Shown: positions 1 to 64,000 of the stretch, piece by piece | How the letters are laid out: the number at the start of each line of letters is the position of its first letter | Position numbering within the stretch: the first letter of the stretch is position 1 | Source of the DNA: Desulfosudis oleivorans | Lineage (GTDB): Bacteria > Desulfobacterota > Desulfobacteria > Desulfobacterales > SURF-7 | Length of the DNA stretch: 64,000 bases | Direction of reading: 5' to 3' | NCBI GenBank assembly: GCA_020723325.1 | Contig: DYJD01000001.1 | Span: 62,001-126,000 of the forward strand | Position numbers and translations under genes: made by a program | Notes under the pieces: model-generated | Told to the model about the DNA's origin: nothing | The model's input: the letters and a program-made list of their open reading frames with translations, nothing else | Database searches by the model: none

Positions 1-52
1 CAGGGCCGACCATATCGAAAAAATGCAAAAGAGGGAAGAGCTAAAAAATGTT

Positions 53-832
53 TCATGGATTTGCCCCAAGGCCGCGCAGGCCGATAACCGCTGCGCACCG
101 GCCGGTGACGACGTGACGACGGTAAGAAAAAAACAGATCCGGGCGGCAGCGGGTGCAGAGCCCGCTGATGTGAATATTCCTTGAAAGCACACCGGCGGCC
201 GTCAATTGGTTTGCGCTGAGAGCCCAAAAGTTGAAATGATCCCGGGCATCTTTGTAGCCCCAGAACTGCTCCGGAATTTCATTTTGATAATGGATGAACT
301 CTGCGCAACATGGTCCCAGGGAAGGGCCTACTCCTGCCAGCAAATGATGGGGGCGGCAGGCAAAATTATCCACCATGTTTTGGATGGTTTTTTGAATAAT
401 ATTCAAAATGCTGCCCTTCCAGCCGGAATGGATATTGGCGATGACCTGTCTAACCGGATCATACAAGAGTATGGGCTGGCAATCCGCTGTTTGAATCAGC
501 AAGAGCTTTCCGGTTATATTGGTGATCACGGCATCCCCTTGAAACAAATCAGCGGTATTGCCCACCGCCCCAGGATGAATGCTGAGAACATGAGTGCCGT
601 GGACTTGATGGATTTCAACCAGCTCCCAACCCCCCAAACAATCAACAATGGCAGCTCTATTGCGCCGGACGGTTTCGGTTGCATCGCCCACATGCATGCC
701 CACGTTAAGACTATCATAGGGAGGGTTGCTGTAGCCGTGGTTGCGAGTGAAGACAGCATGGACGAGCCCGGGATGTTCAGCCAGGTGGGGAAATTCAAAC
801 CAGTCGAGACTGTTTTTTGTTTGTAATTGCAT
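53..832 (-). CDS. pgeF: PgeF/YfiH-family protein (laccase-domain, peptidoglycan editing factor)
   Basis: This protein of about 259 residues belongs to the PgeF/YfiH/YlmD family, once called polyphenol oxidase or multicopper laccase-domain proteins. In Escherichia coli the family removes misincorporated amino acids from peptidoglycan precursors; related proteins have purine nucleoside phosphorylase activity. Visible family motifs are HQVHGT, ADCQPILLYDP, HSGWKG and GPSLGPCC, which carry the His and Cys metal ligands. The frame stays open upstream to an ATG at 946 and another at 898. The ATG at 832 was chosen because the protein then begins just before the usual WFEF/HAVFTR start of the family. 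None of the three starts has a convincing Shine-Dalgarno sequence. It is divergent from the gene at 983. The family call is firm; the start is uncertain. Confidence 0.88.
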   Translation of the reverse strand: MQLQTKNSLDWFEFPHLAEHPGLVHAVFTRNHGYSNPPYDSLNVGMHVGDATETVRRNRAAIVDCLGGWELVEIHQVHGTHVLSIHPGAVGNTADLFQGDAVITNITGKLLLIQTADCQPILLYDPVRQVIANIHSGWKGSILNIIQKTIQNMVDNFACRPHHLLAGVGPSLGPCCAEFIHYQNEIPEQFWGYKDARDHFNFWALSANQLTAAGVLSRNIHISGLCTRCRPDLFFSYRRHVVTGRCAAVIGLRGLGANP

Positions 833-982
833 TTGTTTCAACCGTGTGATGACCGGTTCAGTTTGCGCAAGTCGTTGCAAAATAATTTTGGTGAACATAA
901 AGGAGCTTACTTGAAAAAACAAGCCTGGATTAAAAATGATTCTCATGTTGATTCAGATACGGCTTGATGATAGAGATGGCCC

Positions 983-3439
983 ATGCTTGGAATGAAAAAA
1001 CAGAACATTTTAATCCTTTTAATCGGAATCAGCGTCCTGGCCGGTATCTTTTTCTGGCAGTATGAATGGGTTGTTCAAAAGGATGTCATTTATCTGCAAA
1101 AAGGGCCGACCATCATTGCCGATAAAGCCTGGACCGGCGGTCAGATCGTATACTACCAGAAGGATGGCGCCATATCCATGCTTGCCAAACAGGATGTGGC
1201 TCAGGTTGTGGAGGGGGAATACATTGAGAGGATCAACGGCGCTCAATTTCTCCATAATATTCTTAAACAAGTTATGCATGAGGATGATCCATGGGGGGGA
1301 TTGCTGGCATTGCTGAAATCCCATTGGCTGACAGCGATTTTATCATCGGCAATGGTCTTGGTGATAGTGTCGATCCTGCAGCGCATCTTTCAGGCAAAAA
1401 ATAAGCGCCGGCGGCAAGCAGCCAAGGCTGGTGAAAATCCAGCGGCACTGGATGCGGTCATTCCCAAGCACATGGGATCAACCGGCGATGGGGATGAAGA
1501 TCAGATCATCCGGTATTTTTTAAATCTGTTTCGGATCCAACTGGGCGCCCCGGAGACTGCTGTTGTTGAATATGAATTGATGGAAACCGTCATGGAGGCA
1601 AAAAACAAGGTATTTGAATTGCGCATTCGCCATGACGGCGAATGGGCCAAAAGACGGATGACCATCGGCCCCCTTGGCGAAGAAAGCGGCAGTAAAAGCA
1701 AATGCTACTATGTGATCTTTGATGTGCACATCGTCATTAAAATTCCGCCCAAGCCCATAACGGATTGCAGTGTCTATATCGACAATATCCGCAAAGAAGG
1801 CGAAATCGTCGCCCGACTCCTGCCCCGGGAATGCCTTATTCCTAGAGTCGCGGTCATCTTGCGGCGAATAAGACAATTCCATGATGAAGACAGCCTTTCA
1901 CCGGAAAAGATGGAAAGCCGCTACATCCGTTGGCTGACAAACAGCCCCGAAGCCCAGAATTATTTAAAAATCGGCTCGACTTTCGTCTTTTTTATGGATT
2001 TATCCAAATACTTTTTTTTGGCCCATATCATTGACCAACTACATAATATAGTTGAAAAAAGCAGCGAAGAGATCCTCAGCAACCCGGATATCATTTGGAA
2101 TGCCCATGAGTTCGCGGGCCGATACGGTCAGCGCAACAGTTCCATCTGTTTTAAAATGCAGGATGTTTATCATGCGTTTGAAGCGGATTTGCGCCGCCAT
2201 TTTGAGCAAGGGGAAAAGAAAATCGTCATTCCCTCCTACCAGCTTAAGGCCTGGTTTTTGGGGCATCTGGCTGGAAAAGAAGTGAGCCTGGAGGAGAGCC
2301 CGCAGGCTGAATCGGTCAATATGTGTATAAAGGAAATCCTGAGCAATCAGGCCCAAACCGTGAGCGAATATCAAGAGACCCTGAAACAGCATCTCCGTGA
2401 TATGATGTTCATTCGCAATAAAAATCAGATCGCGGGTATTGTCGTCAATCTGCTGGAACTCTTGGCCTGGTTGGGGGAAAAACAAGTGGCCATGCGGGAC
2501 TTGAAACCGGACAATTTGCTGGTTGCCGGTGATCGATCTCAATACCCGCGTTTTCTTTTGAATCCGGAGCAGTTTTCCATCGGGCTGATTGATGTGGAAA
2601 CCGCTGTATATTATGGGACGGAGGAAGGGGGTATCAAACAACCCCAATTGGGCGGAACGCCTTTTTACGCAACCCCCTCCCATCTTATCAAAAATGATTG
2701 GCTGGAGAAGATTTTCGGCGATTTGACCACCGTCCTGCATTTGCAGGATTGGCACGCTACCATTGCCATTATTTATAAGGTTGTGACCGGAGCCACCTTA
2801 TTCGAAAGGACAGGCCGATTGCTGCCGGCTGTTCGGATGAATCTTCACAAACACCTGACTGGGCAAGAGGAATTTCCGGCGGTGGTGAAGGATGTCAGCC
2901 GCATGTTCTGGCGTGCTGCCGAACTCGAATTCCAAAACAAGCTTAAGGACAAAGCCCAGGTGCTCCAATCCGTCACGGTCAAGTTCAAGGAAAATATTCA
3001 TTCCATACTAAAGAGTGCTTGCGAAATTGTTCATCAAGCCATAGATGGGATGATGGCAAAGGCCATCGCCGTCCAGAGATTTTTTCCCGGTGAAAGCAAC
3101 CACCGGAATTTGAGAAAGGCCACTTATGCCCATATCGGTAAACTAATGGAGCGCTGTGGACAAGGGGAGGGACATCAATCCGATAATAAAAAACCGCTGC
3201 CGGTGCTGGAATGGCTGGAGACGATCGGCCGATTGAAGCAACAAAGTGAAGAATTGCGGCGCTATAAAGAACAGTTGGATGAAGAGGCACCGGGTCTCTC
3301 AGCTTATGCCGTAATGCAGATCATGTTCCAGCGCGTTTTATATTTCATGTTCAGACCGGAATGGACGGAAGCGCAACTGACAGAGTTTGCTCCCGGCGAA
3401 AACGGCAATGGGGAAAGAACCTATGAAGCCACGATTTGA
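983..3439 (+). CDS. Membrane-anchored protein with a divergent eukaryote-like protein kinase domain
   Basis: An 818-residue protein with two predicted membrane segments (about residues 7-25 and 115-134) enclosing a short, probably periplasmic loop, followed by a long cytoplasmic part. That part has scattered kinase hallmarks: a candidate ATP-binding lysine in VIKIPP (about 253), a catalytic loop MRDLKPDN (about 504-511), an Asp-containing metal loop LIDVE in place of DFG (about 536), and GGTPFYATPSHL resembling an activation segment end. The HRD histidine is replaced by Met and DFG reads DVE, but the catalytic Asp, Lys and Asn and the metal Asp are kept, so activity is possible. A large insert separates the N- and C-lobe motifs. 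A second in-frame ATG lies at 992. The substrate is unknown. A kinase fold is likely; function is inference. Confidence 0.6.
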   Translation: MLGMKKQNILILLIGISVLAGIFFWQYEWVVQKDVIYLQKGPTIIADKAWTGGQIVYYQKDGAISMLAKQDVAQVVEGEYIERINGAQFLHNILKQVMHEDDPWGGLLALLKSHWLTAILSSAMVLVIVSILQRIFQAKNKRRRQAAKAGENPAALDAVIPKHMGSTGDGDEDQIIRYFLNLFRIQLGAPETAVVEYELMETVMEAKNKVFELRIRHDGEWAKRRMTIGPLGEESGSKSKCYYVIFDVHIVIKIPPKPITDCSVYIDNIRKEGEIVARLLPRECLIPRVAVILRRIRQFHDEDSLSPEKMESRYIRWLTNSPEAQNYLKIGSTFVFFMDLSKYFFLAHIIDQLHNIVEKSSEEILSNPDIIWNAHEFAGRYGQRNSSICFKMQDVYHAFEADLRRHFEQGEKKIVIPSYQLKAWFLGHLAGKEVSLEESPQAESVNMCIKEILSNQAQTVSEYQETLKQHLRDMMFIRNKNQIAGIVVNLLELLAWLGEKQVAMRDLKPDNLLVAGDRSQYPRFLLNPEQFSIGLIDVETAVYYGTEEGGIKQPQLGGTPFYATPSHLIKNDWLEKIFGDLTTVLHLQDWHATIAIIYKVVTGATLFERTGRLLPAVRMNLHKHLTGQEEFPAVVKDVSRMFWRAAELEFQNKLKDKAQVLQSVTVKFKENIHSILKSACEIVHQAIDGMMAKAIAVQRFFPGESNHRNLRKATYAHIGKLMERCGQGEGHQSDNKKPLPVLEWLETIGRLKQQSEELRRYKEQLDEEAPGLSAYAVMQIMFQRVLYFMFRPEWTEAQLTEFAPGENGNGERTYEATI

Positions 3440-3505
3440 TTCCTAAGAGTTGAAGCCTGTATCATTAATGCAGAAAGGTGTGTCATACAAGTAAGGATTT
3501 GGTCC

Positions 3506-4099
3506 ATGAACCTTAAAAAGAAAAAACCGCACGGCCGTGAACAGGTGACCAGGGCTTTGATCGAAGCCGCGGCTGAACTGTTTTCCAAATACGGCTTGGA
3601 AGCGGTTTCAGTCCGGGATATCGCGGCCAAGGCAGGTGTAAACCATGGGTTGATTCACCGCCATTTTGGTTCAAAGGAAATTTTGCGCCGCAAAACCCAA
3701 GAATTCCTTGCCGCCGGCATTCGTGAAGGGGTCGGCATACCAACGGATTTTGAAGACGCCCTGCTGAAGGCTTTTGATACCCTGGAGAAAAAACCGGCAT
3801 TTTGGCGGGTGCTGGCGCGGACGTTTTTGGACGGAGAAGACCATGGTGATGTGCAAAGCGATTTTCCCTTTCTAAAATATCTAGTGGAGCTGGCCCGGCA
3901 GGGACAGGCGGAACGGAAAATCACAACCGCCTATGAGCCGCGTTTTCTCGTTGCCGCGGTGGTGGCCTTCGGGCTCGGTATGATGGTTTTCGAACGTTTC
4001 ATCCTGCCCGGCACGGGTTTGGAAAAAGAGCCCAGGGAAGACATTCAGCAGAAAATGAACGCTGCCTTGTCGACCTTTCTGAAAGGCCCGGCAGCATGA
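3506..4099 (+). CDS. TetR/AcrR-family transcriptional regulator
   Basis: A 197-residue TetR-type repressor. The N-terminal helix-turn-helix is clear: ALIEAAAELFSKYGLEAVSV followed by the recognition-helix region AKAGVNHGLIHRHFGSKE. The C-terminal ligand-binding and dimerisation part (about residues 70-197) resembles no specific subgroup I recognise. Its stop overlaps the start of der in an ATGA, so the two are probably translationally coupled. That is unusual, because der is a housekeeping ribosome assembly gene. The ligand and target operator are unknown. Confidence 0.88.
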   Translation: MNLKKKKPHGREQVTRALIEAAAELFSKYGLEAVSVRDIAAKAGVNHGLIHRHFGSKEILRRKTQEFLAAGIREGVGIPTDFEDALLKAFDTLEKKPAFWRVLARTFLDGEDHGDVQSDFPFLKYLVELARQGQAERKITTAYEPRFLVAAVVAFGLGMMVFERFILPGTGLEKEPREDIQQKMNAALSTFLKGPAA

Positions 4100-5460
4100 G
4101 TCCGATTGTCGCCATCGTTGGTCGGCCGAATGTGGGCAAATCCACGCTGTTCAACCGCATTACCCGTAAAAAGGACGCCCTGGTGGATGATCTGCCGGGT
4201 GTCACCCGTGACCGTCATTATGGTGAAGCGGTTTGGAACGATGCGGCCTTTACCCTGGTGGATACCGGCGGTTTTACCGAAGACGACCGGGATGATTTTG
4301 CCGACAAGATCCGGTTTCAAGTGCGCTTGGCCATTGAGGACGCGGATGCCATCATCCTGGTCCTGGACGGCAAAGGCGGTCTTTCACCTTTTGATACGGA
4401 AATCATCGCCCTTCTGCGGGCTGTGGAGTTGCCGGTTTTTTATGTGGTCAATAAAATCGACAGTGCGGAAAAGGAAATCAATTTGTTTGATTTCTATAAT
4501 CTCGGAATTGAACAGCTTTATTCCCTTTCGGCTGAACATGGGTATGGGGTGCCGGGTTTTCTGGATGATCTGGCGGCAGTGCTGCCGGTTGCAGAGCAAA
4601 CTGAGATGGATGAATCCGTCAATGTGGCAGTGGTGGGGCGGCCCAATGTGGGCAAGTCCTCCTTGATCAATCGAATCCTGGGTGAAGAAAGATTGGTGGT
4701 GAGCGATATCCCCGGCACTACCCGGGATGCCATCGACACCATCTGCCGCATCAATGCAAAAACCTATCGTCTGATCGATACCGCCGGCATCAGGCGCAAA
4801 GGTCGCGTTTCCGAACGAATCGAAAAATTTTCCATACTCAAGGCCCTTAAGAGCCTGGATCGCTGCCATGTGGCCCTGATCGTACTGGATGCCGAGGAAG
4901 GCGTTACCGACCAGGACATCCGGGTGGCCGGGTACGCCTACGAGCGCGGTTGCGGCTGCGTTTTTGTTCTGAACAAATGGGATCGCATTGAAAAGGACAA
5001 TCGTACGGTCAAGCGTTTTACCGAAGAGATTCGGATGAACGCCAAGTTTTTAAGTTTTGCGCCCATCATCACCGTTTCCGCCCTCACCGGTTTTCGGGTT
5101 CCGAAGATTTTTGAATTGATCGATAAGGTTTTTCAGCAATATTGCCTGCGGGTGGAAACCGGCCCCTTGAATAAAATACTCGAACAAGCCCTGGCCAGAA
5201 CAGAGCCGGCCTTGCATAAGGGCAAACGCTTGAAATTTTATTATGCGGCCCAGGTGGGTGTCAAACCGCCTGCCTTTGTTTTTTTTGTGAATTATCCGGA
5301 AGCCGTGCATTTTTCCTACCGTCGTTATTTGATCAATCAGATCCGGGAAGCCACCGGTTTGAACGACACCCCCATCCGGGTGCTTTTCCGGCTCCGCACC
5401 GGGCGCATTGAATTCGGCAATAAAAAGAAAGAAGACCGGGGAAAGCGGAAAAAAAAGTAA
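4096..5460 (+). CDS. der: Ribosome biogenesis GTPase Der (EngA)
   Basis: A 454-residue tandem GTPase needed for maturation of the 50S ribosomal subunit. Two complete G domains are visible: the first P-loop GRPNVGKST near residue 8 with DTGGF and NKID, the second GRPNVGKSS near residue 181 with DTAGI and NKWD. They are followed by the KH-like C-terminal domain and a lysine-rich tail. Length is typical of the family. The start overlaps the stop of the upstream TetR gene (ATGA). The TAA stop falls in the outermost unit of the inverted repeat at 5457-5587, so the repeat begins in the last bases of the gene. Confidence 0.97.
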   Translation: MSPIVAIVGRPNVGKSTLFNRITRKKDALVDDLPGVTRDRHYGEAVWNDAAFTLVDTGGFTEDDRDDFADKIRFQVRLAIEDADAIILVLDGKGGLSPFDTEIIALLRAVELPVFYVVNKIDSAEKEINLFDFYNLGIEQLYSLSAEHGYGVPGFLDDLAAVLPVAEQTEMDESVNVAVVGRPNVGKSSLINRILGEERLVVSDIPGTTRDAIDTICRINAKTYRLIDTAGIRRKGRVSERIEKFSILKALKSLDRCHVALIVLDAEEGVTDQDIRVAGYAYERGCGCVFVLNKWDRIEKDNRTVKRFTEEIRMNAKFLSFAPIITVSALTGFRVPKIFELIDKVFQQYCLRVETGPLNKILEQALARTEPALHKGKRLKFYYAAQVGVKPPAFVFFVNYPEAVHFSYRRYLINQIREATGLNDTPIRVLFRLRTGRIEFGNKKKEDRGKRKKK

Positions 5461-5587
5461 CTAAAGTTTTAAGTGACTAAAGTGACTAAAGTTAAGGACT
5501 TTGTATCCATTTTTTAGATTTTGATGGAGCAAAGCGACTCCTCAACTTTAGTCACTTTATACTTTAGTCACTTATAACTTCTTTAAG
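5457..5587. repeat. Inverted repeat A: hairpin with arms of GTGACTAAA-type units
   Basis: The left arm (5457-5494) is made of repeats of AGTGACTAAAGT. The right arm (5543-5587) is the imperfect reverse complement (ACTTTAGTCACTTT units). The centre (5495-5542) contains TTAAGGACT and a small inner hairpin GGAG...CTCC. The arms could form a stem of about 35 base pairs with a few bulges. It fills nearly the whole der-rarA gap, covers the der stop codon and ends just before the rarA ribosome binding site. The TTAAGGACT at the centre also occurs at the centre of repeat B, though the arm sequences differ. Confidence 0.85.
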
Positions 5588-5615
5588 TTGGTTTCTGGTA
5601 ATCGGGAAGGATATT

Positions 5616-6962
5616 TTGGATCTCTTTGAATATCAGGCAGAGCAGGCCTTATCTTCAACCCAGCCATTGGCGGAGCGGATGCGTCCGCGCAATCTCAATG
5701 AATTCGTAGGGCAGCCGAAGATTGCCGGTCCAGGCGGTCTGATCCGGGGCGCCATTGAAAAGGATCGGATTTTTTCCATGATTTTATGGGGGCCGCCGGG
5801 TTGTGGAAAAACCACCTTGGCCGCCATCATTGCCAAGGAAACCCGTGCCCATTTTGTCCAGATCTCGGCAGTATTGTCCGGCGTAAAACAGATCCGGGAA
5901 GTAATTGAAGAGGCCAATAGACAGAAGCGCATGCATCAGAAAAGGACCATTCTATTCGTGGATGAAATCCACCGTTTCAACAAATCCCAGCAGGACGCCT
6001 TTTTGCAGCATGTGGAAAGCGGGCTCATCACCCTGATCGGCGCCACCACGGAAAATCCTTCCTTTGAAGTGATCCCGGCGCTTTTGTCCCGCTGCCGGGT
6101 GATCGTACTCACGCCTTTGGATCATGACCAAATCAGAACAATACTGGAATGCGCGGTAAGTGACCAGGAGCGCGGTCTGGGGCGGTTGAAACTGGCCTTT
6201 GATCCCAATACCCTGGATCATCTGACCGCCATTGCCGATGGGGATGTGCGTACAGCCCTGAACGGGCTTGAGATTGCCGTGAATCTGGCCGCGCAACAGG
6301 ATGAGGGGGGGCGGCTGCGAATTCGGCTTGCGGATGTGGAAAAGGCCTTGCAGCAAAAGGCCCTGCGCTATGATAAAAACGGCGAAGAGCATTACAATAT
6401 CATTTCGGCCTTGCACAAAAGCATGCGCGGCAGTGATCCGGATGCGGCGGTTTATTGGCTGATGCGCATGCTGGCCGCCGGCGAAGATCCCCTCTATGTC
6501 GCCCGCCGTATGGTGCGCTTTGCTTCCGAGGACATCGGCAATGCCGATCCCTATGCCCTGCAGGTGGCCCTTTCCGCTGTGGAGGCCTTTCGTTTTTTGG
6601 GGCATCCAGAGGGTGAACTGGCCTTGGTCCAGGCTGCGGCCTATCTGGCCACGGCGCCCAAGAGCAACAGCCTCTATCTCATGCAACAGCAGGTGGCAAA
6701 GACCATTCAAACCACCGGTGCCCTGGCTGTGCCCCTGCATATACGCAACGCTCCCACCCGCATGATGAAGGAATTGGGCTACGGAAGGGATTACAAATAC
6801 GCCCATGATTATGAGCAAGCCTTTGTCCCCCAGAGCTATCTGCCCCAGGAACTGGAAGGAACTCTTTTCTATAACCCCACGGACCGGGGTTATGAACAAA
6901 CCGTCAAGCAGCGGCTGGATAAGTGGCGGGCCATGCGAGAGGCAAATAAGAATAAAAGCTGA
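5616..6962 (+). CDS. rarA: Replication-associated recombination protein A (RarA/MgsA), AAA+ ATPase
   Basis: A 448-residue AAA+ ATPase of the clamp-loader-like RarA/MgsA/WRNIP1 family, which acts at stalled replication forks. Visible motifs: [16 protein letters not shown] at the N-terminus, Walker [10 protein letters not shown] (about residue 57), Walker B/sensor region [18 protein letters not shown], and [12 protein letters not shown]. The C-terminal MgsA tetramerisation region has the usual [11 protein letters not shown] and YKYAHDYE motifs. The start is TTG at 5616, supported by GGGAAGG five bases upstream; no ATG lies nearby in frame. The gene sits between repeats A and B. Confidence 0.96.
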
Positions 6963-6966
6963 ACGC

Positions 6967-7178
6967 TTTTTTCCTGCTCGTGCTCCTGCTCTTGCTCATA
7001 ATCGTAATCGTAATCGTAATCGTGCTCGTAATCGATTTTTTAAGGACTCCGCAATTTTTTTCGATTACGATTACGATTACGATTACCGCTGCGCTGAGCA
7101 CGAGCACGAGCACGAGCACGAGCAGGAGCAGGAGCAGGAGCAGGAGTAGGAGTAGGAGTAGGAGGGAGCACGAATAAA
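6967..7178. repeat. Inverted repeat B: long hairpin of ATTACG and GAGCAC/GAGCAG hexamers
   Basis: The left arm (6967-7034) begins with a T-run and CTGCTCGTGCTCC, passes into tandem TAATCG hexamers and ends at the loop. The right arm (7061-7178) is the mirror image: about four ATTACG hexamers, then GAGCAC, GAGCAG and GAGTAG hexamers, then a final GAGCACGAA. The loop (about 7035-7060) carries TTAAGGACTCCGCAATTTTT. Arms differ in copy number, so hexamer expansion has occurred. It is the left flank of the four-helix-bundle gene and shares ends and loop with repeats C and D. Confidence 0.92.
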
Positions 7179-7208
7179 GCCATAACGCACAGAAACAGGA
7201 TTGATCAT

Positions 7209-7610
7209 GTGATGTTCGACCATGAGCGTTTGCATGTTTACCAGGCAAGCCTGGAATTTGTCGCATGGGTTTATGATCGAGTCTTGAATTTAAAAGGGCA
7301 TTTTCATCACGCTCGGGATGAATTGCTGCGCGCGGCCCAATCCATTCCCCGCAATATTGCCGAAGGGAACGGAAAGCGTTCCCTGCCGGACCGCAGACGT
7401 TTTTTTGAAATTGCGCGCGGATCGGCGCTTGAGTGCGCGGCGGTATTGGATGAATTGCGTGTGATGAGAGCGTTTGAGGCTTCCGAGATAGTGGAAGGAA
7501 AAACGCTGCTGCGCCGGATTATGGGGATGCTGACAAAGATGACGGAACCGTTTGACGGGGTTCGGGAGGAGATTGCGGAATGCGGCTTCAACAGAGAGGA
7601 AAATTCGTAG
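7209..7610 (+). CDS. Four-helix-bundle protein (S23/IVS-encoded protein-like)
   Basis: A protein of about 133 residues of the four-helix-bundle family that includes the proteins encoded in 23S rRNA intervening sequences (S23) and is structurally related to the accessory protein Avd of diversity-generating retroelements. Recognisable features are the N-terminal DHERLHVYQASLEFV, the core LLRAAQSIPRNIAEGNGK and the all-helical C-terminus with EIARGSALECAAVLDEL. The GTG at 7209 is directly followed by ATG at 7212; CAGGA lies about eight bases upstream. No rRNA gene is nearby, so this copy is free-standing. It is bracketed by the related hairpin repeats B and C in the same orientation. The biochemical role of free-standing copies is not known; the basic character suggests nucleic acid binding (inference). 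Confidence 0.88.
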   Translation: MMFDHERLHVYQASLEFVAWVYDRVLNLKGHFHHARDELLRAAQSIPRNIAEGNGKRSLPDRRRFFEIARGSALECAAVLDELRVMRAFEASEIVEGKTLLRRIMGMLTKMTEPFDGVREEIAECGFNREENS

Positions 7611-7638
7611 CAAATGAGAGGGGCTTGATCCCCCGAGG

Positions 7639-7767
7639 TTTTTTCGTGCTCAGCGTAGCGGTGCTCCTGCTCTTGCTCGTAATCGTAATCGATTTTTTTA
7701 GGCCCTCCTCAATTTTTCTCGATTACGATTACCGTTACGCTGAGCCGGAAAAGGAGCACGAAAGAAA
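7639..7767. repeat. Inverted repeat C: shorter copy of the repeat B family
   Basis: The left arm starts TTTTTTCGTGCTCAGCG, then GCTC-rich units and two TAATCG hexamers. The loop (about 7693-7718) contains TTTAGGCCCTCCTCAATTTTT. The right arm reads CGATTACGATTACCG, CGCTGAGC and ends GGAGCACGAAAG. It has the same orientation, ends and loop core as repeats B and D but fewer hexamers. It lies about 30 bases downstream of the four-helix-bundle gene and about 25 bases upstream of the vapBC promoter. Confidence 0.9.
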
Positions 7768-7789
7768 ATGGGCTGAAACCAAATCCCGG

Positions 7790-7839
7790 TTGACTTCTCC
7801 TTAAAGTATTACTATTATATAATATAAGTAATACTTTAA
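7790..7839 (+). promoter_or_regulatory. vapBC promoter with overlapping operator palindrome
   Basis: A TTGACT (7790-7795) and TATTAT (7813-7818) pair with 17-base spacing fits a vegetative promoter. Over the -10 lies a perfect 13-base inverted repeat, TTAAAGTATTACT (7801-7813) and AGTAATACTTTAA (7827-7839), separated by 13 A/T bases. This is the expected layout for autorepression of a toxin-antitoxin operon by the VapB-VapC complex. The ribosome binding site AGGAGA follows just before the vapB ATG. Confidence 0.75.
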
Positions 7840-7851
7840 CCAGGAGAAGAT

Positions 7852-8103
7852 ATGAAAACATACTCCATTACCCCCAAAGGCCAGGTAACAATTCCGATTT
7901 CAATCCGGGAGGCCTTGAATATAAAACCAGGGGATAAAATTTTTTATGAAGAAACCATTCATGGGGTGGTCATCAAACCAGTGAAGCAAAATATGATCAA
8001 TGATTATGGATTTTTAAAAGACCATCCAAAAACAACAAACGATATTGAAACCATCCGCAATGAAGCGCGATTAAGAATCGCCAACCGAAGGCAGCCATCG
8101 TGA
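7852..8103 (+). CDS. vapB: AbrB/MazE-family antitoxin (VapB)
   Basis: An 83-residue antitoxin. The N-terminal swapped-hairpin AbrB DNA-binding domain is obvious in SITPKGQVTIPISIREALNI and KPGDKIFYEE. The C-terminal part, roughly residues 45-83, is the probable toxin-binding tail. A strong AGGAGA precedes the ATG. The stop overlaps the GTG start of vapC (GTGA), so the two are translationally coupled. It should neutralise VapC and, with it, bind the 13-base palindrome upstream. Confidence 0.93.
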   Translation: MKTYSITPKGQVTIPISIREALNIKPGDKIFYEETIHGVVIKPVKQNMINDYGFLKDHPKTTNDIETIRNEARLRIANRRQPS

Positions 8104-8531
8104 GAAAGGTATTTTTTGACACCAATTTTTTGCTTCGTTTTTACTTGGCGGATGTGCCTTCCCAGGCCGAGAAAGCAAGACAGATGGTTGAAGCGGCAGT
8201 CGACGGACAATTGTTGCTGATCACCGACCTTATCGTCATTTGTGAGATGGTCTGGGTAATGGATTCTTTCTATAATGTTGAAAAAGAACTAATTATCGAA
8301 AAGATAACCAATCTTTACGAAACGCCCGGAATTTCTATTCTAAACGGCAGTATTCTTCCCCAAGCCCTTTCGATATACCAAAATTCAAAAATTGATTTCA
8401 CTGACGCCGTTATTGCCGCAAGCGCAATTAAAAATAGAGTGGGTTTTGTTGCATCGTTTGATAAAAAACATATGAAAAGGTTGATCGATCTCGGAATCAA
8501 GCGTATTGAAAGTATAGATGAAATCGGCTGA
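8100..8531 (+). CDS. vapC: PIN-domain ribonuclease toxin (VapC)
   Basis: A 143-residue PIN-domain protein expected to cut RNA using a divalent metal. The acidic residues are in place: FFDTNFLLRF with Asp7, the Glu in ICEMVW (about 48), the Asp in FTDAVIAA (about 101) and the Asp in ASFDKKH (about 120). It starts with GTG inside the vapB stop. Full length with no missing catalytic residue, so it is probably functional. The target RNA is unknown. The pair sits between hairpin repeats C and D. Confidence 0.92.
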   Translation: MRKVFFDTNFLLRFYLADVPSQAEKARQMVEAAVDGQLLLITDLIVICEMVWVMDSFYNVEKELIIEKITNLYETPGISILNGSILPQALSIYQNSKIDFTDAVIAASAIKNRVGFVASFDKKHMKRLIDLGIKRIESIDEIG

Positions 8532-8601
8532 ATCCTCGCGGAAAGCGAATTGGGGAATCGACGCATGTGACCCATTATGAGAGAGCGCCTATCCTTCGAT
8601 G

Positions 8602-8756
8602 TTTTTTCTTGCTCGTGCTCAGCGCAGCGGTGCTCGTAATCGTACTCGTAATCGGTTTTCGAGGGATCCACAATTTTTTTCGATTACGATTACCGCTTCG
8701 CTGAGCACAAGCACGAGCACGAGCAGGATAAGGAACACGAGCAGGAGCACGAAAAG
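8602..8756. repeat. Inverted repeat D: third copy of the repeat B family
   Basis: The left arm starts TTTTTTCTTGCTCGTGCTC, then AGCGCAGCGG and GTAATCGTACTCG units. The loop (about 8655-8678) carries GAGGGATCCACAATTTTT. The right arm reads CGATTACGATTACCGC, CGCTGAGCAC, GAGCAC and GAGCAG units and ends GGAGCACGAAAAG. Same orientation as B and C. It occupies most of the 369-base gap between vapC and the aldolase gene; the rest of that gap holds the aldolase promoter. Confidence 0.9.
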
Positions 8757-8772
8757 ATAGTGGAAAATGATA

Positions 8773-8800
8773 TTGACAGAACATCCGATTATATTACAAT
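8773..8800 (+). promoter_or_regulatory. Probable sigma-70 promoter for the aldolase gene
   Basis: TTGACA at 8773-8778 and TACAAT at 8795-8800 with a 16-base spacer give a near-consensus vegetative promoter about 100 bases upstream of the aldolase ATG. It starts only 16 bases after repeat D ends. Confidence 0.7.
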
Positions 8801-8900
8801 CCATGCTGTCCCACAGGCCTGGGGAGCGAGTGCGAGTCTGCCTTATTATTAATCAAAATTATTAATCAAATTATCAACGGAGTTACGAGGAGGTGAATTC

Positions 8901-10196
8901 ATGTCTGGGAAAAACGCGGTGAGTGCCTCGGATTTTACCAAAGCCCTTGAAATCGGACGACCACCCAATGTGCGCAAATTGTTCCCCCATTCCAAAGCCT
9001 TGATCGTCAGCGGAAAATTCATTGACCGGGCCATGCTGGCCAAGGGCAAGGCCATGACCATGGCAGCCAACGGCCGGAGCCATTTCGTCATCCGCGGGGC
9101 GCTTCTGGCGGCCCAACGCGCCAATGCCGCCATCATCATTGAAATTGCCCGTTCCGAGGGCGGCGCCGGGGCCTATTGCGCCGTGAATTTTTGGAACATC
9201 GCCCGCCAGGTGGATGCACTTTGCAATGAACTGAATATTACCGTTCCGGTGGCCATTCATGCGGATCATTACGGTATTAAAAAGGCAGCGGAACTGGCCA
9301 AGGCCAAAATCGAAATTCCCACCCTGTTTGAAGCCGGCATCACCTCCATCGCCATCGACGCTTCCCACATGCCCGATGACCAGAATCTGCTGGCAAACAT
9401 TGAATTGAATCCCTTTGTTCCGGCCTGGGCCGGTCTTGAAACTGAAAGTGGCGAAATTAAAGGCAAGCTGGGCTTGTCCACCGCTGCTGAAGCCAAATTT
9501 TTGATTCAGGGCCTGAATGCCCACGGCATCTTTCCGGACTGGATCGCCTTGAACAACGGCACTACCCATGGGATCGAGGCCAGCGACCAGGGAATCCAGG
9601 TGGGTCTTACTGCTGAGATTCATGATGCCCTGGCCAAATACAATGTATCCGGAGCCCAGCACGGCACCTCGGGCAACAATTCGGATCGGTTGCGAGAAAT
9701 CGTGGCCAAAACCCGCACCACCAAGGCCAACGTGGCCACGGCCCTGCAGATGATTTCCTGGGGCCTGGAAGTGAATGATTACGGCAATGCCTTCATGGAT
9801 TCCGCGGGCAATTTCGTCAAGGTCAAGGATCAAGGAGTGACCGAGGAAATGTGGGCGGAAATGCTGGCCTATGCCGCCGACAAAAAGCTCAAGGCCGGAG
9901 ATTTTAAGAAATTGAATTTGCCCTTTGAAAACAAATTACTGGGTCAGGCCCGGGAAGTGCGGGAGCGCATGGTGAAACGGGTGGAGGATTTTTCCTATAA
10001 TCTGCTGGTCAATGTTTTCAATGCCGCGGACACTGCGCCACTGGCGGTTGAAGCCATTCTCAAGGCCGGTTCCCATGATGCCGGCCCCAAGGCCCAGCGC
10101 ATTGAATCGCCCCAGGATTGGACCCCGGCCAGGATTTCTGAAAAAGCCGCGGCTCTTACCAGCGAGAAAGGGCCGTCAGGCAATTTCGACGATTAG
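8901..10196 (+). CDS. fba: Class II fructose-bisphosphate aldolase family protein
   Basis: A 431-residue class II (metal-dependent) aldolase family protein, expected to cleave fructose 1,6-bisphosphate to triose phosphates in glycolysis and run in reverse in gluconeogenesis. The zinc-site motif AIHADHYG, the segment AGITSIAIDASHMPDDQN, the glycine-rich IALNNGTTHG and VSGAQHGTSGNN are the expected class II elements. It is longer than the roughly 310-360 residues of common class II enzymes, with extra C-terminal sequence from about residue 330. A strong GAGGAGGT precedes the ATG. The Nudix gene follows after two bases, so they form one transcript. Exact substrate is inferred from the family. 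Confidence 0.85.
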   Translation: MSGKNAVSASDFTKALEIGRPPNVRKLFPHSKALIVSGKFIDRAMLAKGKAMTMAANGRSHFVIRGALLAAQRANAAIIIEIARSEGGAGAYCAVNFWNIARQVDALCNELNITVPVAIHADHYGIKKAAELAKAKIEIPTLFEAGITSIAIDASHMPDDQNLLANIELNPFVPAWAGLETESGEIKGKLGLSTAAEAKFLIQGLNAHGIFPDWIALNNGTTHGIEASDQGIQVGLTAEIHDALAKYNVSGAQHGTSGNNSDRLREIVAKTRTTKANVATALQMISWGLEVNDYGNAFMDSAGNFVKVKDQGVTEEMWAEMLAYAADKKLKAGDFKKLNLPFENKLLGQAREVRERMVKRVEDFSYNLLVNVFNAADTAPLAVEAILKAGSHDAGPKAQRIESPQDWTPARISEKAAALTSEKGPSGNFDD

Positions 10197-10198
10197 AT

Positions 10199-10690
10199 AT
10201 GGAAGCCAAAAAATATTGTCATTTTTGTGGAACCACCTTGATTGAAAAGAAAGTGGAAGGGCGGCTCAGAAAATTTTGCGTGGCTTGCCAGGAGCCCTTG
10301 TATGAAAATCCGTTGCCGGCCACCTGCCTGGTGGTGGCCGACAACCGGCAAGGGATTCTACTGGTGCGCCGGGGGGTGGAGCCCAAAATAGGCTACTGGT
10401 GCCTGCCGGGGGGCTTCATGGAATTGGATGAAACCCCGGAGCAGGCCGCTTTAAGGGAACTGCGGGAAGAAACTGGGTTAATCGGCCGCATTGATACGCT
10501 TCTAGGCGTCAGCGCCAACCCTAGCAAGTTGTACCAGACGGTGCTCATGATCGGTTACCTTGTAAAACAATATGAAGGGATTCCGATGGCCGGTGATGAT
10601 GCCACGGACATTGCTTTTTTTGATAAGCAGAACCTGCCGGAAATCGCCTTTGAGAGCCATGCGGGATTCATACAGATGTATCTGGGATGA
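10199..10690 (+). CDS. Nudix hydrolase with N-terminal zinc ribbon
   Basis: A 163-residue Nudix hydrolase. The Nudix box is complete (GFMELDETPEQAALRELREE then TGL, about residues 72-94). Two CxxC pairs at the N-terminus, CHFCG and CVACQ, form a zinc ribbon as in ADP-ribose or NADH pyrophosphatase-like members. Family members hydrolyse nucleoside diphosphate derivatives; the substrate cannot be read from the sequence. It begins two bases after the aldolase stop and is followed by a candidate terminator. Confidence 0.9.
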   Translation: MEAKKYCHFCGTTLIEKKVEGRLRKFCVACQEPLYENPLPATCLVVADNRQGILLVRRGVEPKIGYWCLPGGFMELDETPEQAALRELREETGLIGRIDTLLGVSANPSKLYQTVLMIGYLVKQYEGIPMAGDDATDIAFFDKQNLPEIAFESHAGFIQMYLG

Positions 10691-10704
10691 TTTTATCGAG
10701 CACG

Positions 10705-10733
10705 AAAAAAAAGATCAAAGCTGATTTTTTTTT
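10705..10733 (+). terminator. Candidate intrinsic terminator after the aldolase-Nudix operon
   Basis: An A-run, GATC, a short loop, GAT and a T-run of nine can pair as a hairpin with the A/T runs as lower stem. It could work on both strands. Just before it, ATCGAGCACGAAAA matches the right end of repeats B-D and may be a solo remnant. Confidence 0.5.
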
Positions 10734-10734
10734 C

Positions 10735-10762
10735 TAAAGTTCGCGCAACACCCGTCCGATAG
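10735..10762 (+). promoter_or_regulatory. Candidate sigma-28 (FliA) promoter for the flgM operon
   Basis: TAAAGTTC at 10735-10742 and TCCGATAG at 10755-10762 match the flagellar sigma-28 consensus TAAA and GCCGATAA closely, with 16 bases between TAAA and the second element. It lies about 20 bases before the first gene of the flgM operon, where late flagellar control of an anti-sigma-28 factor is expected. Confidence 0.65.
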
Positions 10763-10781
10763 GAAATGTAAGGAGAAATAT

Positions 10782-11204
10782 ATGGAGATACCGACCTATC
10801 AGATCCACCGGGTAATGAAGGTATATACCAAGCAACTGAGCCAGAGTAAAATGCTGGAACGTCAGAAGACCCTTGGTAAAAAACCGAGCATGGACAGAAT
10901 CAATATTTCCGTGGAGGGCAAACGTCAGGCGATTATCGATAAGGTGGCCAGTAATGTGGTGGAACGGATTACGAATTTTGGTCCGCGTGATGAATTCGAC
11001 AAAGAGATCGTCGGTCGTCTGGAAAGTGAAATCGGTCGCAAAGTGGATTTCCAGAAATCCGGTAATGCTCAGTTTGTATTTAATGTGATTGATGCCAACA
11101 ATGAGAAAAAAACCACGAGTCTTTCTGTTGAGGGCTCTGATTTTCTGATTAAACGTTTGGAACAGTTGGTCAAAGAAGCTGTTGATAAAAATATGGAAGC
11201 CTAG
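10782..11204 (+). CDS. DVU0524-family FlgM-associated protein
   Basis: A 140-residue protein resembling the DVU0524-type proteins found directly upstream of flgM in sulfate-reducing and related Desulfobacterota. It is mostly charged and helical, starting EIPTYQIHRVMKVYTKQL, with no signal peptide or membrane segment. Function is unknown; a part in flagellar gene control or anti-sigma handling is inferred only from its constant position. AAGGAG precedes the ATG. flgM follows after 15 bases. Confidence 0.78.
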   Translation: MEIPTYQIHRVMKVYTKQLSQSKMLERQKTLGKKPSMDRINISVEGKRQAIIDKVASNVVERITNFGPRDEFDKEIVGRLESEIGRKVDFQKSGNAQFVFNVIDANNEKKTTSLSVEGSDFLIKRLEQLVKEAVDKNMEA

Positions 11205-11219
11205 TGAGAGGAAACCCGC

Positions 11220-11558
11220 ATGAACAACATTACCAATATTTCCAATGCTGCCGGGACTTACGAACGTCAAGCCACCATTGGTGAAACGACTGATCGCAAA
11301 GCATTAGCCCGCGAGAATGGATCTTTGGAAAAGAAACCGGAGTCGACCGCTGATCGGGTAAGTTTATCCACTGAATCCAAAGATATGCAGACAGCGAGAC
11401 AGGCCCTGCTGACCGTGCCGGAAGAAAAAAGCAGCAATGCCGATCGCGCGGAAAAAATCGCCGGATTGCAGCAGGCCGTGGCCGAAGGCAACTATGAGGT
11501 AGATCCGGAACAGGTCGCGGAAAAATTGATCGGTTCCATCATTGATATGTTGGCATAA
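11220..11558 (+). CDS. flgM: Anti-sigma-28 factor FlgM
   Basis: A 112-residue FlgM. In the family it holds sigma-28 inactive until the hook-basal body is complete and is then exported. The conserved C-terminal segment is visible: DRVSLSTESKDMQTARQALL, then RAEKIAGLQQAVAEGNYEVD and VAEKLIGSIIDML. The N-terminal half is polar and probably disordered, as usual. AGAGGAAA lies upstream of the ATG. A strong terminator follows, so the operon ends here. The presence of flgM implies a flagellum encoded elsewhere in the genome. Confidence 0.9.
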   Translation: MNNITNISNAAGTYERQATIGETTDRKALARENGSLEKKPESTADRVSLSTESKDMQTARQALLTVPEEKSSNADRAEKIAGLQQAVAEGNYEVDPEQVAEKLIGSIIDMLA

Positions 11559-11676
11559 TGACTTAATCTGCTGTTGCTAGGTAAAGTTTTCCCTGCAATC
11601 GTCGGGCAGTGGTCCAGTGAGTCGGTTGTGGGTTAAAATAAATTATAAAAAAACATATGGTTATATAATGATAAAG

Positions 11677-11703
11677 GCAGGCCGGTGTTTGGCCTGCTTT
11701 TTG
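11677..11703 (+). terminator. Rho-independent terminator after flgM
   Basis: GCAGGCC (11677-11683), a seven-base loop, GGCCTGC (11691-11697) and a run of five T form a textbook intrinsic terminator. It lies about 120 bases after the flgM stop; no gene was seen in between. Confidence 0.85.
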
Positions 11704-11785
11704 CTTTTAGTTTCTGTAGAAAAAAGGGAAGATCCGTGTACAGGTTTTTGAAAATATTTTTCTTTTATCATTTTAAGGAAATCCC

Positions 11786-12238
11786 ATGAATAAAATAAAT
11801 GAAATTTCAGGATTACCAAGCTCCCTGCCAGCCAAAAAGCTGAATCAGTCTCAAACCGGTGACGAATTTCAAAAAATTTTCACCAAGGCGCTTGAGCCGC
11901 CTGCTGCTGAAAAGGGTGCGGCCCCTCCCCTTAATAGTCTGGGAGAAATCCGGCTGCCGATGGTGAATCGGATTGAGGAGGTCCAAGGCGACCTGGCAGA
12001 CCAGACCAGTCGCCTGTTGGATCAGTTGGAGGCTTTTGCCCAGGCCCTGGGTGATCCATCCCGCTCATTGAAAGCAATGGAACCCATGGCAACGGATTTG
12101 AAAAAGAGCGCCGAGGCTTTATCGCAAAAAGCGGTTGGAGAATCGGCCCAGAGTGATCGGCTGCAGGAGATCGCCCAGGAAAGCGCCATGACCGCCACCT
12201 TGGAATACATCAAATTCTATCGTGGGGATTATGTTTAA
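11786..12238 (+). CDS. Hypothetical protein downstream of flgM
   Basis: A 150-residue soluble protein I do not recognise. The first 60 residues are polar and low in complexity (SSLPAKKLNQSQ, then a Pro/Ala-rich stretch); residues 65-150 look helical and amphipathic, ending SAMTATLEYIKFYRGDYV. There is no signal peptide or membrane segment. AAGGAA precedes the ATG. It lies after the flgM terminator, so it has its own transcript, and its stop overlaps the stop of mazG convergently by four bases. A flagellar link is possible from position only. Confidence 0.65.
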   Translation: MNKINEISGLPSSLPAKKLNQSQTGDEFQKIFTKALEPPAAEKGAAPPLNSLGEIRLPMVNRIEEVQGDLADQTSRLLDQLEAFAQALGDPSRSLKAMEPMATDLKKSAEALSQKAVGESAQSDRLQEIAQESAMTATLEYIKFYRGDYV

Positions 12239-13068
12239 TAAAGATCCTTGGCCTTTACCCACAAAGCTTCCAATTCTTCACGGGGTACAGACTCCATGTC
12301 TTTGCCCTGGGCTGATAATTGTTGTTCCATATATCGAAATCTTTTTTCAAATTTCCGGGTGGACTCAGCCAGGGCGGTTTCCGGATGAATGCGGGCCATT
12401 CTGGCAACATTCACCAGGGTGAAGAGCAGGTCACCCAATTCCATGGAAATTTCCGCTGGCTTGCTCAAATCAACGGCCTGATTGAATTCAGCCCATTCTT
12501 CCTCAGCCTTGCGCATTACGCCCTGGATATTCTCCCAGTCAAACCCCACTCCCGCCGCCCGTTCCGAAATCCGGTAAGCTCTCATCAGGGCCGGCAAACC
12601 GCCGGGAACGGCATCCAAAATTGAATTCTGCGTTGAATGGGATTTTTCCTTGCGTTTGATTTCCTTCCATTGTTTGCGGACATCCTCTACGCCGGCCACG
12701 GAACCATCACCGAAAACATGGGGATGCCGCCGGATCATTTTTTCCGAAATCACCCGGGCCACATCCTGAATATCAAAATGGCCGGCTTCCTGAAACAATC
12801 TGGCAAGAAAAAGGACATGGAACAACACATCGCCGATTTCTTCGCAGACGGCCTGGGGAAATTCGGAACCGATGGCATCCACCAGTTCATGGACTTCCTC
12901 CACCAGATAGATGGACATGGATGCCGGCGTTTGTTTGCGATCCCAGGGACAGCCATTTTCACCACGCAGTTTTTCAATGATATGCATCAGACGGTGAATC
13001 TGATTTTGGGGATTGGGTGGAGTGGATAAATCCTGCGGGGAAGAGGGCTTTATTTTCGAAGCTCCCAC
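12235..13068 (-). CDS. mazG: Nucleoside triphosphate pyrophosphohydrolase MazG
   Basis: A 277-residue two-domain MazG that hydrolyses (d)NTPs to monophosphates and pyrophosphate. The first domain shows GCPWDRKQT, the metal-binding EEVHELVDAI and the EEIGDVLFH motif; the second repeats this with EEEWAEFNQA and ELGDLLFTLVNVARM. Length is normal. It overlaps the upstream cvpA gene by 19 bases on the same strand, so the two are cotranscribed. A later ATG about 80 bases in is possible, because the first 25 residues are Ser/Pro-rich and not part of the domain. Confidence 0.94.
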   Translation of the reverse strand: MGASKIKPSSPQDLSTPPNPQNQIHRLMHIIEKLRGENGCPWDRKQTPASMSIYLVEEVHELVDAIGSEFPQAVCEEIGDVLFHVLFLARLFQEAGHFDIQDVARVISEKMIRRHPHVFGDGSVAGVEDVRKQWKEIKRKEKSHSTQNSILDAVPGGLPALMRAYRISERAAGVGFDWENIQGVMRKAEEEWAEFNQAVDLSKPAEISMELGDLLFTLVNVARMARIHPETALAESTRKFEKRFRYMEQQLSAQGKDMESVPREELEALWVKAKDLY

Positions 13069-13577
13069 GATTTTTTAAATCCTTTCAAATTGTTGTTAAA
13101 ATTTTGTTTCATTTCTGCTGTGATAAACTGGGACATTTCCTCGGAAATGGCCGTCACATGGGGGGAGAGCAGGGAATTGCGGATCACAGGTGAATCCTTG
13201 GGTAAAAAGGCGGTAAACATGGTGAGCAACACGGAAACAATCAGAAGCCCCTTGAGTGCGCCGAAACTCGCTCCGCAAAGGCGGTCGAACCAAGTCAGAA
13301 AAGTGATTTTCAGCAGGAAGCGGATCAGGGCGCCCAGCAGACTGATCACAATTACCGTGACGCAGAATAGGAGTAAGAAGGAAACAATGTTGCGGTAAGC
13401 GGGGTTGGCAATCCATTGGGTTAAATACGGAGCCGGCAGGCGATAATACGTATAGGCGGCATAGAATCCGCCGATCACACCGATAATGGAAGAAATCTCC
13501 TTGACCAAGCCCCGAAACATTCCCCGGATCAGGCAAAAGGCCAGGATGACAATGATGAGAATATCAAAAGGATTCAT
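13050..13577 (-). CDS. cvpA: CvpA family inner-membrane protein
   Basis: A 175-residue membrane protein of the CvpA family, named for colicin V production and in several bacteria linked to envelope homeostasis. It starts NPFDILIIVILAFCLIRGMF with the conserved GxxxGLVKE turn, followed by three more hydrophobic helices (about residues 30-45, 63-85 and 100-122) and a polar C-terminal tail. It is first in a two-gene operon with mazG and divergent from the phoH-like gene; the 197-base gap between them should hold both promoters. Confidence 0.85.
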   Translation of the reverse strand: MNPFDILIIVILAFCLIRGMFRGLVKEISSIIGVIGGFYAAYTYYRLPAPYLTQWIANPAYRNIVSFLLLFCVTVIVISLLGALIRFLLKITFLTWFDRLCGASFGALKGLLIVSVLLTMFTAFLPKDSPVIRNSLLSPHVTAISEEMSQFITAEMKQNFNNNLKGFKKSWELRK

Positions 13578-13774
13578 GCAGGGACGAATTAACAGAGGGG
13601 CGGTTCAGAGTCAAGGCAATTTTCCCCAGAACAAATGCTGATTGCAAACCCGCAAATCTCTGTGATATGAAGGGGCAAATTTTGAAAAAGGGCGGTTTGA
13701 GGCTGTCTGATTTCAGCAGGAGCTAACAAAGAATCGTTGCAACTTCTATAAGGAGTCCGTAAAAACAATCGATA

Positions 13775-14755
13775 ATGGAAAAAAGAACCGACAGTGGGCA
13801 AGCCCAACTGACGTTTGAGGATATCTCCCTGACCCGGCATCTTTTCGGGGAAAGAAACAATCATCTTCAGCGTCTGTCAGATGCCTTGGAGATACGGATC
13901 CATGCCAGGGGCAATACGGTTTTTCTGGAAGGTGATCCCATGGAAATCGGTCTGGCTGAAAACATCCTCCAGCAGTTATACGGCCTTCTGGAAGATAACT
14001 ACCCTGTTGATCAGAAAGATATTGATTATGCCGTGCGGGTTTTAAGCGAGAATCATAACCGCAAACTAAAAGATATTTTTCTGGATACGGTTTTCGTCAC
14101 CTCGAAAAAGCGTCCCATTGCGCCCAAAAGCCATGCCCAGAAACAATATATTGAGGCCATTCGACAATATGATATTGTTTTCGGAATCGGGCCGGCTGGA
14201 ACCGGCAAGACCTATTTGGCCATGGCCATGGCAGTGGCGGCCCTGAGCAAGGAGGCGGTGAGCAGAATCATCCTTACCCGCCCGGCGGTTGAGGCCGGGG
14301 AAGCCCTTGGTTTCCTGCCCGGCGATCTGGCGGATAAAGTGGATCCCTATCTGCGTCCCTTATATGATGCCCTGCACGACATGATGCGCTTTGAAAAAGT
14401 TGCCGGGCTCATGGAACAGGGCATTATTGAAGTGGCGCCTTTGGCATTCATGCGCGGCCGGACGTTGAACGATTCCTTTATTATTCTAGATGAAGCCCAG
14501 AACACCACCAGCGAACAGATGAAAATGTTTCTGACCCGCATCGGCTTCAATTCAAAAGCGGTCATTACCGGCGACATCACCCAGATCGATCTGCCCCACA
14601 ACAAGACCTCCGGTCTGATCGAGGCCAAGGATATTCTTCAGGGCATCAAGGATATCGGATTTATCTTTTTTTCCAAAAAAGATATTGTTCGTCACCGTTT
14701 GGTTCAGGACATCATCCGTGCTTATGAAGAAAAAGGAGAAAACCGTCGAAGCTAG
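13775..14755 (+). CDS. ybeZ: PhoH-like ATPase (YbeZ)
   Basis: A 326-residue PhoH/YbeZ ATPase. Walker A is GPAGTGKTYL, Walker B IILDEAQNTT, and the sensor region VITGDITQIDLP; an N-terminal KH-like segment precedes the ATPase domain. In other bacteria YbeZ works with YbeY in rRNA processing and ribosome quality control, and here ybeY is two genes downstream, which supports the assignment. AAGGAG lies upstream but about 18 bases from the ATG, so the start could be slightly different. Confidence 0.93.
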   Translation: MEKRTDSGQAQLTFEDISLTRHLFGERNNHLQRLSDALEIRIHARGNTVFLEGDPMEIGLAENILQQLYGLLEDNYPVDQKDIDYAVRVLSENHNRKLKDIFLDTVFVTSKKRPIAPKSHAQKQYIEAIRQYDIVFGIGPAGTGKTYLAMAMAVAALSKEAVSRIILTRPAVEAGEALGFLPGDLADKVDPYLRPLYDALHDMMRFEKVAGLMEQGIIEVAPLAFMRGRTLNDSFIILDEAQNTTSEQMKMFLTRIGFNSKAVITGDITQIDLPHNKTSGLIEAKDILQGIKDIGFIFFSKKDIVRHRLVQDIIRAYEEKGENRRS

Positions 14756-14821
14756 ATTGCGAAAAATCCTCGCCCGCCTCTGCCGGACAGGGATGCAGGG
14801 TTTGAAGGTACGTAGCTTGCC

Positions 14822-17224
14822 ATGAATCTGGAATCAGCCCAAAAGAAATTGCGGTCATATCTGGACGCAAGCCAGGGGTTTTTACTGATGCTGCTGGCCG
14901 GTGTCACGGCCGCCTTTATTTTGATTTTATTCCCCCATGTCACCACCACCAAATATAACTATCATATCGGCGATGTGGCCCAACGGGACATCAAGGCCCT
15001 CAGTGATTTTTTCATTGAGGATGAGGAAGCCACCGAAGCCAATCGCAAACAGGCTGCGGAAATCGTTCTGACCGTATACGATCATGATACCACGCTGTCA
15101 GCCAATATTCTGCAACGCTTGGAGCGCGCATTCGCCGCCATGCGCACCATGGTGGATAATGCCAAAACCAAAGGCCCGTCCGAGGAAACCGAAGGCACGG
15201 CAGCAGAGGGGGGGAGCGAGAAGCCACCCGGCCATGATCATCTCATGCAACTGAAAGGGGTGTTTGAAGAGCGCCTGGGTTTGACAATGAGCGACGGGGC
15301 TTATCGCTTATTGATAGCGGAAAAATTTTCAGTGGAAATTGAAAAGGCCGTTACTGAAATCGTCGATAAAATTCTCACCAACGGGGTTGTGGCCAATAAG
15401 GAAATTCTGCTCCAGGAGCTTGAAAAAGGAATCGTCTTGCGGAATGTGGAAACCGGCAAGGAAACAGAGGTCCAGTCTCTAAAGCAGTATTATGGACCGG
15501 ATCAGGCCAAGACCATGGCGCGGGTCATCGGCCAACCCCTTTTGGAGCAAACCAGTTACCAGGTGAAAGGTCTCATTGTGGACTTGGCCCAGCGCCTGGT
15601 GCCCCCCAATATTACCTTGAATCTGAATGAAACCAAGGAGCGCAAGAAAAGAGCGGCCCAGGAGATCAAACCCTTTCTGTATCAGATCAAGGCCGGTGAA
15701 ATGATCGTGCGGGAAGGGGAGCGGGTCAATGAGTTTCAACTGCGCAAGCTTGCCGCCATGTATTCCCAGATCCAGGATGAAGCCATCATCACCAGCCGGC
15801 TGGGTACGGCCTTGATCATCATTTGTTTGCTGCTGGTGGGCTATATCATTTTTATCCGAAACCATCCGGCGATTGAACGGGAGCGGAACAAGAATCTGTT
15901 GTTTCTCGCCAGTGCGCTCATTGTTTTTTTACTGGTGACCAAGATTTCCGCCTCTCTGGTGGACGGTCTGGCACCCAGTGCGCCCTTTTCCATTAAAGCC
16001 GCATCCATGTATTATGCCATTCCCCTGGCTGCCGGAGCCATGACCGTGGCGCTTTTTATGGGGATCAATCTGGCCATGCCTTTTGCCATGATCATATCCA
16101 TATGTACAGCGGTGATCTTCAGCAACCGTTTTGATCTTTTTATCTATTTCCTGCTGACCAGCGCCATGGGGGCCCACTGGATGCGGCATTGTCGCGAGCG
16201 GGCTGTATTCATCAAAGCCGGCATGAAAATCGGACTGATCAATCTGGTTTTCGTTACTGCCGTGAACATCTATTCGGCTGATTTTGCCATCATCACCTTA
16301 TTATGGAATTGGCTGTTTGCGTTTCTGGGAGGACTTTTTTCCGGCATCGTCACGGCCGGCATCGCCCCTCTGGTGGAAAGCACCTTTGGTTATACTACGG
16401 ATATCAAGTTGCTGGAGCTGGTCAATCTGGATCGGCCCATTCTAAGGCGCCTGATGATCGAAGCTTCGGGCACCTATCACCATTCGGTGATTGTCGGTTC
16501 CATGGTGGAAGCGGCCGCCGCCACCATTGGGGCCAACCCGATTTTGGCCAGGGCCTGCGGATACTACCATGATATCGGGAAGATTAAAAAACCGCTTTAT
16601 TTTATCGAGAATCAGTCGGACGGCAAGAACAAGCACGATAAACTGGCCCCTTCCATGTCCAGTTTGATATTGATCTCCCATGTGAAGGACGGGGTGGAGA
16701 TCGCCAAGGAAAACAAGCTGGGGCAGGCCATTATCGACACCATCAAACAGCATCACGGCACCAGCCTGATCAGCTATTTTTACGAAAAAGCCAGGCAACT
16801 CAAGGGCGATGACAATGTTAACATCGATGACTTCCGCTACCCCGGCCCCAAACCCCAAACCCGGGAAGTGGGTTTGGTGATATTGGCGGATGTCATTGAA
16901 GCCGCCTCAAGAACCCTGGAAAATCCGACCCATGCCAGAATTCAGGGACTGGTTCAAAGGCTGATCAATAAAGTTTTTTCCGACGGCCAACTGGATAATT
17001 GCGAACTTACCTTGCGGGACCTGAACAACATTGCCAAAAGTTTCATCACCATTTTGGATGGGATCTACCATAACCGCATTGAATATCCTGAAAGCCAGGC
17101 GCCGGCCGGCGGAAAGGGGAAGAATGGGAGTACTGATCGACAATCGGCAAGCCCGACCGATGATAGCAGCGGAGAGGATTCAACTCAAAGCCCAAGCCAT
17201 CTTAAGCGCCTTGGGCAGACGTGA
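14822..17224 (+). CDS. 7TM-HD family protein, PgpH-like cyclic-di-AMP phosphodiesterase candidate
   Basis: An 800-residue membrane protein with the 7TMR-HDED/7TM-7TMR_HD/HD architecture: one N-terminal membrane helix (about residues 18-40), a long extracytoplasmic domain (about 45-320), about seven membrane helices (320-520), then an HD phosphohydrolase domain. HD residues are seen in TYHHSVIVGSMVEAAAATI and YYHDIGKIKKP, and the final part has DVIEAASRTL. In Gram-positive bacteria PgpH degrades c-di-AMP; in proteobacteria the gene stands in the same phoH-ybeY context but its substrate is less clear. Its 3 prime end overlaps ybeY by 101 bases. Confidence 0.88.
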   Translation: MNLESAQKKLRSYLDASQGFLLMLLAGVTAAFILILFPHVTTTKYNYHIGDVAQRDIKALSDFFIEDEEATEANRKQAAEIVLTVYDHDTTLSANILQRLERAFAAMRTMVDNAKTKGPSEETEGTAAEGGSEKPPGHDHLMQLKGVFEERLGLTMSDGAYRLLIAEKFSVEIEKAVTEIVDKILTNGVVANKEILLQELEKGIVLRNVETGKETEVQSLKQYYGPDQAKTMARVIGQPLLEQTSYQVKGLIVDLAQRLVPPNITLNLNETKERKKRAAQEIKPFLYQIKAGEMIVREGERVNEFQLRKLAAMYSQIQDEAIITSRLGTALIIICLLLVGYIIFIRNHPAIERERNKNLLFLASALIVFLLVTKISASLVDGLAPSAPFSIKAASMYYAIPLAAGAMTVALFMGINLAMPFAMIISICTAVIFSNRFDLFIYFLLTSAMGAHWMRHCRERAVFIKAGMKIGLINLVFVTAVNIYSADFAIITLLWNWLFAFLGGLFSGIVTAGIAPLVESTFGYTTDIKLLELVNLDRPILRRLMIEASGTYHHSVIVGSMVEAAAATIGANPILARACGYYHDIGKIKKPLYFIENQSDGKNKHDKLAPSMSSLILISHVKDGVEIAKENKLGQAIIDTIKQHHGTSLISYFYEKARQLKGDDNVNIDDFRYPGPKPQTREVGLVILADVIEAASRTLENPTHARIQGLVQRLINKVFSDGQLDNCELTLRDLNNIAKSFITILDGIYHNRIEYPESQAPAGGKGKNGSTDRQSASPTDDSSGEDSTQSPSHLKRLGQT

Positions 17225-17576
17225 TGCGGAGCTTTCCGTGGTGATCGTCGACGATGATGAGATCGCCGAATTGAACGAGCGCTACCTGGGCCATCCAGGG
17301 CCGACCAATGTCATTGCTTTTCCCATGCAGGAGGGGGATTTTGCCCATATCAATCCGGGCTTGTTGGGCGATGTGGTGATTTCAGCCCAGACCGCGGAAA
17401 GGGAAGGGCAGGCAGCGGGCATGGACTTCCTCCATCGCTTTGACCAGTTGCTGATTCACGGCATCCTGCATTTATGCGGTTATGATCATGAAAAAAGTCT
17501 AGAAGAAGAGGAACGCATGGAGACCAAGAGCAGGGAGTTGTGGGAGACAATTCAAGAAGGAGAAACTGTTCGCTGA
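17124..17576 (+). CDS. ybeY: Endoribonuclease / rRNA maturation factor YbeY
   Basis: A 150-residue YbeY metallo-RNase for 16S rRNA 3 prime end maturation and ribosome quality control. The zinc motif HGILHLCGYDH is intact near residues 112-122, preceded by the conserved LNERYLGHPGPTNVIAFPM and LLGDVVIS. The frame is open back to 17031, but the ATG at 17124 with AAGGGGAAG directly upstream gives the normal N-terminus (GVLIDNRQA). This start lies inside the preceding gene, giving a 101-base overlap in another frame. Confidence 0.93.
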   Translation: MGVLIDNRQARPMIAAERIQLKAQAILSALGRRDAELSVVIVDDDEIAELNERYLGHPGPTNVIAFPMQEGDFAHINPGLLGDVVISAQTAEREGQAAGMDFLHRFDQLLIHGILHLCGYDHEKSLEEEERMETKSRELWETIQEGETVR

Positions 17577-17582
17577 CAGCTA

Positions 17583-17735
17583 ATCTTGCTCTTGCTCTTA
17601 ATCGAAAAATCTTAATCGACAACCATGGTGAAAGAGTAGGAAAAATTATGGTAATCTAATGAGATTAATAAGTAAGATAAAGAGTTAAGAGTAAGAGCAG
17701 GAGCAGGAGTAAGAGCAAGAGCAAGAGTAAGAAAA
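17583..17735. repeat. Inverted repeat E: AAGAGC/AGGAGC hexamer arms
   Basis: The left arm (17583-17604) is ATCTTGCTCTTGCTCTTAATCG. The right arm (about 17680-17735) is a longer tandem of AAGAGC, AGGAGC and AAGAGT hexamers containing its reverse complement. The A/T-rich centre (17605-17679) has no visible match to the loop of B-D. The architecture is the same as repeats B-D and the units are close relatives (GAGCAG/GAGCAC), but the ATTACG part is reduced. The right arm ends just before the pdxJ ribosome binding site. Confidence 0.75.
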
Positions 17736-17753
17736 GGAAGAGAGGAAAATACC

Positions 17754-18473
17754 ATGGCTAGACTGGCCGTAAATATCGATCACATTGCCACCATTCGCCA
17801 GGCGCGCAAAGGCACCTATCCTGATCCGGTGGCAGCCGCTGTTTTGGCGGAACTGGCTGGCGCAGACGGGATTGTCGTGCATCTGCGGGAAGACCGCAGA
17901 CATATTCAAGACCGGGATGTGCGTTTGCTGCGCAATGTGATTCAGACCAAATTGATCCTGGAAATGGCAGCCACCACGGAAATGGTGGGCATTGCCCTGG
18001 ACATCAAACCGGACATTGTGACGCTGGTTCCGGAAAAAAGAGAGGAATTGACCACCGAAGGCGGTCTGGACTTGATCATTCACAAGGATGGCATTGCGGA
18101 AACCGTGGAAACCCTGCAGAACAATGGCATACCCGTCAGTATATTCATCGATCCGGACTTGGAACAGATCAAGCTGGCCCACCGCATCAACGCCGCCATG
18201 GTGGAGATACACACCGGCACTTTTTGTGAAGCCAGGTCGGCGTACAAAAAAGGACAAGCTTTTGAAGAGATCGTCAATGCCGTTAAATTCGCCCACAAAT
18301 TGAAACTGGGGATTCATGCCGGCCATGGGCTTTGCTATAAAACCATTCAGGCCTTTGAGGACCTTAACGAGATCGATGAATTCAGCATCGGTCACAGCAT
18401 CGTGGCCCGGGCCGCCTTGGTGGGCATGGAACGGGCTGTGCGCGAGATGAAGGAGCTGGTTGATTCACTATAG
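17754..18473 (+). CDS. pdxJ: Pyridoxine 5'-phosphate synthase PdxJ
   Basis: A 239-residue PdxJ, which condenses 3-amino-2-oxopropyl phosphate with deoxyxylulose 5-phosphate in the DXP-dependent route to vitamin B6. Clear motifs: LAVNIDHIATIRQARKGTYP at the N-terminus with the active-site His, GIVVHLREDRRHI, TLVPEKREELTTEGGLD, GIHAGHGLCY and EFSIGHSIVARAA. Length is normal. GAAGAGAGGAAAA precedes the ATG. It heads a run pdxJ, nnrE/nnrD, tsaE, lysC with short or overlapping junctions. Confidence 0.97.
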   Translation: MARLAVNIDHIATIRQARKGTYPDPVAAAVLAELAGADGIVVHLREDRRHIQDRDVRLLRNVIQTKLILEMAATTEMVGIALDIKPDIVTLVPEKREELTTEGGLDLIIHKDGIAETVETLQNNGIPVSIFIDPDLEQIKLAHRINAAMVEIHTGTFCEARSAYKKGQAFEEIVNAVKFAHKLKLGIHAGHGLCYKTIQAFEDLNEIDEFSIGHSIVARAALVGMERAVREMKELVDSL

Positions 18474-18491
18474 GGGACTTGGCAGATACCA

Positions 18492-20099
18492 ATGAAGACA
18501 TATCTGGTTACGGCAGAAGAAATGCAGGCCATGGACCGCCTGACCATTGATTCTTTTGGCCTGCCGGGGCGGCTGCTGATGGAAAATGCCGGCCGGGGGG
18601 CGGTGCGCATGCTGCTGGAGCACTTCCCGGACAGTCGCAAAAAATGCATCGGTATCATGGCCGGCCGGGGGAACAACGGCGGCGACGGCTTTGTCATGGC
18701 CCGGTATCTGTCCCAGGCCGGTGCCCAGGTCAGGGTCTTTCTGCTGACTGAAAAGCGTCGGATCACGGGAGATGCGGCCGTGAACCTGAATTTGCTGGAA
18801 CCCTTGGGTATCCCGGTGCTGGAACTGCCGGATGCGGCCGGTTTTCAGGCCGCCCGTGAGGCCTTGAAGACAGTGGATTTATGGGTGGATGCCATGCTGG
18901 GCACGGGTTTACGTTCCACGGTCAGCGGATTTTATCATGAGGTCATTTCGTTTTTAAACCAAAGTAGCCGCCCCATCTTTGCCGTGGACATTCCTTCCGG
19001 CTTGAATGCCGACACCGGCCGGCCCCAGGGTATCTGCATCCGGGCCGCGGCCACGGCTACTTTTGCCTTTGCGAAAATCGGTCACTTGCTGCATCCAGGG
19101 GCTGACTACACCGGGCGCCTGGGCATTATCGATATCGGCATTCCGGATTTTATCCGGAAGGAGGTTGATCCGCGGCAGGGCCTGATCACACCGGAGCTGA
19201 TTCGTAGCGGATTTCAGCCCCGCAAAGCCGATGCCCATAAGGGTGCTACCGGCCATTTGCTGGTATTGGCCGGCTCCACCGGCAAGACCGGGGCTGCGGT
19301 CATGACCGCTGTTTCCGCCATGCGGACCGGCGCCGGTTTGGTAACTCTTGCAGGTCCTGCAAGTTTGAATGCCGTCATGGCACAACAAACCCTGGAGGTC
19401 ATGACCGCCCCCTTGACAGAAGCCGAGCCCGGCGTGCTTTCCGCAGCCGCTGCAAGTCAGGTGGCCACACTTCTGGATGGAAAAAAAGGCTTGGCCGTGG
19501 GGCCTGGTCTTGGCCGGGCGGAAAGCACCTGCGGCCTGCTCCGGGAAATCCTGCCGGGGGTGAAGGTCCCCATGGTGATTGATGCTGATGGTCTGAACCT
19601 GCTGTCCCCGGAAGTCGAGTTTCTAAAAAAGATCCAGGCGCCGGTGATCATCACCCCTCATCCGGGTGAAATGGCCCGTCTGATCGGCAGCGACACCCGC
19701 ACGGTTCAGGCAGACCGGGTGGCCTGCGCCAGGGATTTTGCCCAAAAATGGGGAGTACATGTGGTCTTGAAAGGTGCCGGGACCGTGGTGGCCCATCCGG
19801 ACGGCCTGGTATACATCAACGCTTCCGGCAATGCCGGCATGGCAGCAGGGGGGATGGGCGATGTCTTGACCGGCATTATCGGCGGCTTGCTGGTGCAGGG
19901 CTATGCTCCGGCTTATGCGGCCCGGGCCGGCGTTTTTATCCACGGTCTGGCGGCCGATCTCACGGCTGCGGCCGAAGGTCCGGTGGGATATCTTGCCGGA
20001 CAGGTGATGGCAGGCTTACCGCGGGCCATGGCCGTGTTGATGAATGCCGCGGCCGGCTCCCAGCCGGATTTGCGCCTTCCGGAATGCAGAGGGATATAA
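18492..20099 (+). CDS. nnrDE: Bifunctional NAD(P)HX epimerase / ADP-dependent NAD(P)HX dehydratase
   Basis: A 535-residue fusion that repairs hydrated NADH and NADPH. The N-terminal YjeF_N epimerase domain (about 1-215) shows LLMENAGRGAVRMLLEHFPD and GRGNNGGDGFVMARYLS. The C-terminal ribokinase-like dehydratase domain (about 225-520) shows KGATGHLLVLAGSTGKTGAA, the HPGEMARL motif, LKGAGTVVAHPDG and NAGMAAGGMGDVLTGIIGGL. Length is that of the usual bifunctional bacterial protein. The stop TAA overlaps the ATG of tsaE by one base, so the two are coupled. Confidence 0.95.
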   Translation: MKTYLVTAEEMQAMDRLTIDSFGLPGRLLMENAGRGAVRMLLEHFPDSRKKCIGIMAGRGNNGGDGFVMARYLSQAGAQVRVFLLTEKRRITGDAAVNLNLLEPLGIPVLELPDAAGFQAAREALKTVDLWVDAMLGTGLRSTVSGFYHEVISFLNQSSRPIFAVDIPSGLNADTGRPQGICIRAAATATFAFAKIGHLLHPGADYTGRLGIIDIGIPDFIRKEVDPRQGLITPELIRSGFQPRKADAHKGATGHLLVLAGSTGKTGAAVMTAVSAMRTGAGLVTLAGPASLNAVMAQQTLEVMTAPLTEAEPGVLSAAAASQVATLLDGKKGLAVGPGLGRAESTCGLLREILPGVKVPMVIDADGLNLLSPEVEFLKKIQAPVIITPHPGEMARLIGSDTRTVQADRVACARDFAQKWGVHVVLKGAGTVVAHPDGLVYINASGNAGMAAGGMGDVLTGIIGGLLVQGYAPAYAARAGVFIHGLAADLTAAAEGPVGYLAGQVMAGLPRAMAVLMNAAAGSQPDLRLPECRGI

Positions 20100-20596
20100 T
20101 GGCTGAAGCAGCTTCGGCCGGGATCAACGCTTTGCTCGTCTTGAGTCGCTCCCCCCAGGAAACCCGCAGGCTGGGACAATTGCTGGGACAATTGCTGGTT
20201 GCCGGCACCACAGTGGCGCTTGCGGGCGATCTGGGCAGCGGCAAAACCGTTTTTGTCCAGGGGCTGGCCCAGGGTTTGGAAGTCCCCCCAGCTTATTATA
20301 TTACCAGCCCCACCTATGCCATCATCCATGATTATCCCGGCCGGCTGCCTCTGTTTCATGTGGATCTGTACCGCCTGACTTCGCCCGAAGAAATGGAAGA
20401 CATCGGTCTTTGTGAGCTTTTTTCTGAAAGAGCCGTGGTGGCCCTGGAATGGGCTGAAAGACTGCCGCGCCGATATTTTCATGAGCATCTGCTGGTGGTG
20501 CTTAAAATTCTTACAGAGGATGTTCGTGAAATCACCTTGATTCCATATGGACAGGCGGCGGCGGATCTGATAGGAGAAATCAAAAAACGCATGTAA
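20099..20596 (+). CDS. tsaE: tRNA threonylcarbamoyladenosine biosynthesis ATPase TsaE
   Basis: A 165-residue P-loop protein of the TsaE (YjeE) family, which drives the TsaD/TsaB complex that makes t6A37 on ANN-decoding tRNAs. Visible: GDLGSGKTVFVQGLAQGL (Walker A), SPTYAIIHDY, FHVDLYRL and VALEWAERLP. The frame is open upstream in another frame of nnrD, but the ATG overlapping the nnrD stop gives the normal N-terminus. tsaE beside nnrE/nnrD is a common bacterial arrangement. Confidence 0.94.
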   Translation: MAEAASAGINALLVLSRSPQETRRLGQLLGQLLVAGTTVALAGDLGSGKTVFVQGLAQGLEVPPAYYITSPTYAIIHDYPGRLPLFHVDLYRLTSPEEMEDIGLCELFSERAVVALEWAERLPRRYFHEHLLVVLKILTEDVREITLIPYGQAAADLIGEIKKRM

Positions 20597-20605
20597 GGAG
20601 CGGAT

Positions 20606-21829
20606 ATGGGACTATATGTACAAAAATTCGGCGGCACATCGGTCGCCAATGTCAAACGAATTCGGAATGTTGCCGCCCGGGTGGCCCGGACCTTTGACCA
20701 GGGCAACGATGTGGTGGTGGTGCTGTCGGCCATGGCCGGCGTGACCGACGGCTTGATCGAACTGGCCAATTCAGCCTCCGCGGCGCCGGACCGGCGGGAA
20801 ATGGATGTATTGCTGGCCACGGGCGAACAGACCACCGTGGCCCTATTGGCCATGATGTTGCGGGACATGAATTATCCGGCCACGTCCCTCCTGGGATTCC
20901 AGGCCGAGATATTGACCAATGATCAGGCCTGCAATGCCAGAATCATCAGCATCGGCGCCGACCGGATTCGGGCCTTGCTGGAAAAACGCCATATCGTGGT
21001 GGTGGCCGGTTTTCAAGGCTGTGATCAGAACGGCAACATCACCACACTGGGCCGGGGCGGTTCCGATACTTCCGCTGTGGCCATTGCCGCGGCCATCCAA
21101 GCGGATAGTTGTGAGATTTATACCGACGTGGACGGGATTTATACCACAGATCCCAATATCTGTGACCGCGCCCGTAAAATCAAACGAATTTCTTATGACG
21201 AAATGCTGGAACTTTCCAGTCTGGGAGCCAAGGTGCTTCAGATCCGGTCGGTGGAATTTGCCAAGAAATATAATGTTCCAGTGCATGTCAGATCATCATT
21301 CAGTGAGGAGGAGGGCACCATGGTTGTTCAGGAGGATATGGACATGGAACGTCTGGTGGTATCCGGCGTTACCTGCAATAAAAACGAAGCGCGCATCACC
21401 TTGAAAAGGGTGCCGGATCAACCCGGCGTGGCGGCAAAAATATTTACACCCATTGCCGATGCCAATATCCAGGTGGACATGATCATTCAAAACTTTCGCA
21501 GCGGCGGCGAAACCGACGTTACCTTTACCGTGCCCAGGGCCAATTTCAATCAGGCCCTTGAAATTTCCAAAAAGACCGCCGATGCCATCGGTGCCGCGGA
21601 AGTCACCACCGCCGAACATATTGCCAAGGTATCGGTGGTGGGGGTGGGCATGAAAAACCATTCCGGCGTGGCCGCCAGAATGTTCGGTGCCCTGGCAGCG
21701 GAGAATATCAATATCCGTTTGATCAGTACTTCTGAAATTCGGATTTCCTGTGTGGTTGAGGAAAAATACGCTGAGCTGGCCGTGCGGGTGCTGCATTCGG
21801 CCTTTAATTTGGATCAGGAATCGGCCTGA
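20606..21829 (+). CDS. lysC: Aspartate kinase
   Basis: A 407-residue monofunctional aspartokinase that phosphorylates aspartate, the first step to lysine, threonine, methionine and diaminopimelate. The N-terminal kinase domain shows VQKFGGTSVANVKRIRNV, LLATGEQTTVALLAMML, FQGCDQNGNITTLGRGGSDT and YTDVDGIYTTDPNI. Two C-terminal ACT domains (about residues 265-400) include NIQVDMIIQN and NINIRLISTSEIRISCVVEE, the usual site for allosteric control by lysine and threonine. AAGGAG precedes the ATG. Length is typical. Confidence 0.97.
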   Translation: MGLYVQKFGGTSVANVKRIRNVAARVARTFDQGNDVVVVLSAMAGVTDGLIELANSASAAPDRREMDVLLATGEQTTVALLAMMLRDMNYPATSLLGFQAEILTNDQACNARIISIGADRIRALLEKRHIVVVAGFQGCDQNGNITTLGRGGSDTSAVAIAAAIQADSCEIYTDVDGIYTTDPNICDRARKIKRISYDEMLELSSLGAKVLQIRSVEFAKKYNVPVHVRSSFSEEEGTMVVQEDMDMERLVVSGVTCNKNEARITLKRVPDQPGVAAKIFTPIADANIQVDMIIQNFRSGGETDVTFTVPRANFNQALEISKKTADAIGAAEVTTAEHIAKVSVVGVGMKNHSGVAARMFGALAAENINIRLISTSEIRISCVVEEKYAELAVRVLHSAFNLDQESA

Positions 21830-21863
21830 GCAAAGCCGTTTCTTTATTGATTCAACAGGGAAG

Positions 21864-21959
21864 ATGAAGGCTTTTGATCCGGAACAGTTGATCATGGTCT
21901 TGCTTATCGGAAGCCTTATCTTCCTGCTTTATCTGCTGCGTACGTTAACCGGCGTTTGA
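21864..21959 (+). CDS. Possible 31-residue single-pass membrane peptide
   Basis: A short reading frame, MKAFDPEQLIMVLLIGSLIF and then LLYLLRTLTGV, with one strong hydrophobic helix and a positively charged C-terminal end. CAGGGAAG lies just before the ATG. The TGA stop overlaps the TTG start of the next gene (TTGA), which would couple their translation. It could be a real small membrane protein, a leader peptide for the antiporter, or chance. No family was recognised. Confidence 0.35.
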   Translation: MKAFDPEQLIMVLLIGSLIFLLYLLRTLTGV

Positions 21960-23476
21960 TTTCTGCCTGCTTGCTTTTTGTTTTGCAGCCTTCTTTGTTT
22001 TCAGCGGGGACTGATGAGTTTCATGGCATTATACAATCAGCAGATGGAACATGGCAGTGTGAATACAAAAGCAAGGATGCCGGAGAGAAAAACAGAAAAA
22101 CCAACGGCGATTCCACGGCGGTTCCCATGATGCCGGTTCTCAGCCTGGGTGAGCAATTGCCCTTGTGGAGCTGTCTTCCCTTTGTCTGTATGCTGCTTTC
22201 CATAGCATTGCTGCCGCTGCTTGCGGCGCGTTTTTGGCATCATCATTATCCCAAGGTGTCGTTCTTCTGGGCCGCTGTAATGGCCCTGCCGTTTTTAGCT
22301 GTTTACAAAAGCGACGCCGCCCATCAGATTTTGCACATCATCATTGCCGACTACATTCCCTTTCTCATTTTGCTGTGGTCGTTGTACACGGTCTCCGGAG
22401 GAATTCTGCTGCGGGGGTCTTTGCAAGGCACCCCTCTAGTAAACACCGCCATGTTGCTCATGGGCACAATACTGGCATCCTGGATGGGCACCACCGGCGC
22501 GGCCATGCTTATGATCCGGCCGTTTTTACGGGCCAACCAATATCGCCGGAACCGTACTTTCATGGCGGTTTTTTTTATTTTTCTTGTGGCGAACGTGGGC
22601 GGAGCCCTCACTCCTTTGGGCGACCCGCCGCTTTTCCTGGGTTTTCTGCATGGAGTCACCTTTTTTTGGACCTTCCGGCTCATCCCCCAGATGTTGATGG
22701 TCACCGGCTTCCTGCTACTCTGTTACTTTGCCATGGACAGCTATGCTTTCCATCGCGAAGATCCTGCCGCCGCGCCCACTGAAAAAATTCCTTTGCAATT
22801 AGTGGGGGCCCACAATTTTTTATTTCTGGTCGGAATCGTGGGGGCTGTCCTGTTAAGCGGCATGGTGGACTGGGGGGAAATCAGCATCCTGGGTGTTCAT
22901 CGCTCCCTTCAGGATTGGGTGCGCGACGGATTATTGGTGGGCATGGGCATTCTATCCATGCTGACTACGGCCATCACTGTCCGCGAGGAGAACAATTTCA
23001 CCTGGTCGCCCATCATTGAAGTGGCTTATCTCTTTATCGGAATTTTTATCACCATGATTCCCTGCCTGCTCATTCTCAAGGCCGGCTCCAAAGGCGCCCT
23101 GGCCGTATTAATCAACGCCGTGCGCGAGCCGGCCCACTATTTCTGGGCCGCCGGTTGCCTTTCGGCTTTCTTAGACAACGCCCCCACTTATCTGACTTTT
23201 TTCAGCACGGCCTTGGGAAGTTTTTATCCAGGCCTACCCGAATCCGAAGCCGTGGTGCGCCTCATGGCGGAAAAGCCGCTGTATCTGAAAGCCGTATCCG
23301 CCGGATCGGTTTTTTTCGGGGCCTGCAGCTATATCGGCAATGCCCCTAATTTCATGGTGCGCTCCATTGCCGAGGAAGCCGGAACCCCCATGCCCAGCTT
23401 TTTCGGCTATATTGTCAAATATACGCTGGTTTTTCTGATTCCCGGTTTTGTTCTGGTAACCCTGGTCTTTTATTAA
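21956..23476 (+). CDS. Sodium:proton antiporter (NhaD/arsenite-permease-like)
   Basis: A 506-residue polytopic membrane protein with about eleven or twelve hydrophobic segments, of the ion transporter superfamily that includes NhaD-type Na+/H+ antiporters and citrate/arsenite permeases. Characteristic stretches are LASWMGTTGAAMLMIRPFL, NVGGALTPLGDPPLFLGFLH, FLDNAPTYLTFF and GACSYIGNAPNFMVRSIA. The N-terminus looks like a hydrophobic leader, MISACLLFVLQPSLFSAG, followed by a polar periplasmic segment, which supports the TTG start at 21956. An ATG at 22127 would drop that leader. It probably uses the ion gradient for Na+ or pH homeostasis; the substrate is inferred. Confidence 0.85.
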   Translation: MISACLLFVLQPSLFSAGTDEFHGIIQSADGTWQCEYKSKDAGEKNRKTNGDSTAVPMMPVLSLGEQLPLWSCLPFVCMLLSIALLPLLAARFWHHHYPKVSFFWAAVMALPFLAVYKSDAAHQILHIIIADYIPFLILLWSLYTVSGGILLRGSLQGTPLVNTAMLLMGTILASWMGTTGAAMLMIRPFLRANQYRRNRTFMAVFFIFLVANVGGALTPLGDPPLFLGFLHGVTFFWTFRLIPQMLMVTGFLLLCYFAMDSYAFHREDPAAAPTEKIPLQLVGAHNFLFLVGIVGAVLLSGMVDWGEISILGVHRSLQDWVRDGLLVGMGILSMLTTAITVREENNFTWSPIIEVAYLFIGIFITMIPCLLILKAGSKGALAVLINAVREPAHYFWAAGCLSAFLDNAPTYLTFFSTALGSFYPGLPESEAVVRLMAEKPLYLKAVSAGSVFFGACSYIGNAPNFMVRSIAEEAGTPMPSFFGYIVKYTLVFLIPGFVLVTLVFY

Positions 23477-23485
23477 CACAGGTGG

Positions 23486-24376
23486 ATGATGAAACTTGAA
23501 AAAATTTTATTTCACACCCGTTTCCGGGATATGAATGCGGAAGCACTGGCAGCTTTGATGGACTTAACCCGTGTGGGGCTGCGGGAAGTGGTGCTCACGT
23601 ATATCATTCCCCATGAAGAAGTGGCCTTTGTCCCTTACGGCGGTTACCTCAAGGAACACGAAAATGAAATCCGGCGTCAGGCGGCCGACCGTTTTGCGCC
23701 CCTAAAAGAGGTCCTTGACCGCAACCAGGTGGCTTGTACGGTGCGTATTGAAGTAGGCGCCGACAACGCCGCCATTCTTTCCGTGGCCCAGCAGGAAAAG
23801 GTTGATTTGATCGTCACCGGTCGCAAGAAGCGTACATTGCTGGAAAGAATCTATGTCGGCACCCATATTCTGGATCTGGTGCGACGCAGCCCTGTGCCCA
23901 TCCTCATGCACAAATACATGGCGGAATATGAAGTGGATGGCGAAGTGAAAACCCGCATCAACCGGCAGATATTTTCCAAGCCCATGCTGGCCACAGACTG
24001 GTCCGAGCCTTCGATGAATGCCTTGAATTTCATGATAGCTTTAAAACCGATTGTGGAGTGCGCCTTGGTGGCCCATGTGATCGGGGTTAAGATCGCCAAG
24101 GGAATGAATGCGGAAGATTTGGAGCGATTGCAGCAGGAAAGCCGGGAAAGGCTTGTTGATTATGCCCAACGCTTTAGGACGGCGGGCATGGCCGCCGACA
24201 CGTTTTTATCTTCCGGTCGAACCGCGAGTGAAATCATTCGGCTGGCCAGGGAACAGAATGCGGGCATGATCATTTTGGGACGCACCGGCAAGGACTGGCT
24301 GAATGAATATTTCATGGGTGGGGTCTCCCACAAGGTGGCTGAAATTTCAGAGCTGCCTGTGCTTTTAATTCCCTAA
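23486..24376 (+). CDS. Universal stress protein, two tandem UspA domains
   Basis: A 296-residue protein of two Usp domains (about 1-145 and 160-296). The second ends in the nucleotide-binding signature IILGRTGKDWLNEYFMGGVS; the first has the related LIVTGRKKRTLLERIYVGTH. Such tandem proteins bind ATP and are induced by stress or starvation. It follows the antiporter after nine bases, so it is probably cotranscribed and may regulate or report on that transporter, a frequent pairing. Two adjacent ATG codons are possible starts. Confidence 0.9.
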   Translation: MMKLEKILFHTRFRDMNAEALAALMDLTRVGLREVVLTYIIPHEEVAFVPYGGYLKEHENEIRRQAADRFAPLKEVLDRNQVACTVRIEVGADNAAILSVAQQEKVDLIVTGRKKRTLLERIYVGTHILDLVRRSPVPILMHKYMAEYEVDGEVKTRINRQIFSKPMLATDWSEPSMNALNFMIALKPIVECALVAHVIGVKIAKGMNAEDLERLQQESRERLVDYAQRFRTAGMAADTFLSSGRTASEIIRLAREQNAGMIILGRTGKDWLNEYFMGGVSHKVAEISELPVLLIP

Positions 24377-24410
24377 AAATCTGTTTGCGACGCAGTAATT
24401 GGAGGCTTGC

Positions 24411-25785
24411 ATGCCGACCATGGTAGAAGTCTATGGATTGGGTGCCGTTGCCCTGATTCTTTTGGTGCTGTTGTTCATCTGGTTGAAGGTCCGGCAGATC
24501 GCGGCTCAGGAGCTTCCCCAAATATTGGTGGAGGAATTGCGTCGATTCCAGGAGGATGGGGGGCGGCAGGCCCGGGATTTGCGCGAGGAGGTGGCCGCGG
24601 TTCAGGCCCGGGCCAACGAGGTGTTGGTGCGTACGGTGAATACTCTCGGGCATGAGCAGAAAGATATGCTTGAGCGGGTCCGGCAGACAGTGGACGAGAA
24701 ATTGCGCCAGGTGCTGGAGGACCAGCGCCGACATTTATTGGATGTGATTTCAGCCTTGAAGGAACTGGAAAAGGTCGAGTTGCAGGAACAGGAAAAAGCC
24801 CGGGAGATTTTGGATCAGAAATTCCGCACGATTCAGGAGAGCAATGAAAAAAAGCTGGAGGAAATGCGTAGGACCGTGGATGAAAAACTGCATGACACCC
24901 TGGAAAAACGCATCGGCGAATCCTTCAGACTGGTGAGCGAGCGCCTGGAAGCGGTGCAGCGGGGGCTGGGAGATGCAGTCCCTGGCCAACGGCGTGGGTG
25001 ATCTTAAACGCGTTCTCAGCAATGTCAAGGAACGGGGCACCTGGGGCGAATATCAATTGGGCGCGATTTTGTCGGAAATTCTTACTGTAGATCAATATGC
25101 GCGCAATGTGCGCATCAAGGAGGGCAGGGAGAGTGTGGAATACGCCGTGAAACTGCCCGGGCGGCCCCAGGAGCAGGATCAACCGGTGTGGCTGCCCATT
25201 GATTCTAAATTTCCCAGGGAAGCTTACGAGCGTCTGGTGGAAGCCTCCCGGGCCGCAGATGCGGAAGGCGTGGAATCCGCCACTGCCGAGCTGCGCCGGA
25301 CGATAATCCGTATGGCCAGGGACATCCAGGAGAAATATATCCATCCGCCTGCAAGCACGGATTTTGCCATCCTCTTTCTGCCGACAGAAGGATTATATGC
25401 CGAAGTATTACGCCAGGCCGGACTGCATGACGAATTGCAGCAGCGACATCGTGTCCTGGTTGCCGGACCCACCACCCTTTCCGCCATTCTCAACAGTTTG
25501 CGCATCGGCTTCCAGACCCTGGCCATTGAAAAACAGGCCAGTGAGGTGTGGACCGTGCTTGCGGCTGTCAAAACCGAATTCGGTAAATTCGGCGGCGTGC
25601 TGGATAAGATGAAAAAGCAGCTTTATACCGTTACCAATACCCTGGATGAGTCTGCCCAACGCACACGGGTCATGGAACGCAAATTGCGGCATGTCACCCA
25701 AATCCCCATGGATCAAGCCCGAACCATTTTAGCCCTGGAACCGGATGGTTTCAATGCAGGAAATGGTAGTGAAACCGAGGAATAG
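24411..25785 (+). pseudogene. rmuC: rmuC, DNA recombination protein, split by a frameshift near 24966
   Basis: Two adjacent frames together make one RmuC. The first (24411-25001) has an N-terminal membrane helix (LGAVALILLVLLFIWL) and a long coiled coil rich in REEV, DEKLRQ and DEKLHD heptads. The second takes over at about 24970 with MQSLANGVGDLKRVLSNVKE, RGTWGEYQLGAILSEIL and the C-terminal PVWLPIDSKFPREAYERL and LFLPTEGLYAEVL. The switch is +1 (one extra base or two missing) and lies beside a GGGGG run at 24961-24965. ATG 24411 has GGAGG five bases upstream. RmuC limits recombination at inverted repeats in E. coli. It is either an authentic frameshift or a sequencing/assembly error; both halves are otherwise well preserved, which favours a recent event or an error. 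Confidence 0.85.
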
Positions 25786-26173
25786 TCCACTTATTATAAA
25801 AATTAGAGATATTCGGTGAATTTCGAAGTTTTCAGGAGAATGCGGATTTGTTGAGAACTTGTTGATAACATTTCAGCTATTTGAAATATCAATATTTCAT
25901 TATATGAATGGGAAACAGAAACACGACAGGTACTTGCAGATCATCTGTAAATTACCCATTGATTAAGATCGGATAGGAACTGTTAATAACCCTGCGGCGG
26001 CAGCTTTAAATCAAATCAAAATCCGGTTTGACCCGAACTTTACCGATGGTTTACATGCTTTGCGAAACTCTTTTCGCTCTTTCTTTATCGTTCTTTAAAT
26101 GGAACCGGCCTGGGAACAGACCCAGGCAACGATGTTGGACACTGGGGGGGTAAGAAGGATACAGGGAGGAAGC
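25786..26173. other. 388-base intergenic region with an 18-base palindrome
   Basis: A+T-rich and without a convincing gene. A perfect palindrome, TGAAATAT-CA-ATATTTCA, lies at 25882-25899 and could be an operator. A short hairpin GCGAAA...TTTCGC with pyrimidine-rich flank lies near 26063. A promoter for the gene at 26174 presumably lies here, but no consensus pair stands out. Confidence 0.4.
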
Positions 26174-26473
26174 ATGATATCGCCGACATACGATTTTGAG
26201 CATTTTGCCAAACAAGTCAAGAACAAGGAATTTTTTGAGATTATTTCCCTTGCTGAACAGGAGGCCACCCTGGCCTGGGGCCGAACCTATCGCCGCGAGG
26301 CTGCCCAGGATGGGATTGCCATGCGCAGCATGGAATACCAGAGCAAGCTGCTGGGCCTGATCGATTATTTGCGGCACAGCATCAAACCCAAAGAAGTTGA
26401 CCAGCAGGATTTGGCGCTTTACAACCTGGTGTGTGCAAGAGCCGAGAAAAGCAAACAAAGCGCTTGTCGATGA
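26174..26473 (+). CDS. Hypothetical small soluble protein
   Basis: A 99-residue protein, MISPTYDFEHFAKQVKNKEF onward, that I do not recognise. It is charged and probably all-helical (LAEQEATLAWGRTYRREAAQ; KLLGLIDYLRHSIKP) with no signal peptide. The frame is open back to 26099, but the ATG at 26174 has a good AGGGAGGA upstream. It has its own transcript, with 388 bases upstream and 265 bases without a convincing gene downstream (26474-26738). Confidence 0.65.
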   Translation: MISPTYDFEHFAKQVKNKEFFEIISLAEQEATLAWGRTYRREAAQDGIAMRSMEYQSKLLGLIDYLRHSIKPKEVDQQDLALYNLVCARAEKSKQSACR

Positions 26474-26738
26474 TCCCAGGCCGCATCTTTAAAGTTGTTG
26501 TTGAGCTTGATTCGGAATGCCGAAACTGATAAGGGAAATCATGTTCGTGGGAAAATGTGATTCGCGGAGCGCATACTGACGTTCTGTTGTTCAGGTTAGA
26601 ATGGTTGGGCGATTGTTATATCCTGTTAGCGGATGCGGCCTGGGGCTTTTCTTTGGGAAACAGATGCATGGGCCGGAAGGTCGGGCAACTGCTATTCCAT
26701 GTTGTGCCAGATCAGGAAAAAATGAAGGAGAGGAAGTG

Positions 26739-27248
26739 ATGAATAGGACTGTTTCCATTCCACCCAAGGGCGCAGGGAGAGGCCAGCTTTTCATTTGCGC
26801 GCCGGCCGTGGTGTTTTATTTTTTACTGACCATGTGCCTTTTGACCGCAGGGTGCAGTCGGAAATATGAAAAACCAGAACATTACAAGGGTTATGATCCT
26901 TTTTCCAGCCTCGGTCCCAAAGTGGGAAGACAGATCAATTGGATTCTACAACAAATCGAGGTCACCGAAGAACAACGTGAAAAAATCACGACCAGTCTGA
27001 ACGACCTGGCCATGGAAAACGCACGGGTTACAAAAGAGTATAAAAAAATGATGGATGACCTGATGGAGGCCTTCCAATCGGAGCAGACCAGCAAAGAGTC
27101 ATTTGAAAAAATATGCGACAACAGCATCAGCCAGTTCAAGGCCTCTTCCGATCGTATGGTCATCGCCCTGGCGGTTATTTACGAGGTCCTGACACCGAGT
27201 CAGCGTGCCAAAGTGGCTGAACTCTGGAAAAAGAAAACCGAAAAATAG
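26739..27248 (+). CDS. Periplasmic lipoprotein, Spy/CpxP-like
   Basis: A 169-residue lipoprotein. The signal peptide runs FYFLLTMCLLTAGC with the lipobox Cys at about residue 37 after an unusually long polar N-terminus. The mature part is helical with two LTxxQ-like motifs, VTEEQREKITTSLNDL and LTPSQRAKVAELW, as in the Spy/CpxP/ZraP group of periplasmic chaperones and metal-stress sensors. AGGAGAGGAAG precedes the ATG; the frame is open further upstream (to 26601) but without a signal peptide. The function is inferred from the fold. It is convergent with the LOG-family gene. Confidence 0.68.
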   Translation: MNRTVSIPPKGAGRGQLFICAPAVVFYFLLTMCLLTAGCSRKYEKPEHYKGYDPFSSLGPKVGRQINWILQQIEVTEEQREKITTSLNDLAMENARVTKEYKKMMDDLMEAFQSEQTSKESFEKICDNSISQFKASSDRMVIALAVIYEVLTPSQRAKVAELWKKKTEK

Positions 27249-27265
27249 CCGGAAAAATGTAAAGT

Positions 27266-29245
27266 TCAAAATAACTGCAGCCGTTCCCGGTAGGCGTCGA
27301 TCACCACATGGGGATTGTCGGTGATGATAATATTATTCAGGATCCATGCCGGTGCCCTGCCGGCATGGACCATGGCTTCAAGCTGCCCGGCGATACCGCC
27401 CCAGAATTGGTTCCCGCCCTGGGTGTTGAACAGGATAATGGGAACACGCTCCATGATGGACAATTTCATATTGCACAGGGTGATGCCCAATTCTTCCAAA
27501 GAACCCAGCCCGCCCACATTGAAGATGGGAAAGGAAGCCACCTCAAACCATTTTTGGCGGCTGTGGCGGCAGGTGGCTTGAAAAACCTGGCAGAAATCCA
27601 CATCCGTGGTCATGGGCTGATCCGTGATTTCCAGAAAGTTCGCTCCGGAAAGAATGCCGCGTTTACGGGCCTGGGTATTGGCTTCTTCCATGACACCGCT
27701 GCCGCCGCCGGTTACGATGCCGATGCGTTTCCCCCAGAAATCCACCAGGGCATCCATAAGCGCCCCCAAACGCTGAACACCTTCTTGGGATAATTCGCTG
27801 GTTGAGCCATAAAAGGCGAACAACATGGATTTATGAAAGTCGGCAAGGCGTTCAGGGGCCACAAAATAGCCTTTGCCGTCCCTAATGGTGTGGATCATGA
27901 GGCGTTGATTCAAGCCGCAGACCCAGTAAACGTCGATTCCGAAGGTATGGTATTCTTGCAGACGATGATGGTCCTGTTCGGATAAAAAGGGACCATGCTC
28001 GGAGGAGGGTTCGAAAAAATACAGAGCACCCACAGATCCGGCACAGGCCATATTAATAATATCCCGGTGCTCCATGATATTCGGAAAGTATTTGAAAACC
28101 AGGGTGGCGCCGCGCTTATTGGCGCGCAGGTTGATTTTTGAAGTGGCATATATGTGATTGCACTTGCTTTTGGGAGAAAAATCGCGGCGGGCAGCGGTGC
28201 ATTCGGCTTTGGACACCGGGCAGACCTTTTCCGGGCCGTTTAAAAAAACGCGGGCGTCCGAAATTTTTTGGGTTCTTTTTTCGATGATCGCCACGGGCTT
28301 TTCAACATAATGGCAAAAGGCGTTGTTGTCCAGGCGCATTCTTGCTTCCAATGCCTGCATGTCTTCATAGGAAAGCGCTCGCGCCGTTTCAGCGGTGATT
28401 TTGCGCCGATCGCGCCTGGCCTGTTTCGGTTTGCCGTAGATCCGGGCGGAGATCAGTGGATTGACGATGGGATGGGTGCTGCCGTTGACGATTTCAAGAT
28501 AGATTCTTATTCCGCGGGTTTTTATGGGATCAAGCACCGTGGCCGGCAGATTCCGGCCCAGGGCATAGCCGCTTTGCAGCACTACATAATGATCATTCAA
28601 ATACATGGAGCAGGTGGTGATCACGCCTTCACCGGCCGGGATGGTCACGGCCTGAACCGGTTTCATGACCTGGTAGCGATTCAGGATTTCTCGACCGTCA
28701 TCCCGCAGCAAAATGCGGCCGAAGGTTCCGCGATCTATTCCTTTTTTTAATTCATAAATCACCTTATGGGGAGCAATAACAATACTACCGTCGCTTGAAA
28801 TTGCCGTGGAGGCGGGGAGTTTCAGTTCGGCGCGCTCAATGGCCGACATGAGCTCATCGGAAGTCAGCAGAGCCTCCGGATCGCAAAAGACCATGCGCCC
28901 CACAGGCAATCCCGCGGTAAAAAACTCCCCCAATTCAGAAAGTCCCGGATAGCCGGGGATCATGGCGTCGGCCCTTTGGATCAGCCGCAGGGTGTCTCCT
29001 TCCAGATTGTCAGCCGTTGGAGGTTCGCAAGTGATTTGAATGCCCAGGCGGGCGATCCTGGAACGTTCGCTGAAAAATACATGCTGTGGTTGCTGTTTGA
29101 GCTGCGCAATCAGATTCTGTGACAAGCCGAATTGGGTTTCAAAGGTGATGGTTTGTTCATTTGCCTCGACCACCCGGGTGATAAAGCCGTCATTGGATTG
29201 CAGCAAGCCGCGATAGGATCGATTGTCCCGTTCCATATTGGTCAT
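27266..29245 (-). CDS. Long LOG-family (lysine-decarboxylase-like) protein with large N-terminal region
   Basis: A 659-residue protein. The C-terminal part (about 470-659) is a LOG/TIGR00730 Rossmann domain with GIVTGGGSGVMEEANTQARK and NVGGLGSLEELGITLCNMKL, the nucleotide-binding motifs of cytokinin riboside 5'-monophosphate phosphoribohydrolases (PGGxGTxxE type; here GGLGSLEE). The N-terminal 450 residues match no domain I recognise. They include a cysteine set, EKVCPVSKAEC and KSKCNHIY, that might bind metal. A later start at MERDNRS is possible. There is no signal peptide. Substrate and role are unknown. Common LOG proteins are about 180-350 residues, so this is an extended form. Confidence 0.7.
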   Translation of the reverse strand: MTNMERDNRSYRGLLQSNDGFITRVVEANEQTITFETQFGLSQNLIAQLKQQPQHVFFSERSRIARLGIQITCEPPTADNLEGDTLRLIQRADAMIPGYPGLSELGEFFTAGLPVGRMVFCDPEALLTSDELMSAIERAELKLPASTAISSDGSIVIAPHKVIYELKKGIDRGTFGRILLRDDGREILNRYQVMKPVQAVTIPAGEGVITTCSMYLNDHYVVLQSGYALGRNLPATVLDPIKTRGIRIYLEIVNGSTHPIVNPLISARIYGKPKQARRDRRKITAETARALSYEDMQALEARMRLDNNAFCHYVEKPVAIIEKRTQKISDARVFLNGPEKVCPVSKAECTAARRDFSPKSKCNHIYATSKINLRANKRGATLVFKYFPNIMEHRDIINMACAGSVGALYFFEPSSEHGPFLSEQDHHRLQEYHTFGIDVYWVCGLNQRLMIHTIRDGKGYFVAPERLADFHKSMLFAFYGSTSELSQEGVQRLGALMDALVDFWGKRIGIVTGGGSGVMEEANTQARKRGILSGANFLEITDQPMTTDVDFCQVFQATCRHSRQKWFEVASFPIFNVGGLGSLEELGITLCNMKLSIMERVPIILFNTQGGNQFWGGIAGQLEAMVHAGRAPAWILNNIIITDNPHVVIDAYRERLQLF

Positions 29246-29559
29246 CTTATCTACCTTTACATGAAGAAGTTTGCATTTTTATAAAGACCATTTTAACAGC
29301 AAGTATACCTTGCTTTGGGTTTTCAGGCAACCGCCGCGAGCAGGATTCGTGCTTGGATTATAAGCGCTGTTTCACCTGTGATTTCTTCATGATCAACCGG
29401 ATATTCATTTTTTTCAGAAAAGCTGTTTTTTGCCTTTACATTTTGGCCGTAGCTTAGTAATAGGAAGTTCCGAAAACCGACCGTACCCGGTTGATAATTG
29501 CTTGCCGTACGGCTTTCCTACCATACGATAATGTGAGTTACAGCGCTCAGCGAAAAAAA
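29246..29559. other. 314-base divergent intergenic region, no gene seen
   Basis: It lies between the divergent LOG-family gene and the pseudokinase gene and must hold both promoters. It is A+T-rich in its first half. No strong promoter pair, repeat or RNA was recognised. The frame of the downstream gene is open from 29491. Confidence 0.4.
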
Positions 29560-32352
29560 ATGAATTCATTGGAAGGTCTACAGATTCTTCCCGGCATGTG
29601 TGTGGCCGAGAGATATGAAATCATCTGCGTTCTGGGCCGCGGGCTTATGTCCGTGGTGCATTTGGCCCGCGACCGCAAGACCAATCAGGCGGTGGCCCTG
29701 AAGGTCATTGCCCGGGAAGTGTCGGCAAAACCCGGGGCGTTGAATGTGATCATGCTTGGAGCCGAGACGGCCCATCAATTGAATCACAGCAATATTGTCC
29801 GGTTTTATGACCTGGAAATCTGGAACGACACGGCTTTTATTACCATGGAATACTTGGCCTGCGGCAGTTTGTCCCATCTGATGGCGGAGAGCGGCGGGCG
29901 CCTGGTCCGGAAAACCGGGTTCCTGATGTTGCGGCAAATCGCTGCGGCTTTGGATTTTGCCCATAATTCAACCCGGCCCGTGTTCCATTTGGCGCTTTCT
30001 CCTTCCAACATTCTTTTTTCCAAGAACAATCGCATTAAAATCGCTGATTTCGGCATCGCCCGCAGGATTCGGGACTTGGCAGAGCGGATATCCGAGCGGG
30101 AAGTCATGCAGAACCAGTTCTATCTGGCACCGGAGCAAATCCTGAATCAGGAGACAGGACCGCACACGGACGTATATGCCCTGGCTGCCATAGCATACGA
30201 GCTTTTTTCCGGTAAGCCGCCTTTTCAAGGTATGGATTTAAGGGCGCGCATTTTACAGCAGGAAGCTGCGCCGGTGGAAGGCCTTTCCAGGGACATCAAC
30301 CAAGCGCTGCAAGCCGGTTTGGCAAAAGATCCGGCATGTCGGCCGATCAGCGCCGGAAATTTAGTGGCCATGTTGGCCGGCGAAAAACCGGTACGTTCTT
30401 TTTCGGTGTCCAGCAGTTCTCCACCCAAAATTGTTTCGGATTTGATCCATCGACAAGCGCCTTTGGAAGCGAAGCAAGCGCCCAGCATCAATGGGGAGCG
30501 GGCCGGAACAAAAAGGAGAAGGATTCGGGTTTTATTTCTTTTTATCCTGCCGTTGCTTTTCATCCTCGGTTCGGCCGGGTTTTATATCCAGCAACGCTTT
30601 GCCGAGCATTTAACGGTTCCTGTTCCAGATGAGTTGAAGGCGACTACTGCCGTCACAGTCCTCGGCAATGGGGACGTGGGCCACTTGCCCGGGCCGAGGC
30701 CTTCCATGCCTGCGCAAAAACCGATTATCCCGGAAAACGATTCCCAGGATCAAGACGTGCTCCATGAAGCCGGGGATGAAAACAAGCCGGCGGAATCATC
30801 CGATGTTTCAGCCGGCCAAAGCAAAAGTAAGCTAACCATTACCAGTATACCCCCGGGAGGAGAAGCCTATTTGGACGGCCTAGCAAAGGGCATCACGCCT
30901 TTGACCATGGAAGCGGAAGCAGCCGGGGGACATTTGTTGAGTATTAAAATGAAAGGGTTCGATCTCTGGCAGGCCCCCATTGACCTTGCCCCGGACAAAC
31001 CCCTTCAACTGGAGATCAAGTTGACCCCCAGCATGGGGGCGATCAAGGTGGTCAGCCTTCCGGCCGGTGCCGAAGTATATATGGACGGCGCCATGGTGGG
31101 GCTTACCCCCCTGACCCTGGCCGAGGTTTCAAAAGGAAGACGGCGAGTCATGGTTCGACGGGCCGGCCATCGAAACTGGGAAACGAGTGTTGAGGTCATC
31201 CCAGGTGAAGCCGTTGAAGTGCGCGCCGATCTTCAAACGGAAACCGGGGTTCTGAATATCATCAGCACACCGGATAACGCGGATGTATCCATATCCGGCA
31301 AATCTCACGGCCGGACACCGCTGCGACTGGAGATTCCGGCCGAGGGCGGAATCAAGCTCCTGATCAGCAAAACTTGTTTTGCGCCTATCCATAAAGATGT
31401 CAGCATTTCGCCGGGTATGACCATGGAACTTTCCTTTGCGCTGCTCCCCACCTGCGGCCGTCTGATTGTCGACAGCAACCCGGCCGGTGCTGCCTGGTTT
31501 CTGGATGGTGTAGAAATGGGTAGAACTCCCGGCGAAGCCCTGGATATTCACGAAGGACGGCATAAATTTCTCTTTCAGAAGGAACAGTATAAAAACTTTC
31601 CCATGGAAGTGGAAGTGCGGGCCGGACAGGATAACCGTATCCAAGCAAAATTGGAGACCGAATTGCCTGAGCCCGGAGAAATCCGGAGTGATCCGCTCGC
31701 CAACATGGACTTTATCTGGATCCCCAAGGAGGCTGTGGATACGCCGCTAAAGGGGCAAAAACCTTTGCCTGCCATGGCGACAAAAGGCGGGGTATGGATG
31801 GGCCGCACGGAAATCACCCAGGAACAATGGTTGAACGTGATGAAAACCAATCCCTCCTTTTTCAACCGTGGCGAACAATATCCGGTGGACAATGTATCCT
31901 GGACCGAGGTTCAGGACTTCATCGGCAAACTCAATGAAAAGGGGGGAGGGAAGGTGGTTTACCGGCTTCCCACGGAAAGGGAGTGGGAATATGTGTGTCG
32001 GTTGAATGATGTCCTCAAAGATACTTTGGGGGCAGAAAGTACATTTGAAATGGCCTGGTATAAAGACAACAGTCGACGCACTTCCCATCCGGTCATGCAA
32101 AAACGAGCCGGCAGTATGGGTTTGTATGATATGCATGGGAATGTCCGCGAGTGGGTGACGGATATGGATCAGGAAGCCAAAGCCGGCCCCAAGGTCGATA
32201 GTTTACTGGATGAAAAGCAGTCCATCAGCCGCGTCACCAAAGGTGGGGGCTGGCGCCAGCCCCCCCAGGAATGCGGCTGCTCCGACCGTAAGCCAACCCC
32301 TCAGGAAACCCGCGACCATGATCTCGGCTTTCGTCTTGTGAAAGAAAAGTAA
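29560..32352 (+). CDS. Membrane pseudokinase with four PEGA repeats and a formylglycine-generating-enzyme-like domain
   Basis: A 930-residue multidomain protein. Residues 19-272 are a serine/threonine kinase fold: glycine loop LGRGLMSVV, ATP-site lysine in VALKV (48), IADFGIARR (163-165) and YLAPEQ. The catalytic loop reads HLALSPSN (143-150) where active kinases have HRDLKPSN, so the catalytic Asp and the Lys are lost. A membrane helix follows (323-342), then four extracytoplasmic PEGA repeats (about 424-488, 491-558, 562-628, 631-698) with GxTPL signatures, and an FGE-sulfatase/SUMF1 domain (about 714-928) with WMGRTEITQEQW, LPTEREWEYVC, MHGNVREWVTD and GFRLV. It probably senses or binds something in the periplasm and relays it through a non-catalytic kinase fold. 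The ATG at 29560 lacks a clear ribosome binding site; an upstream ATG lies at 29491. Confidence 0.85.
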   Translation: MNSLEGLQILPGMCVAERYEIICVLGRGLMSVVHLARDRKTNQAVALKVIAREVSAKPGALNVIMLGAETAHQLNHSNIVRFYDLEIWNDTAFITMEYLACGSLSHLMAESGGRLVRKTGFLMLRQIAAALDFAHNSTRPVFHLALSPSNILFSKNNRIKIADFGIARRIRDLAERISEREVMQNQFYLAPEQILNQETGPHTDVYALAAIAYELFSGKPPFQGMDLRARILQQEAAPVEGLSRDINQALQAGLAKDPACRPISAGNLVAMLAGEKPVRSFSVSSSSPPKIVSDLIHRQAPLEAKQAPSINGERAGTKRRRIRVLFLFILPLLFILGSAGFYIQQRFAEHLTVPVPDELKATTAVTVLGNGDVGHLPGPRPSMPAQKPIIPENDSQDQDVLHEAGDENKPAESSDVSAGQSKSKLTITSIPPGGEAYLDGLAKGITPLTMEAEAAGGHLLSIKMKGFDLWQAPIDLAPDKPLQLEIKLTPSMGAIKVVSLPAGAEVYMDGAMVGLTPLTLAEVSKGRRRVMVRRAGHRNWETSVEVIPGEAVEVRADLQTETGVLNIISTPDNADVSISGKSHGRTPLRLEIPAEGGIKLLISKTCFAPIHKDVSISPGMTMELSFALLPTCGRLIVDSNPAGAAWFLDGVEMGRTPGEALDIHEGRHKFLFQKEQYKNFPMEVEVRAGQDNRIQAKLETELPEPGEIRSDPLANMDFIWIPKEAVDTPLKGQKPLPAMATKGGVWMGRTEITQEQWLNVMKTNPSFFNRGEQYPVDNVSWTEVQDFIGKLNEKGGGKVVYRLPTEREWEYVCRLNDVLKDTLGAESTFEMAWYKDNSRRTSHPVMQKRAGSMGLYDMHGNVREWVTDMDQEAKAGPKVDSLLDEKQSISRVTKGGGWRQPPQECGCSDRKPTPQETRDHDLGFRLVKEK

Positions 32353-32361
32353 TAAAATTTC

Positions 32362-32509
32362 TTGACTTGGTTGGAAATTTTATTTACAAAACATACCATC
32401 ATCGCAGGCAAGAAGTCTGCCGGGAAAGCTGTAAATAAGTAAGTTATAAAGATAGCCAGACCACGAAGGTTCGCATCGATTGAGGATGTCGAGTTTTCGT
32501 GGTTTTTTT
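32362..32509 (+). promoter_or_regulatory. Leader of cbiMQO: promoter followed by an intrinsic terminator (attenuator or riboswitch candidate)
   Basis: TTGACT (32362-32367) and TACAAA (32385-32390) with 17-base spacing could start the transcript. About 70 bases later ACCACGAA (32460-32467) pairs with TTCGTGGT (32496-32503), enclosing a smaller hairpin, and a run of T follows to 32509. A terminator inside a leader, 40 bases before the cbiM ATG and after no gene, suggests control by attenuation. I do not recognise the aptamer; the B12-box consensus is absent apart from AGCCAG at 32454. Confidence 0.5.
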
Positions 32510-32549
32510 GTTGGCAGAAACCAAAAGGTTTGAATAAGGAGTACCTGAT

Positions 32550-33587
32550 ATGCATATGGCGGATGCGTTGGTCTCTCCAGCAGTGGGCGGCCTCATGTGG
32601 GCCGTTTCCGCAGGACTGATCGGCTACAGCTCAAAAAAGATTAAGGAAGAATCGGATGATCGCAAGATACCCCTCATGGGGGTTATGGGTGCTTTTGTTT
32701 TTGCAACCCAGATGATTAATTTCACCATTCCAGCCACCGGATCCAGCGGTCACCTGGGGGGCGGGATGGTGCTGGCGATTCTGCTCGGACCCCATGCCGC
32801 CTTTTTGACCATGGTTTCAGTGCTCATGGTTCAGGCCATGTTTTTCGCCGACGGCGGCTTACTGGCTTTGGGCTGCAATGTTTTCAATCTTGGATTTTTT
32901 CCGTGTTTCATTGCCTATCCGTTGATTTATCGCAAGATCGTTGGAAATCAGGCCAGCCGGGGGCGGATGGTAACCGCTGCCTTGATCGCGGCGGTGATGG
33001 GCCTGCAAATGGGCGCTTTCAGCGTGGTACTGCAAACCGTTTGTTCCGGCATTACTGAATTGCCTTTTGCACCCTTCATGCTGCTGATGCAACCCATTCA
33101 TCTGGCAATCGGGATTGTGGAAGGCTTGGCCACCGCGGCCCTGATCCTTTTCATTTGGAAAGCCCGGCCGGAGATCATGCTGGCTGCGGCAGAGAAAAGG
33201 CCCTTGGGGAAAATTTCCATCACCAAAGTGGCGCTGGGGATCTTGGCAACCACTTTGGTGACCGGCGGACTCCTAAGCTGGTTCGCTTCTTCCAAGCCGG
33301 ACGGGCTGGAATGGGCCATGTTCAACACCGCCGGCCTAGAGGAACTCCACAACAGGGATCAGGCTTTGCATGCTTTTTTGGACGATCTTCAGGGAAAAAC
33401 CGCTATTCTTCCGGATTATGGATTTAAATCCACGGCCGAGGCCCCCAAGAATGAGGAATCGCCCAATTGGCCTGCGGTGGATCCGGCCACTTCCCTGGCC
33501 GGCCTGGTGGGCGGTGTCTTGACCCTATTGGCATCGATTATCATCGGATTGGCCTTGCGGCGCCGGAAGACGCAAGAGCTGGAGTGA
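32550..33587 (+). CDS. cbiM: ECF transporter substrate-specific component CbiM/NikM fused to a PDGLE (CbiN/NikN-like) domain
   Basis: A 345-residue membrane protein, the substrate-binding component of an energy-coupling factor importer for cobalt or nickel. The N-terminal MHMADALVSPAVGG is the CbiM/NikM start whose amino-terminal Met-His takes part in metal binding. Further hallmarks are PATGSSGHLGGGMVLAILLG and ALGCNVFNLGFFP. From about residue 235 a second part has PDGLEWAMFN, the PDGLE/CbiN signature, and a final membrane helix, so M and N are fused. AAGGAG precedes the ATG. cbiQ and cbiO follow. Co2+ versus Ni2+ cannot be decided from sequence alone. Confidence 0.92.
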   Translation: MHMADALVSPAVGGLMWAVSAGLIGYSSKKIKEESDDRKIPLMGVMGAFVFATQMINFTIPATGSSGHLGGGMVLAILLGPHAAFLTMVSVLMVQAMFFADGGLLALGCNVFNLGFFPCFIAYPLIYRKIVGNQASRGRMVTAALIAAVMGLQMGAFSVVLQTVCSGITELPFAPFMLLMQPIHLAIGIVEGLATAALILFIWKARPEIMLAAAEKRPLGKISITKVALGILATTLVTGGLLSWFASSKPDGLEWAMFNTAGLEELHNRDQALHAFLDDLQGKTAILPDYGFKSTAEAPKNEESPNWPAVDPATSLAGLVGGVLTLLASIIIGLALRRRKTQELE

Positions 33588-33623
33588 TTGGGTTCGGGGC
33601 AGGTACAGCAGGGATGGACGGCC

Positions 33624-34436
33624 ATGGCCAATATTGACAGTGGTTTTCTGCAGATCGGAAGGATGGACACCCTGGCCCAAGGCAAGACCTGGCTGCATCG
33701 TCTGGATCCAAGGGCCAAACTCATTGCCGTGTCGGTCTTTATCGTGACCGTGGTTTCATTTGATAAATATACCCTCTCGGCCCTGATTCCGTTTTTTGTT
33801 TTCCCGGCGATTCTAGTGGGCGCCGGCGGTTTGCCGGTGCGCTTTCTCATGGCAAGAGTATTGATGGTTGCACCCTTTGCTTTTTTCATCGGCATTTTCA
33901 ATCCCCTGCTGGACCGGCAAACCTTTTTCCAAATGGGAACCATCGCCGTCTCCGGCGGTTGGATCTCCTTTGGCTCCATCATGATTCGATTTGTCCTCAC
34001 CATCACTACTGTCCTGGCCTTGATCGCCTTATCCGGGTTCAACGGGGTTTGCCTGGCCATGGAAAAGCTTGGGGCTCCCAAGCCCTTTGTGGTCCAATTG
34101 CTGTTCTTATATCGCTACCTGTTTGTTTTAACCGATGAGGCCATTCGCATGGTCCGGGCCAGATCCCTGCGCGCCTTTCATTCCAAGACCATGGGCATTA
34201 AAACCTTTGCATCCCTTGTGGGGCATTTGCTGCTGCGCGCCTTGGACCGGGCCCAGCGGATTCATCTGGCCATGTGTTGCCGAGGATTTGACGGCCGCGT
34301 GCCCATGATCAAACCCATGGGCCTGGATTGGAAAGCCGTTGCTTTTACCGTGGGCTGGTGCGGTCTGTTTATTTTGCTGCGTTTCTACAATTTGCCCCTG
34401 AAATTGGGTGCCCTGGTAACAGGTTGGGTGGGATGA
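33624..34436 (+). CDS. cbiQ: ECF transporter transmembrane component CbiQ
   Basis: A protein of about 270 residues with five or six hydrophobic segments, the T component that couples the metal-binding part to the ATPase. HRLDPRAKLI at the N-terminus and the coupling-helix motif MVRARSLRAF with its partner AMCCRGFDGR are characteristic. The frame starts at TTG 33588, directly after the cbiM stop, but the ATG at 33624 gives a more usual N-terminus. Its stop overlaps the cbiO ATG (ATGA). Confidence 0.92.
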   Translation: MANIDSGFLQIGRMDTLAQGKTWLHRLDPRAKLIAVSVFIVTVVSFDKYTLSALIPFFVFPAILVGAGGLPVRFLMARVLMVAPFAFFIGIFNPLLDRQTFFQMGTIAVSGGWISFGSIMIRFVLTITTVLALIALSGFNGVCLAMEKLGAPKPFVVQLLFLYRYLFVLTDEAIRMVRARSLRAFHSKTMGIKTFASLVGHLLLRALDRAQRIHLAMCCRGFDGRVPMIKPMGLDWKAVAFTVGWCGLFILLRFYNLPLKLGALVTGWVG

Positions 34437-35236
34437 GCCATCATATCGTCGAAACCCAGGATCTACATTATACCTATCCGGACGGCACCATGGGACTATG
34501 CGGAGTGTCGTTTCGCATCACCCACGGTGAGTCCGTGGCCCTGGTGGGCGCCAACGGTGCCGGCAAATCCACCCTTTTATTGCACCTGAACGGCTTCCTG
34601 ACCGCCACCCAGGGGGGCTTGCGCATCGGCGACTATCCCTTGACTGCTAAAAATGTGAAAGCCGTGCGCCGTTCCGTGGGCATGGTATTCCAGGATCCCG
34701 ATGATCAGCTTTTCATGCCCACGGTTTTTGATGATGTGGCCTTCGGGCCTTTGAATCTGGGATTGCCGGAAGAGGAAGTGGAGCGCCGGGTCATGTCAGC
34801 CCTTGAAATTGTGGGCGTGCCCCACCTGAAGAAGCGGGCGCCGTACAAGCTTTCCGGCGGAGAAAAACGTTCGGTGGCCATCGCTTCCGTGCTTTCCATG
34901 GCACCGGACATTCTGGTGATGGATGAACCCACCTCCAACCTGGATCCACGTTCCCGCAGCCGCCTGATACAGCTCCTGAAATCCTTTGAACACACCAAAA
35001 TCATCGCCACCCATGACCTGGACATGGCCCTGGACGTCTGCCAACGTACCATCGTCCTCCATCAAGGTCTGATCACCGCCGACGGTCCGACCCTAGCCCT
35101 GTTTCAGGATGAACAACTGCTCGCCCGCAGCGGCCTGGAAAAACCCCTAAGGATGCAGGGCTGTCCGGTCTGCGGGGAATGGAAAGAAAGAGATCATGGC
35201 GGTTATCGAAAGGGGGCGGAAGCCGGAGAAGCTTGA
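34433..35236 (+). CDS. cbiO: ECF transporter ATP-binding protein CbiO
   Basis: A 267-residue ABC ATPase powering cobalt/nickel uptake. Walker A is GANGAGKST, the Q-loop FQDPDDQLF, the signature KLSGGEKRSVAIA, Walker B ILVMDEPTSNLD and the switch His in ATHDLDMAL. It starts at the ATG overlapping the cbiQ stop; a longer frame upstream in cbiQ is an artefact. The C-terminus carries a short extension with CPVCGE, a CxxC pair, which is an unusual tail for CbiO and might bind metal (inference). Confidence 0.94.
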   Translation: MSHHIVETQDLHYTYPDGTMGLCGVSFRITHGESVALVGANGAGKSTLLLHLNGFLTATQGGLRIGDYPLTAKNVKAVRRSVGMVFQDPDDQLFMPTVFDDVAFGPLNLGLPEEEVERRVMSALEIVGVPHLKKRAPYKLSGGEKRSVAIASVLSMAPDILVMDEPTSNLDPRSRSRLIQLLKSFEHTKIIATHDLDMALDVCQRTIVLHQGLITADGPTLALFQDEQLLARSGLEKPLRMQGCPVCGEWKERDHGGYRKGAEAGEA

Positions 35237-35265
35237 TCTCAATAAGGGCGAGAAACGATTATTAT

Positions 35266-36387
35266 TTACATGTTGAATTGTAGAACAACTCCGCCGATTT
35301 TGATGATATCAGCAGGGTTCAGTTTAACGGTTTTTATGATTTTGCGGCCGTTGACAAAGGGCTTGATGAAACCTCTGACATGTTGAAGATAATATCCGTC
35401 ATTTTTGGAAATAAGCAGCGCGGCTGTTTGGGCGACGAATAAGCCCTTGACAATGACATCCGCCTCGCTGCCTTTACCGAATATGATCTTTTGCTTGCGG
35501 ATTGGGATCGCCCCTGCCCCACCGGCTATGAATGAAAGGCAGGCTGTCTGCAGGCTCTCATTTCGGCCCGGAAACTCCTGCTGTGTCTTGGTGCGCAAAA
35601 ACATGGTATGATCCGAAGTGGATATGGAAAGCGCATCCTCGGCATAGGAACGCGCGGTTTCCGCCAGAGTGTAACTGCCGGTCTCCTCAAATACTAGTTC
35701 ATGCCGACCGATGGTGATGATATCCCCGGATTGGAGCCGACATTTTGTTACCGGTTTTTGATTCACATAAGTGCCGTTTTTACTTCCCAAATCCTGGATG
35801 GTGAACTCGTTTTCCTCCCAGAGAAGCATGGCATGGCTGGATGAAACGGCCGGGTTATCTATCACGATCTCGCTCTTTGGATTTCGGCCGATTTCCGTTT
35901 GTCTGTTTTTCAGCAAATGCTTATAGAGCACCTTGTCTTTAAATTTGATTGTCAACAGGGGCGCTTTGCGACCGCGAGCGCTGTCTTTGCGCAGCATTTC
36001 CTCATGGCTGCCTGTTCTGAGAAAGACGGTGTGATTTTCGCTGGTAGCCAGGGAAGGGGCGTGGGCTTGGGAATTCATTTTGATATCGGTTTCCGGTGCC
36101 TCGGCGGTAAACACGAGCTCATGCTTGCCGATCAGAATGATGTCACCATCCTTTAGTCGACGGGTCTTAATGGGCTTCCCATCCATAAATGTGCCGTTGG
36201 TGCTGCCCAGGTCTTTCAACATGAATCCAAAAGCATCTGCCGTGATTTGGGCATGACGTCCGGAAACAGCAACATTGTCGATGACGATGTTATTTTCCAT
36301 GGAGCGGCCGATGGTTGTTGTTTCGGCTTCATCCAATTTATACACATTTACCATGGTTTGTTTGAATCTGAGGGAAAGTGTAGCCAT
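35266..36387 (-). CDS. Protein with three forkhead-associated (FHA) domains
   Basis: A 373-residue soluble protein. Two canonical FHA domains are seen at about 1-95 (TIGRSMENNIVIDN, SGRHAQI, DLGSTNGTFMDG) and 150-245 (EIGRNPKSEIVIDN, SSSHAMLLW, DLGSKNGTYVN). A third, degenerate one at about 285-373 keeps FGKGSEADVIVKG and FVNGRKI but lacks the SxxH motif. FHA domains bind phosphothreonine, so this protein may read marks made by kinases; two kinase-fold proteins are encoded in this window. There is no signal peptide. It is convergent with cbiO. Confidence 0.88.
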   Translation of the reverse strand: MATLSLRFKQTMVNVYKLDEAETTTIGRSMENNIVIDNVAVSGRHAQITADAFGFMLKDLGSTNGTFMDGKPIKTRRLKDGDIILIGKHELVFTAEAPETDIKMNSQAHAPSLATSENHTVFLRTGSHEEMLRKDSARGRKAPLLTIKFKDKVLYKHLLKNRQTEIGRNPKSEIVIDNPAVSSSHAMLLWEENEFTIQDLGSKNGTYVNQKPVTKCRLQSGDIITIGRHELVFEETGSYTLAETARSYAEDALSISTSDHTMFLRTKTQQEFPGRNESLQTACLSFIAGGAGAIPIRKQKIIFGKGSEADVIVKGLFVAQTAALLISKNDGYYLQHVRGFIKPFVNGRKIIKTVKLNPADIIKIGGVVLQFNM

Positions 36388-36434
36388 TTGCGGTTCCTTT
36401 TCTTAAATTCCGTGGGAAACCAGCATGCATTTTA

Positions 36435-36443
36435 TGGTATAAT
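36435..36443 (+). promoter_or_regulatory. Extended -10 promoter for the Mut7-C gene
   Basis: TGGTATAAT forms a consensus extended -10 element (TG, one base, TATAAT). No good -35 is seen upstream, as is usual for extended -10 promoters. It lies about 50 bases before the ATG at 36492, in the divergent gap with the FHA gene. Confidence 0.5.
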
Positions 36444-36491
36444 AGTTCAATGCGCGGATACAAACAATAAAAATAACCCATAAAGGCGCCC

Positions 36492-37274
36492 ATGAAATCT
36501 TTTCAGGCTGAATTCCGGTTTTATGAGGAATTGAATGATTTTTTACCGCCGCACCAGAAGAAAAGATCCATTCCCTTCTGGTTTGAGGGCCGGCCCAGCG
36601 TAAAGTTTGCCATTGAAGCCATGGGGGTTCCCCACCCGGAAGTCGATCTGATCCTGATCAACAGTGTTTCTGTGGGGTTTGACTATTTGCTTCAACATGG
36701 GGATCGAATCAGTGTATATCCTGTTTTTGAAAGCCTGGACATATCCCCTCTGGTCAGGTTGCGGCCGGAGCCGTTGCGCCATCCAGCCTTTGTGCTGGAT
36801 GTGCATTTGGGCAAGCTGGCCCGCGATCTACGATTTTTGGGGTTTGACAGTCTCTACCGCAATGATTTCGAAGATCCCCAGATCGTGGCATTGGCCCGCA
36901 GCCAGGGCCGCATCATTTTAACAAGGGATCGACGACTCCTGCATGCCAAGGTAGTGACTCGCGGCTATTGGGTGAGATCCCATGACGTGCGCATTCAAGT
37001 GGGGGAAGTGCTCAGTCGTTTTGATCTATACCGACAGATACGGCCCTTTCACCGCTGCAGCCTCTGCAATGGTCGAATTGGGGCCGTTGACAAATCGGCT
37101 GTTTGGGATCGGCTTGAACCCAAGACCCGAAAATACTATGACAGGTTTTACCGCTGTGGGCAATGCGGACAAGTATACTGGGAGGGGTCCCATTATGAGG
37201 GGCTGAGGGCGCGGATCACGCAATACAAACAGGAGGGGCAGAGGCTTGTCGCTGAATTGGAATGGAAAGGTTGA
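36492..37274 (+). CDS. Mut7-C RNase domain protein with N-terminal ubiquitin-like domain
   Basis: A 260-residue protein. Residues 1-80 form the beta-grasp Mut7-C ubiquitin-like domain (FRFYEELNDFL; VSVGFDYLLQHGDRISVYP). Residues 95-250 form the Mut7-C domain, a PIN-like nuclease fold: FVLDVHLGKLARDLRFLGFD, ILTRDRRLL, and a C-terminal zinc ribbon with CSLCNG and CGQCGQVYW. The acidic residues Asp in LDVHLG and TRDRRL fit the nuclease site. The target RNA is not known. The histidine kinase gene follows almost without a gap. Confidence 0.85.
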   Translation: MKSFQAEFRFYEELNDFLPPHQKKRSIPFWFEGRPSVKFAIEAMGVPHPEVDLILINSVSVGFDYLLQHGDRISVYPVFESLDISPLVRLRPEPLRHPAFVLDVHLGKLARDLRFLGFDSLYRNDFEDPQIVALARSQGRIILTRDRRLLHAKVVTRGYWVRSHDVRIQVGEVLSRFDLYRQIRPFHRCSLCNGRIGAVDKSAVWDRLEPKTRKYYDRFYRCGQCGQVYWEGSHYEGLRARITQYKQEGQRLVAELEWKG

Positions 37275-37275
37275 A

Positions 37276-38331
37276 ATGAAAGATACAGGAACATATCGGT
37301 TTGAGGTGAGCTTTAGAAAAAGCCTGAAGATCGTTTCCTATACATTTATTTTCAACACTTTGATCGCCTTATTTCTGGCCCTGATGGTATTTCCGGGAAA
37401 GATCGGCGAATGTTTGATCATGTCCCAAAGCATCGGCCTTTCCATCTGTATTTTCACCCTGACTTCCCTGCATGTGCTGAAACCGGTTTCCCAACGATCC
37501 CAATATATCGTTTCCCTGTGTGCCATCGGTCTTGGAATCGCAGTGGGAATCAGTATCGGTATTGCGGCAACCGGCTTGGAGTTGTCTGTCTTGCATAATA
37601 CGCAACTGTTGTTGAAAATTCTTTTTATAAGTCTTGTCTTTGGATTTATGATTCCCTATTTTTTCCTATACCAGGACCGCTATTTTGAAACACGCAGTAT
37701 TGCCCAGGAAGAAAGGATCAAGCGGCTGTTAAGTGAGAAACGCAGAGTGGAAGTTGAATTGAAAATGCTTCAAGCCCAGATAGAACCGCATTTTCTGTAT
37801 AACACATTGTTCAATATCCAGAGCTTGCTCGATTCGGATGGGGAAAAGGGGAAGCAAATGCTACAGGATCTTACCCGATATCTTCGAGTTGCGTTGAGCA
37901 AATCCAGGGCTGAAAGGACCACCATCGGCGAGGAAGTGGATTTGCTCAGATCCTACTTGAATATTTTCAAGCTGCGTATGGGCGAACGCTTGCAATTTAC
38001 CATTGAGATCCCGGATGAAATGAAAGCCATAGTTATTGCACCCATGCTATTGCAGCCATTGGTTGAAAACGCCATTAAACACGGATTGGAGCCCAAGATC
38101 AACGGCGGCAAGATTATCATTCGCGGGAAGATGGACAAGGATCGAATTTCCCTGGAAGTGATCGACTCCGGTCTCGGCTTTCAGGAAGGGCCGCAGCAAG
38201 GGGGCGTCGGCCTCATCAACATCCGTGAACGCCTGCTAGCCCTATATGGCGATCAGGGCCGACTAGTGCTGAAAGAAAATCCTGGTTTCGGGCTACAGGC
38301 GGTAATAGAGGTGCCTTATGGTACAGATTAG
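37276..38331 (+). CDS. LytS-like sensor histidine kinase
   Basis: A sensor kinase of about 351 residues in the LytS/YehU (His_kinase, PF06580) group. Four hydrophobic segments (about residues 18-40, 45-65, 75-100 and 110-130) are followed by a short coiled coil and QIEPHFLYNTLFNIQSLLDS with the phospho-acceptor His, then the ATPase domain with LLQPLVENAIKHGLEP and GLGFQ...GVGLINIRERL. The frame is open from 37246, but ATG 37276 has GGAAAGG upstream and lies just past the previous stop. It overlaps its regulator by 14 bases. Confidence 0.88.
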   Translation: MKDTGTYRFEVSFRKSLKIVSYTFIFNTLIALFLALMVFPGKIGECLIMSQSIGLSICIFTLTSLHVLKPVSQRSQYIVSLCAIGLGIAVGISIGIAATGLELSVLHNTQLLLKILFISLVFGFMIPYFFLYQDRYFETRSIAQEERIKRLLSEKRRVEVELKMLQAQIEPHFLYNTLFNIQSLLDSDGEKGKQMLQDLTRYLRVALSKSRAERTTIGEEVDLLRSYLNIFKLRMGERLQFTIEIPDEMKAIVIAPMLLQPLVENAIKHGLEPKINGGKIIIRGKMDKDRISLEVIDSGLGFQEGPQQGGVGLINIRERLLALYGDQGRLVLKENPGFGLQAVIEVPYGTD

Positions 38332-39082
38332 GGCGATTATTGCAGATGACGAAGAACCCATCCGCGTATATATCAAAGCAAAATTAAGCATATTGTGGCC
38401 GGAGATGATCATCTGCGGGGAGGCAAGAAACGGTTTGGAAGCGCTGGAACTGATCGAAAACCATGGTCCCCAGATAGCCTTTCTCGATATTCAAATGCCG
38501 GGCTTATCCGGCCTGGATGTAGCCCGGCAAGTTGCCGGAAAATGCCGATTGGTTTTTATCACGGCCCATGACCAGTACGCTGTGGAGGCCTTCGATAATG
38601 AAGCTGTTGATTATCTCCTGAAACCGATCACCGATGACCGACTGAAAAAAGCCGTGGAGCGTTTGAAGAAAAGACTGAACAACCCTTTCCAAGGGCCGGA
38701 AGAGATCCAAAAAACCATGCAAATGATGCTACAGGCATTTGAAAAGAGTGGTAAGAGCTATCTGCGCTGGATAAAAGCCCAGCATGGTGATGGGGTGATC
38801 ATTATTCCGGTTGATGATGTCTGCTATTTTTCAAAAAGCGAAAAATACACCCGCATGGTAACCAAAAAAAAAGATTTTCTAATCCATAAGACCATTCAGA
38901 CTCTTGAAGAAGAACTTGATCCCCATGAGTTTTGGCGCATTCACCGAGGCATGATCGTAAATGCCCGTCACATTGAAAAAGTGAGTCGTTCCATTACCGG
39001 ACGTGGAATCATCAGGCTTAAGGAACGGCCGGAGACCCTCATCGTCAGCCGCAATTATTTGCATATTTTCAAACAAATGTAA
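38318..39082 (+). CDS. LytTR-family response regulator
   Basis: A 254-residue regulator, partner of the upstream kinase. The receiver domain (1-120) shows IIADDEEPIR, the phospho-acceptor Asp in IAFLDIQMPGLSG and the Lys in DYLLKPITDDRL. The LytTR DNA-binding domain (about 150-250) shows VDDVCYFSKSEKYTRMVT and FWRIHRGMIVNARHIEKV. Such regulators bind paired direct repeats. Possible targets are the neighbouring A+T-rich accessory genes, but that is only positional inference. Confidence 0.92.
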   Translation: MVQIRAIIADDEEPIRVYIKAKLSILWPEMIICGEARNGLEALELIENHGPQIAFLDIQMPGLSGLDVARQVAGKCRLVFITAHDQYAVEAFDNEAVDYLLKPITDDRLKKAVERLKKRLNNPFQGPEEIQKTMQMMLQAFEKSGKSYLRWIKAQHGDGVIIIPVDDVCYFSKSEKYTRMVTKKKDFLIHKTIQTLEEELDPHEFWRIHRGMIVNARHIEKVSRSITGRGIIRLKERPETLIVSRNYLHIFKQM

Positions 39083-39148
39083 CTTCAATCACCGCACTAA
39101 TGGAGTGATCCCAAATCAGGTGTTTATGCCTTTATTGCAACTGAAAAT

Positions 39149-40666
39149 TCATTGAGCCTTGATTTCCACCTCATATCGATGGAGCCATGGGTCTTCTCCT
39201 TTTAAAGTCATGATCGGCAGGTGAAAATTGGTATTGGATGAGAAATACACCTGTTGCCCTATCGGAAGCACGTAAAATTTTTGTTTCAACTCAGTTCCAT
39301 CTATCACAATAGACCAAGCCCCTTCCTTTTGAGCTGAAAAGGCAAAATGCTTCTCATCCGGACTGAATCCCATATGCCGTACACCAGTATATGGTCCATT
39401 TTTTGTTTCATCGACAATAACATATTTGTTCGTACCCTCTTCAATAGTATATGCCAGTCTCCCTCCAGAAGAGCTGAAAATCGGCATGCCAATGGCGTCA
39501 TACGGGGAGCTCATCTTGTCACTTGTTATCAGAACACGCTTTCCATTTTCAAGTTTTGCGATATAATAAATACTATTTTTTCCTGGGAAAAATTCTGGGC
39601 CGACAACGGCTTCGTATTGTTTTTGAGGTTTCCCATCATAAACAACAAAATACTTATCTTTTTCACTGGCGCGACAAGCGATATGCGCCGAATCGGAGCT
39701 GAAAGCGATGGTATCAATCTTGTCAAATTCACACATGGTTCGTCCATCGACTATCAGTCTTTCCCGATTATCAAAACGAGCACTATATGCATATTTCTTT
39801 GAATCCGGACTAAAGGTAAACTGAATTGCCATGGAAGCAGCCGGGCCTTTTTCACCATCAATTACCAAATGCCATTTTCCTTCTGAAAAAAGACCGTACG
39901 CGAAGCGCGAGGAGTCTGGACTAAACGTCATCATGCCGATGGTTTCACCTGAAATTGGGCTTTCTTTGCCATCCAAAACCACCATGAAATCTTTGCCTTT
40001 TTTAGCAAGATAGGCAACCCTGTTGGAATTCGGACTATATGCAAATAGCCCGATAAAGGCATATTCTTTTTGCGGCTTTAATTTGGTCTCAACAGCAAGC
40101 CATTTATCATTCTGAAATACGCTATAGCAGAATCGTTTCGAATCAAAGCTGAAGTTAAGATACTCGATATGATCATATTTTTGACCGATTTTGTTGTTCG
40201 TAACCATGGCTTCGCTTTTTCCCATACTGCCTTTATACGCATAGTGTTTTCCATCAGGACTGAAAAGGAAGTCTGCAATTTTATCTACAGCCGGACCTTT
40301 CTGATTGTCGATTACCACATACCATTTCTTGCCGTCATAGGCGGTATACATGACTCGATCGCCGGTGCTGTTGAACATCGGCGTACCTTTACCGATTTTT
40401 ACCCAAATATTGTTATCCGGTTTGTCATTGAAGTAAACAAACATTCCTTGGCTGTTTTTCGCTACAAATGCCACATCATGACCATTCGGGCTTATGGCTA
40501 AAGAATTTGGAAATAATTTAACTGTTTCATCCTGTTTGCTGAAAAATACTATCTTTTCATCATAGGAAAGGCCGGCTGCATACAGTTGGCTGGAGGAGAT
40601 TGTTAAAGCTGATAAAAGGGTAAGGATTGCGACCCGGTTGCATTTATTGTTGATAAATCTTCTCAT
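39149..40666 (-). CDS. Exported PD40/WD40-like beta-propeller repeat protein
   Basis: A 505-residue exported protein. The signal peptide (1-31) ends SSSQLYAAG. The rest consists of about ten repeats of roughly 40 residues with the pattern FSPDSxxxAY, then a KWxVVIDGKxGP turn, as in TolB-type PD40 propellers, but with an unusual VVDGK element that recurs in each blade. Probably a periplasmic or surface binding protein; ligand unknown. A clear paralogue lies at 47449 within the Bat operon. Codon use is more A+T-rich than in the housekeeping genes. GGGAGC precedes the ATG. Confidence 0.8.
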   Translation of the reverse strand: MRRFINNKCNRVAILTLLSALTISSSQLYAAGLSYDEKIVFFSKQDETVKLFPNSLAISPNGHDVAFVAKNSQGMFVYFNDKPDNNIWVKIGKGTPMFNSTGDRVMYTAYDGKKWYVVIDNQKGPAVDKIADFLFSPDGKHYAYKGSMGKSEAMVTNNKIGQKYDHIEYLNFSFDSKRFCYSVFQNDKWLAVETKLKPQKEYAFIGLFAYSPNSNRVAYLAKKGKDFMVVLDGKESPISGETIGMMTFSPDSSRFAYGLFSEGKWHLVIDGEKGPAASMAIQFTFSPDSKKYAYSARFDNRERLIVDGRTMCEFDKIDTIAFSSDSAHIACRASEKDKYFVVYDGKPQKQYEAVVGPEFFPGKNSIYYIAKLENGKRVLITSDKMSSPYDAIGMPIFSSSGGRLAYTIEEGTNKYVIVDETKNGPYTGVRHMGFSPDEKHFAFSAQKEGAWSIVIDGTELKQKFYVLPIGQQVYFSSNTNFHLPIMTLKGEDPWLHRYEVEIKAQ

Positions 40667-40732
40667 TAAATTGCTCCCAATATCTTGTAGTAAGTATTAG
40701 TTAAGAGATTCTAAAGCTCAACCAACAGAGGC

Positions 40733-40761
40733 AGCATACTGAATCCAAGAAATGATGTCAA
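40733..40761 (-). promoter_or_regulatory. Probable sigma-70 promoter of the PD40 gene at 39149
   Basis: On the minus strand, TTGACA (40756-40761) and TATGCT (40733-40738) have 17-base spacing, about 65 bases upstream of the ATG. Confidence 0.5.
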
Positions 40762-40891
40762 TACAACCAACGATGAAAAAGTTGGGGTGAGTACAGAGGC
40801 TAATAGTTTTAAATTGCAAAATATTTCTCAAAAAAGAAAAAAGGAGAGCGTTAGAATGGATGTAAGAGGCATAATCAAGAAATGAAGAGTT

Positions 40892-41230
40892 CTATAAGCC
40901 CCCTAAGCCGAAAGTTACTCCAGATGCAACTGTCTGTGCATCGGTAACGGCTTTTTGTAAATCCTGGGGAGGGCCGACAAATGGACCTAAAGCTGTGGCA
41001 GCTCCAAGGTAGGTTTGAACGTCCCCGGCAGTCTGGACTGTGGGTTGAATTGCATTGTTGTAATGAAACGAAACATCTGAGGCTGGGTTGGTAGCAATTT
41101 GAGTATCGGATGCATTTCTGGCATATACATCTTCGAGTTGGCCATCCGACATTTTTTCCATGGAAAACACATTAGAAATAGCAAAAAAGAACAGAAATAC
41201 AAAAGCAATGACCAATGCGCCCTTTTTCAT
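40892..41230 (-). CDS. Small secreted protein, family not recognised
   Basis: A protein of 112 residues from ATG 41230 (121 from 41257). It has a signal peptide, MKKGALVIAFVFLFFFAISN, then VFSMEKMSDGQLEDVYARNA. The mature part is Gly/Ala/Thr/Gln-rich and ends in a glycine-rich FGLGGL. The M(S/L)DxxLxxVxA segment right after the leader resembles the start of several small exported bacterial proteins, but I cannot name the family. Its promoter carries the same motif as the DUF1566 gene at 43386, so the two are probably co-regulated. Confidence 0.6.
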   Translation of the reverse strand: MKKGALVIAFVFLFFFAISNVFSMEKMSDGQLEDVYARNASDTQIATNPASDVSFHYNNAIQPTVQTAGDVQTYLGAATALGPFVGPPQDLQKAVTDAQTVASGVTFGLGGL

Positions 41231-41314
41231 TCGGCATGAGGGTAATTGGGTGGTCATTGTCTTTCTCCTTCAGAGTATTGAGGAAGGTTTTTATGTTAGA
41301 ATCCTTATAACGAT

Positions 41315-41352
41315 TGTAAACAACGTTTATAAAGTCTGGATTAATTTGTCAA
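41315..41352 (-). promoter_or_regulatory. Promoter with operator-like motif TGTAAACAACGTTTATA
   Basis: On the minus strand TTGACA (41347-41352) is followed after 15 bases by TATAAACG... The 17-base motif (41315-41331) contains TAAAC-AAC-GTTTA, a perfect small inverted repeat, and covers the -10. The same motif at the same distance from TTGACA occurs at 43295-43332. Confidence 0.55.
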
Positions 41353-41407
41353 GAAAAAAATATTATGAATTAATGAAAAATTACATCTGCCTTTTATCAA
41401 AAAAAAA

Positions 41408-43198
41408 TCAATTCGAAATTTGTGCTTTTCCTTTATCCTGTTTTGAAAGCACAAAATCAAGATTGAAACGCGCTTTGTGAAAGTCAGGATTGATATTGAG
41501 TGCTTTTTTAAAGCATTCTATTGACTTATCAATTCGTTTCTCAGAAAAATAAAGGATGCCGAGATTATTATAGGCATCTGCATAATCCGGCCGGAGTTGG
41601 ATAGCCTTGAAATAATATTTTTCGGCTTCATCAATCCGGCGTTTTTCAGAGAGCAGGTTTCCCATATTATTATAAGCGGAAGCCAGAGTCGGTGATAATT
41701 GTATGGCTATTGAAAAAGCTTTCATGGCCTCTTCCGGTTGATTTAAATCTGATAAAGCAATTCCAAGGTTGTTATAGGCTTCAAAATTAGATGGGCGTAT
41801 GCGTATGGAATGATTGAATTGATTTACTGCCTCGGTTTTTCTTCCCTGCTTTGCCAGTGACACCCCTAAAAGATTGTGAACAAAATAGTTATTTTCTGTA
41901 ACCATAAGCGAATGTTGAAATAATGTAACGCTGTCTTTCCAGTGTTTAACTTGGGTGCGCGTCATCAGAGCTAAAATGATAATGCAGATCGTTCCCATGG
42001 TAATCTTGGCCCTTTTGATGAAACATCGATTATTGTCATAACTGAATATTCCCCATACAACAGCTATAAAAAGACCGATAAAGGGGATATATGCAAACCG
42101 ATCATTGATTGCGCCCCAAGTGCCTGAAAAGGTAATTCCTATTGCTGGAACAAAAGTGCCTAGGAACCATAGCCAACCTGTAATGAGATATGGCTTTTTC
42201 GTTATGTTGCGGATTACATATATTGATATTACTATAATTAAAAAAATTGATCCCAAGTATTGCCATGCCGGTATCATCTCGGCTGGATACGGATAATGAA
42301 TTGAAAAATTTTGGGGCCAAATAGCTTTGCCTATATATTTTATATATGAAACAATTGCATTGGCAAGACGCATTTTTATCGGTACGGTTTCATTTGATAT
42401 TACATGACCGAGTTTCTGGAGGGACAAGGAAGTGATCAGGATTGAAAGGGCGGAAACAATAAAAAATGGTATTTTTTCATAAATCAGTTTTTTTGATTCT
42501 CCCATGAATCGGCGGAAAGGAATTGCAGAGGACCTATGCCCGATAATCAGCAATTGCATACGCCCAAGCGGCCAGTAGTCCAATAAAAGCAAGACAAAAG
42601 GAAGTGTGATCAGCATGGGCTTGGCCATATTCCCCAGTATTAAAAAAAATAATGTGATTAAATAATTGGTTATATTGGAATGATTGACATATCGGGTATA
42701 GGCCAACATGGTGAGCATCCAAAAAAAAGCGCTTAACACATTTTTTCTTTCTGCTATCCATGCCACAGAGTCGACATTGATGGGGTGAAGGCTGAAAAAA
42801 GCAGCTACCAGTGCGCTTTCCCAGTTATAGCCAGTGGTTTTTTGTAGAAAAATAAACAAGAGAAGGCTATTGATGGTATGAATCAACAAGCTTGTAAGAT
42901 GATGAAATCCAGGTTGCAAACCAAACAGATCACAATCCAGCATATGTGAAAGCCAGGTCAATGGCAGCCAATAATCAGTATTGTTAAATTGAAAGGCCCA
43001 AGCAATGGTCTCAACATTCAGTCCTTGTTGAACATACCGATTTTCTGTAATATAAGCATTGTCATCAAGATCGATGAAGCCATTATCGCCTACCGGCCAG
43101 TAAATAAAAAAAGTGATGATAACAAGAAGAAACAACAATATGATATTTTTTTTTTGATTAAACAAGGAGGATGATATGGTTTTGGAACAATTTTGCAT
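41408..43198 (-). CDS. TMTC-like membrane protein with C-terminal TPR repeats
   Basis: A 596-residue protein. About residues 20-400 hold ten or so membrane helices of a GT-C-like fold with the luminal/periplasmic acidic motif FIDLDDNAYITENRYVQ typical of TMTC-type O-mannosyltransferases, and WIAERKNVLSAFFW, also usual for the family. Residues about 430-585 are at least four TPRs (NNLGIALSDLNQPEEAMKAF; NNMGNLLSEKRRIDEAEKYY). It may glycosylate exported proteins, such as those encoded beside it; this is inference. The sequence is markedly A+T-rich. Confidence 0.78.
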   Translation of the reverse strand: MQNCSKTISSSLFNQKKNIILLFLLVIITFFIYWPVGDNGFIDLDDNAYITENRYVQQGLNVETIAWAFQFNNTDYWLPLTWLSHMLDCDLFGLQPGFHHLTSLLIHTINSLLLFIFLQKTTGYNWESALVAAFFSLHPINVDSVAWIAERKNVLSAFFWMLTMLAYTRYVNHSNITNYLITLFFLILGNMAKPMLITLPFVLLLLDYWPLGRMQLLIIGHRSSAIPFRRFMGESKKLIYEKIPFFIVSALSILITSLSLQKLGHVISNETVPIKMRLANAIVSYIKYIGKAIWPQNFSIHYPYPAEMIPAWQYLGSIFLIIVISIYVIRNITKKPYLITGWLWFLGTFVPAIGITFSGTWGAINDRFAYIPFIGLFIAVVWGIFSYDNNRCFIKRAKITMGTICIIILALMTRTQVKHWKDSVTLFQHSLMVTENNYFVHNLLGVSLAKQGRKTEAVNQFNHSIRIRPSNFEAYNNLGIALSDLNQPEEAMKAFSIAIQLSPTLASAYNNMGNLLSEKRRIDEAEKYYFKAIQLRPDYADAYNNLGILYFSEKRIDKSIECFKKALNINPDFHKARFNLDFVLSKQDKGKAQISN

Positions 43199-43294
43199 AT
43201 CTCAAGTTCAAGTAAGCCATGAAATATTATTTTAATAATTATTTTGGGCTTTTTTCCCATTGCATCTGGTGATAGTTAATTAAAAATATTGTAT

Positions 43295-43332
43295 TTGACA
43301 AGCTGTTTGTTTTGATGTAAACAATGTTCATA
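43295..43332 (+). promoter_or_regulatory. Promoter with operator-like motif TGTAAACAATGTTCATA
   Basis: TTGACA (43295-43300) is followed after 15 bases by the 17-base motif (43316-43332), which differs from the copy at 41315-41331 at two positions and lies where the -10 should be. It is about 55 bases before the DUF1566 lipoprotein ATG. Confidence 0.55.
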
Positions 43333-43385
43333 TTTAGGAATTATGATATCGTTACTATGCAAACTTAAATTGAAAGACAACTATT

Positions 43386-45173
43386 ATGAAACGATCTATG
43401 ACAAATATTAATTATATTTGCGTACTGTTTTCGGTTTTATTTTTTTCATGCAGTGATGATAAAAATAATGGCTCTGCAACAAATCAACCTCTTGATTTTA
43501 CAGGATTTGGTAGGATTGAATTCAGTATTGATTGGGATAGATCAGGTCCGTCTTTTTCGAATCTCATTGCAGACATTTACGACCAAAGGAATGAGAGGAT
43601 TGCCCGCAGAGATCAAATTCCGAATTTTAACGAATTAAAAATCGAGAAAGTTCCTGCCGGGGCAGATAGGACTTTAGTTGTTTATGCAGCCGCTGGATTT
43701 GGTAGAGCATTGTATCGCGGTATCAGCAAGGGACTAACCGTGGAAACCGGCAAAACAACCAAAGCAAATATTCAATTGCAATATTTTAGCACAAACCTCA
43801 CTTCACCTCTTAACGATTCGATCTATAACACAGATAAAATTACATTCAAATGGGATCCTATTCCAGGAGCGGTATCATACCATGTGGTTGTCTACTCCCT
43901 TTTCGAGAAATATGTACCAACAAACAGCTATACCTATCCAGGCCCGGACGAGGCTGCCGGGAGTCAACAATCAACGGCAAGTGAGGGGCCGATCAAGATT
44001 TATTTTTTTCCGGATACCGGGCAAACTAGCACGTATTCGCAAAATAATGATATCAAGAGGGAAGATGGCGATATCGAAAATCCCGTAAAACAACCCACAT
44101 ACACTTTAATGGATGAGGAGGGAGGCGATTGCTCCGGGATAATACCGTACGCATGGAATGTTGAAGCAATTGATGAATTCGGACAATGGGGTGTGGCCGC
44201 AACTGGTTCGTTTAAAAAAGAATGCGCTATGGTGCGCGACAACGTAACCGGTCTGATTTGGGAAGTAAAAACAGTTGATGATTCCATCCAGGATACGAAA
44301 CATAAATATACATGGGCTGGCGCCCAGGCATATGTAGATCAATTAAACGCCGTCAATTTCGGCAGCAGTGCCTTGAAAAATAAATGGCGTCTACCCACCA
44401 TTAAAGAACTGGCCACAATCATTAACAGCAAAGAGAGATATCCGGCTATTTCTTCTTTGCATTTCCCCAATATGAAAGAAAATTATTATTGGTCGGCAAC
44501 CGAATTTGCCGCTAATTCAGGGCTTGATGCCTGGTGCGTTGATTTTACCCGGGGGGAGATTTACACCCAGGTCAAAGAAGCAGCCTCACTCGATATGGAG
44601 CCTCCGAAACCGAGGGTTTATGCATTGGCAGTGAGCGGCGGTCCACCGGTTGATTATGATTTTGAGGTGGACATAGAGTATGGAACTATCAAAGACCCAT
44701 ATAATGAAATAATGTGGATGCAGGCCTCTGGATCGCAGCAAAAATTGAGCTGGGAGGATGCCTTGATTTTTTGTGAGAATTTAAAATTATACAGCGATGG
44801 TTCGGACCATTGGTGGGTGACCCGCTTTACATCAAATGGGCTATTCAAAATTTATTTAGGCGGAGAATGGAAACAGCAGGATCTTCCATCGGGTGCCTAT
44901 CCAGTTCCTAACTATGATAACTGGCGCCTGCCCAATCGCAATGAACTGATGTCCATCGTCGATTACAAACGATTCAATCCCGCCGTAAACACGGATTTTT
45001 TCCCCGAAATTCAACCATCATATTATTGGACCTCCACAACCGTTTCGGATGATGATTATACCGGCAATGCATGGGTCGTGAACATGAAAAATGGAAGCAT
45101 GGAGGGGCTTGATAAAAGCGATGAAGAAGGCAAGTGCTATGTGTTGCCCATGCGGGATTACCCGGTTCAGTAG
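43386..45173 (+). CDS. Lipoprotein with two DUF1566 (Lcl-like) domains
   Basis: A 595-residue lipoprotein: signal peptide with lipobox VLFFSC (Cys about residue 22), then a beta-rich N-terminal half with a fibronectin-like segment (ITFKWDPIPGAVSYHVVVYS). Two DUF1566 domains follow (about 280-420 and 435-590), each with WAGAQAYVDQLN/WEDALIFCENL, NKWRLPTIKELATII/NWRLPNRNELMSIV and YYWSATE/YYWTSTT. The related Legionella Lcl domain binds sugars and collagen, so adhesion or sugar binding is possible. It is probably anchored in the outer membrane. A+T-rich codon use, like its neighbours. Confidence 0.82.
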   Translation: MKRSMTNINYICVLFSVLFFSCSDDKNNGSATNQPLDFTGFGRIEFSIDWDRSGPSFSNLIADIYDQRNERIARRDQIPNFNELKIEKVPAGADRTLVVYAAAGFGRALYRGISKGLTVETGKTTKANIQLQYFSTNLTSPLNDSIYNTDKITFKWDPIPGAVSYHVVVYSLFEKYVPTNSYTYPGPDEAAGSQQSTASEGPIKIYFFPDTGQTSTYSQNNDIKREDGDIENPVKQPTYTLMDEEGGDCSGIIPYAWNVEAIDEFGQWGVAATGSFKKECAMVRDNVTGLIWEVKTVDDSIQDTKHKYTWAGAQAYVDQLNAVNFGSSALKNKWRLPTIKELATIINSKERYPAISSLHFPNMKENYYWSATEFAANSGLDAWCVDFTRGEIYTQVKEAASLDMEPPKPRVYALAVSGGPPVDYDFEVDIEYGTIKDPYNEIMWMQASGSQQKLSWEDALIFCENLKLYSDGSDHWWVTRFTSNGLFKIYLGGEWKQQDLPSGAYPVPNYDNWRLPNRNELMSIVDYKRFNPAVNTDFFPEIQPSYYWTSTTVSDDDYTGNAWVVNMKNGSMEGLDKSDEEGKCYVLPMRDYPVQ

Positions 45174-45524
45174 AAGCCATCGCGACCTTAATCAATTGGT
45201 TTTGCGCCACGCCAAACATAGGAGCGGTGGTCCGGCAGACTTCCCCAGGCCGGTTCGCAGTTAATTCCACAAAGACAGGGAAGCAAGCCGAGCCGCCTGT
45301 TTCTGGGCCGGTATCATTTCAGCCGAATACTTTTCCAACTAGGAATGTTTTGGTTGTTTTCAATGCAGTGCTTTGATATGAAAATGCCGCCCAAGAAATG
45401 CGGCCCTTGATCAACGTTTCGGCTATAGCGCTGCTGAAAGCCGCTTTTAATTGATGGAAAAATCAAGGTCAATGACGGCACACAACCGGCAATAGCATTT
45501 ACATTGTTTAAGGAGAATCATATT
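45174..45524. other. 351-base intergenic region between accessory genes and the Bat operon
   Basis: No convincing gene: an 80-codon open frame at 45134-45376 overlaps the previous gene and shows no ribosome binding site or coding character. A short hairpin GCCGC...GCGGC lies near 45390 without a T-run. The base composition returns to that of the housekeeping genes here. The Bat operon promoter must lie in this stretch. Confidence 0.4.
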
Positions 45525-46499
45525 GTGGAAGAATTGAAACAAAGAGTCGAGACAGCGTATCTCTTGGTCAATGCCTTGCGCAACGAGATCGGTAAAATAA
45601 TGGTAGGGCAAGCCGATTTGATTGAAGGACTGCTGATCGGGCTGTTTACCAAAAGTCATATTCTCATTGAAGGGGTTCCCGGGCTGGCCAAAACCAGTGC
45701 AGTCAAAGCATTGGCCGATACGGTCCAGGCGGATTTCAAGCGGATTCAGTTCACACCGGATTTGTTGCCTGCCGACTTGATCGGCACGGAAGTATATCGC
45801 CCCAAGACCGGCGATTTCTCAATTAAAAAAGGCCCCATTTTTAATAACATCATCTTGGCGGATGAAATCAATCGGGCGCCATCCAAGGTGCAGTCAGCCT
45901 TGTTGGAAGCCATGCAGGAAAAACAAGTCACCATCGGCGACACCACTTTCCCCCTGGCAGATCCATTTCTGGTGCTGGCCACCCAGAATCCCATTGAGCA
46001 GGAAGGAACCTATCCATTACCTGAAGCCCAGGTGGATCGGTTTATGATGAAACTGCTGATGGATTATCCGGCCAAAAATGAGGAAAAGGAAATCATGAAA
46101 CGGGTGGGATTTGAAAGACCGGCAGAGATATCACCCGTGCTATCACCGGTACAGTTGAATGAGCTCGGAGCACTCGTCAAAGAAATTTACATGGATGAAA
46201 AATTGAAGGATTATATCGTCGATATTGTTTTTGCCACACGGAAACCAAAGGATTACGGAATTAATATCGTCGAGTATATTCAATTCGGCGCTTCGCCGCG
46301 GGCCAGTATTTTTTTAAGTCTGGCGGCCAGAGCCTTTGCTTTTCTTCACGGCCGGACCTATGTTACGCCTCAGGATATTAAAACCGTCGCACCCAAGGTT
46401 TTGCGCCATCGCATCATTTTAACCTATGAAGCCGAAGCCGAAGATGTAACAACCGATCAACTCATCAGTCGGATTTTCGATTCAGTGGAAGTACCCTAA
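45525..46499 (+). CDS. MoxR-family AAA+ ATPase
   Basis: A 324-residue MoxR ATPase, first gene of the Bat operon. Walker A is GVPGLAKTSAV, Walker B IILADEINRAP, with SALLEAMQEKQVTIGDTTF and LATQNPIEQEGTYPLPEAQ, which are diagnostic of MoxR. It is expected to act as a chaperone-like ATPase on the von Willebrand A-domain proteins encoded downstream. GTG at 45525 was chosen because AAGGAG lies nine bases upstream; the frame opens at TTG 45504. Length is normal. Confidence 0.93.
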   Translation: MEELKQRVETAYLLVNALRNEIGKIMVGQADLIEGLLIGLFTKSHILIEGVPGLAKTSAVKALADTVQADFKRIQFTPDLLPADLIGTEVYRPKTGDFSIKKGPIFNNIILADEINRAPSKVQSALLEAMQEKQVTIGDTTFPLADPFLVLATQNPIEQEGTYPLPEAQVDRFMMKLLMDYPAKNEEKEIMKRVGFERPAEISPVLSPVQLNELGALVKEIYMDEKLKDYIVDIVFATRKPKDYGINIVEYIQFGASPRASIFLSLAARAFAFLHGRTYVTPQDIKTVAPKVLRHRIILTYEAEAEDVTTDQLISRIFDSVEVP

Positions 46500-46550
46500 A
46501 GTAGAACAACCTTGGGGCTATCTATGGGTCCACGAACACAGTGAGCGGGG

Positions 46551-47432
46551 ATGATACGCATGTTGTCAAAGGAGATCATCCGAAAAATCAAGTCCATTCA
46601 TATCAAAAGCAGCCGTCTGGTGAATACCATGATGGCCGGGCAGTACAAATCGGTATTCAGGGGCAGCGGGATTGAATTCGAGGAGGTCCGTGAGTATAGT
46701 CCCGGCGACGAAGTAAAAAGCATTGATTGGAAAGTATCGGCCCGCTTGGGGCGTCCTTTTGTCAAGTTGTATCGTGAAGAACGCGAATTGGTGGTGATGC
46801 TGTTGATTGATATGAGTGCGTCCACTTGTTTTGGGACTACCGTGAGTATCAAGAAGGAAACCGCTGCTGAGATAGCCGGAATTTTAGCATTCAACGCCAT
46901 CCGCAACAATGATCGGGTCGGTGCGATCCTGTTTACGGATCGAGTTGAGAAATACATCCCGCCCCAAAAGGGCTCGGCCCATATTTGGCGGGTAATCAAA
47001 GAAATTTTTACCTTTAAGCCCACCCATACACTGACGGATATCAATGCCGCCGTCCGCTATCTTGGCCATGTCTGTCGGAAAAAAACAGTATCATTTCTGA
47101 TTTCGGATTTTCTATGCACAGATTACTTGCAAGCATTGAAGGTGGCTTCCAAAAAGCACGATCTGATTGCCGTGGTCCTTTCCGATCCGGGAGATTTCAA
47201 TCTTCCGGAAGGGGGCCTTCTATCCATGGAGGATTTTGAAACGGGGAGTCGCTTGGTACTGGATGCTGCCAATAAAGAGATCCGCCGGATATTTGGAAAA
47301 AAACAAATGGCTCTTTATCAACAACAATTGGAGGGACTTAAAACCGCCGACATTGACGCCATTGAAATCAGTACGGCCGACATGGTTTCAGAAGCACTGG
47401 TCCGGTTTTTCCGATATCGGAAAAAAATATGA
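46551..47432 (+). CDS. DUF58 domain protein of the Bat operon
   Basis: A 293-residue protein with the DUF58 core GSGIEFEEVREYSPGDEVKS, DWKVSARLGRPFVKLYREE and a VWA-like metal site LIDMSAST. DUF58 proteins nearly always sit beside MoxR and BatA/BatB and may be handled by MoxR. A second ATG lies nine bases downstream of the first. No signal peptide, so it is cytoplasmic. Confidence 0.92.
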   Translation: MIRMLSKEIIRKIKSIHIKSSRLVNTMMAGQYKSVFRGSGIEFEEVREYSPGDEVKSIDWKVSARLGRPFVKLYREERELVVMLLIDMSASTCFGTTVSIKKETAAEIAGILAFNAIRNNDRVGAILFTDRVEKYIPPQKGSAHIWRVIKEIFTFKPTHTLTDINAAVRYLGHVCRKKTVSFLISDFLCTDYLQALKVASKKHDLIAVVLSDPGDFNLPEGGLLSMEDFETGSRLVLDAANKEIRRIFGKKQMALYQQQLEGLKTADIDAIEISTADMVSEALVRFFRYRKKI

Positions 47433-47448
47433 GGTAAGGAGATCTGCC

Positions 47449-48966
47449 ATGAAATGTCTAAAGCCTAGTTATACAGCGCTTTCGCGTTCTATTGTGTCGA
47501 TGATTGTCTTGTTTATTGTCGCATCTGAGATTGCCTCGACAGCGGCCGAAAAACTACAGCATGAGGTGAAACTGGTCTCCATCGGAAAAGTACCACCGGA
47601 CACAGATATGGTTCCGGAATCTTGTATTGTGGATGCCGCCGCTAAATCCATTGCTTATGTGGTCAAGTCCCCTGCCGGTATGTCTGTTGTGATGAATGAC
47701 GCCCAAGGCCGTTCCTTTGAGGGCATTGGTAAAGGTTCATTGGTGTTCAATCCGACCGGAACACAAATCGCTTATATTGCAATTCAAGGGAAAAAAATGG
47801 CGGTGATCACCAGTCGTGGAGCTGGTAAGGCTTATGACGGTGTGGATAACATAACCTATAGTCCCAATGGTAACCACCTGGCGTATCGGGCCATGCTGAG
47901 CAATAAGCAGTTTGTGGTTCTGGACGGCCGCACAGGTCCGGAATATGCCGGGGTTTCAAAAAATATCGGCTTGCTTTTCAGTAAGGATTCAAATCAATTC
48001 GCCTATGTGGCCTTGAAGCATAATAAACTGGTTTTGGTAGTAAACGGAAAACCGGAAAAAGAATGCGAAGATATTCGCGAAATCGTTTTCAGTCCTGATT
48101 CAAAACACTATGCCTATGCTGCCAAAAACCAAGGAGCCTGGAATGTTTTGCGCGACGGCAAACCCGGCCCGGCTTTTGATACTGTCAGCCAACTTATTTA
48201 CAGTCCGAATTCATGGAGTTTGGCCCATGGGGCCGAGCTGAACGGAAACGGCTACATGGTAAGAGACGCTAGAAAATTTCCGGCCGGCGACCTTGCCTAC
48301 CAGTCTGCTTTCAGTCCGGACAGCAATCGTTTCGGCTATGGCATGATGAAAGCAGGGGTTTGGCGATTTATCATTGATGAAGAGAGTGGGGCGGCCTGGG
48401 ATCGCCTGGGGACGCTTCAATTCAGCCCGGATTCCTCACGTTACGTTTATACAGCCGCCAAAGGCACTGATTGGCATCTTTGCGACAATGGTGCTATCCA
48501 GCCGGCTTTTGAAGCCATTCGTGGCTTTGCTTTCAACCCAGAAGGCAATTTACTGGTGTATGCCGGCGCTAAAAACGACAAATGGCAAATGGTTGTAAAC
48601 GGAAAGAGCAGTCCTGGATATTATGATGATGTCACCATGCCGGTATTCAGTAAAAATTTATCCCGGGTGGCTTTTGCAGTCAAGCAAGGATCACGATGGC
48701 ACATGGTGGTGGATGGGGAGGAGTCTTCCGCCTATGAACAAGTTGCCTCACCGCTTTTCAGCGAGGACGGTAAACATTTTGTCTACATGGCAAATGTAAA
48801 CGGCAAATGGCGAATAGTTGTGGATAATGTGATGAGCGCCACCAGCTTCACCGGTTTGGTGAAATCCGCGGCGTTGGTTTTTGATTCACCCACCCAGCTC
48901 CATGGGATTGTTTGGCAGGATCCAGGACCAGAGTTTTTTCAACTACTGGTAACGATTCCATTTTAA
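47449..48966 (+). CDS. Exported PD40-like repeat protein inserted in the Bat operon
   Basis: A 505-residue exported protein with the same architecture and length as the one at 39149. A signal peptide lies at about 1-33 (SIVSMIVLFIVASEIASTAA) and about ten blades follow with FSPDSKHYAYAAK, VVLDGRTGPEYAGV and similar repeats. The open frame extends upstream into the DUF58 gene, but ATG 47449 with AAGGAG gives the signal peptide. It lies between the DUF58 and DUF4381 genes, where Bat operons normally have no such gene, with short spacing to both. The ligand is unknown. Confidence 0.8.
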   Translation: MKCLKPSYTALSRSIVSMIVLFIVASEIASTAAEKLQHEVKLVSIGKVPPDTDMVPESCIVDAAAKSIAYVVKSPAGMSVVMNDAQGRSFEGIGKGSLVFNPTGTQIAYIAIQGKKMAVITSRGAGKAYDGVDNITYSPNGNHLAYRAMLSNKQFVVLDGRTGPEYAGVSKNIGLLFSKDSNQFAYVALKHNKLVLVVNGKPEKECEDIREIVFSPDSKHYAYAAKNQGAWNVLRDGKPGPAFDTVSQLIYSPNSWSLAHGAELNGNGYMVRDARKFPAGDLAYQSAFSPDSNRFGYGMMKAGVWRFIIDEESGAAWDRLGTLQFSPDSSRYVYTAAKGTDWHLCDNGAIQPAFEAIRGFAFNPEGNLLVYAGAKNDKWQMVVNGKSSPGYYDDVTMPVFSKNLSRVAFAVKQGSRWHMVVDGEESSAYEQVASPLFSEDGKHFVYMANVNGKWRIVVDNVMSATSFTGLVKSAALVFDSPTQLHGIVWQDPGPEFFQLLVTIPF

Positions 48967-48993
48967 AGCCGCAAGAAGCGAATTATAGATCTG

Positions 48994-49683
48994 ATGGAAC
49001 CGACAAGAATAAAGCCAATGGGAAGCTGCCGAGCCCTTACAATCGGGCTGGTGATGATGTTGTGTTTGACAATGGTGGACAAGGGGCTGACGGAACAGGG
49101 GGATGATCCGGCGCGCTCATCAAAGCAGGCGGCATACAATGATAAAGATGATCCGGTTACCCGGATGACCGACATCCATGACATCAAGCCCCTTGAAACC
49201 ATTGGATTCGATAGCGGTGGTCTTCGCCTCCTCGGCTGGGGTCTCCTGGCATTCGCCTTGGCAGCCTTGATGGTTGCGGGAATGATCCGATTTCGGAAGC
49301 ATATCAAACAAAAAAAAACTTTTTCACCGCCGCCGCCGCCCCATGCCCTGGCCCTTGAGCGCCTCCAGGCTTTGGCGGATTTTGAGTTGATGGATTGCCG
49401 GGAGTTCTATTTCATATTGTCGGGTATCATGCGGGGGTATCTCCAGGGGCGCTATGGGCTGGACGCGCCGGAAATGACCACAGAGGAGTTGTTGCCCAAG
49501 ATTTTGCATCTCAATCTTGACCGAAACTTGGAGCGTGGTATAAAAGACTTTCTGATCTGGAGTGATCCGGTAAAATTTGCCGGGATTAGGGCTGATAAGG
49601 ACAAAATGAGAGCCGATTTGAAGTTTGCCGAACATTTTATCGGCTGCACAACACCGGAGGAAAAGGAGCCGAAAACGCCATGA
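48994..49683 (+). CDS. DUF4381-like membrane protein of the Bat operon
   Basis: A 229-residue protein. A signal-like hydrophobic segment (about 12-28) is followed by a short polar periplasmic region, a membrane helix (about 78-98, LLGWGLLAFALAALMVAGMI), a Pro-rich linker and a helical cytoplasmic part with YFILSGIMRGYLQGRYGLDA and EMTTEELLP. This matches the DUF4381-type proteins found between DUF58 and batA. Function is unknown beyond the association. Confidence 0.75.
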   Translation: MEPTRIKPMGSCRALTIGLVMMLCLTMVDKGLTEQGDDPARSSKQAAYNDKDDPVTRMTDIHDIKPLETIGFDSGGLRLLGWGLLAFALAALMVAGMIRFRKHIKQKKTFSPPPPPHALALERLQALADFELMDCREFYFILSGIMRGYLQGRYGLDAPEMTTEELLPKILHLNLDRNLERGIKDFLIWSDPVKFAGIRADKDKMRADLKFAEHFIGCTTPEEKEPKTP

Positions 49684-49753
49684 GCACAATCGCACACCGG
49701 CAGCCGAACCAGTAAGAATACCGATGACCGAAAATCACGCTTGATTTGTAGGC

Positions 49754-50752
49754 ATGTTTCGATTCGCTTCACCAATATATTTTCTTCTACTGATATTCAT
49801 TCCCATGGCGGTTTTTTACCGGCGCAGGACAAAGCCGCACCCATGTCTGCGGGTTTCCAGCACCGGCGCGCTGAAAGAAATAAAGCCTTCATTGACCTTG
49901 CGCTTCGGTCTGTTTTTGCCTTGGATGAAATACGCGGCTTTTGCCATGATGGTGCTGGCCATGGCCAGACCCCAATGGGGAACCCGCCAGGTGAACATTC
50001 TCACGGAAGGTGTCAATTTGATTCTGGCGGTGGATTTGTCTGAATCCATGGCAGCCCTGGACTTTAAAAGGAAGGGGAAGATCGTCAACCGACTGGAAGC
50101 TGTCAAAGGCGTCATTCATGATTTTATCGGCAAGCGTGCGGGCGATCGCATCGGCATGGTGGTGTTCGGCACCAATGCGTATACCCAACTGCCCTTGACC
50201 CGGGATTATAATACGATTGCTTTTATTTTGGATCGCCTGCAAATCGGTGCAGCTGGACCGAATACCGCTATTGGTGATGCCATCGGCATCAGCTTAAAGC
50301 GCCTTGCCGATATTAAAAGCAGGTCTAATGTGATTATCTTACTGACCGACGGTCAAAGCAATTCCGGGCAGTTGACACCAGAGGCGGCCGCTGAAATTGC
50401 CGCCGGGCAAGGCGTGAAAATATATACAGTCGGCGTCGGCAGCCGTGGCAAGGCTCCGTTTCTGATTCGCGATCCGCTTTTGGGGGAAAGATATGTTTAC
50501 CAGCCGGTGAACATAGACGAGGAGATCCTTCAGAAGATTGCCGACAAAACCCAGGGAATGTATTTCCGGGCGGAAGATTTAGCCGGACTTGAAAAAATAT
50601 ATGCCACCATTGATCGCCTGGAAAAAACAAATGTGAAAATGAAGACCTTTGAGGAGTACCGGGAATTATATGTATATTTCTTGCTGCCGGCCCTAGGCTT
50701 GCTGACCATCTGGGGCATGCTGGCATATACGCGCTTTTTGAGGATTCCGTGA
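49754..50752 (+). CDS. batA: BatA-like VWA domain protein
   Basis: A 332-residue inner-membrane protein with two N-terminal helices, a von Willebrand A domain and a C-terminal helix (about 305-325). The metal-ion-dependent adhesion site is intact: VDLSESM, then TDGQSNSGQLTPEAA. GDRIGMVVFGTNAYTQLPLT is typical of BatA/BatB. The Bat system was named for aerotolerance in Bacteroides; in other bacteria it affects envelope integrity and stress survival. The stop overlaps the GTG start of the next gene. Confidence 0.9.
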   Translation: MFRFASPIYFLLLIFIPMAVFYRRRTKPHPCLRVSSTGALKEIKPSLTLRFGLFLPWMKYAAFAMMVLAMARPQWGTRQVNILTEGVNLILAVDLSESMAALDFKRKGKIVNRLEAVKGVIHDFIGKRAGDRIGMVVFGTNAYTQLPLTRDYNTIAFILDRLQIGAAGPNTAIGDAIGISLKRLADIKSRSNVIILLTDGQSNSGQLTPEAAAEIAAGQGVKIYTVGVGSRGKAPFLIRDPLLGERYVYQPVNIDEEILQKIADKTQGMYFRAEDLAGLEKIYATIDRLEKTNVKMKTFEEYRELYVYFLLPALGLLTIWGMLAYTRFLRIP

Positions 50753-52593
50753 AATTTACATACTTGGAACTGCTTTTTACAATTTGGCTCGCACCGGCAA
50801 TGTTTGTGGTGGTCCTGTGGGGAATGAAACGGAGAAATGCAATCCTGAACCGCTATTCCTCTTCCAGGGGGCTGGCCGTGATTGCAGCCGGCTCAAGTTC
50901 AATCAGACGCTGGATCAAAGCCGGTCTTGTGCTGACAGCCCTGTTGTTTACGGCGATTTCCCTTTCCGGCCCCCAATACGGTTTCAAATGGCAGGAAGTC
51001 GAACGTAAAGGGATCGACATCATGGTGGCGTTGGATTGTTCACGGAGCATGCTGGCCACGGATGTGCAACCGACCCGCCTGGAACGTGCCAAACGCAAAA
51101 TCAGCGATTTGCTGGGGATGCTCGCAGGGGATCGCATCGGGCTGGTGTCGTTTGCCGGAACGGCATTTCTCCAATGTCCTCTGACCATGGATTACGAAGC
51201 CTTTCATATTTTCTTAAACACCCTTTCCCCTGATTCCCTACCGGTGGGCGGGACAGACATGGCTGCTGCCGTTCAGACAGCGCTTTCCGGATTCGAGCAA
51301 ACCGCCAACACTGAAAAAGCAATTATCTTCATCACTGACGGGGAGAGCACCACCGGCGACCCCCTGGCAGCCGCGGAAGCCGCTGCCAAGGCTGGCGTCA
51401 AGCTTTTTTGCATCGGCGTGGGCAATAAAGACGGGGTGCCGGTACCCTCCAAGGCCGGTGGATTTGAAAAAGACCGGACCGGCAAAATCGTTTTGGCGCG
51501 TTTGGATGAGGATACTCTTCAAAAAATGGCACTGAAGACCGGTGGTGTTTATGTGGCTTCGGTTACCGGGGATATGGATTTAAAAGCCATTTATCAGGAC
51601 GAGATTCGCGGCAAGATGGATCCGGCCACCCTGACGACCCAGCGCAAACAGGTTTGGGAAGACCGTTTTCAGTGGCCGCTGTTTTTGGCACTCGCGGCCT
51701 TGATTGCTGAAATGTTCATATCCGCAAAGAAAAAAGAAATTACACTCTTGTTAATGCTGATAATGATAAGTTTGGGCACGGCAAAACCCGTGCCGGCCCA
51801 ATCTGTTTCCGAAAGCGCAGGAATGGGCCAAGCGGCCTATGCCAAGGGCGAATATGAAAAAGCCATAAAGCATTTTATCGATGCCCAGCTTGAAGACCCG
51901 GATCGGCCGGAAATTTCTTACAACCTCGGCAATGCCTATTATAAGCAAGGTGATTATGATTCAGCGCTGCGAAATTATCAAAAGGCGCTCAACGCCAAGG
52001 ACCCGGCTTTGCGCCAGAAAGCCTCCTATAATTTAGGCAATGCCGCTTTTCGGAAAAAGCAGTTCAAGGAGGCCATTGCTAATTATGAAGCTGCTTTGAA
52101 GATCGCTCCCCAGGATGAAGAAGCTGCTCAAAACCTGGCTTTTACCCGTAAGGCCTTGGAGAAGCAGCAGGAACAGGAAAAAAACCCTTCGGATAAAAAT
52201 GGGAAGGACCAAGCGGATCAGGAAAACGGTGAAAAGGCGCAAAACCAGCCCGGGGGCCAACAGGAAAAAGGATCAGACCCAAAAGCAAAGGAACAGTCCC
52301 AGGCCTCGCCGGATCAGGAGCAAAACCAAGCCGGCTCTGAAAAGACAAGTCCGGAAAGCCAGCAAAAGTCTGCCGGGGGCGACCAGAATAGTAGCAGCCA
52401 GCCGCCCCCGCCCATGGCGGATCCAGAAATGAAAAACAATGGGAATGAACCCAAGCCCCAAACTGCTGCAGGAAAAGATGGAAAAGCAGCGGAAAGAAAT
52501 CAGGCTGAACACCTTCTGAACCGCTTGCAAGACCTTCCGGCTGCGGCCATGTCACCCCGTTATGGGAAAACCGAAGTGGAAAAAGACTGGTAG
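50749..52593 (+). CDS. batB: BatB-BatC fusion: VWA domain plus TPR repeats
   Basis: A 614-residue protein that starts with GTG overlapping the batA stop. Residues 1-330 are BatB: two N-terminal helices, a VWA domain with LDCSRSM, GDRIGLVSFAGTAFLQCPLT and TDGESTTGDP, and a C-terminal helix. Residues about 335-480 are BatC-like TPRs (SYNLGNAYYKQGDYDSALRN; YNLGNAAFRKKQFKEAIANY), apparently preceded by an internal membrane segment. Residues 480-614 are Gln/Lys/Glu/Pro-rich and probably disordered. In many operons batB and batC are separate, so this is a natural fusion. Confidence 0.88.
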   Translation: MKFTYLELLFTIWLAPAMFVVVLWGMKRRNAILNRYSSSRGLAVIAAGSSSIRRWIKAGLVLTALLFTAISLSGPQYGFKWQEVERKGIDIMVALDCSRSMLATDVQPTRLERAKRKISDLLGMLAGDRIGLVSFAGTAFLQCPLTMDYEAFHIFLNTLSPDSLPVGGTDMAAAVQTALSGFEQTANTEKAIIFITDGESTTGDPLAAAEAAAKAGVKLFCIGVGNKDGVPVPSKAGGFEKDRTGKIVLARLDEDTLQKMALKTGGVYVASVTGDMDLKAIYQDEIRGKMDPATLTTQRKQVWEDRFQWPLFLALAALIAEMFISAKKKEITLLLMLIMISLGTAKPVPAQSVSESAGMGQAAYAKGEYEKAIKHFIDAQLEDPDRPEISYNLGNAYYKQGDYDSALRNYQKALNAKDPALRQKASYNLGNAAFRKKQFKEAIANYEAALKIAPQDEEAAQNLAFTRKALEKQQEQEKNPSDKNGKDQADQENGEKAQNQPGGQQEKGSDPKAKEQSQASPDQEQNQAGSEKTSPESQQKSAGGDQNSSSQPPPPMADPEMKNNGNEPKPQTAAGKDGKAAERNQAEHLLNRLQDLPAAAMSPRYGKTEVEKDW

Positions 52594-52610
52594 GGAAAAA
52601 CGGATAATTC

Positions 52611-54401
52611 ATGATTGCAACATTGCAAAGTCGGACGTCACATTTCAATCTCAATCAACTCTTTTTCAGCTTGGTAGCCGCGGCGTTTCTTTTTTTTCCG
52701 GGAAAGACTTTAGCTGATGAAGTCAAAGCCGTGATTGATCGAACCCGGATGACTCCCGAAGAATCCGCCCAGCTCAGCATCATTGTACCTGGCGGTGAGG
52801 CCAGCGTGGATGTTTCCGTTATTAAAGATTTCAAAGTAATTTCCCAGGGAACCAGTTCCAGCATCCAAATCATTAACGGCCGGGTCACAAGGGAAGCGCG
52901 CTATAACTACGCCTTGCTCCCTTTGAAAGAGGGCGCGTTGGTCATTCCGGCCGTGGAGGTGCGTCTGGATGGGAAAACGTATAAAACAAATTCAATTCAG
53001 ATCCTGGTGACCCGCAGCCAAAAAGAAGATCATGGCCGCCGTCCCCTCTTTGCCGAGGCGGCGCTATCGGATGAAAATCTCTATGTCGGCCAGCAGTTTA
53101 TTTATACGTTGCGGTTTTATACTGCGGTAAGGATTGCCAATGCCGGCTTGCAGCAGCCGGATTTTAATGGATTCACTTCCAAGGAAATCCAGCGCAAGGA
53201 ACCATTCCGCCAAATTGTGGATGGACAGGAATATACCGTGACAGAATTGGCCTATATCCTGACTCCGCTCAAATCGGGAAGAATTGAAATCAATCCGGCT
53301 GTCTTGACTTGCGATGTGGTCAAGCAACGACCTGGAAGTCGCCGCGGCTTTCCCTTTGATTCCTTTTTTGACGATCCATTTTTCAGCGGCGGGGCGGAAC
53401 TGGAATCGCGCATTGTTAAAACCCTGCCCATGGAAATCAATGTGCGCAGCCTGCCGCCGGATGACGGCACTGAAAAATTTTCCGGATTGCTCGGCCGGAT
53501 AGATCTTCAGGTCCAACTGGATCAAAACAAGTTGAAAATGGGCGATTCCGCCACCATGACCATCATTATTTCAGGCCAGGGAAACATTATGGATGCCCAA
53601 TTGCCGGAAATGAATATTCCCGACGGGTTTAAACTTTATCCGGACAGCCCCCAGGACGAAGTCGCCCCTGGTCCCAACGGCTATTCCGGTAAAAAGACGT
53701 TTCGTGTGGCCCTGGTTGCAGTTGCGCCGGGTAACTATGAGATTGCTCCGATCCGGTTGCACTATTTTGATCCGGCCGACGGTAAATACCACACCTTGGC
53801 GTCGTCGGCCTTTGGCCTGGAAGTGTTGCCGGATGAAAAACAAGCAGATTTAAAAATCGTGGGTCAGGCCCAGACTGACCAAATCCCCAAAATCAAGAAG
53901 AAAAAAGTCGAATTTTCAGAGCAGGACATCTTGCCCCTGAAAGATGGGCTTGAGGCTGTGGAAAATCAGAAGGAATTGTCCTTATCCTGGTTTGTGATGC
54001 TGCTGTTGATCCCGGGATTTTCGGCATGGGGTGCCTTGGCCTTGATCCGTTTTGTGGGAAAAGAAAAAAGTCCTTCGGAAATCATGGCGAAAAGGGCCAG
54101 TATTGCGCTGAAAAATGCACGCCAAAAAGGACTTGCCGAAGCCGAAGGCCTGGCCTTGCTGCACAAGGCGCTGATGGCCGCGGTATTTGCCAGGGCCGGC
54201 TTGCAGCAGGAGGCAGCCACCTATCAGGAAGTAGAAAATCTTTTGCGCCAGACGGCCTTGCCCGGCGAAACCATCACCCAAATCCTAGGCTTGCTTGCAG
54301 ACATCGATTCCGCCAGATATGGCGGCAGCCTTGGAAAAAGAACCGGGTACGAGTTGTTGCTGGATAAAACCAAAGGTTTGATTAGGAAAATACTCCCATG
54401 A
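52611..54401 (+). CDS. batD: BatD-like protein
   Basis: A 596-residue exported membrane protein: signal peptide (about 15-36, ending GKTLAD), a long beta-rich periplasmic region with the BatD segments RYNYALLPLKEGALVIPAVE and YTLRFYTAV, and a single C-terminal helix (about 463-482) before a short cytoplasmic helical domain. The gene follows batB after 17 bases and overlaps batE by four bases. The family has no established biochemical activity. Confidence 0.87.
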   Translation: MIATLQSRTSHFNLNQLFFSLVAAAFLFFPGKTLADEVKAVIDRTRMTPEESAQLSIIVPGGEASVDVSVIKDFKVISQGTSSSIQIINGRVTREARYNYALLPLKEGALVIPAVEVRLDGKTYKTNSIQILVTRSQKEDHGRRPLFAEAALSDENLYVGQQFIYTLRFYTAVRIANAGLQQPDFNGFTSKEIQRKEPFRQIVDGQEYTVTELAYILTPLKSGRIEINPAVLTCDVVKQRPGSRRGFPFDSFFDDPFFSGGAELESRIVKTLPMEINVRSLPPDDGTEKFSGLLGRIDLQVQLDQNKLKMGDSATMTIIISGQGNIMDAQLPEMNIPDGFKLYPDSPQDEVAPGPNGYSGKKTFRVALVAVAPGNYEIAPIRLHYFDPADGKYHTLASSAFGLEVLPDEKQADLKIVGQAQTDQIPKIKKKKVEFSEQDILPLKDGLEAVENQKELSLSWFVMLLLIPGFSAWGALALIRFVGKEKSPSEIMAKRASIALKNARQKGLAEAEGLALLHKALMAAVFARAGLQQEAATYQEVENLLRQTALPGETITQILGLLADIDSARYGGSLGKRTGYELLLDKTKGLIRKILP

Positions 54402-55150
54402 GAAATGGATATAAAATTGCTTGGATCGTTCTGCTGGGCATAGGTCTTGCGAAATCTTTGTATGCAGCCGAGCCGGCCGGCCGTTTTTTGGCTGCTGTAA
54501 AACAATACCAAGAAAAAGACTATGCCGGCGCTGCGGCTGAATTTCAGCAGATTGCCGCTGGCGGTATGGTGAACGGCGCCTTGTTTTATAACCTTGCCAA
54601 TGCCTATTTCAAATCAGGGGATATGGGCCGCGCCGTTTTATGGTATGAACGGGCCCAGCGTCTTCTTCCCCGTGATCCGGATCTGAAATTCAATCTGAAC
54701 TATGTTCGCTCACTGGTTAAAGATGAGGCCGGCACCACCACCTCACCCTTATACCAGGTCTTGTTTTTCTGGAACCATCTTTTAAGCCGGACGGCAATAT
54801 TATGGTGCGCGGTTTTTGGCAACATGTTGTTTTGGATGGTCGTGCTGCTGCAATATCTATTAAGGGCTCGAATATTAAGATATTTTTCTTATTTTAGCGG
54901 GTTGCTGGCCCTTGTTTTCATCATGACGGCCTTTTATAATTATTATGAATACGCGTTTCAAAAACAGGCGGTTGTATTGCCGGAAACACTTGCCGTGCGA
55001 GCCGGCCTGTCGGATGAGGATACGGAATTGTTTCGACTTCATGCCGGCAGTCGGGTGCGGATTGAAAAAGAAAAGGATGATTGTTACAGAATTTTATTTT
55101 CAGAAGGCAAGATCGGGTGGGTAAAGAAAAGCCAGGTGGAAGTGATTTAA
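54398..55150 (+). CDS. batE: BatE-like protein: TPR plus C-terminal SH3-like domain
   Basis: A 250-residue protein with a signal peptide (AWIVLLGIGLAKSLYA), TPRs (AVKQYQEKDYAGAAAEFQQI; ALFYNLANAYFKSGDMGRAV), two membrane helices (about 128-150 and 157-178) and a C-terminal bacterial SH3-like domain with SRVRIEKEKDDCYRILFSEG and IGWVKKSQVEVI. It closes the Bat operon; about 70 bases separate it from the pilus genes. Confidence 0.85.
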   Translation: MRNGYKIAWIVLLGIGLAKSLYAAEPAGRFLAAVKQYQEKDYAGAAAEFQQIAAGGMVNGALFYNLANAYFKSGDMGRAVLWYERAQRLLPRDPDLKFNLNYVRSLVKDEAGTTTSPLYQVLFFWNHLLSRTAILWCAVFGNMLFWMVVLLQYLLRARILRYFSYFSGLLALVFIMTAFYNYYEYAFQKQAVVLPETLAVRAGLSDEDTELFRLHAGSRVRIEKEKDDCYRILFSEGKIGWVKKSQVEVI

Positions 55151-55219
55151 GCAAACATGGGGATGAAAAAAAAGCCGGCCAACAGAAATATAGAATTTAT
55201 TTTTGAATAATGTTATGGA

Positions 55220-57166
55220 TTGAATGCTGGAAATTTTACCAATCCATTCAGGTCGGAGTCGAATTTGACCGGAAGAGACGAAATTTCATCAACGGAAAAA
55301 TTGCTCGGCGTCATCCGCAATGAAAGGCAAGCATTGAAATTGCCCATGGGTTTTCGCAAGACCGCCGGCCGATCAAGTTTATTTTCGTCTTCAAATATCA
55401 CAAAAAAAATTTCCCTTGGAAAAACCGTGACCGTGGGAGTGGTTGCCGGGCACAAGGACCTGACCTTGGCCATGATGCGCAGCCTGGGGGAACGCAAATA
55501 TACCCTCCTTGATTTTCAGAAAATTCCCCTGGGAGCGGAAATGGGCAGAGGCCAGCCCCATTTCCCGCTTTTTCTGAAAAATGCACTGAAACAATTTTGT
55601 GGCGATCATGATAACATCCAGCTCTGGACATCGATCCCATCTGCCCGGGTTGAAATCCGCTTTGTAAAAATACCCAAAGTACCGGAAAATCAAATTGCCA
55701 ATGCTGTGTATTGGTCATACAAAAAACTAGTCCCTTTTGATGACCGGGAGATGATTTTTGATTTTGAACTGCTGGGCGAAGCTATTGAAAACAGCGGCCG
55801 GCGAATCCAAGCAATAGCCTATTCAGCTCCGCGGGCTGAAGTCGAATCGTGGAAAAAGCTTTTTTCCGACATCGGTTTCCCTTTGACCGGCTTGTCCATT
55901 GTTCCGTTTGCGCTACAGAATTTGTTCAGAACCCACCTGTTCGATCATCAACGCGAACATATTTGTACCCTGTATATCGGCCAGGATTGGTCCCGTATCG
56001 ATATCTTTTCAGAGGGCAGGCTGGTTTTATCCCGTGATATCAAGACCGGAATGAACAGCTTCATTGAGTCCATCCGCTGGGGATTAAATGCGAACAAGCA
56101 AACCGAAGCGGGTGGGGTGGAAGCCGCTGCGGCGCTGGAGTATCTTGAAGCAGTCGCGGAAAGCCGGCCGCCGGACCAGGGCCTTCAGGCCGCCGGTTTT
56201 GACGAGGCCAAACGTGTGTTTCTAAATATTCTGCGACCATCAAATTTAAACGATCCTGGTGGGATTGCGGTCGGGCCTGGGGGACCGGAAATTTTAGGAA
56301 TGATAGCCCCGGTATTGGACCGCTTGATCAGGCAGGTGGAGCGCACCCTCGAGCACTTCTCCCTGCATTTCGACCACAAATCGATTAATAAACTATATCT
56401 GGGCGGGGAAATCAGCGGGCGCAATCCCATCGTTGAGATGATGAATGACCAATTCGGTTACCCCATCCATCATCTTAATCCCTTTTCCACATCCATTATA
56501 CCCCTTGACCATCCCCGGCTTCCGCAAACCGTTGCGGAAAAAGATTCGTTTGTGCCGGCCATCGGTCTGGCCCTTTCCAACAAGGCCCTGACCCCCAATC
56601 TGCTCTATACCTACAGATCAAAAGCCATTCAAACCAAAATTCAAAGAATGAATCAGGTTGTTTTCAGTGCCTTCATATTTCTGATTTTGGTTTGTCTGGG
56701 GATTTATTATCATCAGGAAAAGCAGATAAATCAAAAAAAGGAACAAGCAAAAAATCTTGAGCAACAATATACCGGCAAAAGCCCCATCATCGACCAGGAT
56801 CTGGTCCAACAAATGGTAGCAAAAGTAAGTGAAGATAATAAACAGATGGTGGCAAACGCCCAAAGATATCTGGGGGTATCCATCCTGAACGAATTGGCGG
56901 AACTGACCCCCGGGAATATCTGCCTGACCAATATAAAACTGGAGCTCGGGTCCGGGGAGGATAAAGGCAGAAAATCCCAACATGTGCTGTTTATAGAAGG
57001 AGTGGTTGCCGATTCATCCGCGGAGCAGGAATCCGACCTGGCCCAATATTTGTTTGCGCTGAACAGCTCGCCATTGTTCAAACAATCAACGGTGCTGCAG
57101 AAGACAGTGGAAAACCGCCAAGGGGGAAAAAGACTGGGTTTTAAGATGAAGGTGGAGACAATCTGA
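55220..57166 (+). CDS. PilM-PilN fusion (GspL/MshI-like) assembly protein
   Basis: A 648-residue inner-membrane protein. Residues about 60-460 have the PilM/GspL actin-like fold (VGVVAGHKDLTLAMMRSLGE; IQLWTSIPSARVEIRFVKIP; AVYWSYKKLVPFD). A membrane helix lies at about 475-495 (VVFSAFIFLILVCLGIYY), followed by a PilN-like periplasmic part with a coiled coil and LNELAELTPGNICLTNIKLE. PilM and PilN are usually separate in type IV pilus systems. No ATG is near the start: TTG 55220 is used here, and TTG 55265 is an alternative with better spacing to a GGAG. Confidence 0.75.
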   Translation: MNAGNFTNPFRSESNLTGRDEISSTEKLLGVIRNERQALKLPMGFRKTAGRSSLFSSSNITKKISLGKTVTVGVVAGHKDLTLAMMRSLGERKYTLLDFQKIPLGAEMGRGQPHFPLFLKNALKQFCGDHDNIQLWTSIPSARVEIRFVKIPKVPENQIANAVYWSYKKLVPFDDREMIFDFELLGEAIENSGRRIQAIAYSAPRAEVESWKKLFSDIGFPLTGLSIVPFALQNLFRTHLFDHQREHICTLYIGQDWSRIDIFSEGRLVLSRDIKTGMNSFIESIRWGLNANKQTEAGGVEAAAALEYLEAVAESRPPDQGLQAAGFDEAKRVFLNILRPSNLNDPGGIAVGPGGPEILGMIAPVLDRLIRQVERTLEHFSLHFDHKSINKLYLGGEISGRNPIVEMMNDQFGYPIHHLNPFSTSIIPLDHPRLPQTVAEKDSFVPAIGLALSNKALTPNLLYTYRSKAIQTKIQRMNQVVFSAFIFLILVCLGIYYHQEKQINQKKEQAKNLEQQYTGKSPIIDQDLVQQMVAKVSEDNKQMVANAQRYLGVSILNELAELTPGNICLTNIKLELGSGEDKGRKSQHVLFIEGVVADSSAEQESDLAQYLFALNSSPLFKQSTVLQKTVENRQGGKRLGFKMKVETI

Positions 57167-57717
57167 TGCCGACAAGACCAGTGGACAATCGTATACCGAA
57201 ATTACCTAGGCGCACGCTGGCATATACGGCTTTTTGTTTTGCCGGTGTCTTGATTTTTTTTATAGCCGGACTTCTACCCAATCAACATAAAATATTCCTG
57301 CTGGACAAAGATATTGAACGCCTTCATCAGGACATGAAAAAACAGACCATGCTTATTCCTGTATTTCAAAAGGTTCATCAGTCCATGCAGGGCCGGGAAA
57401 AACAGGCTCTGGCTTTTCCCAAAAAAGAAGAATATCCCATTGCGCGGCTCGGTGATTTACCGGTTATATTGCAATCCCTGGCCGGGGAAAGTGAAATGAT
57501 TTTTCATTCCGCCATTCCGGATGTGAACATGCTGCGAAACGGTCTAGGCCGTCTGCGCATGCATTTATCACTTGGCGGCGATTTCATTCGCTTCCATGAT
57601 TTTTTGATTCATCTGGGTAAGCTAGCCTATCTGGACCAAATCGAAGCCATTACCATCAGTACTGAAAATGGTGTTGGAAAGTTCGGTTTACAGGTGCTAT
57701 TTTGGATTGAGAAATAA
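57166..57717 (+). CDS. PilO/GspM-like alignment subcomplex protein
   Basis: A 183-residue protein with a short cytoplasmic N-terminus, one membrane helix (about 18-36, AYTAFCFAGVLIFFIAGLL), a coiled coil and a ferredoxin-like periplasmic domain (RLRMHLSLGGDFIRFHDFLI). This is the PilO/GspM/MshJ architecture. It starts in the stop of the PilM-PilN gene (coupled) and probably dimerises with the PilN part. Confidence 0.8.
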   Translation: MPTRPVDNRIPKLPRRTLAYTAFCFAGVLIFFIAGLLPNQHKIFLLDKDIERLHQDMKKQTMLIPVFQKVHQSMQGREKQALAFPKKEEYPIARLGDLPVILQSLAGESEMIFHSAIPDVNMLRNGLGRLRMHLSLGGDFIRFHDFLIHLGKLAYLDQIEAITISTENGVGKFGLQVLFWIEK

Positions 57718-57741
57718 ATTCTAGATATTCAGGCGCACAGA

Positions 57742-58227
57742 ATGAATGCACGTGAAAAAGGAATAGTCGGTTTAATGGTGGGGACAGTGATTTTTGGTGC
57801 ATTTCATTTTTTCAGTCCCGGGGTCAAGCTCGGACCCCTTAAAGCCCAAGAAGAATTAAAGGAGCTTGATCAATTTATCGTCAGCATGGCGGCGACCCTG
57901 AACAAACCGGATCTTGTGGAAGCGCGGTATATACTTGAAAAAGCAGCGGCACCTTGCCGCAAAAATCCTTTTTGGGCGGAAAAAGTCGAACCGCAAGTTG
58001 TTGCGAAAAAAGAAGACCTGCCCCAACCCGAGCATGCATTTATCTATTCCGGATTCGTTTGCCTAGGCAACAAGATGTTGGCGATTATCAACGGATTGGA
58101 ATATGAAAGCGGGGACATGCTTGATCCGGGCGGATATCGGGTCGGACGCATAACAGCCGAACAAGTGATTTTGAACAGGGGACTAAAAGAGAATAAAGTC
58201 CTGCAGTTGATGAACGAGAATCGTTAA
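57742..58227 (+). CDS. PilP/GspC/MshK-like protein
   Basis: A 161-residue protein with one N-terminal helix (KGIVGLMVGTVIFGAFHFF) and a small C-terminal beta domain (FIYSGFVCLGNKMLAIINGL; GYRVGRITAEQVILN) like the homology region of PilP and GspC, which links inner-membrane PilN/PilO to the secretin. Two cysteines, in APCRK and FVCLG, might form a disulphide. The call rests on position and the beta domain. Confidence 0.62.
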   Translation: MNAREKGIVGLMVGTVIFGAFHFFSPGVKLGPLKAQEELKELDQFIVSMAATLNKPDLVEARYILEKAAAPCRKNPFWAEKVEPQVVAKKEDLPQPEHAFIYSGFVCLGNKMLAIINGLEYESGDMLDPGGYRVGRITAEQVILNRGLKENKVLQLMNENR

Positions 58228-58254
58228 AACCAACATCGGTGGTGATGAAGATTT

Positions 58255-60417
58255 ATGCGCAAACACCAGGCCAATGATAGTCGACAAGGCGCTTATCTGG
58301 CCGTAATTGTATTGGTGATTACGGCGATGGGTTGCGGGGATGAAGCCCGCATCAAACCGGATCCTTCCTTTCAGAAATGGCAGGTAAAGGCGGAAACTTC
58401 AAAAGGGACTTCACCGGTGAGCAAAAAGCATGCGGTTGCTTTTTCCGACCGGAGAGAATCAACCACGGCAGAGGGTGAAATGTCGCTGCCGTTGACGCGA
58501 CCGCTCCCGACTCAACCCATTACCATGTCCTTGAAGGATACCCAGGTAAGCACGGTGCTGCGCGCTTTAGCCCGGGCGGTTGATTTGAATATCCTGGTCA
58601 ATGAGAAAGTCGCGGCCAAGACCACCATAAACGTTAAGGAGGCCCGCTGGGATGAGCTGTTTACCGCCCTGCTGCGCTCCAATGGGCTGACCTATGCCTG
58701 GGAGGGAAATCTTCTACGGGTCATGACCTTGGAGGATATGGAGCATGAATTGAAGCGCACTTCCCAGGACAGGGATTTGCGCCTGGCCAAGCCTTTGAAG
58801 ACCAACATTATCCCCATTCACTACGCCGATGAACAAAAGCTGAAGGGCAGTCTTGAAAAATTCCTCTCCATTGGCAAAGACGGTAAAAGCATCGGGTCCA
58901 TCATGGTGGACGAACATACCCGGGCCCTGATCATCCAGGCCGTCGAAGATGATATGGAGCAGTTGATGGGGTTGATCGACCAGTTGGATCATCCCATCCC
59001 CCAGGTGCTGATTGAGGCCAATATTATCGAGGCCGGCCGTGAAGTGGCGCGGGAGCTGGGCATTCAATGGGGCGGGCTGGCGGTTCATAAAGGGACGGTG
59101 AACCACTATGTAACCGCCGGAGCCAAGAGCAGCGGTGTAACCGGCGGCACGCTGAATGACCCCATCAAGCCGACTTCAGGCATGGCGGTAAATTTCCCTG
59201 CGGCGCTTTCAGGGGGAACCGGCATGAGCATCGGGTATGTGGCGGAAAATGTGGGCGGAAATATCTTGACGGTGCAGCTATCGGCCTTGCAGAAGGAGGG
59301 CAAATTGAATATCTTGTCCAGTCCTTCCATTACCAGCATCGATAATCAAATCGCCGTCATCGAAGCCGGAACCAATGTGCCTTTTCAGACTGTTTCCAAA
59401 GAAGGCAATATCAACATCGAGTGGAAGGAAGCCGTGCTCAAGCTGGAGGTCAAGCCCAATGTGATTGATGAGAGCACGGTGAAACTGCTGATTAAAACCA
59501 ACAAGGATGAGCTGGATTTTTCAAACAGTGTGGCTGGAAATCCGACCATCATTACCAAAAAAGCGGAAACCAGCGTGGTCCTGATGGACGGGCAGACCAC
59601 TGTCATCGGTGGTTTGAACAAACAGACCAATCAGAATACAGACACGGGTGTACCGTGGCTGCAGAATATCCCCCTGTTGGGATACCTTTTCAGGGGACAG
59701 GGCTCTGCGGATAAAATGGAAGATATCCTCATCTTTATCACTCCGCATATTTTAAAAGAACAGGCGGCGCGGGAACCGGCCGAACCAGGCGCAAGCTTGA
59801 CTCCTGCTGAAAAAACGGATTTGCCCAAAGTCAAAGATGCTGAACAGCCGGCAGAGCCGCCGGCCCATCCCCCGCAAGCCGGGCTGCCTGAGAGCCCATC
59901 TTTCACTTCCTTTGCTTCCCGACCGTCTGAGCCGCCGGCGATCATCGGCCGGATTGCGGTTGGATCAGGACAAACCCTGTGGGAGATGATGCAGATGGTA
60001 TATGGGGATTATCAGCCCGCTCACTTGCAGACACTGCTGCGCTACAATCCGCATATCCGGACGCCGGAGCGCCTGCAGATCGGTCAAATGATCAATTTTC
60101 CGGCCATACCGGCTATGGCTCGCAGCGGAGCAGCGGCCCGCAGTTGGATCAAGATCGCCCATTTTGGAACCCTGGCCGAGGCCCTGCAATATCTGCAAAG
60201 GTATTCACCTGCTGATCCACCCGTGCGCTTATTGCCCTATTGGAATGAGTCAGAGGGGCCGGGCTTTGAAATATTGCTGCAGGATCATTTTCCAGATGCC
60301 GAAGCAGCCCAGGCTGAAATCGAGCGCCTGCCGCCGGAGCTGTCTGCCCAGGCCCTGGTGAAATCCGGCTGGGGGGCGGGGACGCTTTTTTATGCCGACC
60401 CGTATAAAAGCAATTAG
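58255..60417 (+). CDS. MshL/PilQ-type secretin lipoprotein with a C-terminal LysM- and SPOR-like module
   Basis: A 720-residue outer-membrane secretin. The signal peptide has lipobox VITAMGC (Cys about 27). An STN domain (about 88-160, ITMSLKDTQVSTVLRALARA), an NolW/N1 domain (about 180-250) and the secretin pore domain (about 255-500; LNILSSPSITSIDNQIAVIE, VVLMDGQTTVIGGL, VPWLQNIPLLGYLFRGQ) follow in order. After a Pro-rich linker, residues about 565-620 are LysM/FimV-like (GQTLWEMMQMVYGDYQPAH; GQMINFPAIP) and 625-720 SPOR-like, ending LFYADPY. That tail is shared with the ATPase at 60508. The TAG stop lies in repeat F. Confidence 0.9.
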   Translation: MRKHQANDSRQGAYLAVIVLVITAMGCGDEARIKPDPSFQKWQVKAETSKGTSPVSKKHAVAFSDRRESTTAEGEMSLPLTRPLPTQPITMSLKDTQVSTVLRALARAVDLNILVNEKVAAKTTINVKEARWDELFTALLRSNGLTYAWEGNLLRVMTLEDMEHELKRTSQDRDLRLAKPLKTNIIPIHYADEQKLKGSLEKFLSIGKDGKSIGSIMVDEHTRALIIQAVEDDMEQLMGLIDQLDHPIPQVLIEANIIEAGREVARELGIQWGGLAVHKGTVNHYVTAGAKSSGVTGGTLNDPIKPTSGMAVNFPAALSGGTGMSIGYVAENVGGNILTVQLSALQKEGKLNILSSPSITSIDNQIAVIEAGTNVPFQTVSKEGNINIEWKEAVLKLEVKPNVIDESTVKLLIKTNKDELDFSNSVAGNPTIITKKAETSVVLMDGQTTVIGGLNKQTNQNTDTGVPWLQNIPLLGYLFRGQGSADKMEDILIFITPHILKEQAAREPAEPGASLTPAEKTDLPKVKDAEQPAEPPAHPPQAGLPESPSFTSFASRPSEPPAIIGRIAVGSGQTLWEMMQMVYGDYQPAHLQTLLRYNPHIRTPERLQIGQMINFPAIPAMARSGAAARSWIKIAHFGTLAEALQYLQRYSPADPPVRLLPYWNESEGPGFEILLQDHFPDAEAAQAEIERLPPELSAQALVKSGWGAGTLFYADPYKSN

Positions 60418-60492
60418 GAATTAGGAATTATGAATTATGAATCAAGGTATTCTATCAGTAATTCCTAATTCGTAATTCCTAATTCATAATTG
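60412..60492. repeat. Inverted repeat F: AATTAGG/AATTATG unit hairpin
   Basis: The left arm (60412-60442) is tandem AATTAGG and AATTATG heptamers. The right arm (60459-60492) is the reverse complement type (AATTCCT, AATTCGT, AATTCAT). The loop of about 16 bases contains AAGGTATTCTATCAG. The left arm covers the secretin stop codon, and the right arm ends just before the ribosome binding site of the next gene, the same placement as repeat A. Confidence 0.85.
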
Positions 60493-60507
60493 TTTTTAAG
60501 GAGGGTT

Positions 60508-62091
60508 ATGGAGTATTTTGAAATCCTCAATCTGAAGCAGGAGCCTTTTTCCAACTCACCGGACCCGGACTTCTTCTTCCAGAGCAGGCAGCACATGGAT
60601 TGCTTGCAAAAGCTGGAAATTGCCATCCGGCTGAAAAGGGGATTGAATGTGGTTGTGGGAGAAGTGGGAACCGGCAAAACCACTCTTTGCCGGCAATTGA
60701 TCCGCCGGCTGGCCCTTGATAAAGAAATAGAGACCCATTTGCTCTTGGATCCCGGTTTTCCTTCCCCGGCTGATTTTCTGCAAGCCCTTGCCGGCATGTT
60801 CGGCAACAGCCCGGCCGGCCCTTCAGAAGGAGAGCAAAATGTCAAGGAAGAGATCAAACAATATCTCTACCGGAAAGGGGTGGATGAAAAAAAGATCATC
60901 ATTCTGATTATCGACGAAGGCCAAAAAATCACCGGGGATTGTCTGGAGCTTTTGCGGGAATTGCTGAATTATGAGACCAATGAGCATAAACTGCTTCAGA
61001 TCGTCGTTTTCGCCCAGCAAGAATTTGAGCAGGCAGCCCGGAAACATGCCAATTTTACCGATCGCATCAATCTCTATTTCCGTTTGGGTCCTTTGAAATA
61101 TCAAGACACCCGCCGTTTGATTGAATTTCGCCTGGCCCAGGCCGGCCACGCAACAAGCACACATCGATTTTTCACCCAGCCGGCGGTTTGGGCCTTGTAT
61201 CGGTCCACCAAAGGCTATCCGCGTAAAGTCATCAACCTCTGCCATGCTTGCATCCTGGCCATGATCATTCAAAATCGATCCCAGGTGGGCTGGTTCCTGG
61301 TGCGCGCGTGTACCGGCCGCATATTCCCGCCAAGCAGCCAAAAGGTACGCAGTTTATCCTTTGCAATGGTTGGCGTATTGTTTCTGTCAGCAGCCCTTTT
61401 GTTTATCAATGCTCAATGGCGCGCCAGCCTTTTTCCCCCTCAGGCCCAAACCATGGCAGTTGAAAACAGGGATTGGCAGCCACCAGGCCCGGCAACAACA
61501 ACTGAATCGCTTTCAGCAGAAGCAAAGGCCGAAAGCGGGATTATGTTAAAAGCCGATGGTCCGCCAAGGGAACTTCCAATAGATGAAGAAGCAAAGCCCC
61601 CTGGATTCCCGCCGCTCATGGGGCAGTTGGCCATGCATCAGGGCGGGTCGCTGTCAAAAATGATCCAGCAGGTTTATGGGGAATTCAATCCCGGTTATTT
61701 GGAGGCGGTGTTAAAGGTCAATCCGCTTGTCCGGCGACTAGAAGCCATTGAGACCGGCAGATTGATCAATTTCCCGGCCATTCCGGCTCGGGAACGCTTA
61801 GTTGATTTGAAATGTTCGTGGATTCAATTGGATGAAAAAGAGGATTTGGCCCAAGCCGTATCCTGTCTGCGCAAGTACCGGGAGCAGGGGCTGCTGGTGC
61901 GCTTGATGCCCTTGTTTCACCCCCGCAGCGGATTTAAATTCGTCATTATTCTGAGGGAATATTTGCTTGATGAAGCTGCAGTGAAAAATCGGCTGGCCGG
62001 ATTGCCCCAGGAAATAATGAAGACCGCCAAAAAAATTCAGGCATGGGGGGATGGGCAGACCATATTGTTTGCCGATCCGTATTTGATGTAG
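60508..62091 (+). CDS. ExeA/GspA/MshM-like AAA+ ATPase with membrane helix and secretin-type C-terminal module
   Basis: A 527-residue protein. The N-terminal AAA domain shows FEILNLKQEPFSNSPDPDFF, Walker A GEVGTGKTTL (51-60), Walker B IILIIDEGQKI and GYPRKVINLCHACILA, the ExeA pattern. A membrane helix lies at about 283-303. The periplasmic part (about 365-527) matches the secretin tail: LSKMIQQVYGEFNPGYLEAV, GRLINFPAIPA and a final ILFADPY. ExeA-type proteins help insert the secretin into peptidoglycan. ATG 60508 has AAGGAGGG. Confidence 0.88.
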   Translation: MEYFEILNLKQEPFSNSPDPDFFFQSRQHMDCLQKLEIAIRLKRGLNVVVGEVGTGKTTLCRQLIRRLALDKEIETHLLLDPGFPSPADFLQALAGMFGNSPAGPSEGEQNVKEEIKQYLYRKGVDEKKIIILIIDEGQKITGDCLELLRELLNYETNEHKLLQIVVFAQQEFEQAARKHANFTDRINLYFRLGPLKYQDTRRLIEFRLAQAGHATSTHRFFTQPAVWALYRSTKGYPRKVINLCHACILAMIIQNRSQVGWFLVRACTGRIFPPSSQKVRSLSFAMVGVLFLSAALLFINAQWRASLFPPQAQTMAVENRDWQPPGPATTTESLSAEAKAESGIMLKADGPPRELPIDEEAKPPGFPPLMGQLAMHQGGSLSKMIQQVYGEFNPGYLEAVLKVNPLVRRLEAIETGRLINFPAIPARERLVDLKCSWIQLDEKEDLAQAVSCLRKYREQGLLVRLMPLFHPRSGFKFVIILREYLLDEAAVKNRLAGLPQEIMKTAKKIQAWGDGQTILFADPYLM

Positions 62092-62143
62092 CTGTTTTCA
62101 AATCTTCCCGGCAAGGAAGGATGGAACAGTTGCAAACCGTTAT

Positions 62144-63877
62144 GTGAAGGCTGCAAAGCGGGTAAAATTGAAAAATAAGAAGAAATTGGGTGAGATGTTG
62201 TTGGAGGCGGGCCTGTTGACGGAAGCGCAATTGGACCAGGCCATGGGCCTACATAAAAAGCAGAATGTAAAGCTCGGCCAGGTACTGGTGCGGGAAGGCA
62301 TAGTCAGCGGTTCCCAGATTGCCGACATTGTTTCCAGGCAGTTGAAAATAGAGAAATACAACCCCAGCCGCTATCCCATTGACATGAATCTTGCCAAGAT
62401 CATCCCGGCGGATGTTGCGCAGAAATATCAAGTCGCGCCCCTGAAAAAGGATCGCTTTCTGCTCAAGCTGGCCATGACGGATCCCATGGATATCAATGCC
62501 ATGGATGCGATTGAAGTCTTTACCAATACGGAAGTGGAAGCCGTGATCTGCACGGATAAGGAACTGAATCATCTCATCAGCAGCATTTATGGAACCTACT
62601 CCGGAATCGGCGGCATTCTGGAGAACATGGAAGAAATGCAATTCGAACGTTCCGACGAAGCTGAAAAAGAAACCGCCGTGGAGGATGTGGAGGTCGGGTC
62701 CCTGCAGGATATGGCCGAAGAGGCGCCGGTTATCCGGCTGGTCAATTCCATTTTGTCACAAGCCGTGCGGGAGGGAGCCAGTGATATTCATATCAGTCCG
62801 GAAAAGGACTATGTGCAGGTACGGTTTCGCGTGGATGGAAAGCTTCATGAAGTTCCGTCACCGCCAAAATCCATGTTTTTATTAATAATTTCACGGCTAA
62901 AAATCCTGGCCAATATGGATATCGCTGTTTCCAGGCTACCCCAGGACGGACGTTTCACCGTGCGCATGGATCGGAAAGAGATCAACATCCGGGTTTCCAC
63001 CATTCCCACCATTTATGGTGAAAATATGGTCCTGCGACTGCTGGATACCAGCGGTGGTATCTATTCCCTAGAGCATCTTGGAATTTCGCCCCAGGACTGC
63101 CGCAAGCTGGAGTCCATGATTTATCAGCCCTACGGCATGATTTTGAGCACCGGCCCCACCGGCAGCGGCAAAAGCACATGCCTGTATTCGATTTTACGGA
63201 AGATCAACCAGGCGGATATCAATATCATTACCCTGGAGGATCCGGTGGAATACCGCATTGACAAGATCCGGCAGATTCAACTGAATCGAAAGGCCGGCAT
63301 GACCTTTGCCGGTGGGCTGCGCTCGGTCATGCGCCAGGATCCGGACGTGATCATGGTGGGGGAGATCCGGGATTCTGAAACCGCCACCATTGCTGTTCAG
63401 GCCGCCTTGACTGGTCATCGGGTGCTCAGCACGGTTCATACCAATGATGCGGCCGGTGCCATCACCCGCTTTATCGATATGGGCATCGAGCCTTTTCTGG
63501 TCTCCTCCGTGATGTTGATCTCCATTGCCCAACGCCTGGTCCGGCGAGTCTGCACCTATTGCAAAAAACCCTATCACCCACCCCAGGCAGCCCTGGAATA
63601 TTGGGGGCTGGACAAAATCGAGGGGGCTAATTTCGTCAAGGGCAGCGGCTGTTTCAACTGCATGGATACGGGCTACAAAGGCAGAATTGGTATTTATGAA
63701 GTATTGCGGATTGATGAAATGGTCCAGGATATGATCTTGAAAAGGTTTTCAGCCCAGGAAATCACCCGGGCTGCCAAGCGCAACGGCACATTGAACACCT
63801 TAAAAGAAGATGCTGCCAATAAGGTTCTGGAAGGGATCACGACCCTGGAAGAGGCGGCTTCAGCAGTCATGGTTTAA
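62144..63877 (+). CDS. GspE/PilB/MshE-type assembly ATPase
   Basis: A 577-residue ATPase that powers pilus or pseudopilus extension. N-terminal MshEN domain (GEMLLEAGLLTEAQLDQAMG; LGQVLVREGIVS), then Walker A GPTGSGKST, Asp box ITLEDPVEYRID, Walker B GEIRDSETATIAVQAALTGH and HVL...VHTNDAAGAITR, and a zinc site with CTYCKK and CFNCMD. GTG 62144 is taken as start; TTG 62168 would also fit, and neither has a strong ribosome binding site. No retraction ATPase (PilT) is seen in the window. Confidence 0.93.
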   Translation: MKAAKRVKLKNKKKLGEMLLEAGLLTEAQLDQAMGLHKKQNVKLGQVLVREGIVSGSQIADIVSRQLKIEKYNPSRYPIDMNLAKIIPADVAQKYQVAPLKKDRFLLKLAMTDPMDINAMDAIEVFTNTEVEAVICTDKELNHLISSIYGTYSGIGGILENMEEMQFERSDEAEKETAVEDVEVGSLQDMAEEAPVIRLVNSILSQAVREGASDIHISPEKDYVQVRFRVDGKLHEVPSPPKSMFLLIISRLKILANMDIAVSRLPQDGRFTVRMDRKEINIRVSTIPTIYGENMVLRLLDTSGGIYSLEHLGISPQDCRKLESMIYQPYGMILSTGPTGSGKSTCLYSILRKINQADINIITLEDPVEYRIDKIRQIQLNRKAGMTFAGGLRSVMRQDPDVIMVGEIRDSETATIAVQAALTGHRVLSTVHTNDAAGAITRFIDMGIEPFLVSSVMLISIAQRLVRRVCTYCKKPYHPPQAALEYWGLDKIEGANFVKGSGCFNCMDTGYKGRIGIYEVLRIDEMVQDMILKRFSAQEITRAAKRNGTLNTLKEDAANKVLEGITTLEEAASAVMV

Positions 63878-63910
63878 AATATCATTCGCTCTTGATCCAA
63901 TTGGGTGGGT

Positions 63911-64000
63911 ATGCCGAAATACAAATATACGGCCATTGATGAATTCGGTGCGGAAAAGACCGGGGTCCTGGAAGCCGACTCTTCTGAAATGGCGCACAAT
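63911..64000 (+). CDS. GspF/PilC/MshG platform protein, N-terminal fragment cut by the window end
   Basis: Thirty codons starting MPKYKYTAIDEFGAEKTGVL, the standard beginning of GspF/PilC inner-membrane platform proteins (YxYxAxDxxGxxxxGxLEA). GGTGGGT precedes the ATG. The gene runs off the window; the rest cannot be judged. Confidence 0.8.
   Translation, partial: MPKYKYTAIDEFGAEKTGVLEADSSEMAHN

Follow-up and report, generated by a model that had tools for sequence, protein, structure and literature searches.

S23 genes outside rRNA are mostly accompanied by inverted short tandem arrays, apparently as an insertion that may include rRNA intervening sequences

Introduction

Intervening sequences (IVSs) of rRNA, whose origin has been described as unclear, sit in rRNA helices (helix 45). 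The Coxiella IVS is cut by RNase III and carries heptameric tandem repeats (GACAGAT) upstream of an S23 ORF that is, according to the authors, decaying, its product probably not being made in vivo (these points from the available part of PMC4990558). Heptamer repeats have also been described as GGGAATC in Xanthomonas and Nostoc, with 70 and 75 inverted pairs in two Xanthomonas genomes and generally no association of the Xanthomonas heptamers with insertion sequences or transposons (available part of PMC4692102), and as TAACTGA in Beggiatoaceae, cyanobacteria and some Bacteroidetes (available part of PMC4679880); S23 goes unmentioned in the available main text of both papers. S23 genes are present in a survey of CRISPR-linked genes (available part of PMC10910872), and RNase III acts on Correia elements (available part of PMC2649163). 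Among the best-ranked matches in the open-access literature, no paper connects S23 genes that lie elsewhere than in rRNA with short tandem arrays in inverted orientation.

The locus described here lies in a window of 64,000 nucleotides of Desulfosudis oleivorans (contig DYJD01000001.1, positions 62,001 to 126,000) and resembles several described systems in part. The 23S rRNA IVS is alike in its hairpin with an S23 gene in the loop and in its heptamer repeats; the window element instead lies between protein genes, its arms are long and variable, its unit differs in length and many of its copies lack a gene. REP/REPIN sequences with their RAYTs are alike in that one protein gene is flanked by hairpins and gene-less copies occur elsewhere, but window-type arms consist of tandem short units and the flanked gene is S23, not an HUH Y1 transposase. 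MITEs, Correia elements included, are likewise short, multicopy and intergenic with inverted ends; the S23 gene and the tandem-unit arms set S23 elements apart, and the window copies lack MITE-type outer ends.

Structure of the locus

The main features of the window are the following.

5455-5590 and 60410-60493: inverted arrays with other units
5616-6962, + strand: rarA/mgsA-like gene, left neighbour (MgsA_C, E 9e-69)
6963-8900, no strand: whole insert of ~1.9 kb, from the rarA stop (6962) to the aldolase-type start (8901)
6967-7178, + strand: hairpin 1 (alignment, period-6 array, core match, fold), made up of a T-run, a left arm of TCGTGC/TCGTAA-type hexamers, the loop TTTTTTAAGGACTCCGCAATTTTTTT and a right arm of CGATTA/GAGCAC/GAGCAG hexamers
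7209-7610, + strand: S23 / four-helix-bundle gene, 133 aa (PF05635, TIGR02436)
7639-7767, + strand: hairpin 2, same family and orientation as hairpin 1, fewer arm units
7852-8103, + strand: MazE/AbrB-like antitoxin gene (PF04014, E 3.6e-11), between hairpins 2 and 3
8100-8531, + strand: PIN-domain gene (PF01850, E 1e-10), between hairpins 2 and 3
8602-8756, + strand: hairpin 3, family and orientation as in hairpins 1 and 2
8901-10196, + strand: right neighbour, which we take to be an aldolase-type gene
17585-17732 (approximate), + strand: degenerate hairpin of the window hexamer family, with GCTCTT / AAGAGC-type units

The original prediction had proposed three intergenic elements with common arms and loop core, all in one orientation, the first two bracketing an S23-like four-helix-bundle gene, and each of these points was recovered. 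The degenerate hairpin near 17585-17732 and the inverted arrays with other units were additional to that prediction. The arms and loops of hairpins 1-3 can be aligned to one another, period-6 arrays were detected in hairpins 1 and 3, and the core CAATTTTTNTCGATTACGAT occurs in three exact copies in the window against 0.03 expected (100 shuffles). Against 100 mononucleotide shuffles each, RNA folding gave -104.0 kcal/mol (z -11.1) for hairpin 1 (folded as 6963-7178), -50.1 kcal/mol (z -5.5) for hairpin 2 and -61.2 kcal/mol (z -4.9) for hairpin 3. Since the number of arm units varies, the hairpin boundaries are approximate. No Rfam match above gathering score was obtained in the window, and the element is not inside a 23S rRNA gene.

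The bracketed protein matches PF05635 (E 5.9e-19, 68.7 bits, cut-off 33.8) and TIGR02436 'four helix bundle protein' (63.1 bits, cut-off 24). Its predicted structure (pLDDT 90.1) has the fold of 2gsc, a structure that originates from X. campestris, and of 2rld (TM 0.90 on both 2gsc_E and 2rld_B). To our knowledge S23 proteins, although solved in these two structures, have no known function, and we know of no catalytic site in this helical bundle. The model matches Avd of diversity-generating retroelements (DGRs) more weakly (4dwl_D, TM 0.85 on target, 9% identity, Foldseek E 0.013), and the match extends to Avd in DGR ribonucleoprotein structures; the fold proposed to be common to S23 and Avd is thus upheld at the level of the predicted model.

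The S23 gene stands between two complete hexamer hairpins, unlike the simple gene-in-loop form, and locus L242, from the S23 clade of the window, is similar in layout. Between hairpins 2 and 3 lies a further cargo, the MazE-like/PIN pair (7852-8531), which the third hairpin would allow the stretch to carry. In one relative of the same family (G198, locus L100), rarA and the aldolase-type gene lie 3 bp apart. Counting the window's own, 29 of the 30 genomes searched have a match to the right-neighbour gene, and among the 19 relatives' loci read rarA still stands beside it in L100 only, so that insertion and deletion are not distinguishable at the window site from this one empty state.

Occurrence of arrays at S23 loci

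A total of 127 S23 loci from the window's phylum, from named genomes of many phyla and from plasmids was inspected. The 30 phylum loci were the top-scoring ones, with a single locus taken from each genome, the 80 named loci ranked highest among 588 candidates, and 8 of 29 plasmid records were hand-picked for reading; seven of the ten hits in the window's own genome were counted, L008-L010 being left out. A clear flanking array with a unit of 6-9 nt, usually 7, was present at 103 of these loci and absent from 24, in a set whose members are not all independent (L003 and L004 have common flanks, L033 and L038 are near-identical, and some named loci come from related species). Controls gave 2/30 for PIN genes, 2/59 for displaced positions and 5/240 for random positions. 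A lack of linkage between S23 genes elsewhere and such arrays, which would have counted against the prediction, was therefore not observed.

The arrays are commonly inverted. An inverted-flank score of at least 16 was reached by 53 of 79 named S23 loci (the flank of L207 being too short) and by none of 70 displaced controls; a score of at least 20 was found at 13/30 phylum loci and 5/10 own-genome hits, against 0/30 PIN loci and 1/119 cross-paired flanks. As the flanks are often reverse complements of each other, the S23 gene sits in a loop, and outside the window it frequently occupies the loop of a hairpin instead of being flanked by two complete ones. Between co-directional neighbours S23 was sense in 32 cases and antisense in 7, among 63 named loci with both neighbours (17 of the 80 were too short). 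S23 is also antisense to its neighbours in L243, L244 and L247, which RNA-level processing of an S23 message does not account for. Pooled array counts differed between S23-bearing (34/110) and S23-less genomes (6/110), but array density compared per genome gave no clear difference (p = 0.079, 11 vs 9 genomes).

One armed locus is a true 23S IVS: L249, from Azospirillum, lies in LSU rRNA (2526.7 bits) and has heptamer arms, being the only one inside rRNA among 20 S23 loci scanned. Its PF05635 protein bears out the statement that S23-family proteins occur in 23S intervening sequences.

Unit length clusters on the S23 tree, requiring 10 changes against 14-16 in 300 shuffles, on a tree of weak resolution (stars on 16 of its 124 inner branches) for which the unit labels of L228 and L038, affected by N runs, were assigned manually as 7. 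Only one clade has 6-nt units, that of the window (L005, L006, L241, L242; SH-aLRT 100). A strand-specific unit consensus, TYAG(T/G)NN, emerged from 80 heptamer arms: the best of 40 starts had a likelihood of 189.5, and 30 sets of shuffled units, with 10 starts each, did not exceed 166.1. AGT was present in 29 and ACT in 4 of the 80 arms.

Filled and empty insertion sites

In cyanobacterial plasmids, S23 with its arms forms a discrete insert between genes whose junction is unoccupied in relatives. Filled and empty states were found for cmr2|cmr3, nrdB|nrdA and two junctions of one Nostoc operon, S23 is the sole annotated gene in these inserts, and in three cyanobacterial plasmids it lies inside cas operons. 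Empty sites in relatives, which had been proposed as a check, thus exist, although a single relative provides the one that corresponds to the window's site. Terminators and simple slippage repeats were rejected as explanations, since they account neither for the S23 link nor for the empty sites.

S23 genes might instead home into pre-existing hairpin loops, the arrays arising by slippage, much as IVSs sit in rRNA helices. At the cas6|cas4 junction, a relative carries S23 with arms and Pseudanabaena ABRG5-3 only an array, built from another unit, which is consistent with homing. Nevertheless, arrays are missing from several S23-empty sites (PCC 7002, the Nostoc junctions, G198) and unit length follows the S23 tree, which makes homing improbable.

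Copies without a gene and their ends

In the window's own genome gene-less hairpins are far more numerous than S23 genes, with 354 arm-pattern matches for the L005 element and 25 for the window element and one S23 gene found with each unit. The proposed analogy to REP/RAYT systems holds for these copy numbers and fails for the flanked gene, which is S23 and not Y1.

Longer elements whose outer ends form imperfect inverted repeats also contain both hexamer families in this genome. The end AGGGGAATTGCATGTAGNTTTTT gave 66 matches against 0 in the control, and 8 of 54 GGGGTC and 7 of 23 GAGCAC seed places had end models on both sides, in some cases weak ones. Such MITE-like ends leave room for an ordinary transposase, and the hairpins could be conventional MITEs moved through their outer inverted ends, with S23 and MazE/PIN as passengers caught between copies. 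TAA on both sides of four copies (L138, L143, L149, L157), noted by eye and without a statistic, would agree with this, while no target-site duplication of 2-9 bp was scored with the ends as assumed. No transposase was found in the single long stretch read between two facing ends; it encloses what is presumably a peptidase-like gene, its left end is part of a complete short element, and the whole may be two unrelated elements. Moreover, the outer ends, seen around many gene-less copies elsewhere in the genome, differ between families and are absent from the window hairpins, S23 genes are linked to arrays in further phyla, where the units are different, and the cyanobacterial inserts have no annotated gene but S23. 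We therefore regard movement as ordinary MITEs as rather unlikely.

Candidate partner enzymes

RAYTs are Y1 HUH nucleases, and a RAYT-type Y1 transposase could move the hairpins as single-stranded DNA. Y1_Tnp was found in 19/22 S23-bearing and 7/20 S23-less genomes, with 5 matches elsewhere in the window's own genome, a correlation that may only mirror mobile-element load. It was not found in 3 of the 22 S23-bearing genomes, two of which hold 11 and 8 S23 matches. As the sole agent such an enzyme is quite improbable; it could also serve as a partner of the S23 protein in the explanation favoured below.

RNA-mediated spread, in which S23 would partner a reverse transcriptase that copies hairpin RNA as an Avd-like protein, could draw on the fold in common with Avd, on the strong RNA folding of the hairpins together with the S23 sense bias, and on weak Avd-model matches of the L035 and L249 proteins, which are below the cut-off among the S23 proteins scanned. 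It is nonetheless highly improbable. RVT_1 was not found in 9 of 22 S23-bearing genomes, one of which holds 15 S23 matches, and the window's own genome, with 0 matches, is among the nine. The window S23 protein had no match to the Avd model at E 0.001, and the S23 profile had none to Avd chains by sequence. In both respects the window differs from DGRs.

Proposed mechanism and implications

On balance, we judge the window to be probably a member of a widespread class of IVS-type palindromic insertions that also occurs outside rRNA and is coupled to an S23 protein. The reading draws on the observed association of S23 genes with arrays, the inverted arms, the clustering of unit length, the strand-specific unit consensus, the discrete presence or absence at junctions, the one armed IVS, the gene-less copies and the predominantly sense orientation of S23. 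Against it stand the 24 S23 loci without a clear array, the MITE-like ends of many gene-less hairpins, the antisense S23 genes of L243, L244 and L247, the conclusion for Coxiella that S23p is probably not made, the general lack of association of the Xanthomonas heptamers with insertion sequences or transposons, and the window's own departure from the gene-in-loop form. In a typical member, a short unit repeated in tandem would make up both arms of a hairpin, in opposite orientations, and the loop would contain the S23 gene; the unit generally measures 7 nt, but 6, 8 or 9 nt in certain S23 lineages. Hairpins of matching unit that lack the gene would be a reduced form, commoner where counted, and 23S rRNA IVSs would be members that landed in rRNA. 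The element presumably moves as a unit. Transcripts through it would fold and then be cut by RNase III, by analogy with the Coxiella IVS, and such cutting would make insertions inside operons tolerable. The S23 protein would bind nucleic acid of arms or hairpins whose unit type matches its own, and spread or upkeep of the element would depend on this protein.

A general element of S23 plus repeat hairpin would turn S23 function and the origin of rRNA IVSs into testable questions, and its protein/repeat pairs would allow unit lengths to be compared with protein clades. The S23 genes in cas operons of three cyanobacterial plasmids also suggest an ordinary reason for S23 among the CRISPR-linked genes surveyed (available part of PMC10910872).

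More tentatively, and at present doubtfully, S23 could be the trans-acting factor of a mobile-palindrome class whose arms are grown and copied in steps of a unit length set by the protein. Its products would then include all rRNA IVSs as well as the heptamer arrays and inverted pairs that lack an explanation in cyanobacteria, Xanthomonas, Beggiatoaceae and Acidobacteria. A general S23 element would be a candidate source for unexplained heptamer arrays. The TAACTGA heptamer (available part of PMC4679880), when reversed (TCAGTTA), fits the S23-arm consensus.

Organization of the hairpin stretch

Re-reading of the stretch between rarA and the aldolase-type gene bore out the arrangement originally described, i.e. 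three co-oriented hairpins with the S23 gene located between hairpins 1 and 2. The bordering and enclosed genes are:

6962, stop of rarA, left border of the stretch
7209-7610 (+), S23 gene
7852-8531, MazE-like/PIN gene pair, between hairpins 2 and 3
8901, start of the aldolase-type gene, right border of the stretch

The hairpin arms are hexamer arrays, and the 64 kb contain three copies, with 0 mismatches, of the core of loop plus right arm (CAATTTTTNTCGATTACGAT), against 0.03 expected; the hairpin RNAs fold better than mononucleotide shuffles. The S23 protein was assigned to PF05635/TIGR02436 and its predicted structure (pLDDT 90.1) matches 2gsc and 2rld. The model also matches, more weakly, the Avd protein of a diversity-generating retroelement (DGR), in line with the fold likeness originally pointed out.

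PIN matches number 35 in the window genome (E <= 1e-6). Also, inverted 9-nt arrays (AAGTGACTA / TAGTCACTT) at 5455-5590, upstream of rarA and to the right of what we take to be a Der/EngA-type GTPase gene, form a further hairpin of like build and other unit. Intergenic inverted heptamer arrays (AATTAGG / CCTAATT) occur at 60410-60493, this unit type being also found around the S23 gene of another locus of the genome, L002.

Association of S23 genes with inverted arrays

The proposed link between hairpin arrays and four-helix-bundle genes extends well beyond the window, with 103 of 127 S23 loci labelled with a clear unit length (7 nt in 87, 8 nt in 10, 6 nt in 4 and 9 nt in 2). The same clear-unit rule labelled 2/30 PIN loci, 2/59 displaced positions and 5/240 random positions. 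By set, clear units were obtained for 19/30 phylum, 67/80 named, 2/2 window-clade and 8/8 plasmid loci, and for 7/7 loci of the window genome (L001-L007). A PF05635 search of this genome (7.2 Mb in 113 contigs) gave 10 matches at E <= 0.001, 8 of them above the cut-off. L001-L007 each have a flanking array of clear short unit, the unit being different for each; in the flank scan for arrays of period 5-15, L008 and L009 had an array on one side and L010 had none.

In the window's phylum, 106 of the 198 genomes sampled encode a PF05635 protein (E <= 1e-6). Among the 30 best-scoring loci, one per genome, tandem arrays of period 5-15 occurred in at least one 500-bp flank in 21 and in both in 12, and the inverted score between flanks was >=20 in 13; the corresponding values for a set of 30 PIN-domain loci from that phylum were 3, 0 and 0, and cross-paired S23 flanks reached >=20 in 1/119 cases. 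The named sample comprised the best 80 of 588 candidates, from many phyla. In the 79 with both flanks, arrays were present in either flank in 66 and in both in 30, with inverted scores >=16 in 53 and >=20 in 32, versus 12, 0, 0 and 0 at displaced positions of 70 of these loci. S23 genes are thus strongly and generally linked to inverted short-unit arrays.

Unit length and S23 lineage

The arrays cluster by unit length along the S23 tree. Over 127 proteins (103 labelled) unit length changes 10 times, against 14 to 16 in 300 shuffles; since the tree is weakly resolved (16/124 inner branches starred), this shows clustering and not history, and common taxonomy may contribute. The window protein groups with those of L005 (same genome), L241 and L242 in one clade (support 100), the latter two being distant relatives from a profile search with matches in 3/247 genomes at E <= 1e-20, the window genome included. 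In all four, the arms consist of 6-nt units with recurrent TCG. Read in the sense of the S23 gene, 80 heptamer arms have the phase TYAG(T/G)NN in common; its likelihood was 189.5 (best of 40 starts), and 30 shuffled sets (best of 10 starts) did not exceed 166.1. AGT is present in 29 units and ACT in 4.

Filled and empty sites

Empty sites in relatives, sought for the candidate mobile element of the original prediction, were seen at cmr2|cmr3, nrdB|nrdA, Nostoc operon junctions and rarA|aldolase gene. In a plasmid collection, 29 records have an S23 match (E <= 1e-8); the eight read first all have flanking arrays under the clear-unit rule (7 nt in seven, 8 nt in one). These sites are intergenic (cmr2|S23|cmr3, nrdB|S23|nrdA, cas6|S23|cas4, iron-sulfur assembly gene|S23|sufB and others). 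The S23 gene points the same way as its neighbours in L245, L246, L248 and L250 and the opposite way in L243, L244 and L247. Picosynechococcus PCC 7003 carries S23 where PCC 7002 (92% identity) has a 12-bp cmr2-cmr3 gap, and nrdB|nrdA is without S23 in Calothrix NIES-4105 (86%). At one junction of a Nostoc plasmid operon (89-95% identity) S23 is present in L246 and absent from the 7 other copies shown; at another it occurs in L254, L256 and L259, not necessarily independent cases since L254 and L256 have the same protein accession, and not in L246, L255, L257, L258 or L260. At cas6|cas4 of Pseudanabaena ABRG5-3 a solo array of another unit takes the place of S23. As for the window site, rarA adjoins the aldolase gene in one of the 20 loci read (L086-L105, L086 being the window's own), namely L100, from a same-family relative (rarA 65% identical), where the junction is 3 bp. 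The insert is therefore present or absent as a discrete block at gene junctions, suggesting that S23 and its arms would be mobile as one unit. Neighbours are co-directional in 39 of 63 named loci, with S23 sense in 32 and antisense in 7 of these (simple ORF calling).

The second of these Nostoc junctions, which holds S23 or nothing in other plasmids, has in L261 (490-790) a different inserted ORF, of 60 aa, with no evident arrays. S23 genes lie within cas operons of cyanobacterial plasmids in L245, L248 and L262, which may be a reason for the reported S23-CRISPR association.

Relation to rRNA intervening sequences

Among 20 sources scanned, only L249, from an Azospirillum lipoferum plasmid, gave an LSU rRNA match (2526.7 bits). 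Its S23 gene, bounded by heptamer arms of GACGGAG/GACAGAG type, is located inside the LSU rRNA gene, agreeing with the known occurrence of S23 in 23S intervening sequences (IVSs). According to PMC4990558, the Coxiella IVS has heptameric GACAGAT repeats ahead of an S23 ORF contained in a stem loop, excision is by RNase III, and IVSs were formerly proposed to be mobile; the same paper considers it probable that the protein is not produced in vivo, a point against a present S23 role in Coxiella. The window-type element would work alike outside rRNA, its transcript presumably being processed as that of an IVS; by location it is no IVS.

Gene-less copies and candidate partner enzymes

The window arm pattern has 25 matches across its genome (control 0), of which window hairpins 1 and 3 account for three. 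The L005 flanks carry hexamers of GGGGTC/GGTATC type, and this pattern gave 354 matches at <=3 mismatches (control 1), a figure exceeding the number of hairpins, as one hairpin may give two matches. A gene-less hairpin with this unit adjoins L005, whose neighbours presumably encode an efflux fusion protein and an outer-membrane efflux protein. Across this genome, an outer pair of inverted ends surrounds many gene-less hairpins, some at contig ends (one end has 66 matches, control 0). This organization is MITE-like, and movement by an ordinary transposase accordingly stays the main rival explanation for gene-less copies in this genome.

Elsewhere, the unit AGTTCTC is common to the genomes behind L168, L170 and L165, where the pattern of three consecutive units (<=2 mismatches) gave 225, 88 and 60 matches, including overlapping ones inside arrays, versus 1, 0 and 0 in three S23 genomes of other units (controls 0). 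Among the matches listed for genome G276 there are eight facing pairs, six spaced 45-106 bp, one 198 bp and one 532 bp, the latter a distance that would fit an S23 insert. Arrays of period 7, 8, 14 or 16 amounted to 34/110 in S23-bearing versus 6/110 in S23-less genomes (Fisher 1e-6, pooled; 400 kb from 11 and 400 kb from 9 genomes, respectively), with p = 0.079 when density was compared genome by genome. Arrays with an inverted partner were 4/110 versus 0/110, and 16/96 in 400 kb of the window genome.

Thirteen of the 22 S23-bearing genomes gave a match to reverse transcriptase (RVT_1) and the remaining nine, the window genome included, gave none; Y1 transposase was detected in 19/22 S23-bearing versus 7/20 S23-less genomes. 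Each going undetected in some S23-bearing genomes, neither seems required, and both the RAYT system, the original analogy, and the DGR were rejected as the class of the window element. A trans-acting enzyme of some other kind may be involved, and S23 would act on the arms of its own element.

Several contigs of the window genome (L333-L335, L343, L344, L348 and L349) end inside one element with the end CAGGGCAATCGCATGTAGTTTTTT, and a high-copy MITE-like family with this end seems to break the assembly. In L168, where the S23 gene has very long arms, an Rfam Acido-Lenti-1 RNA (3846-3891, minus strand) is located ~1.5 kb downstream of this gene. Finally, L355 (200-820) has two elements back to back, a GGGCGGTTCGCGAACCGCCC palindrome with AATTAAC-type repeats and one with GGGGTC arms.
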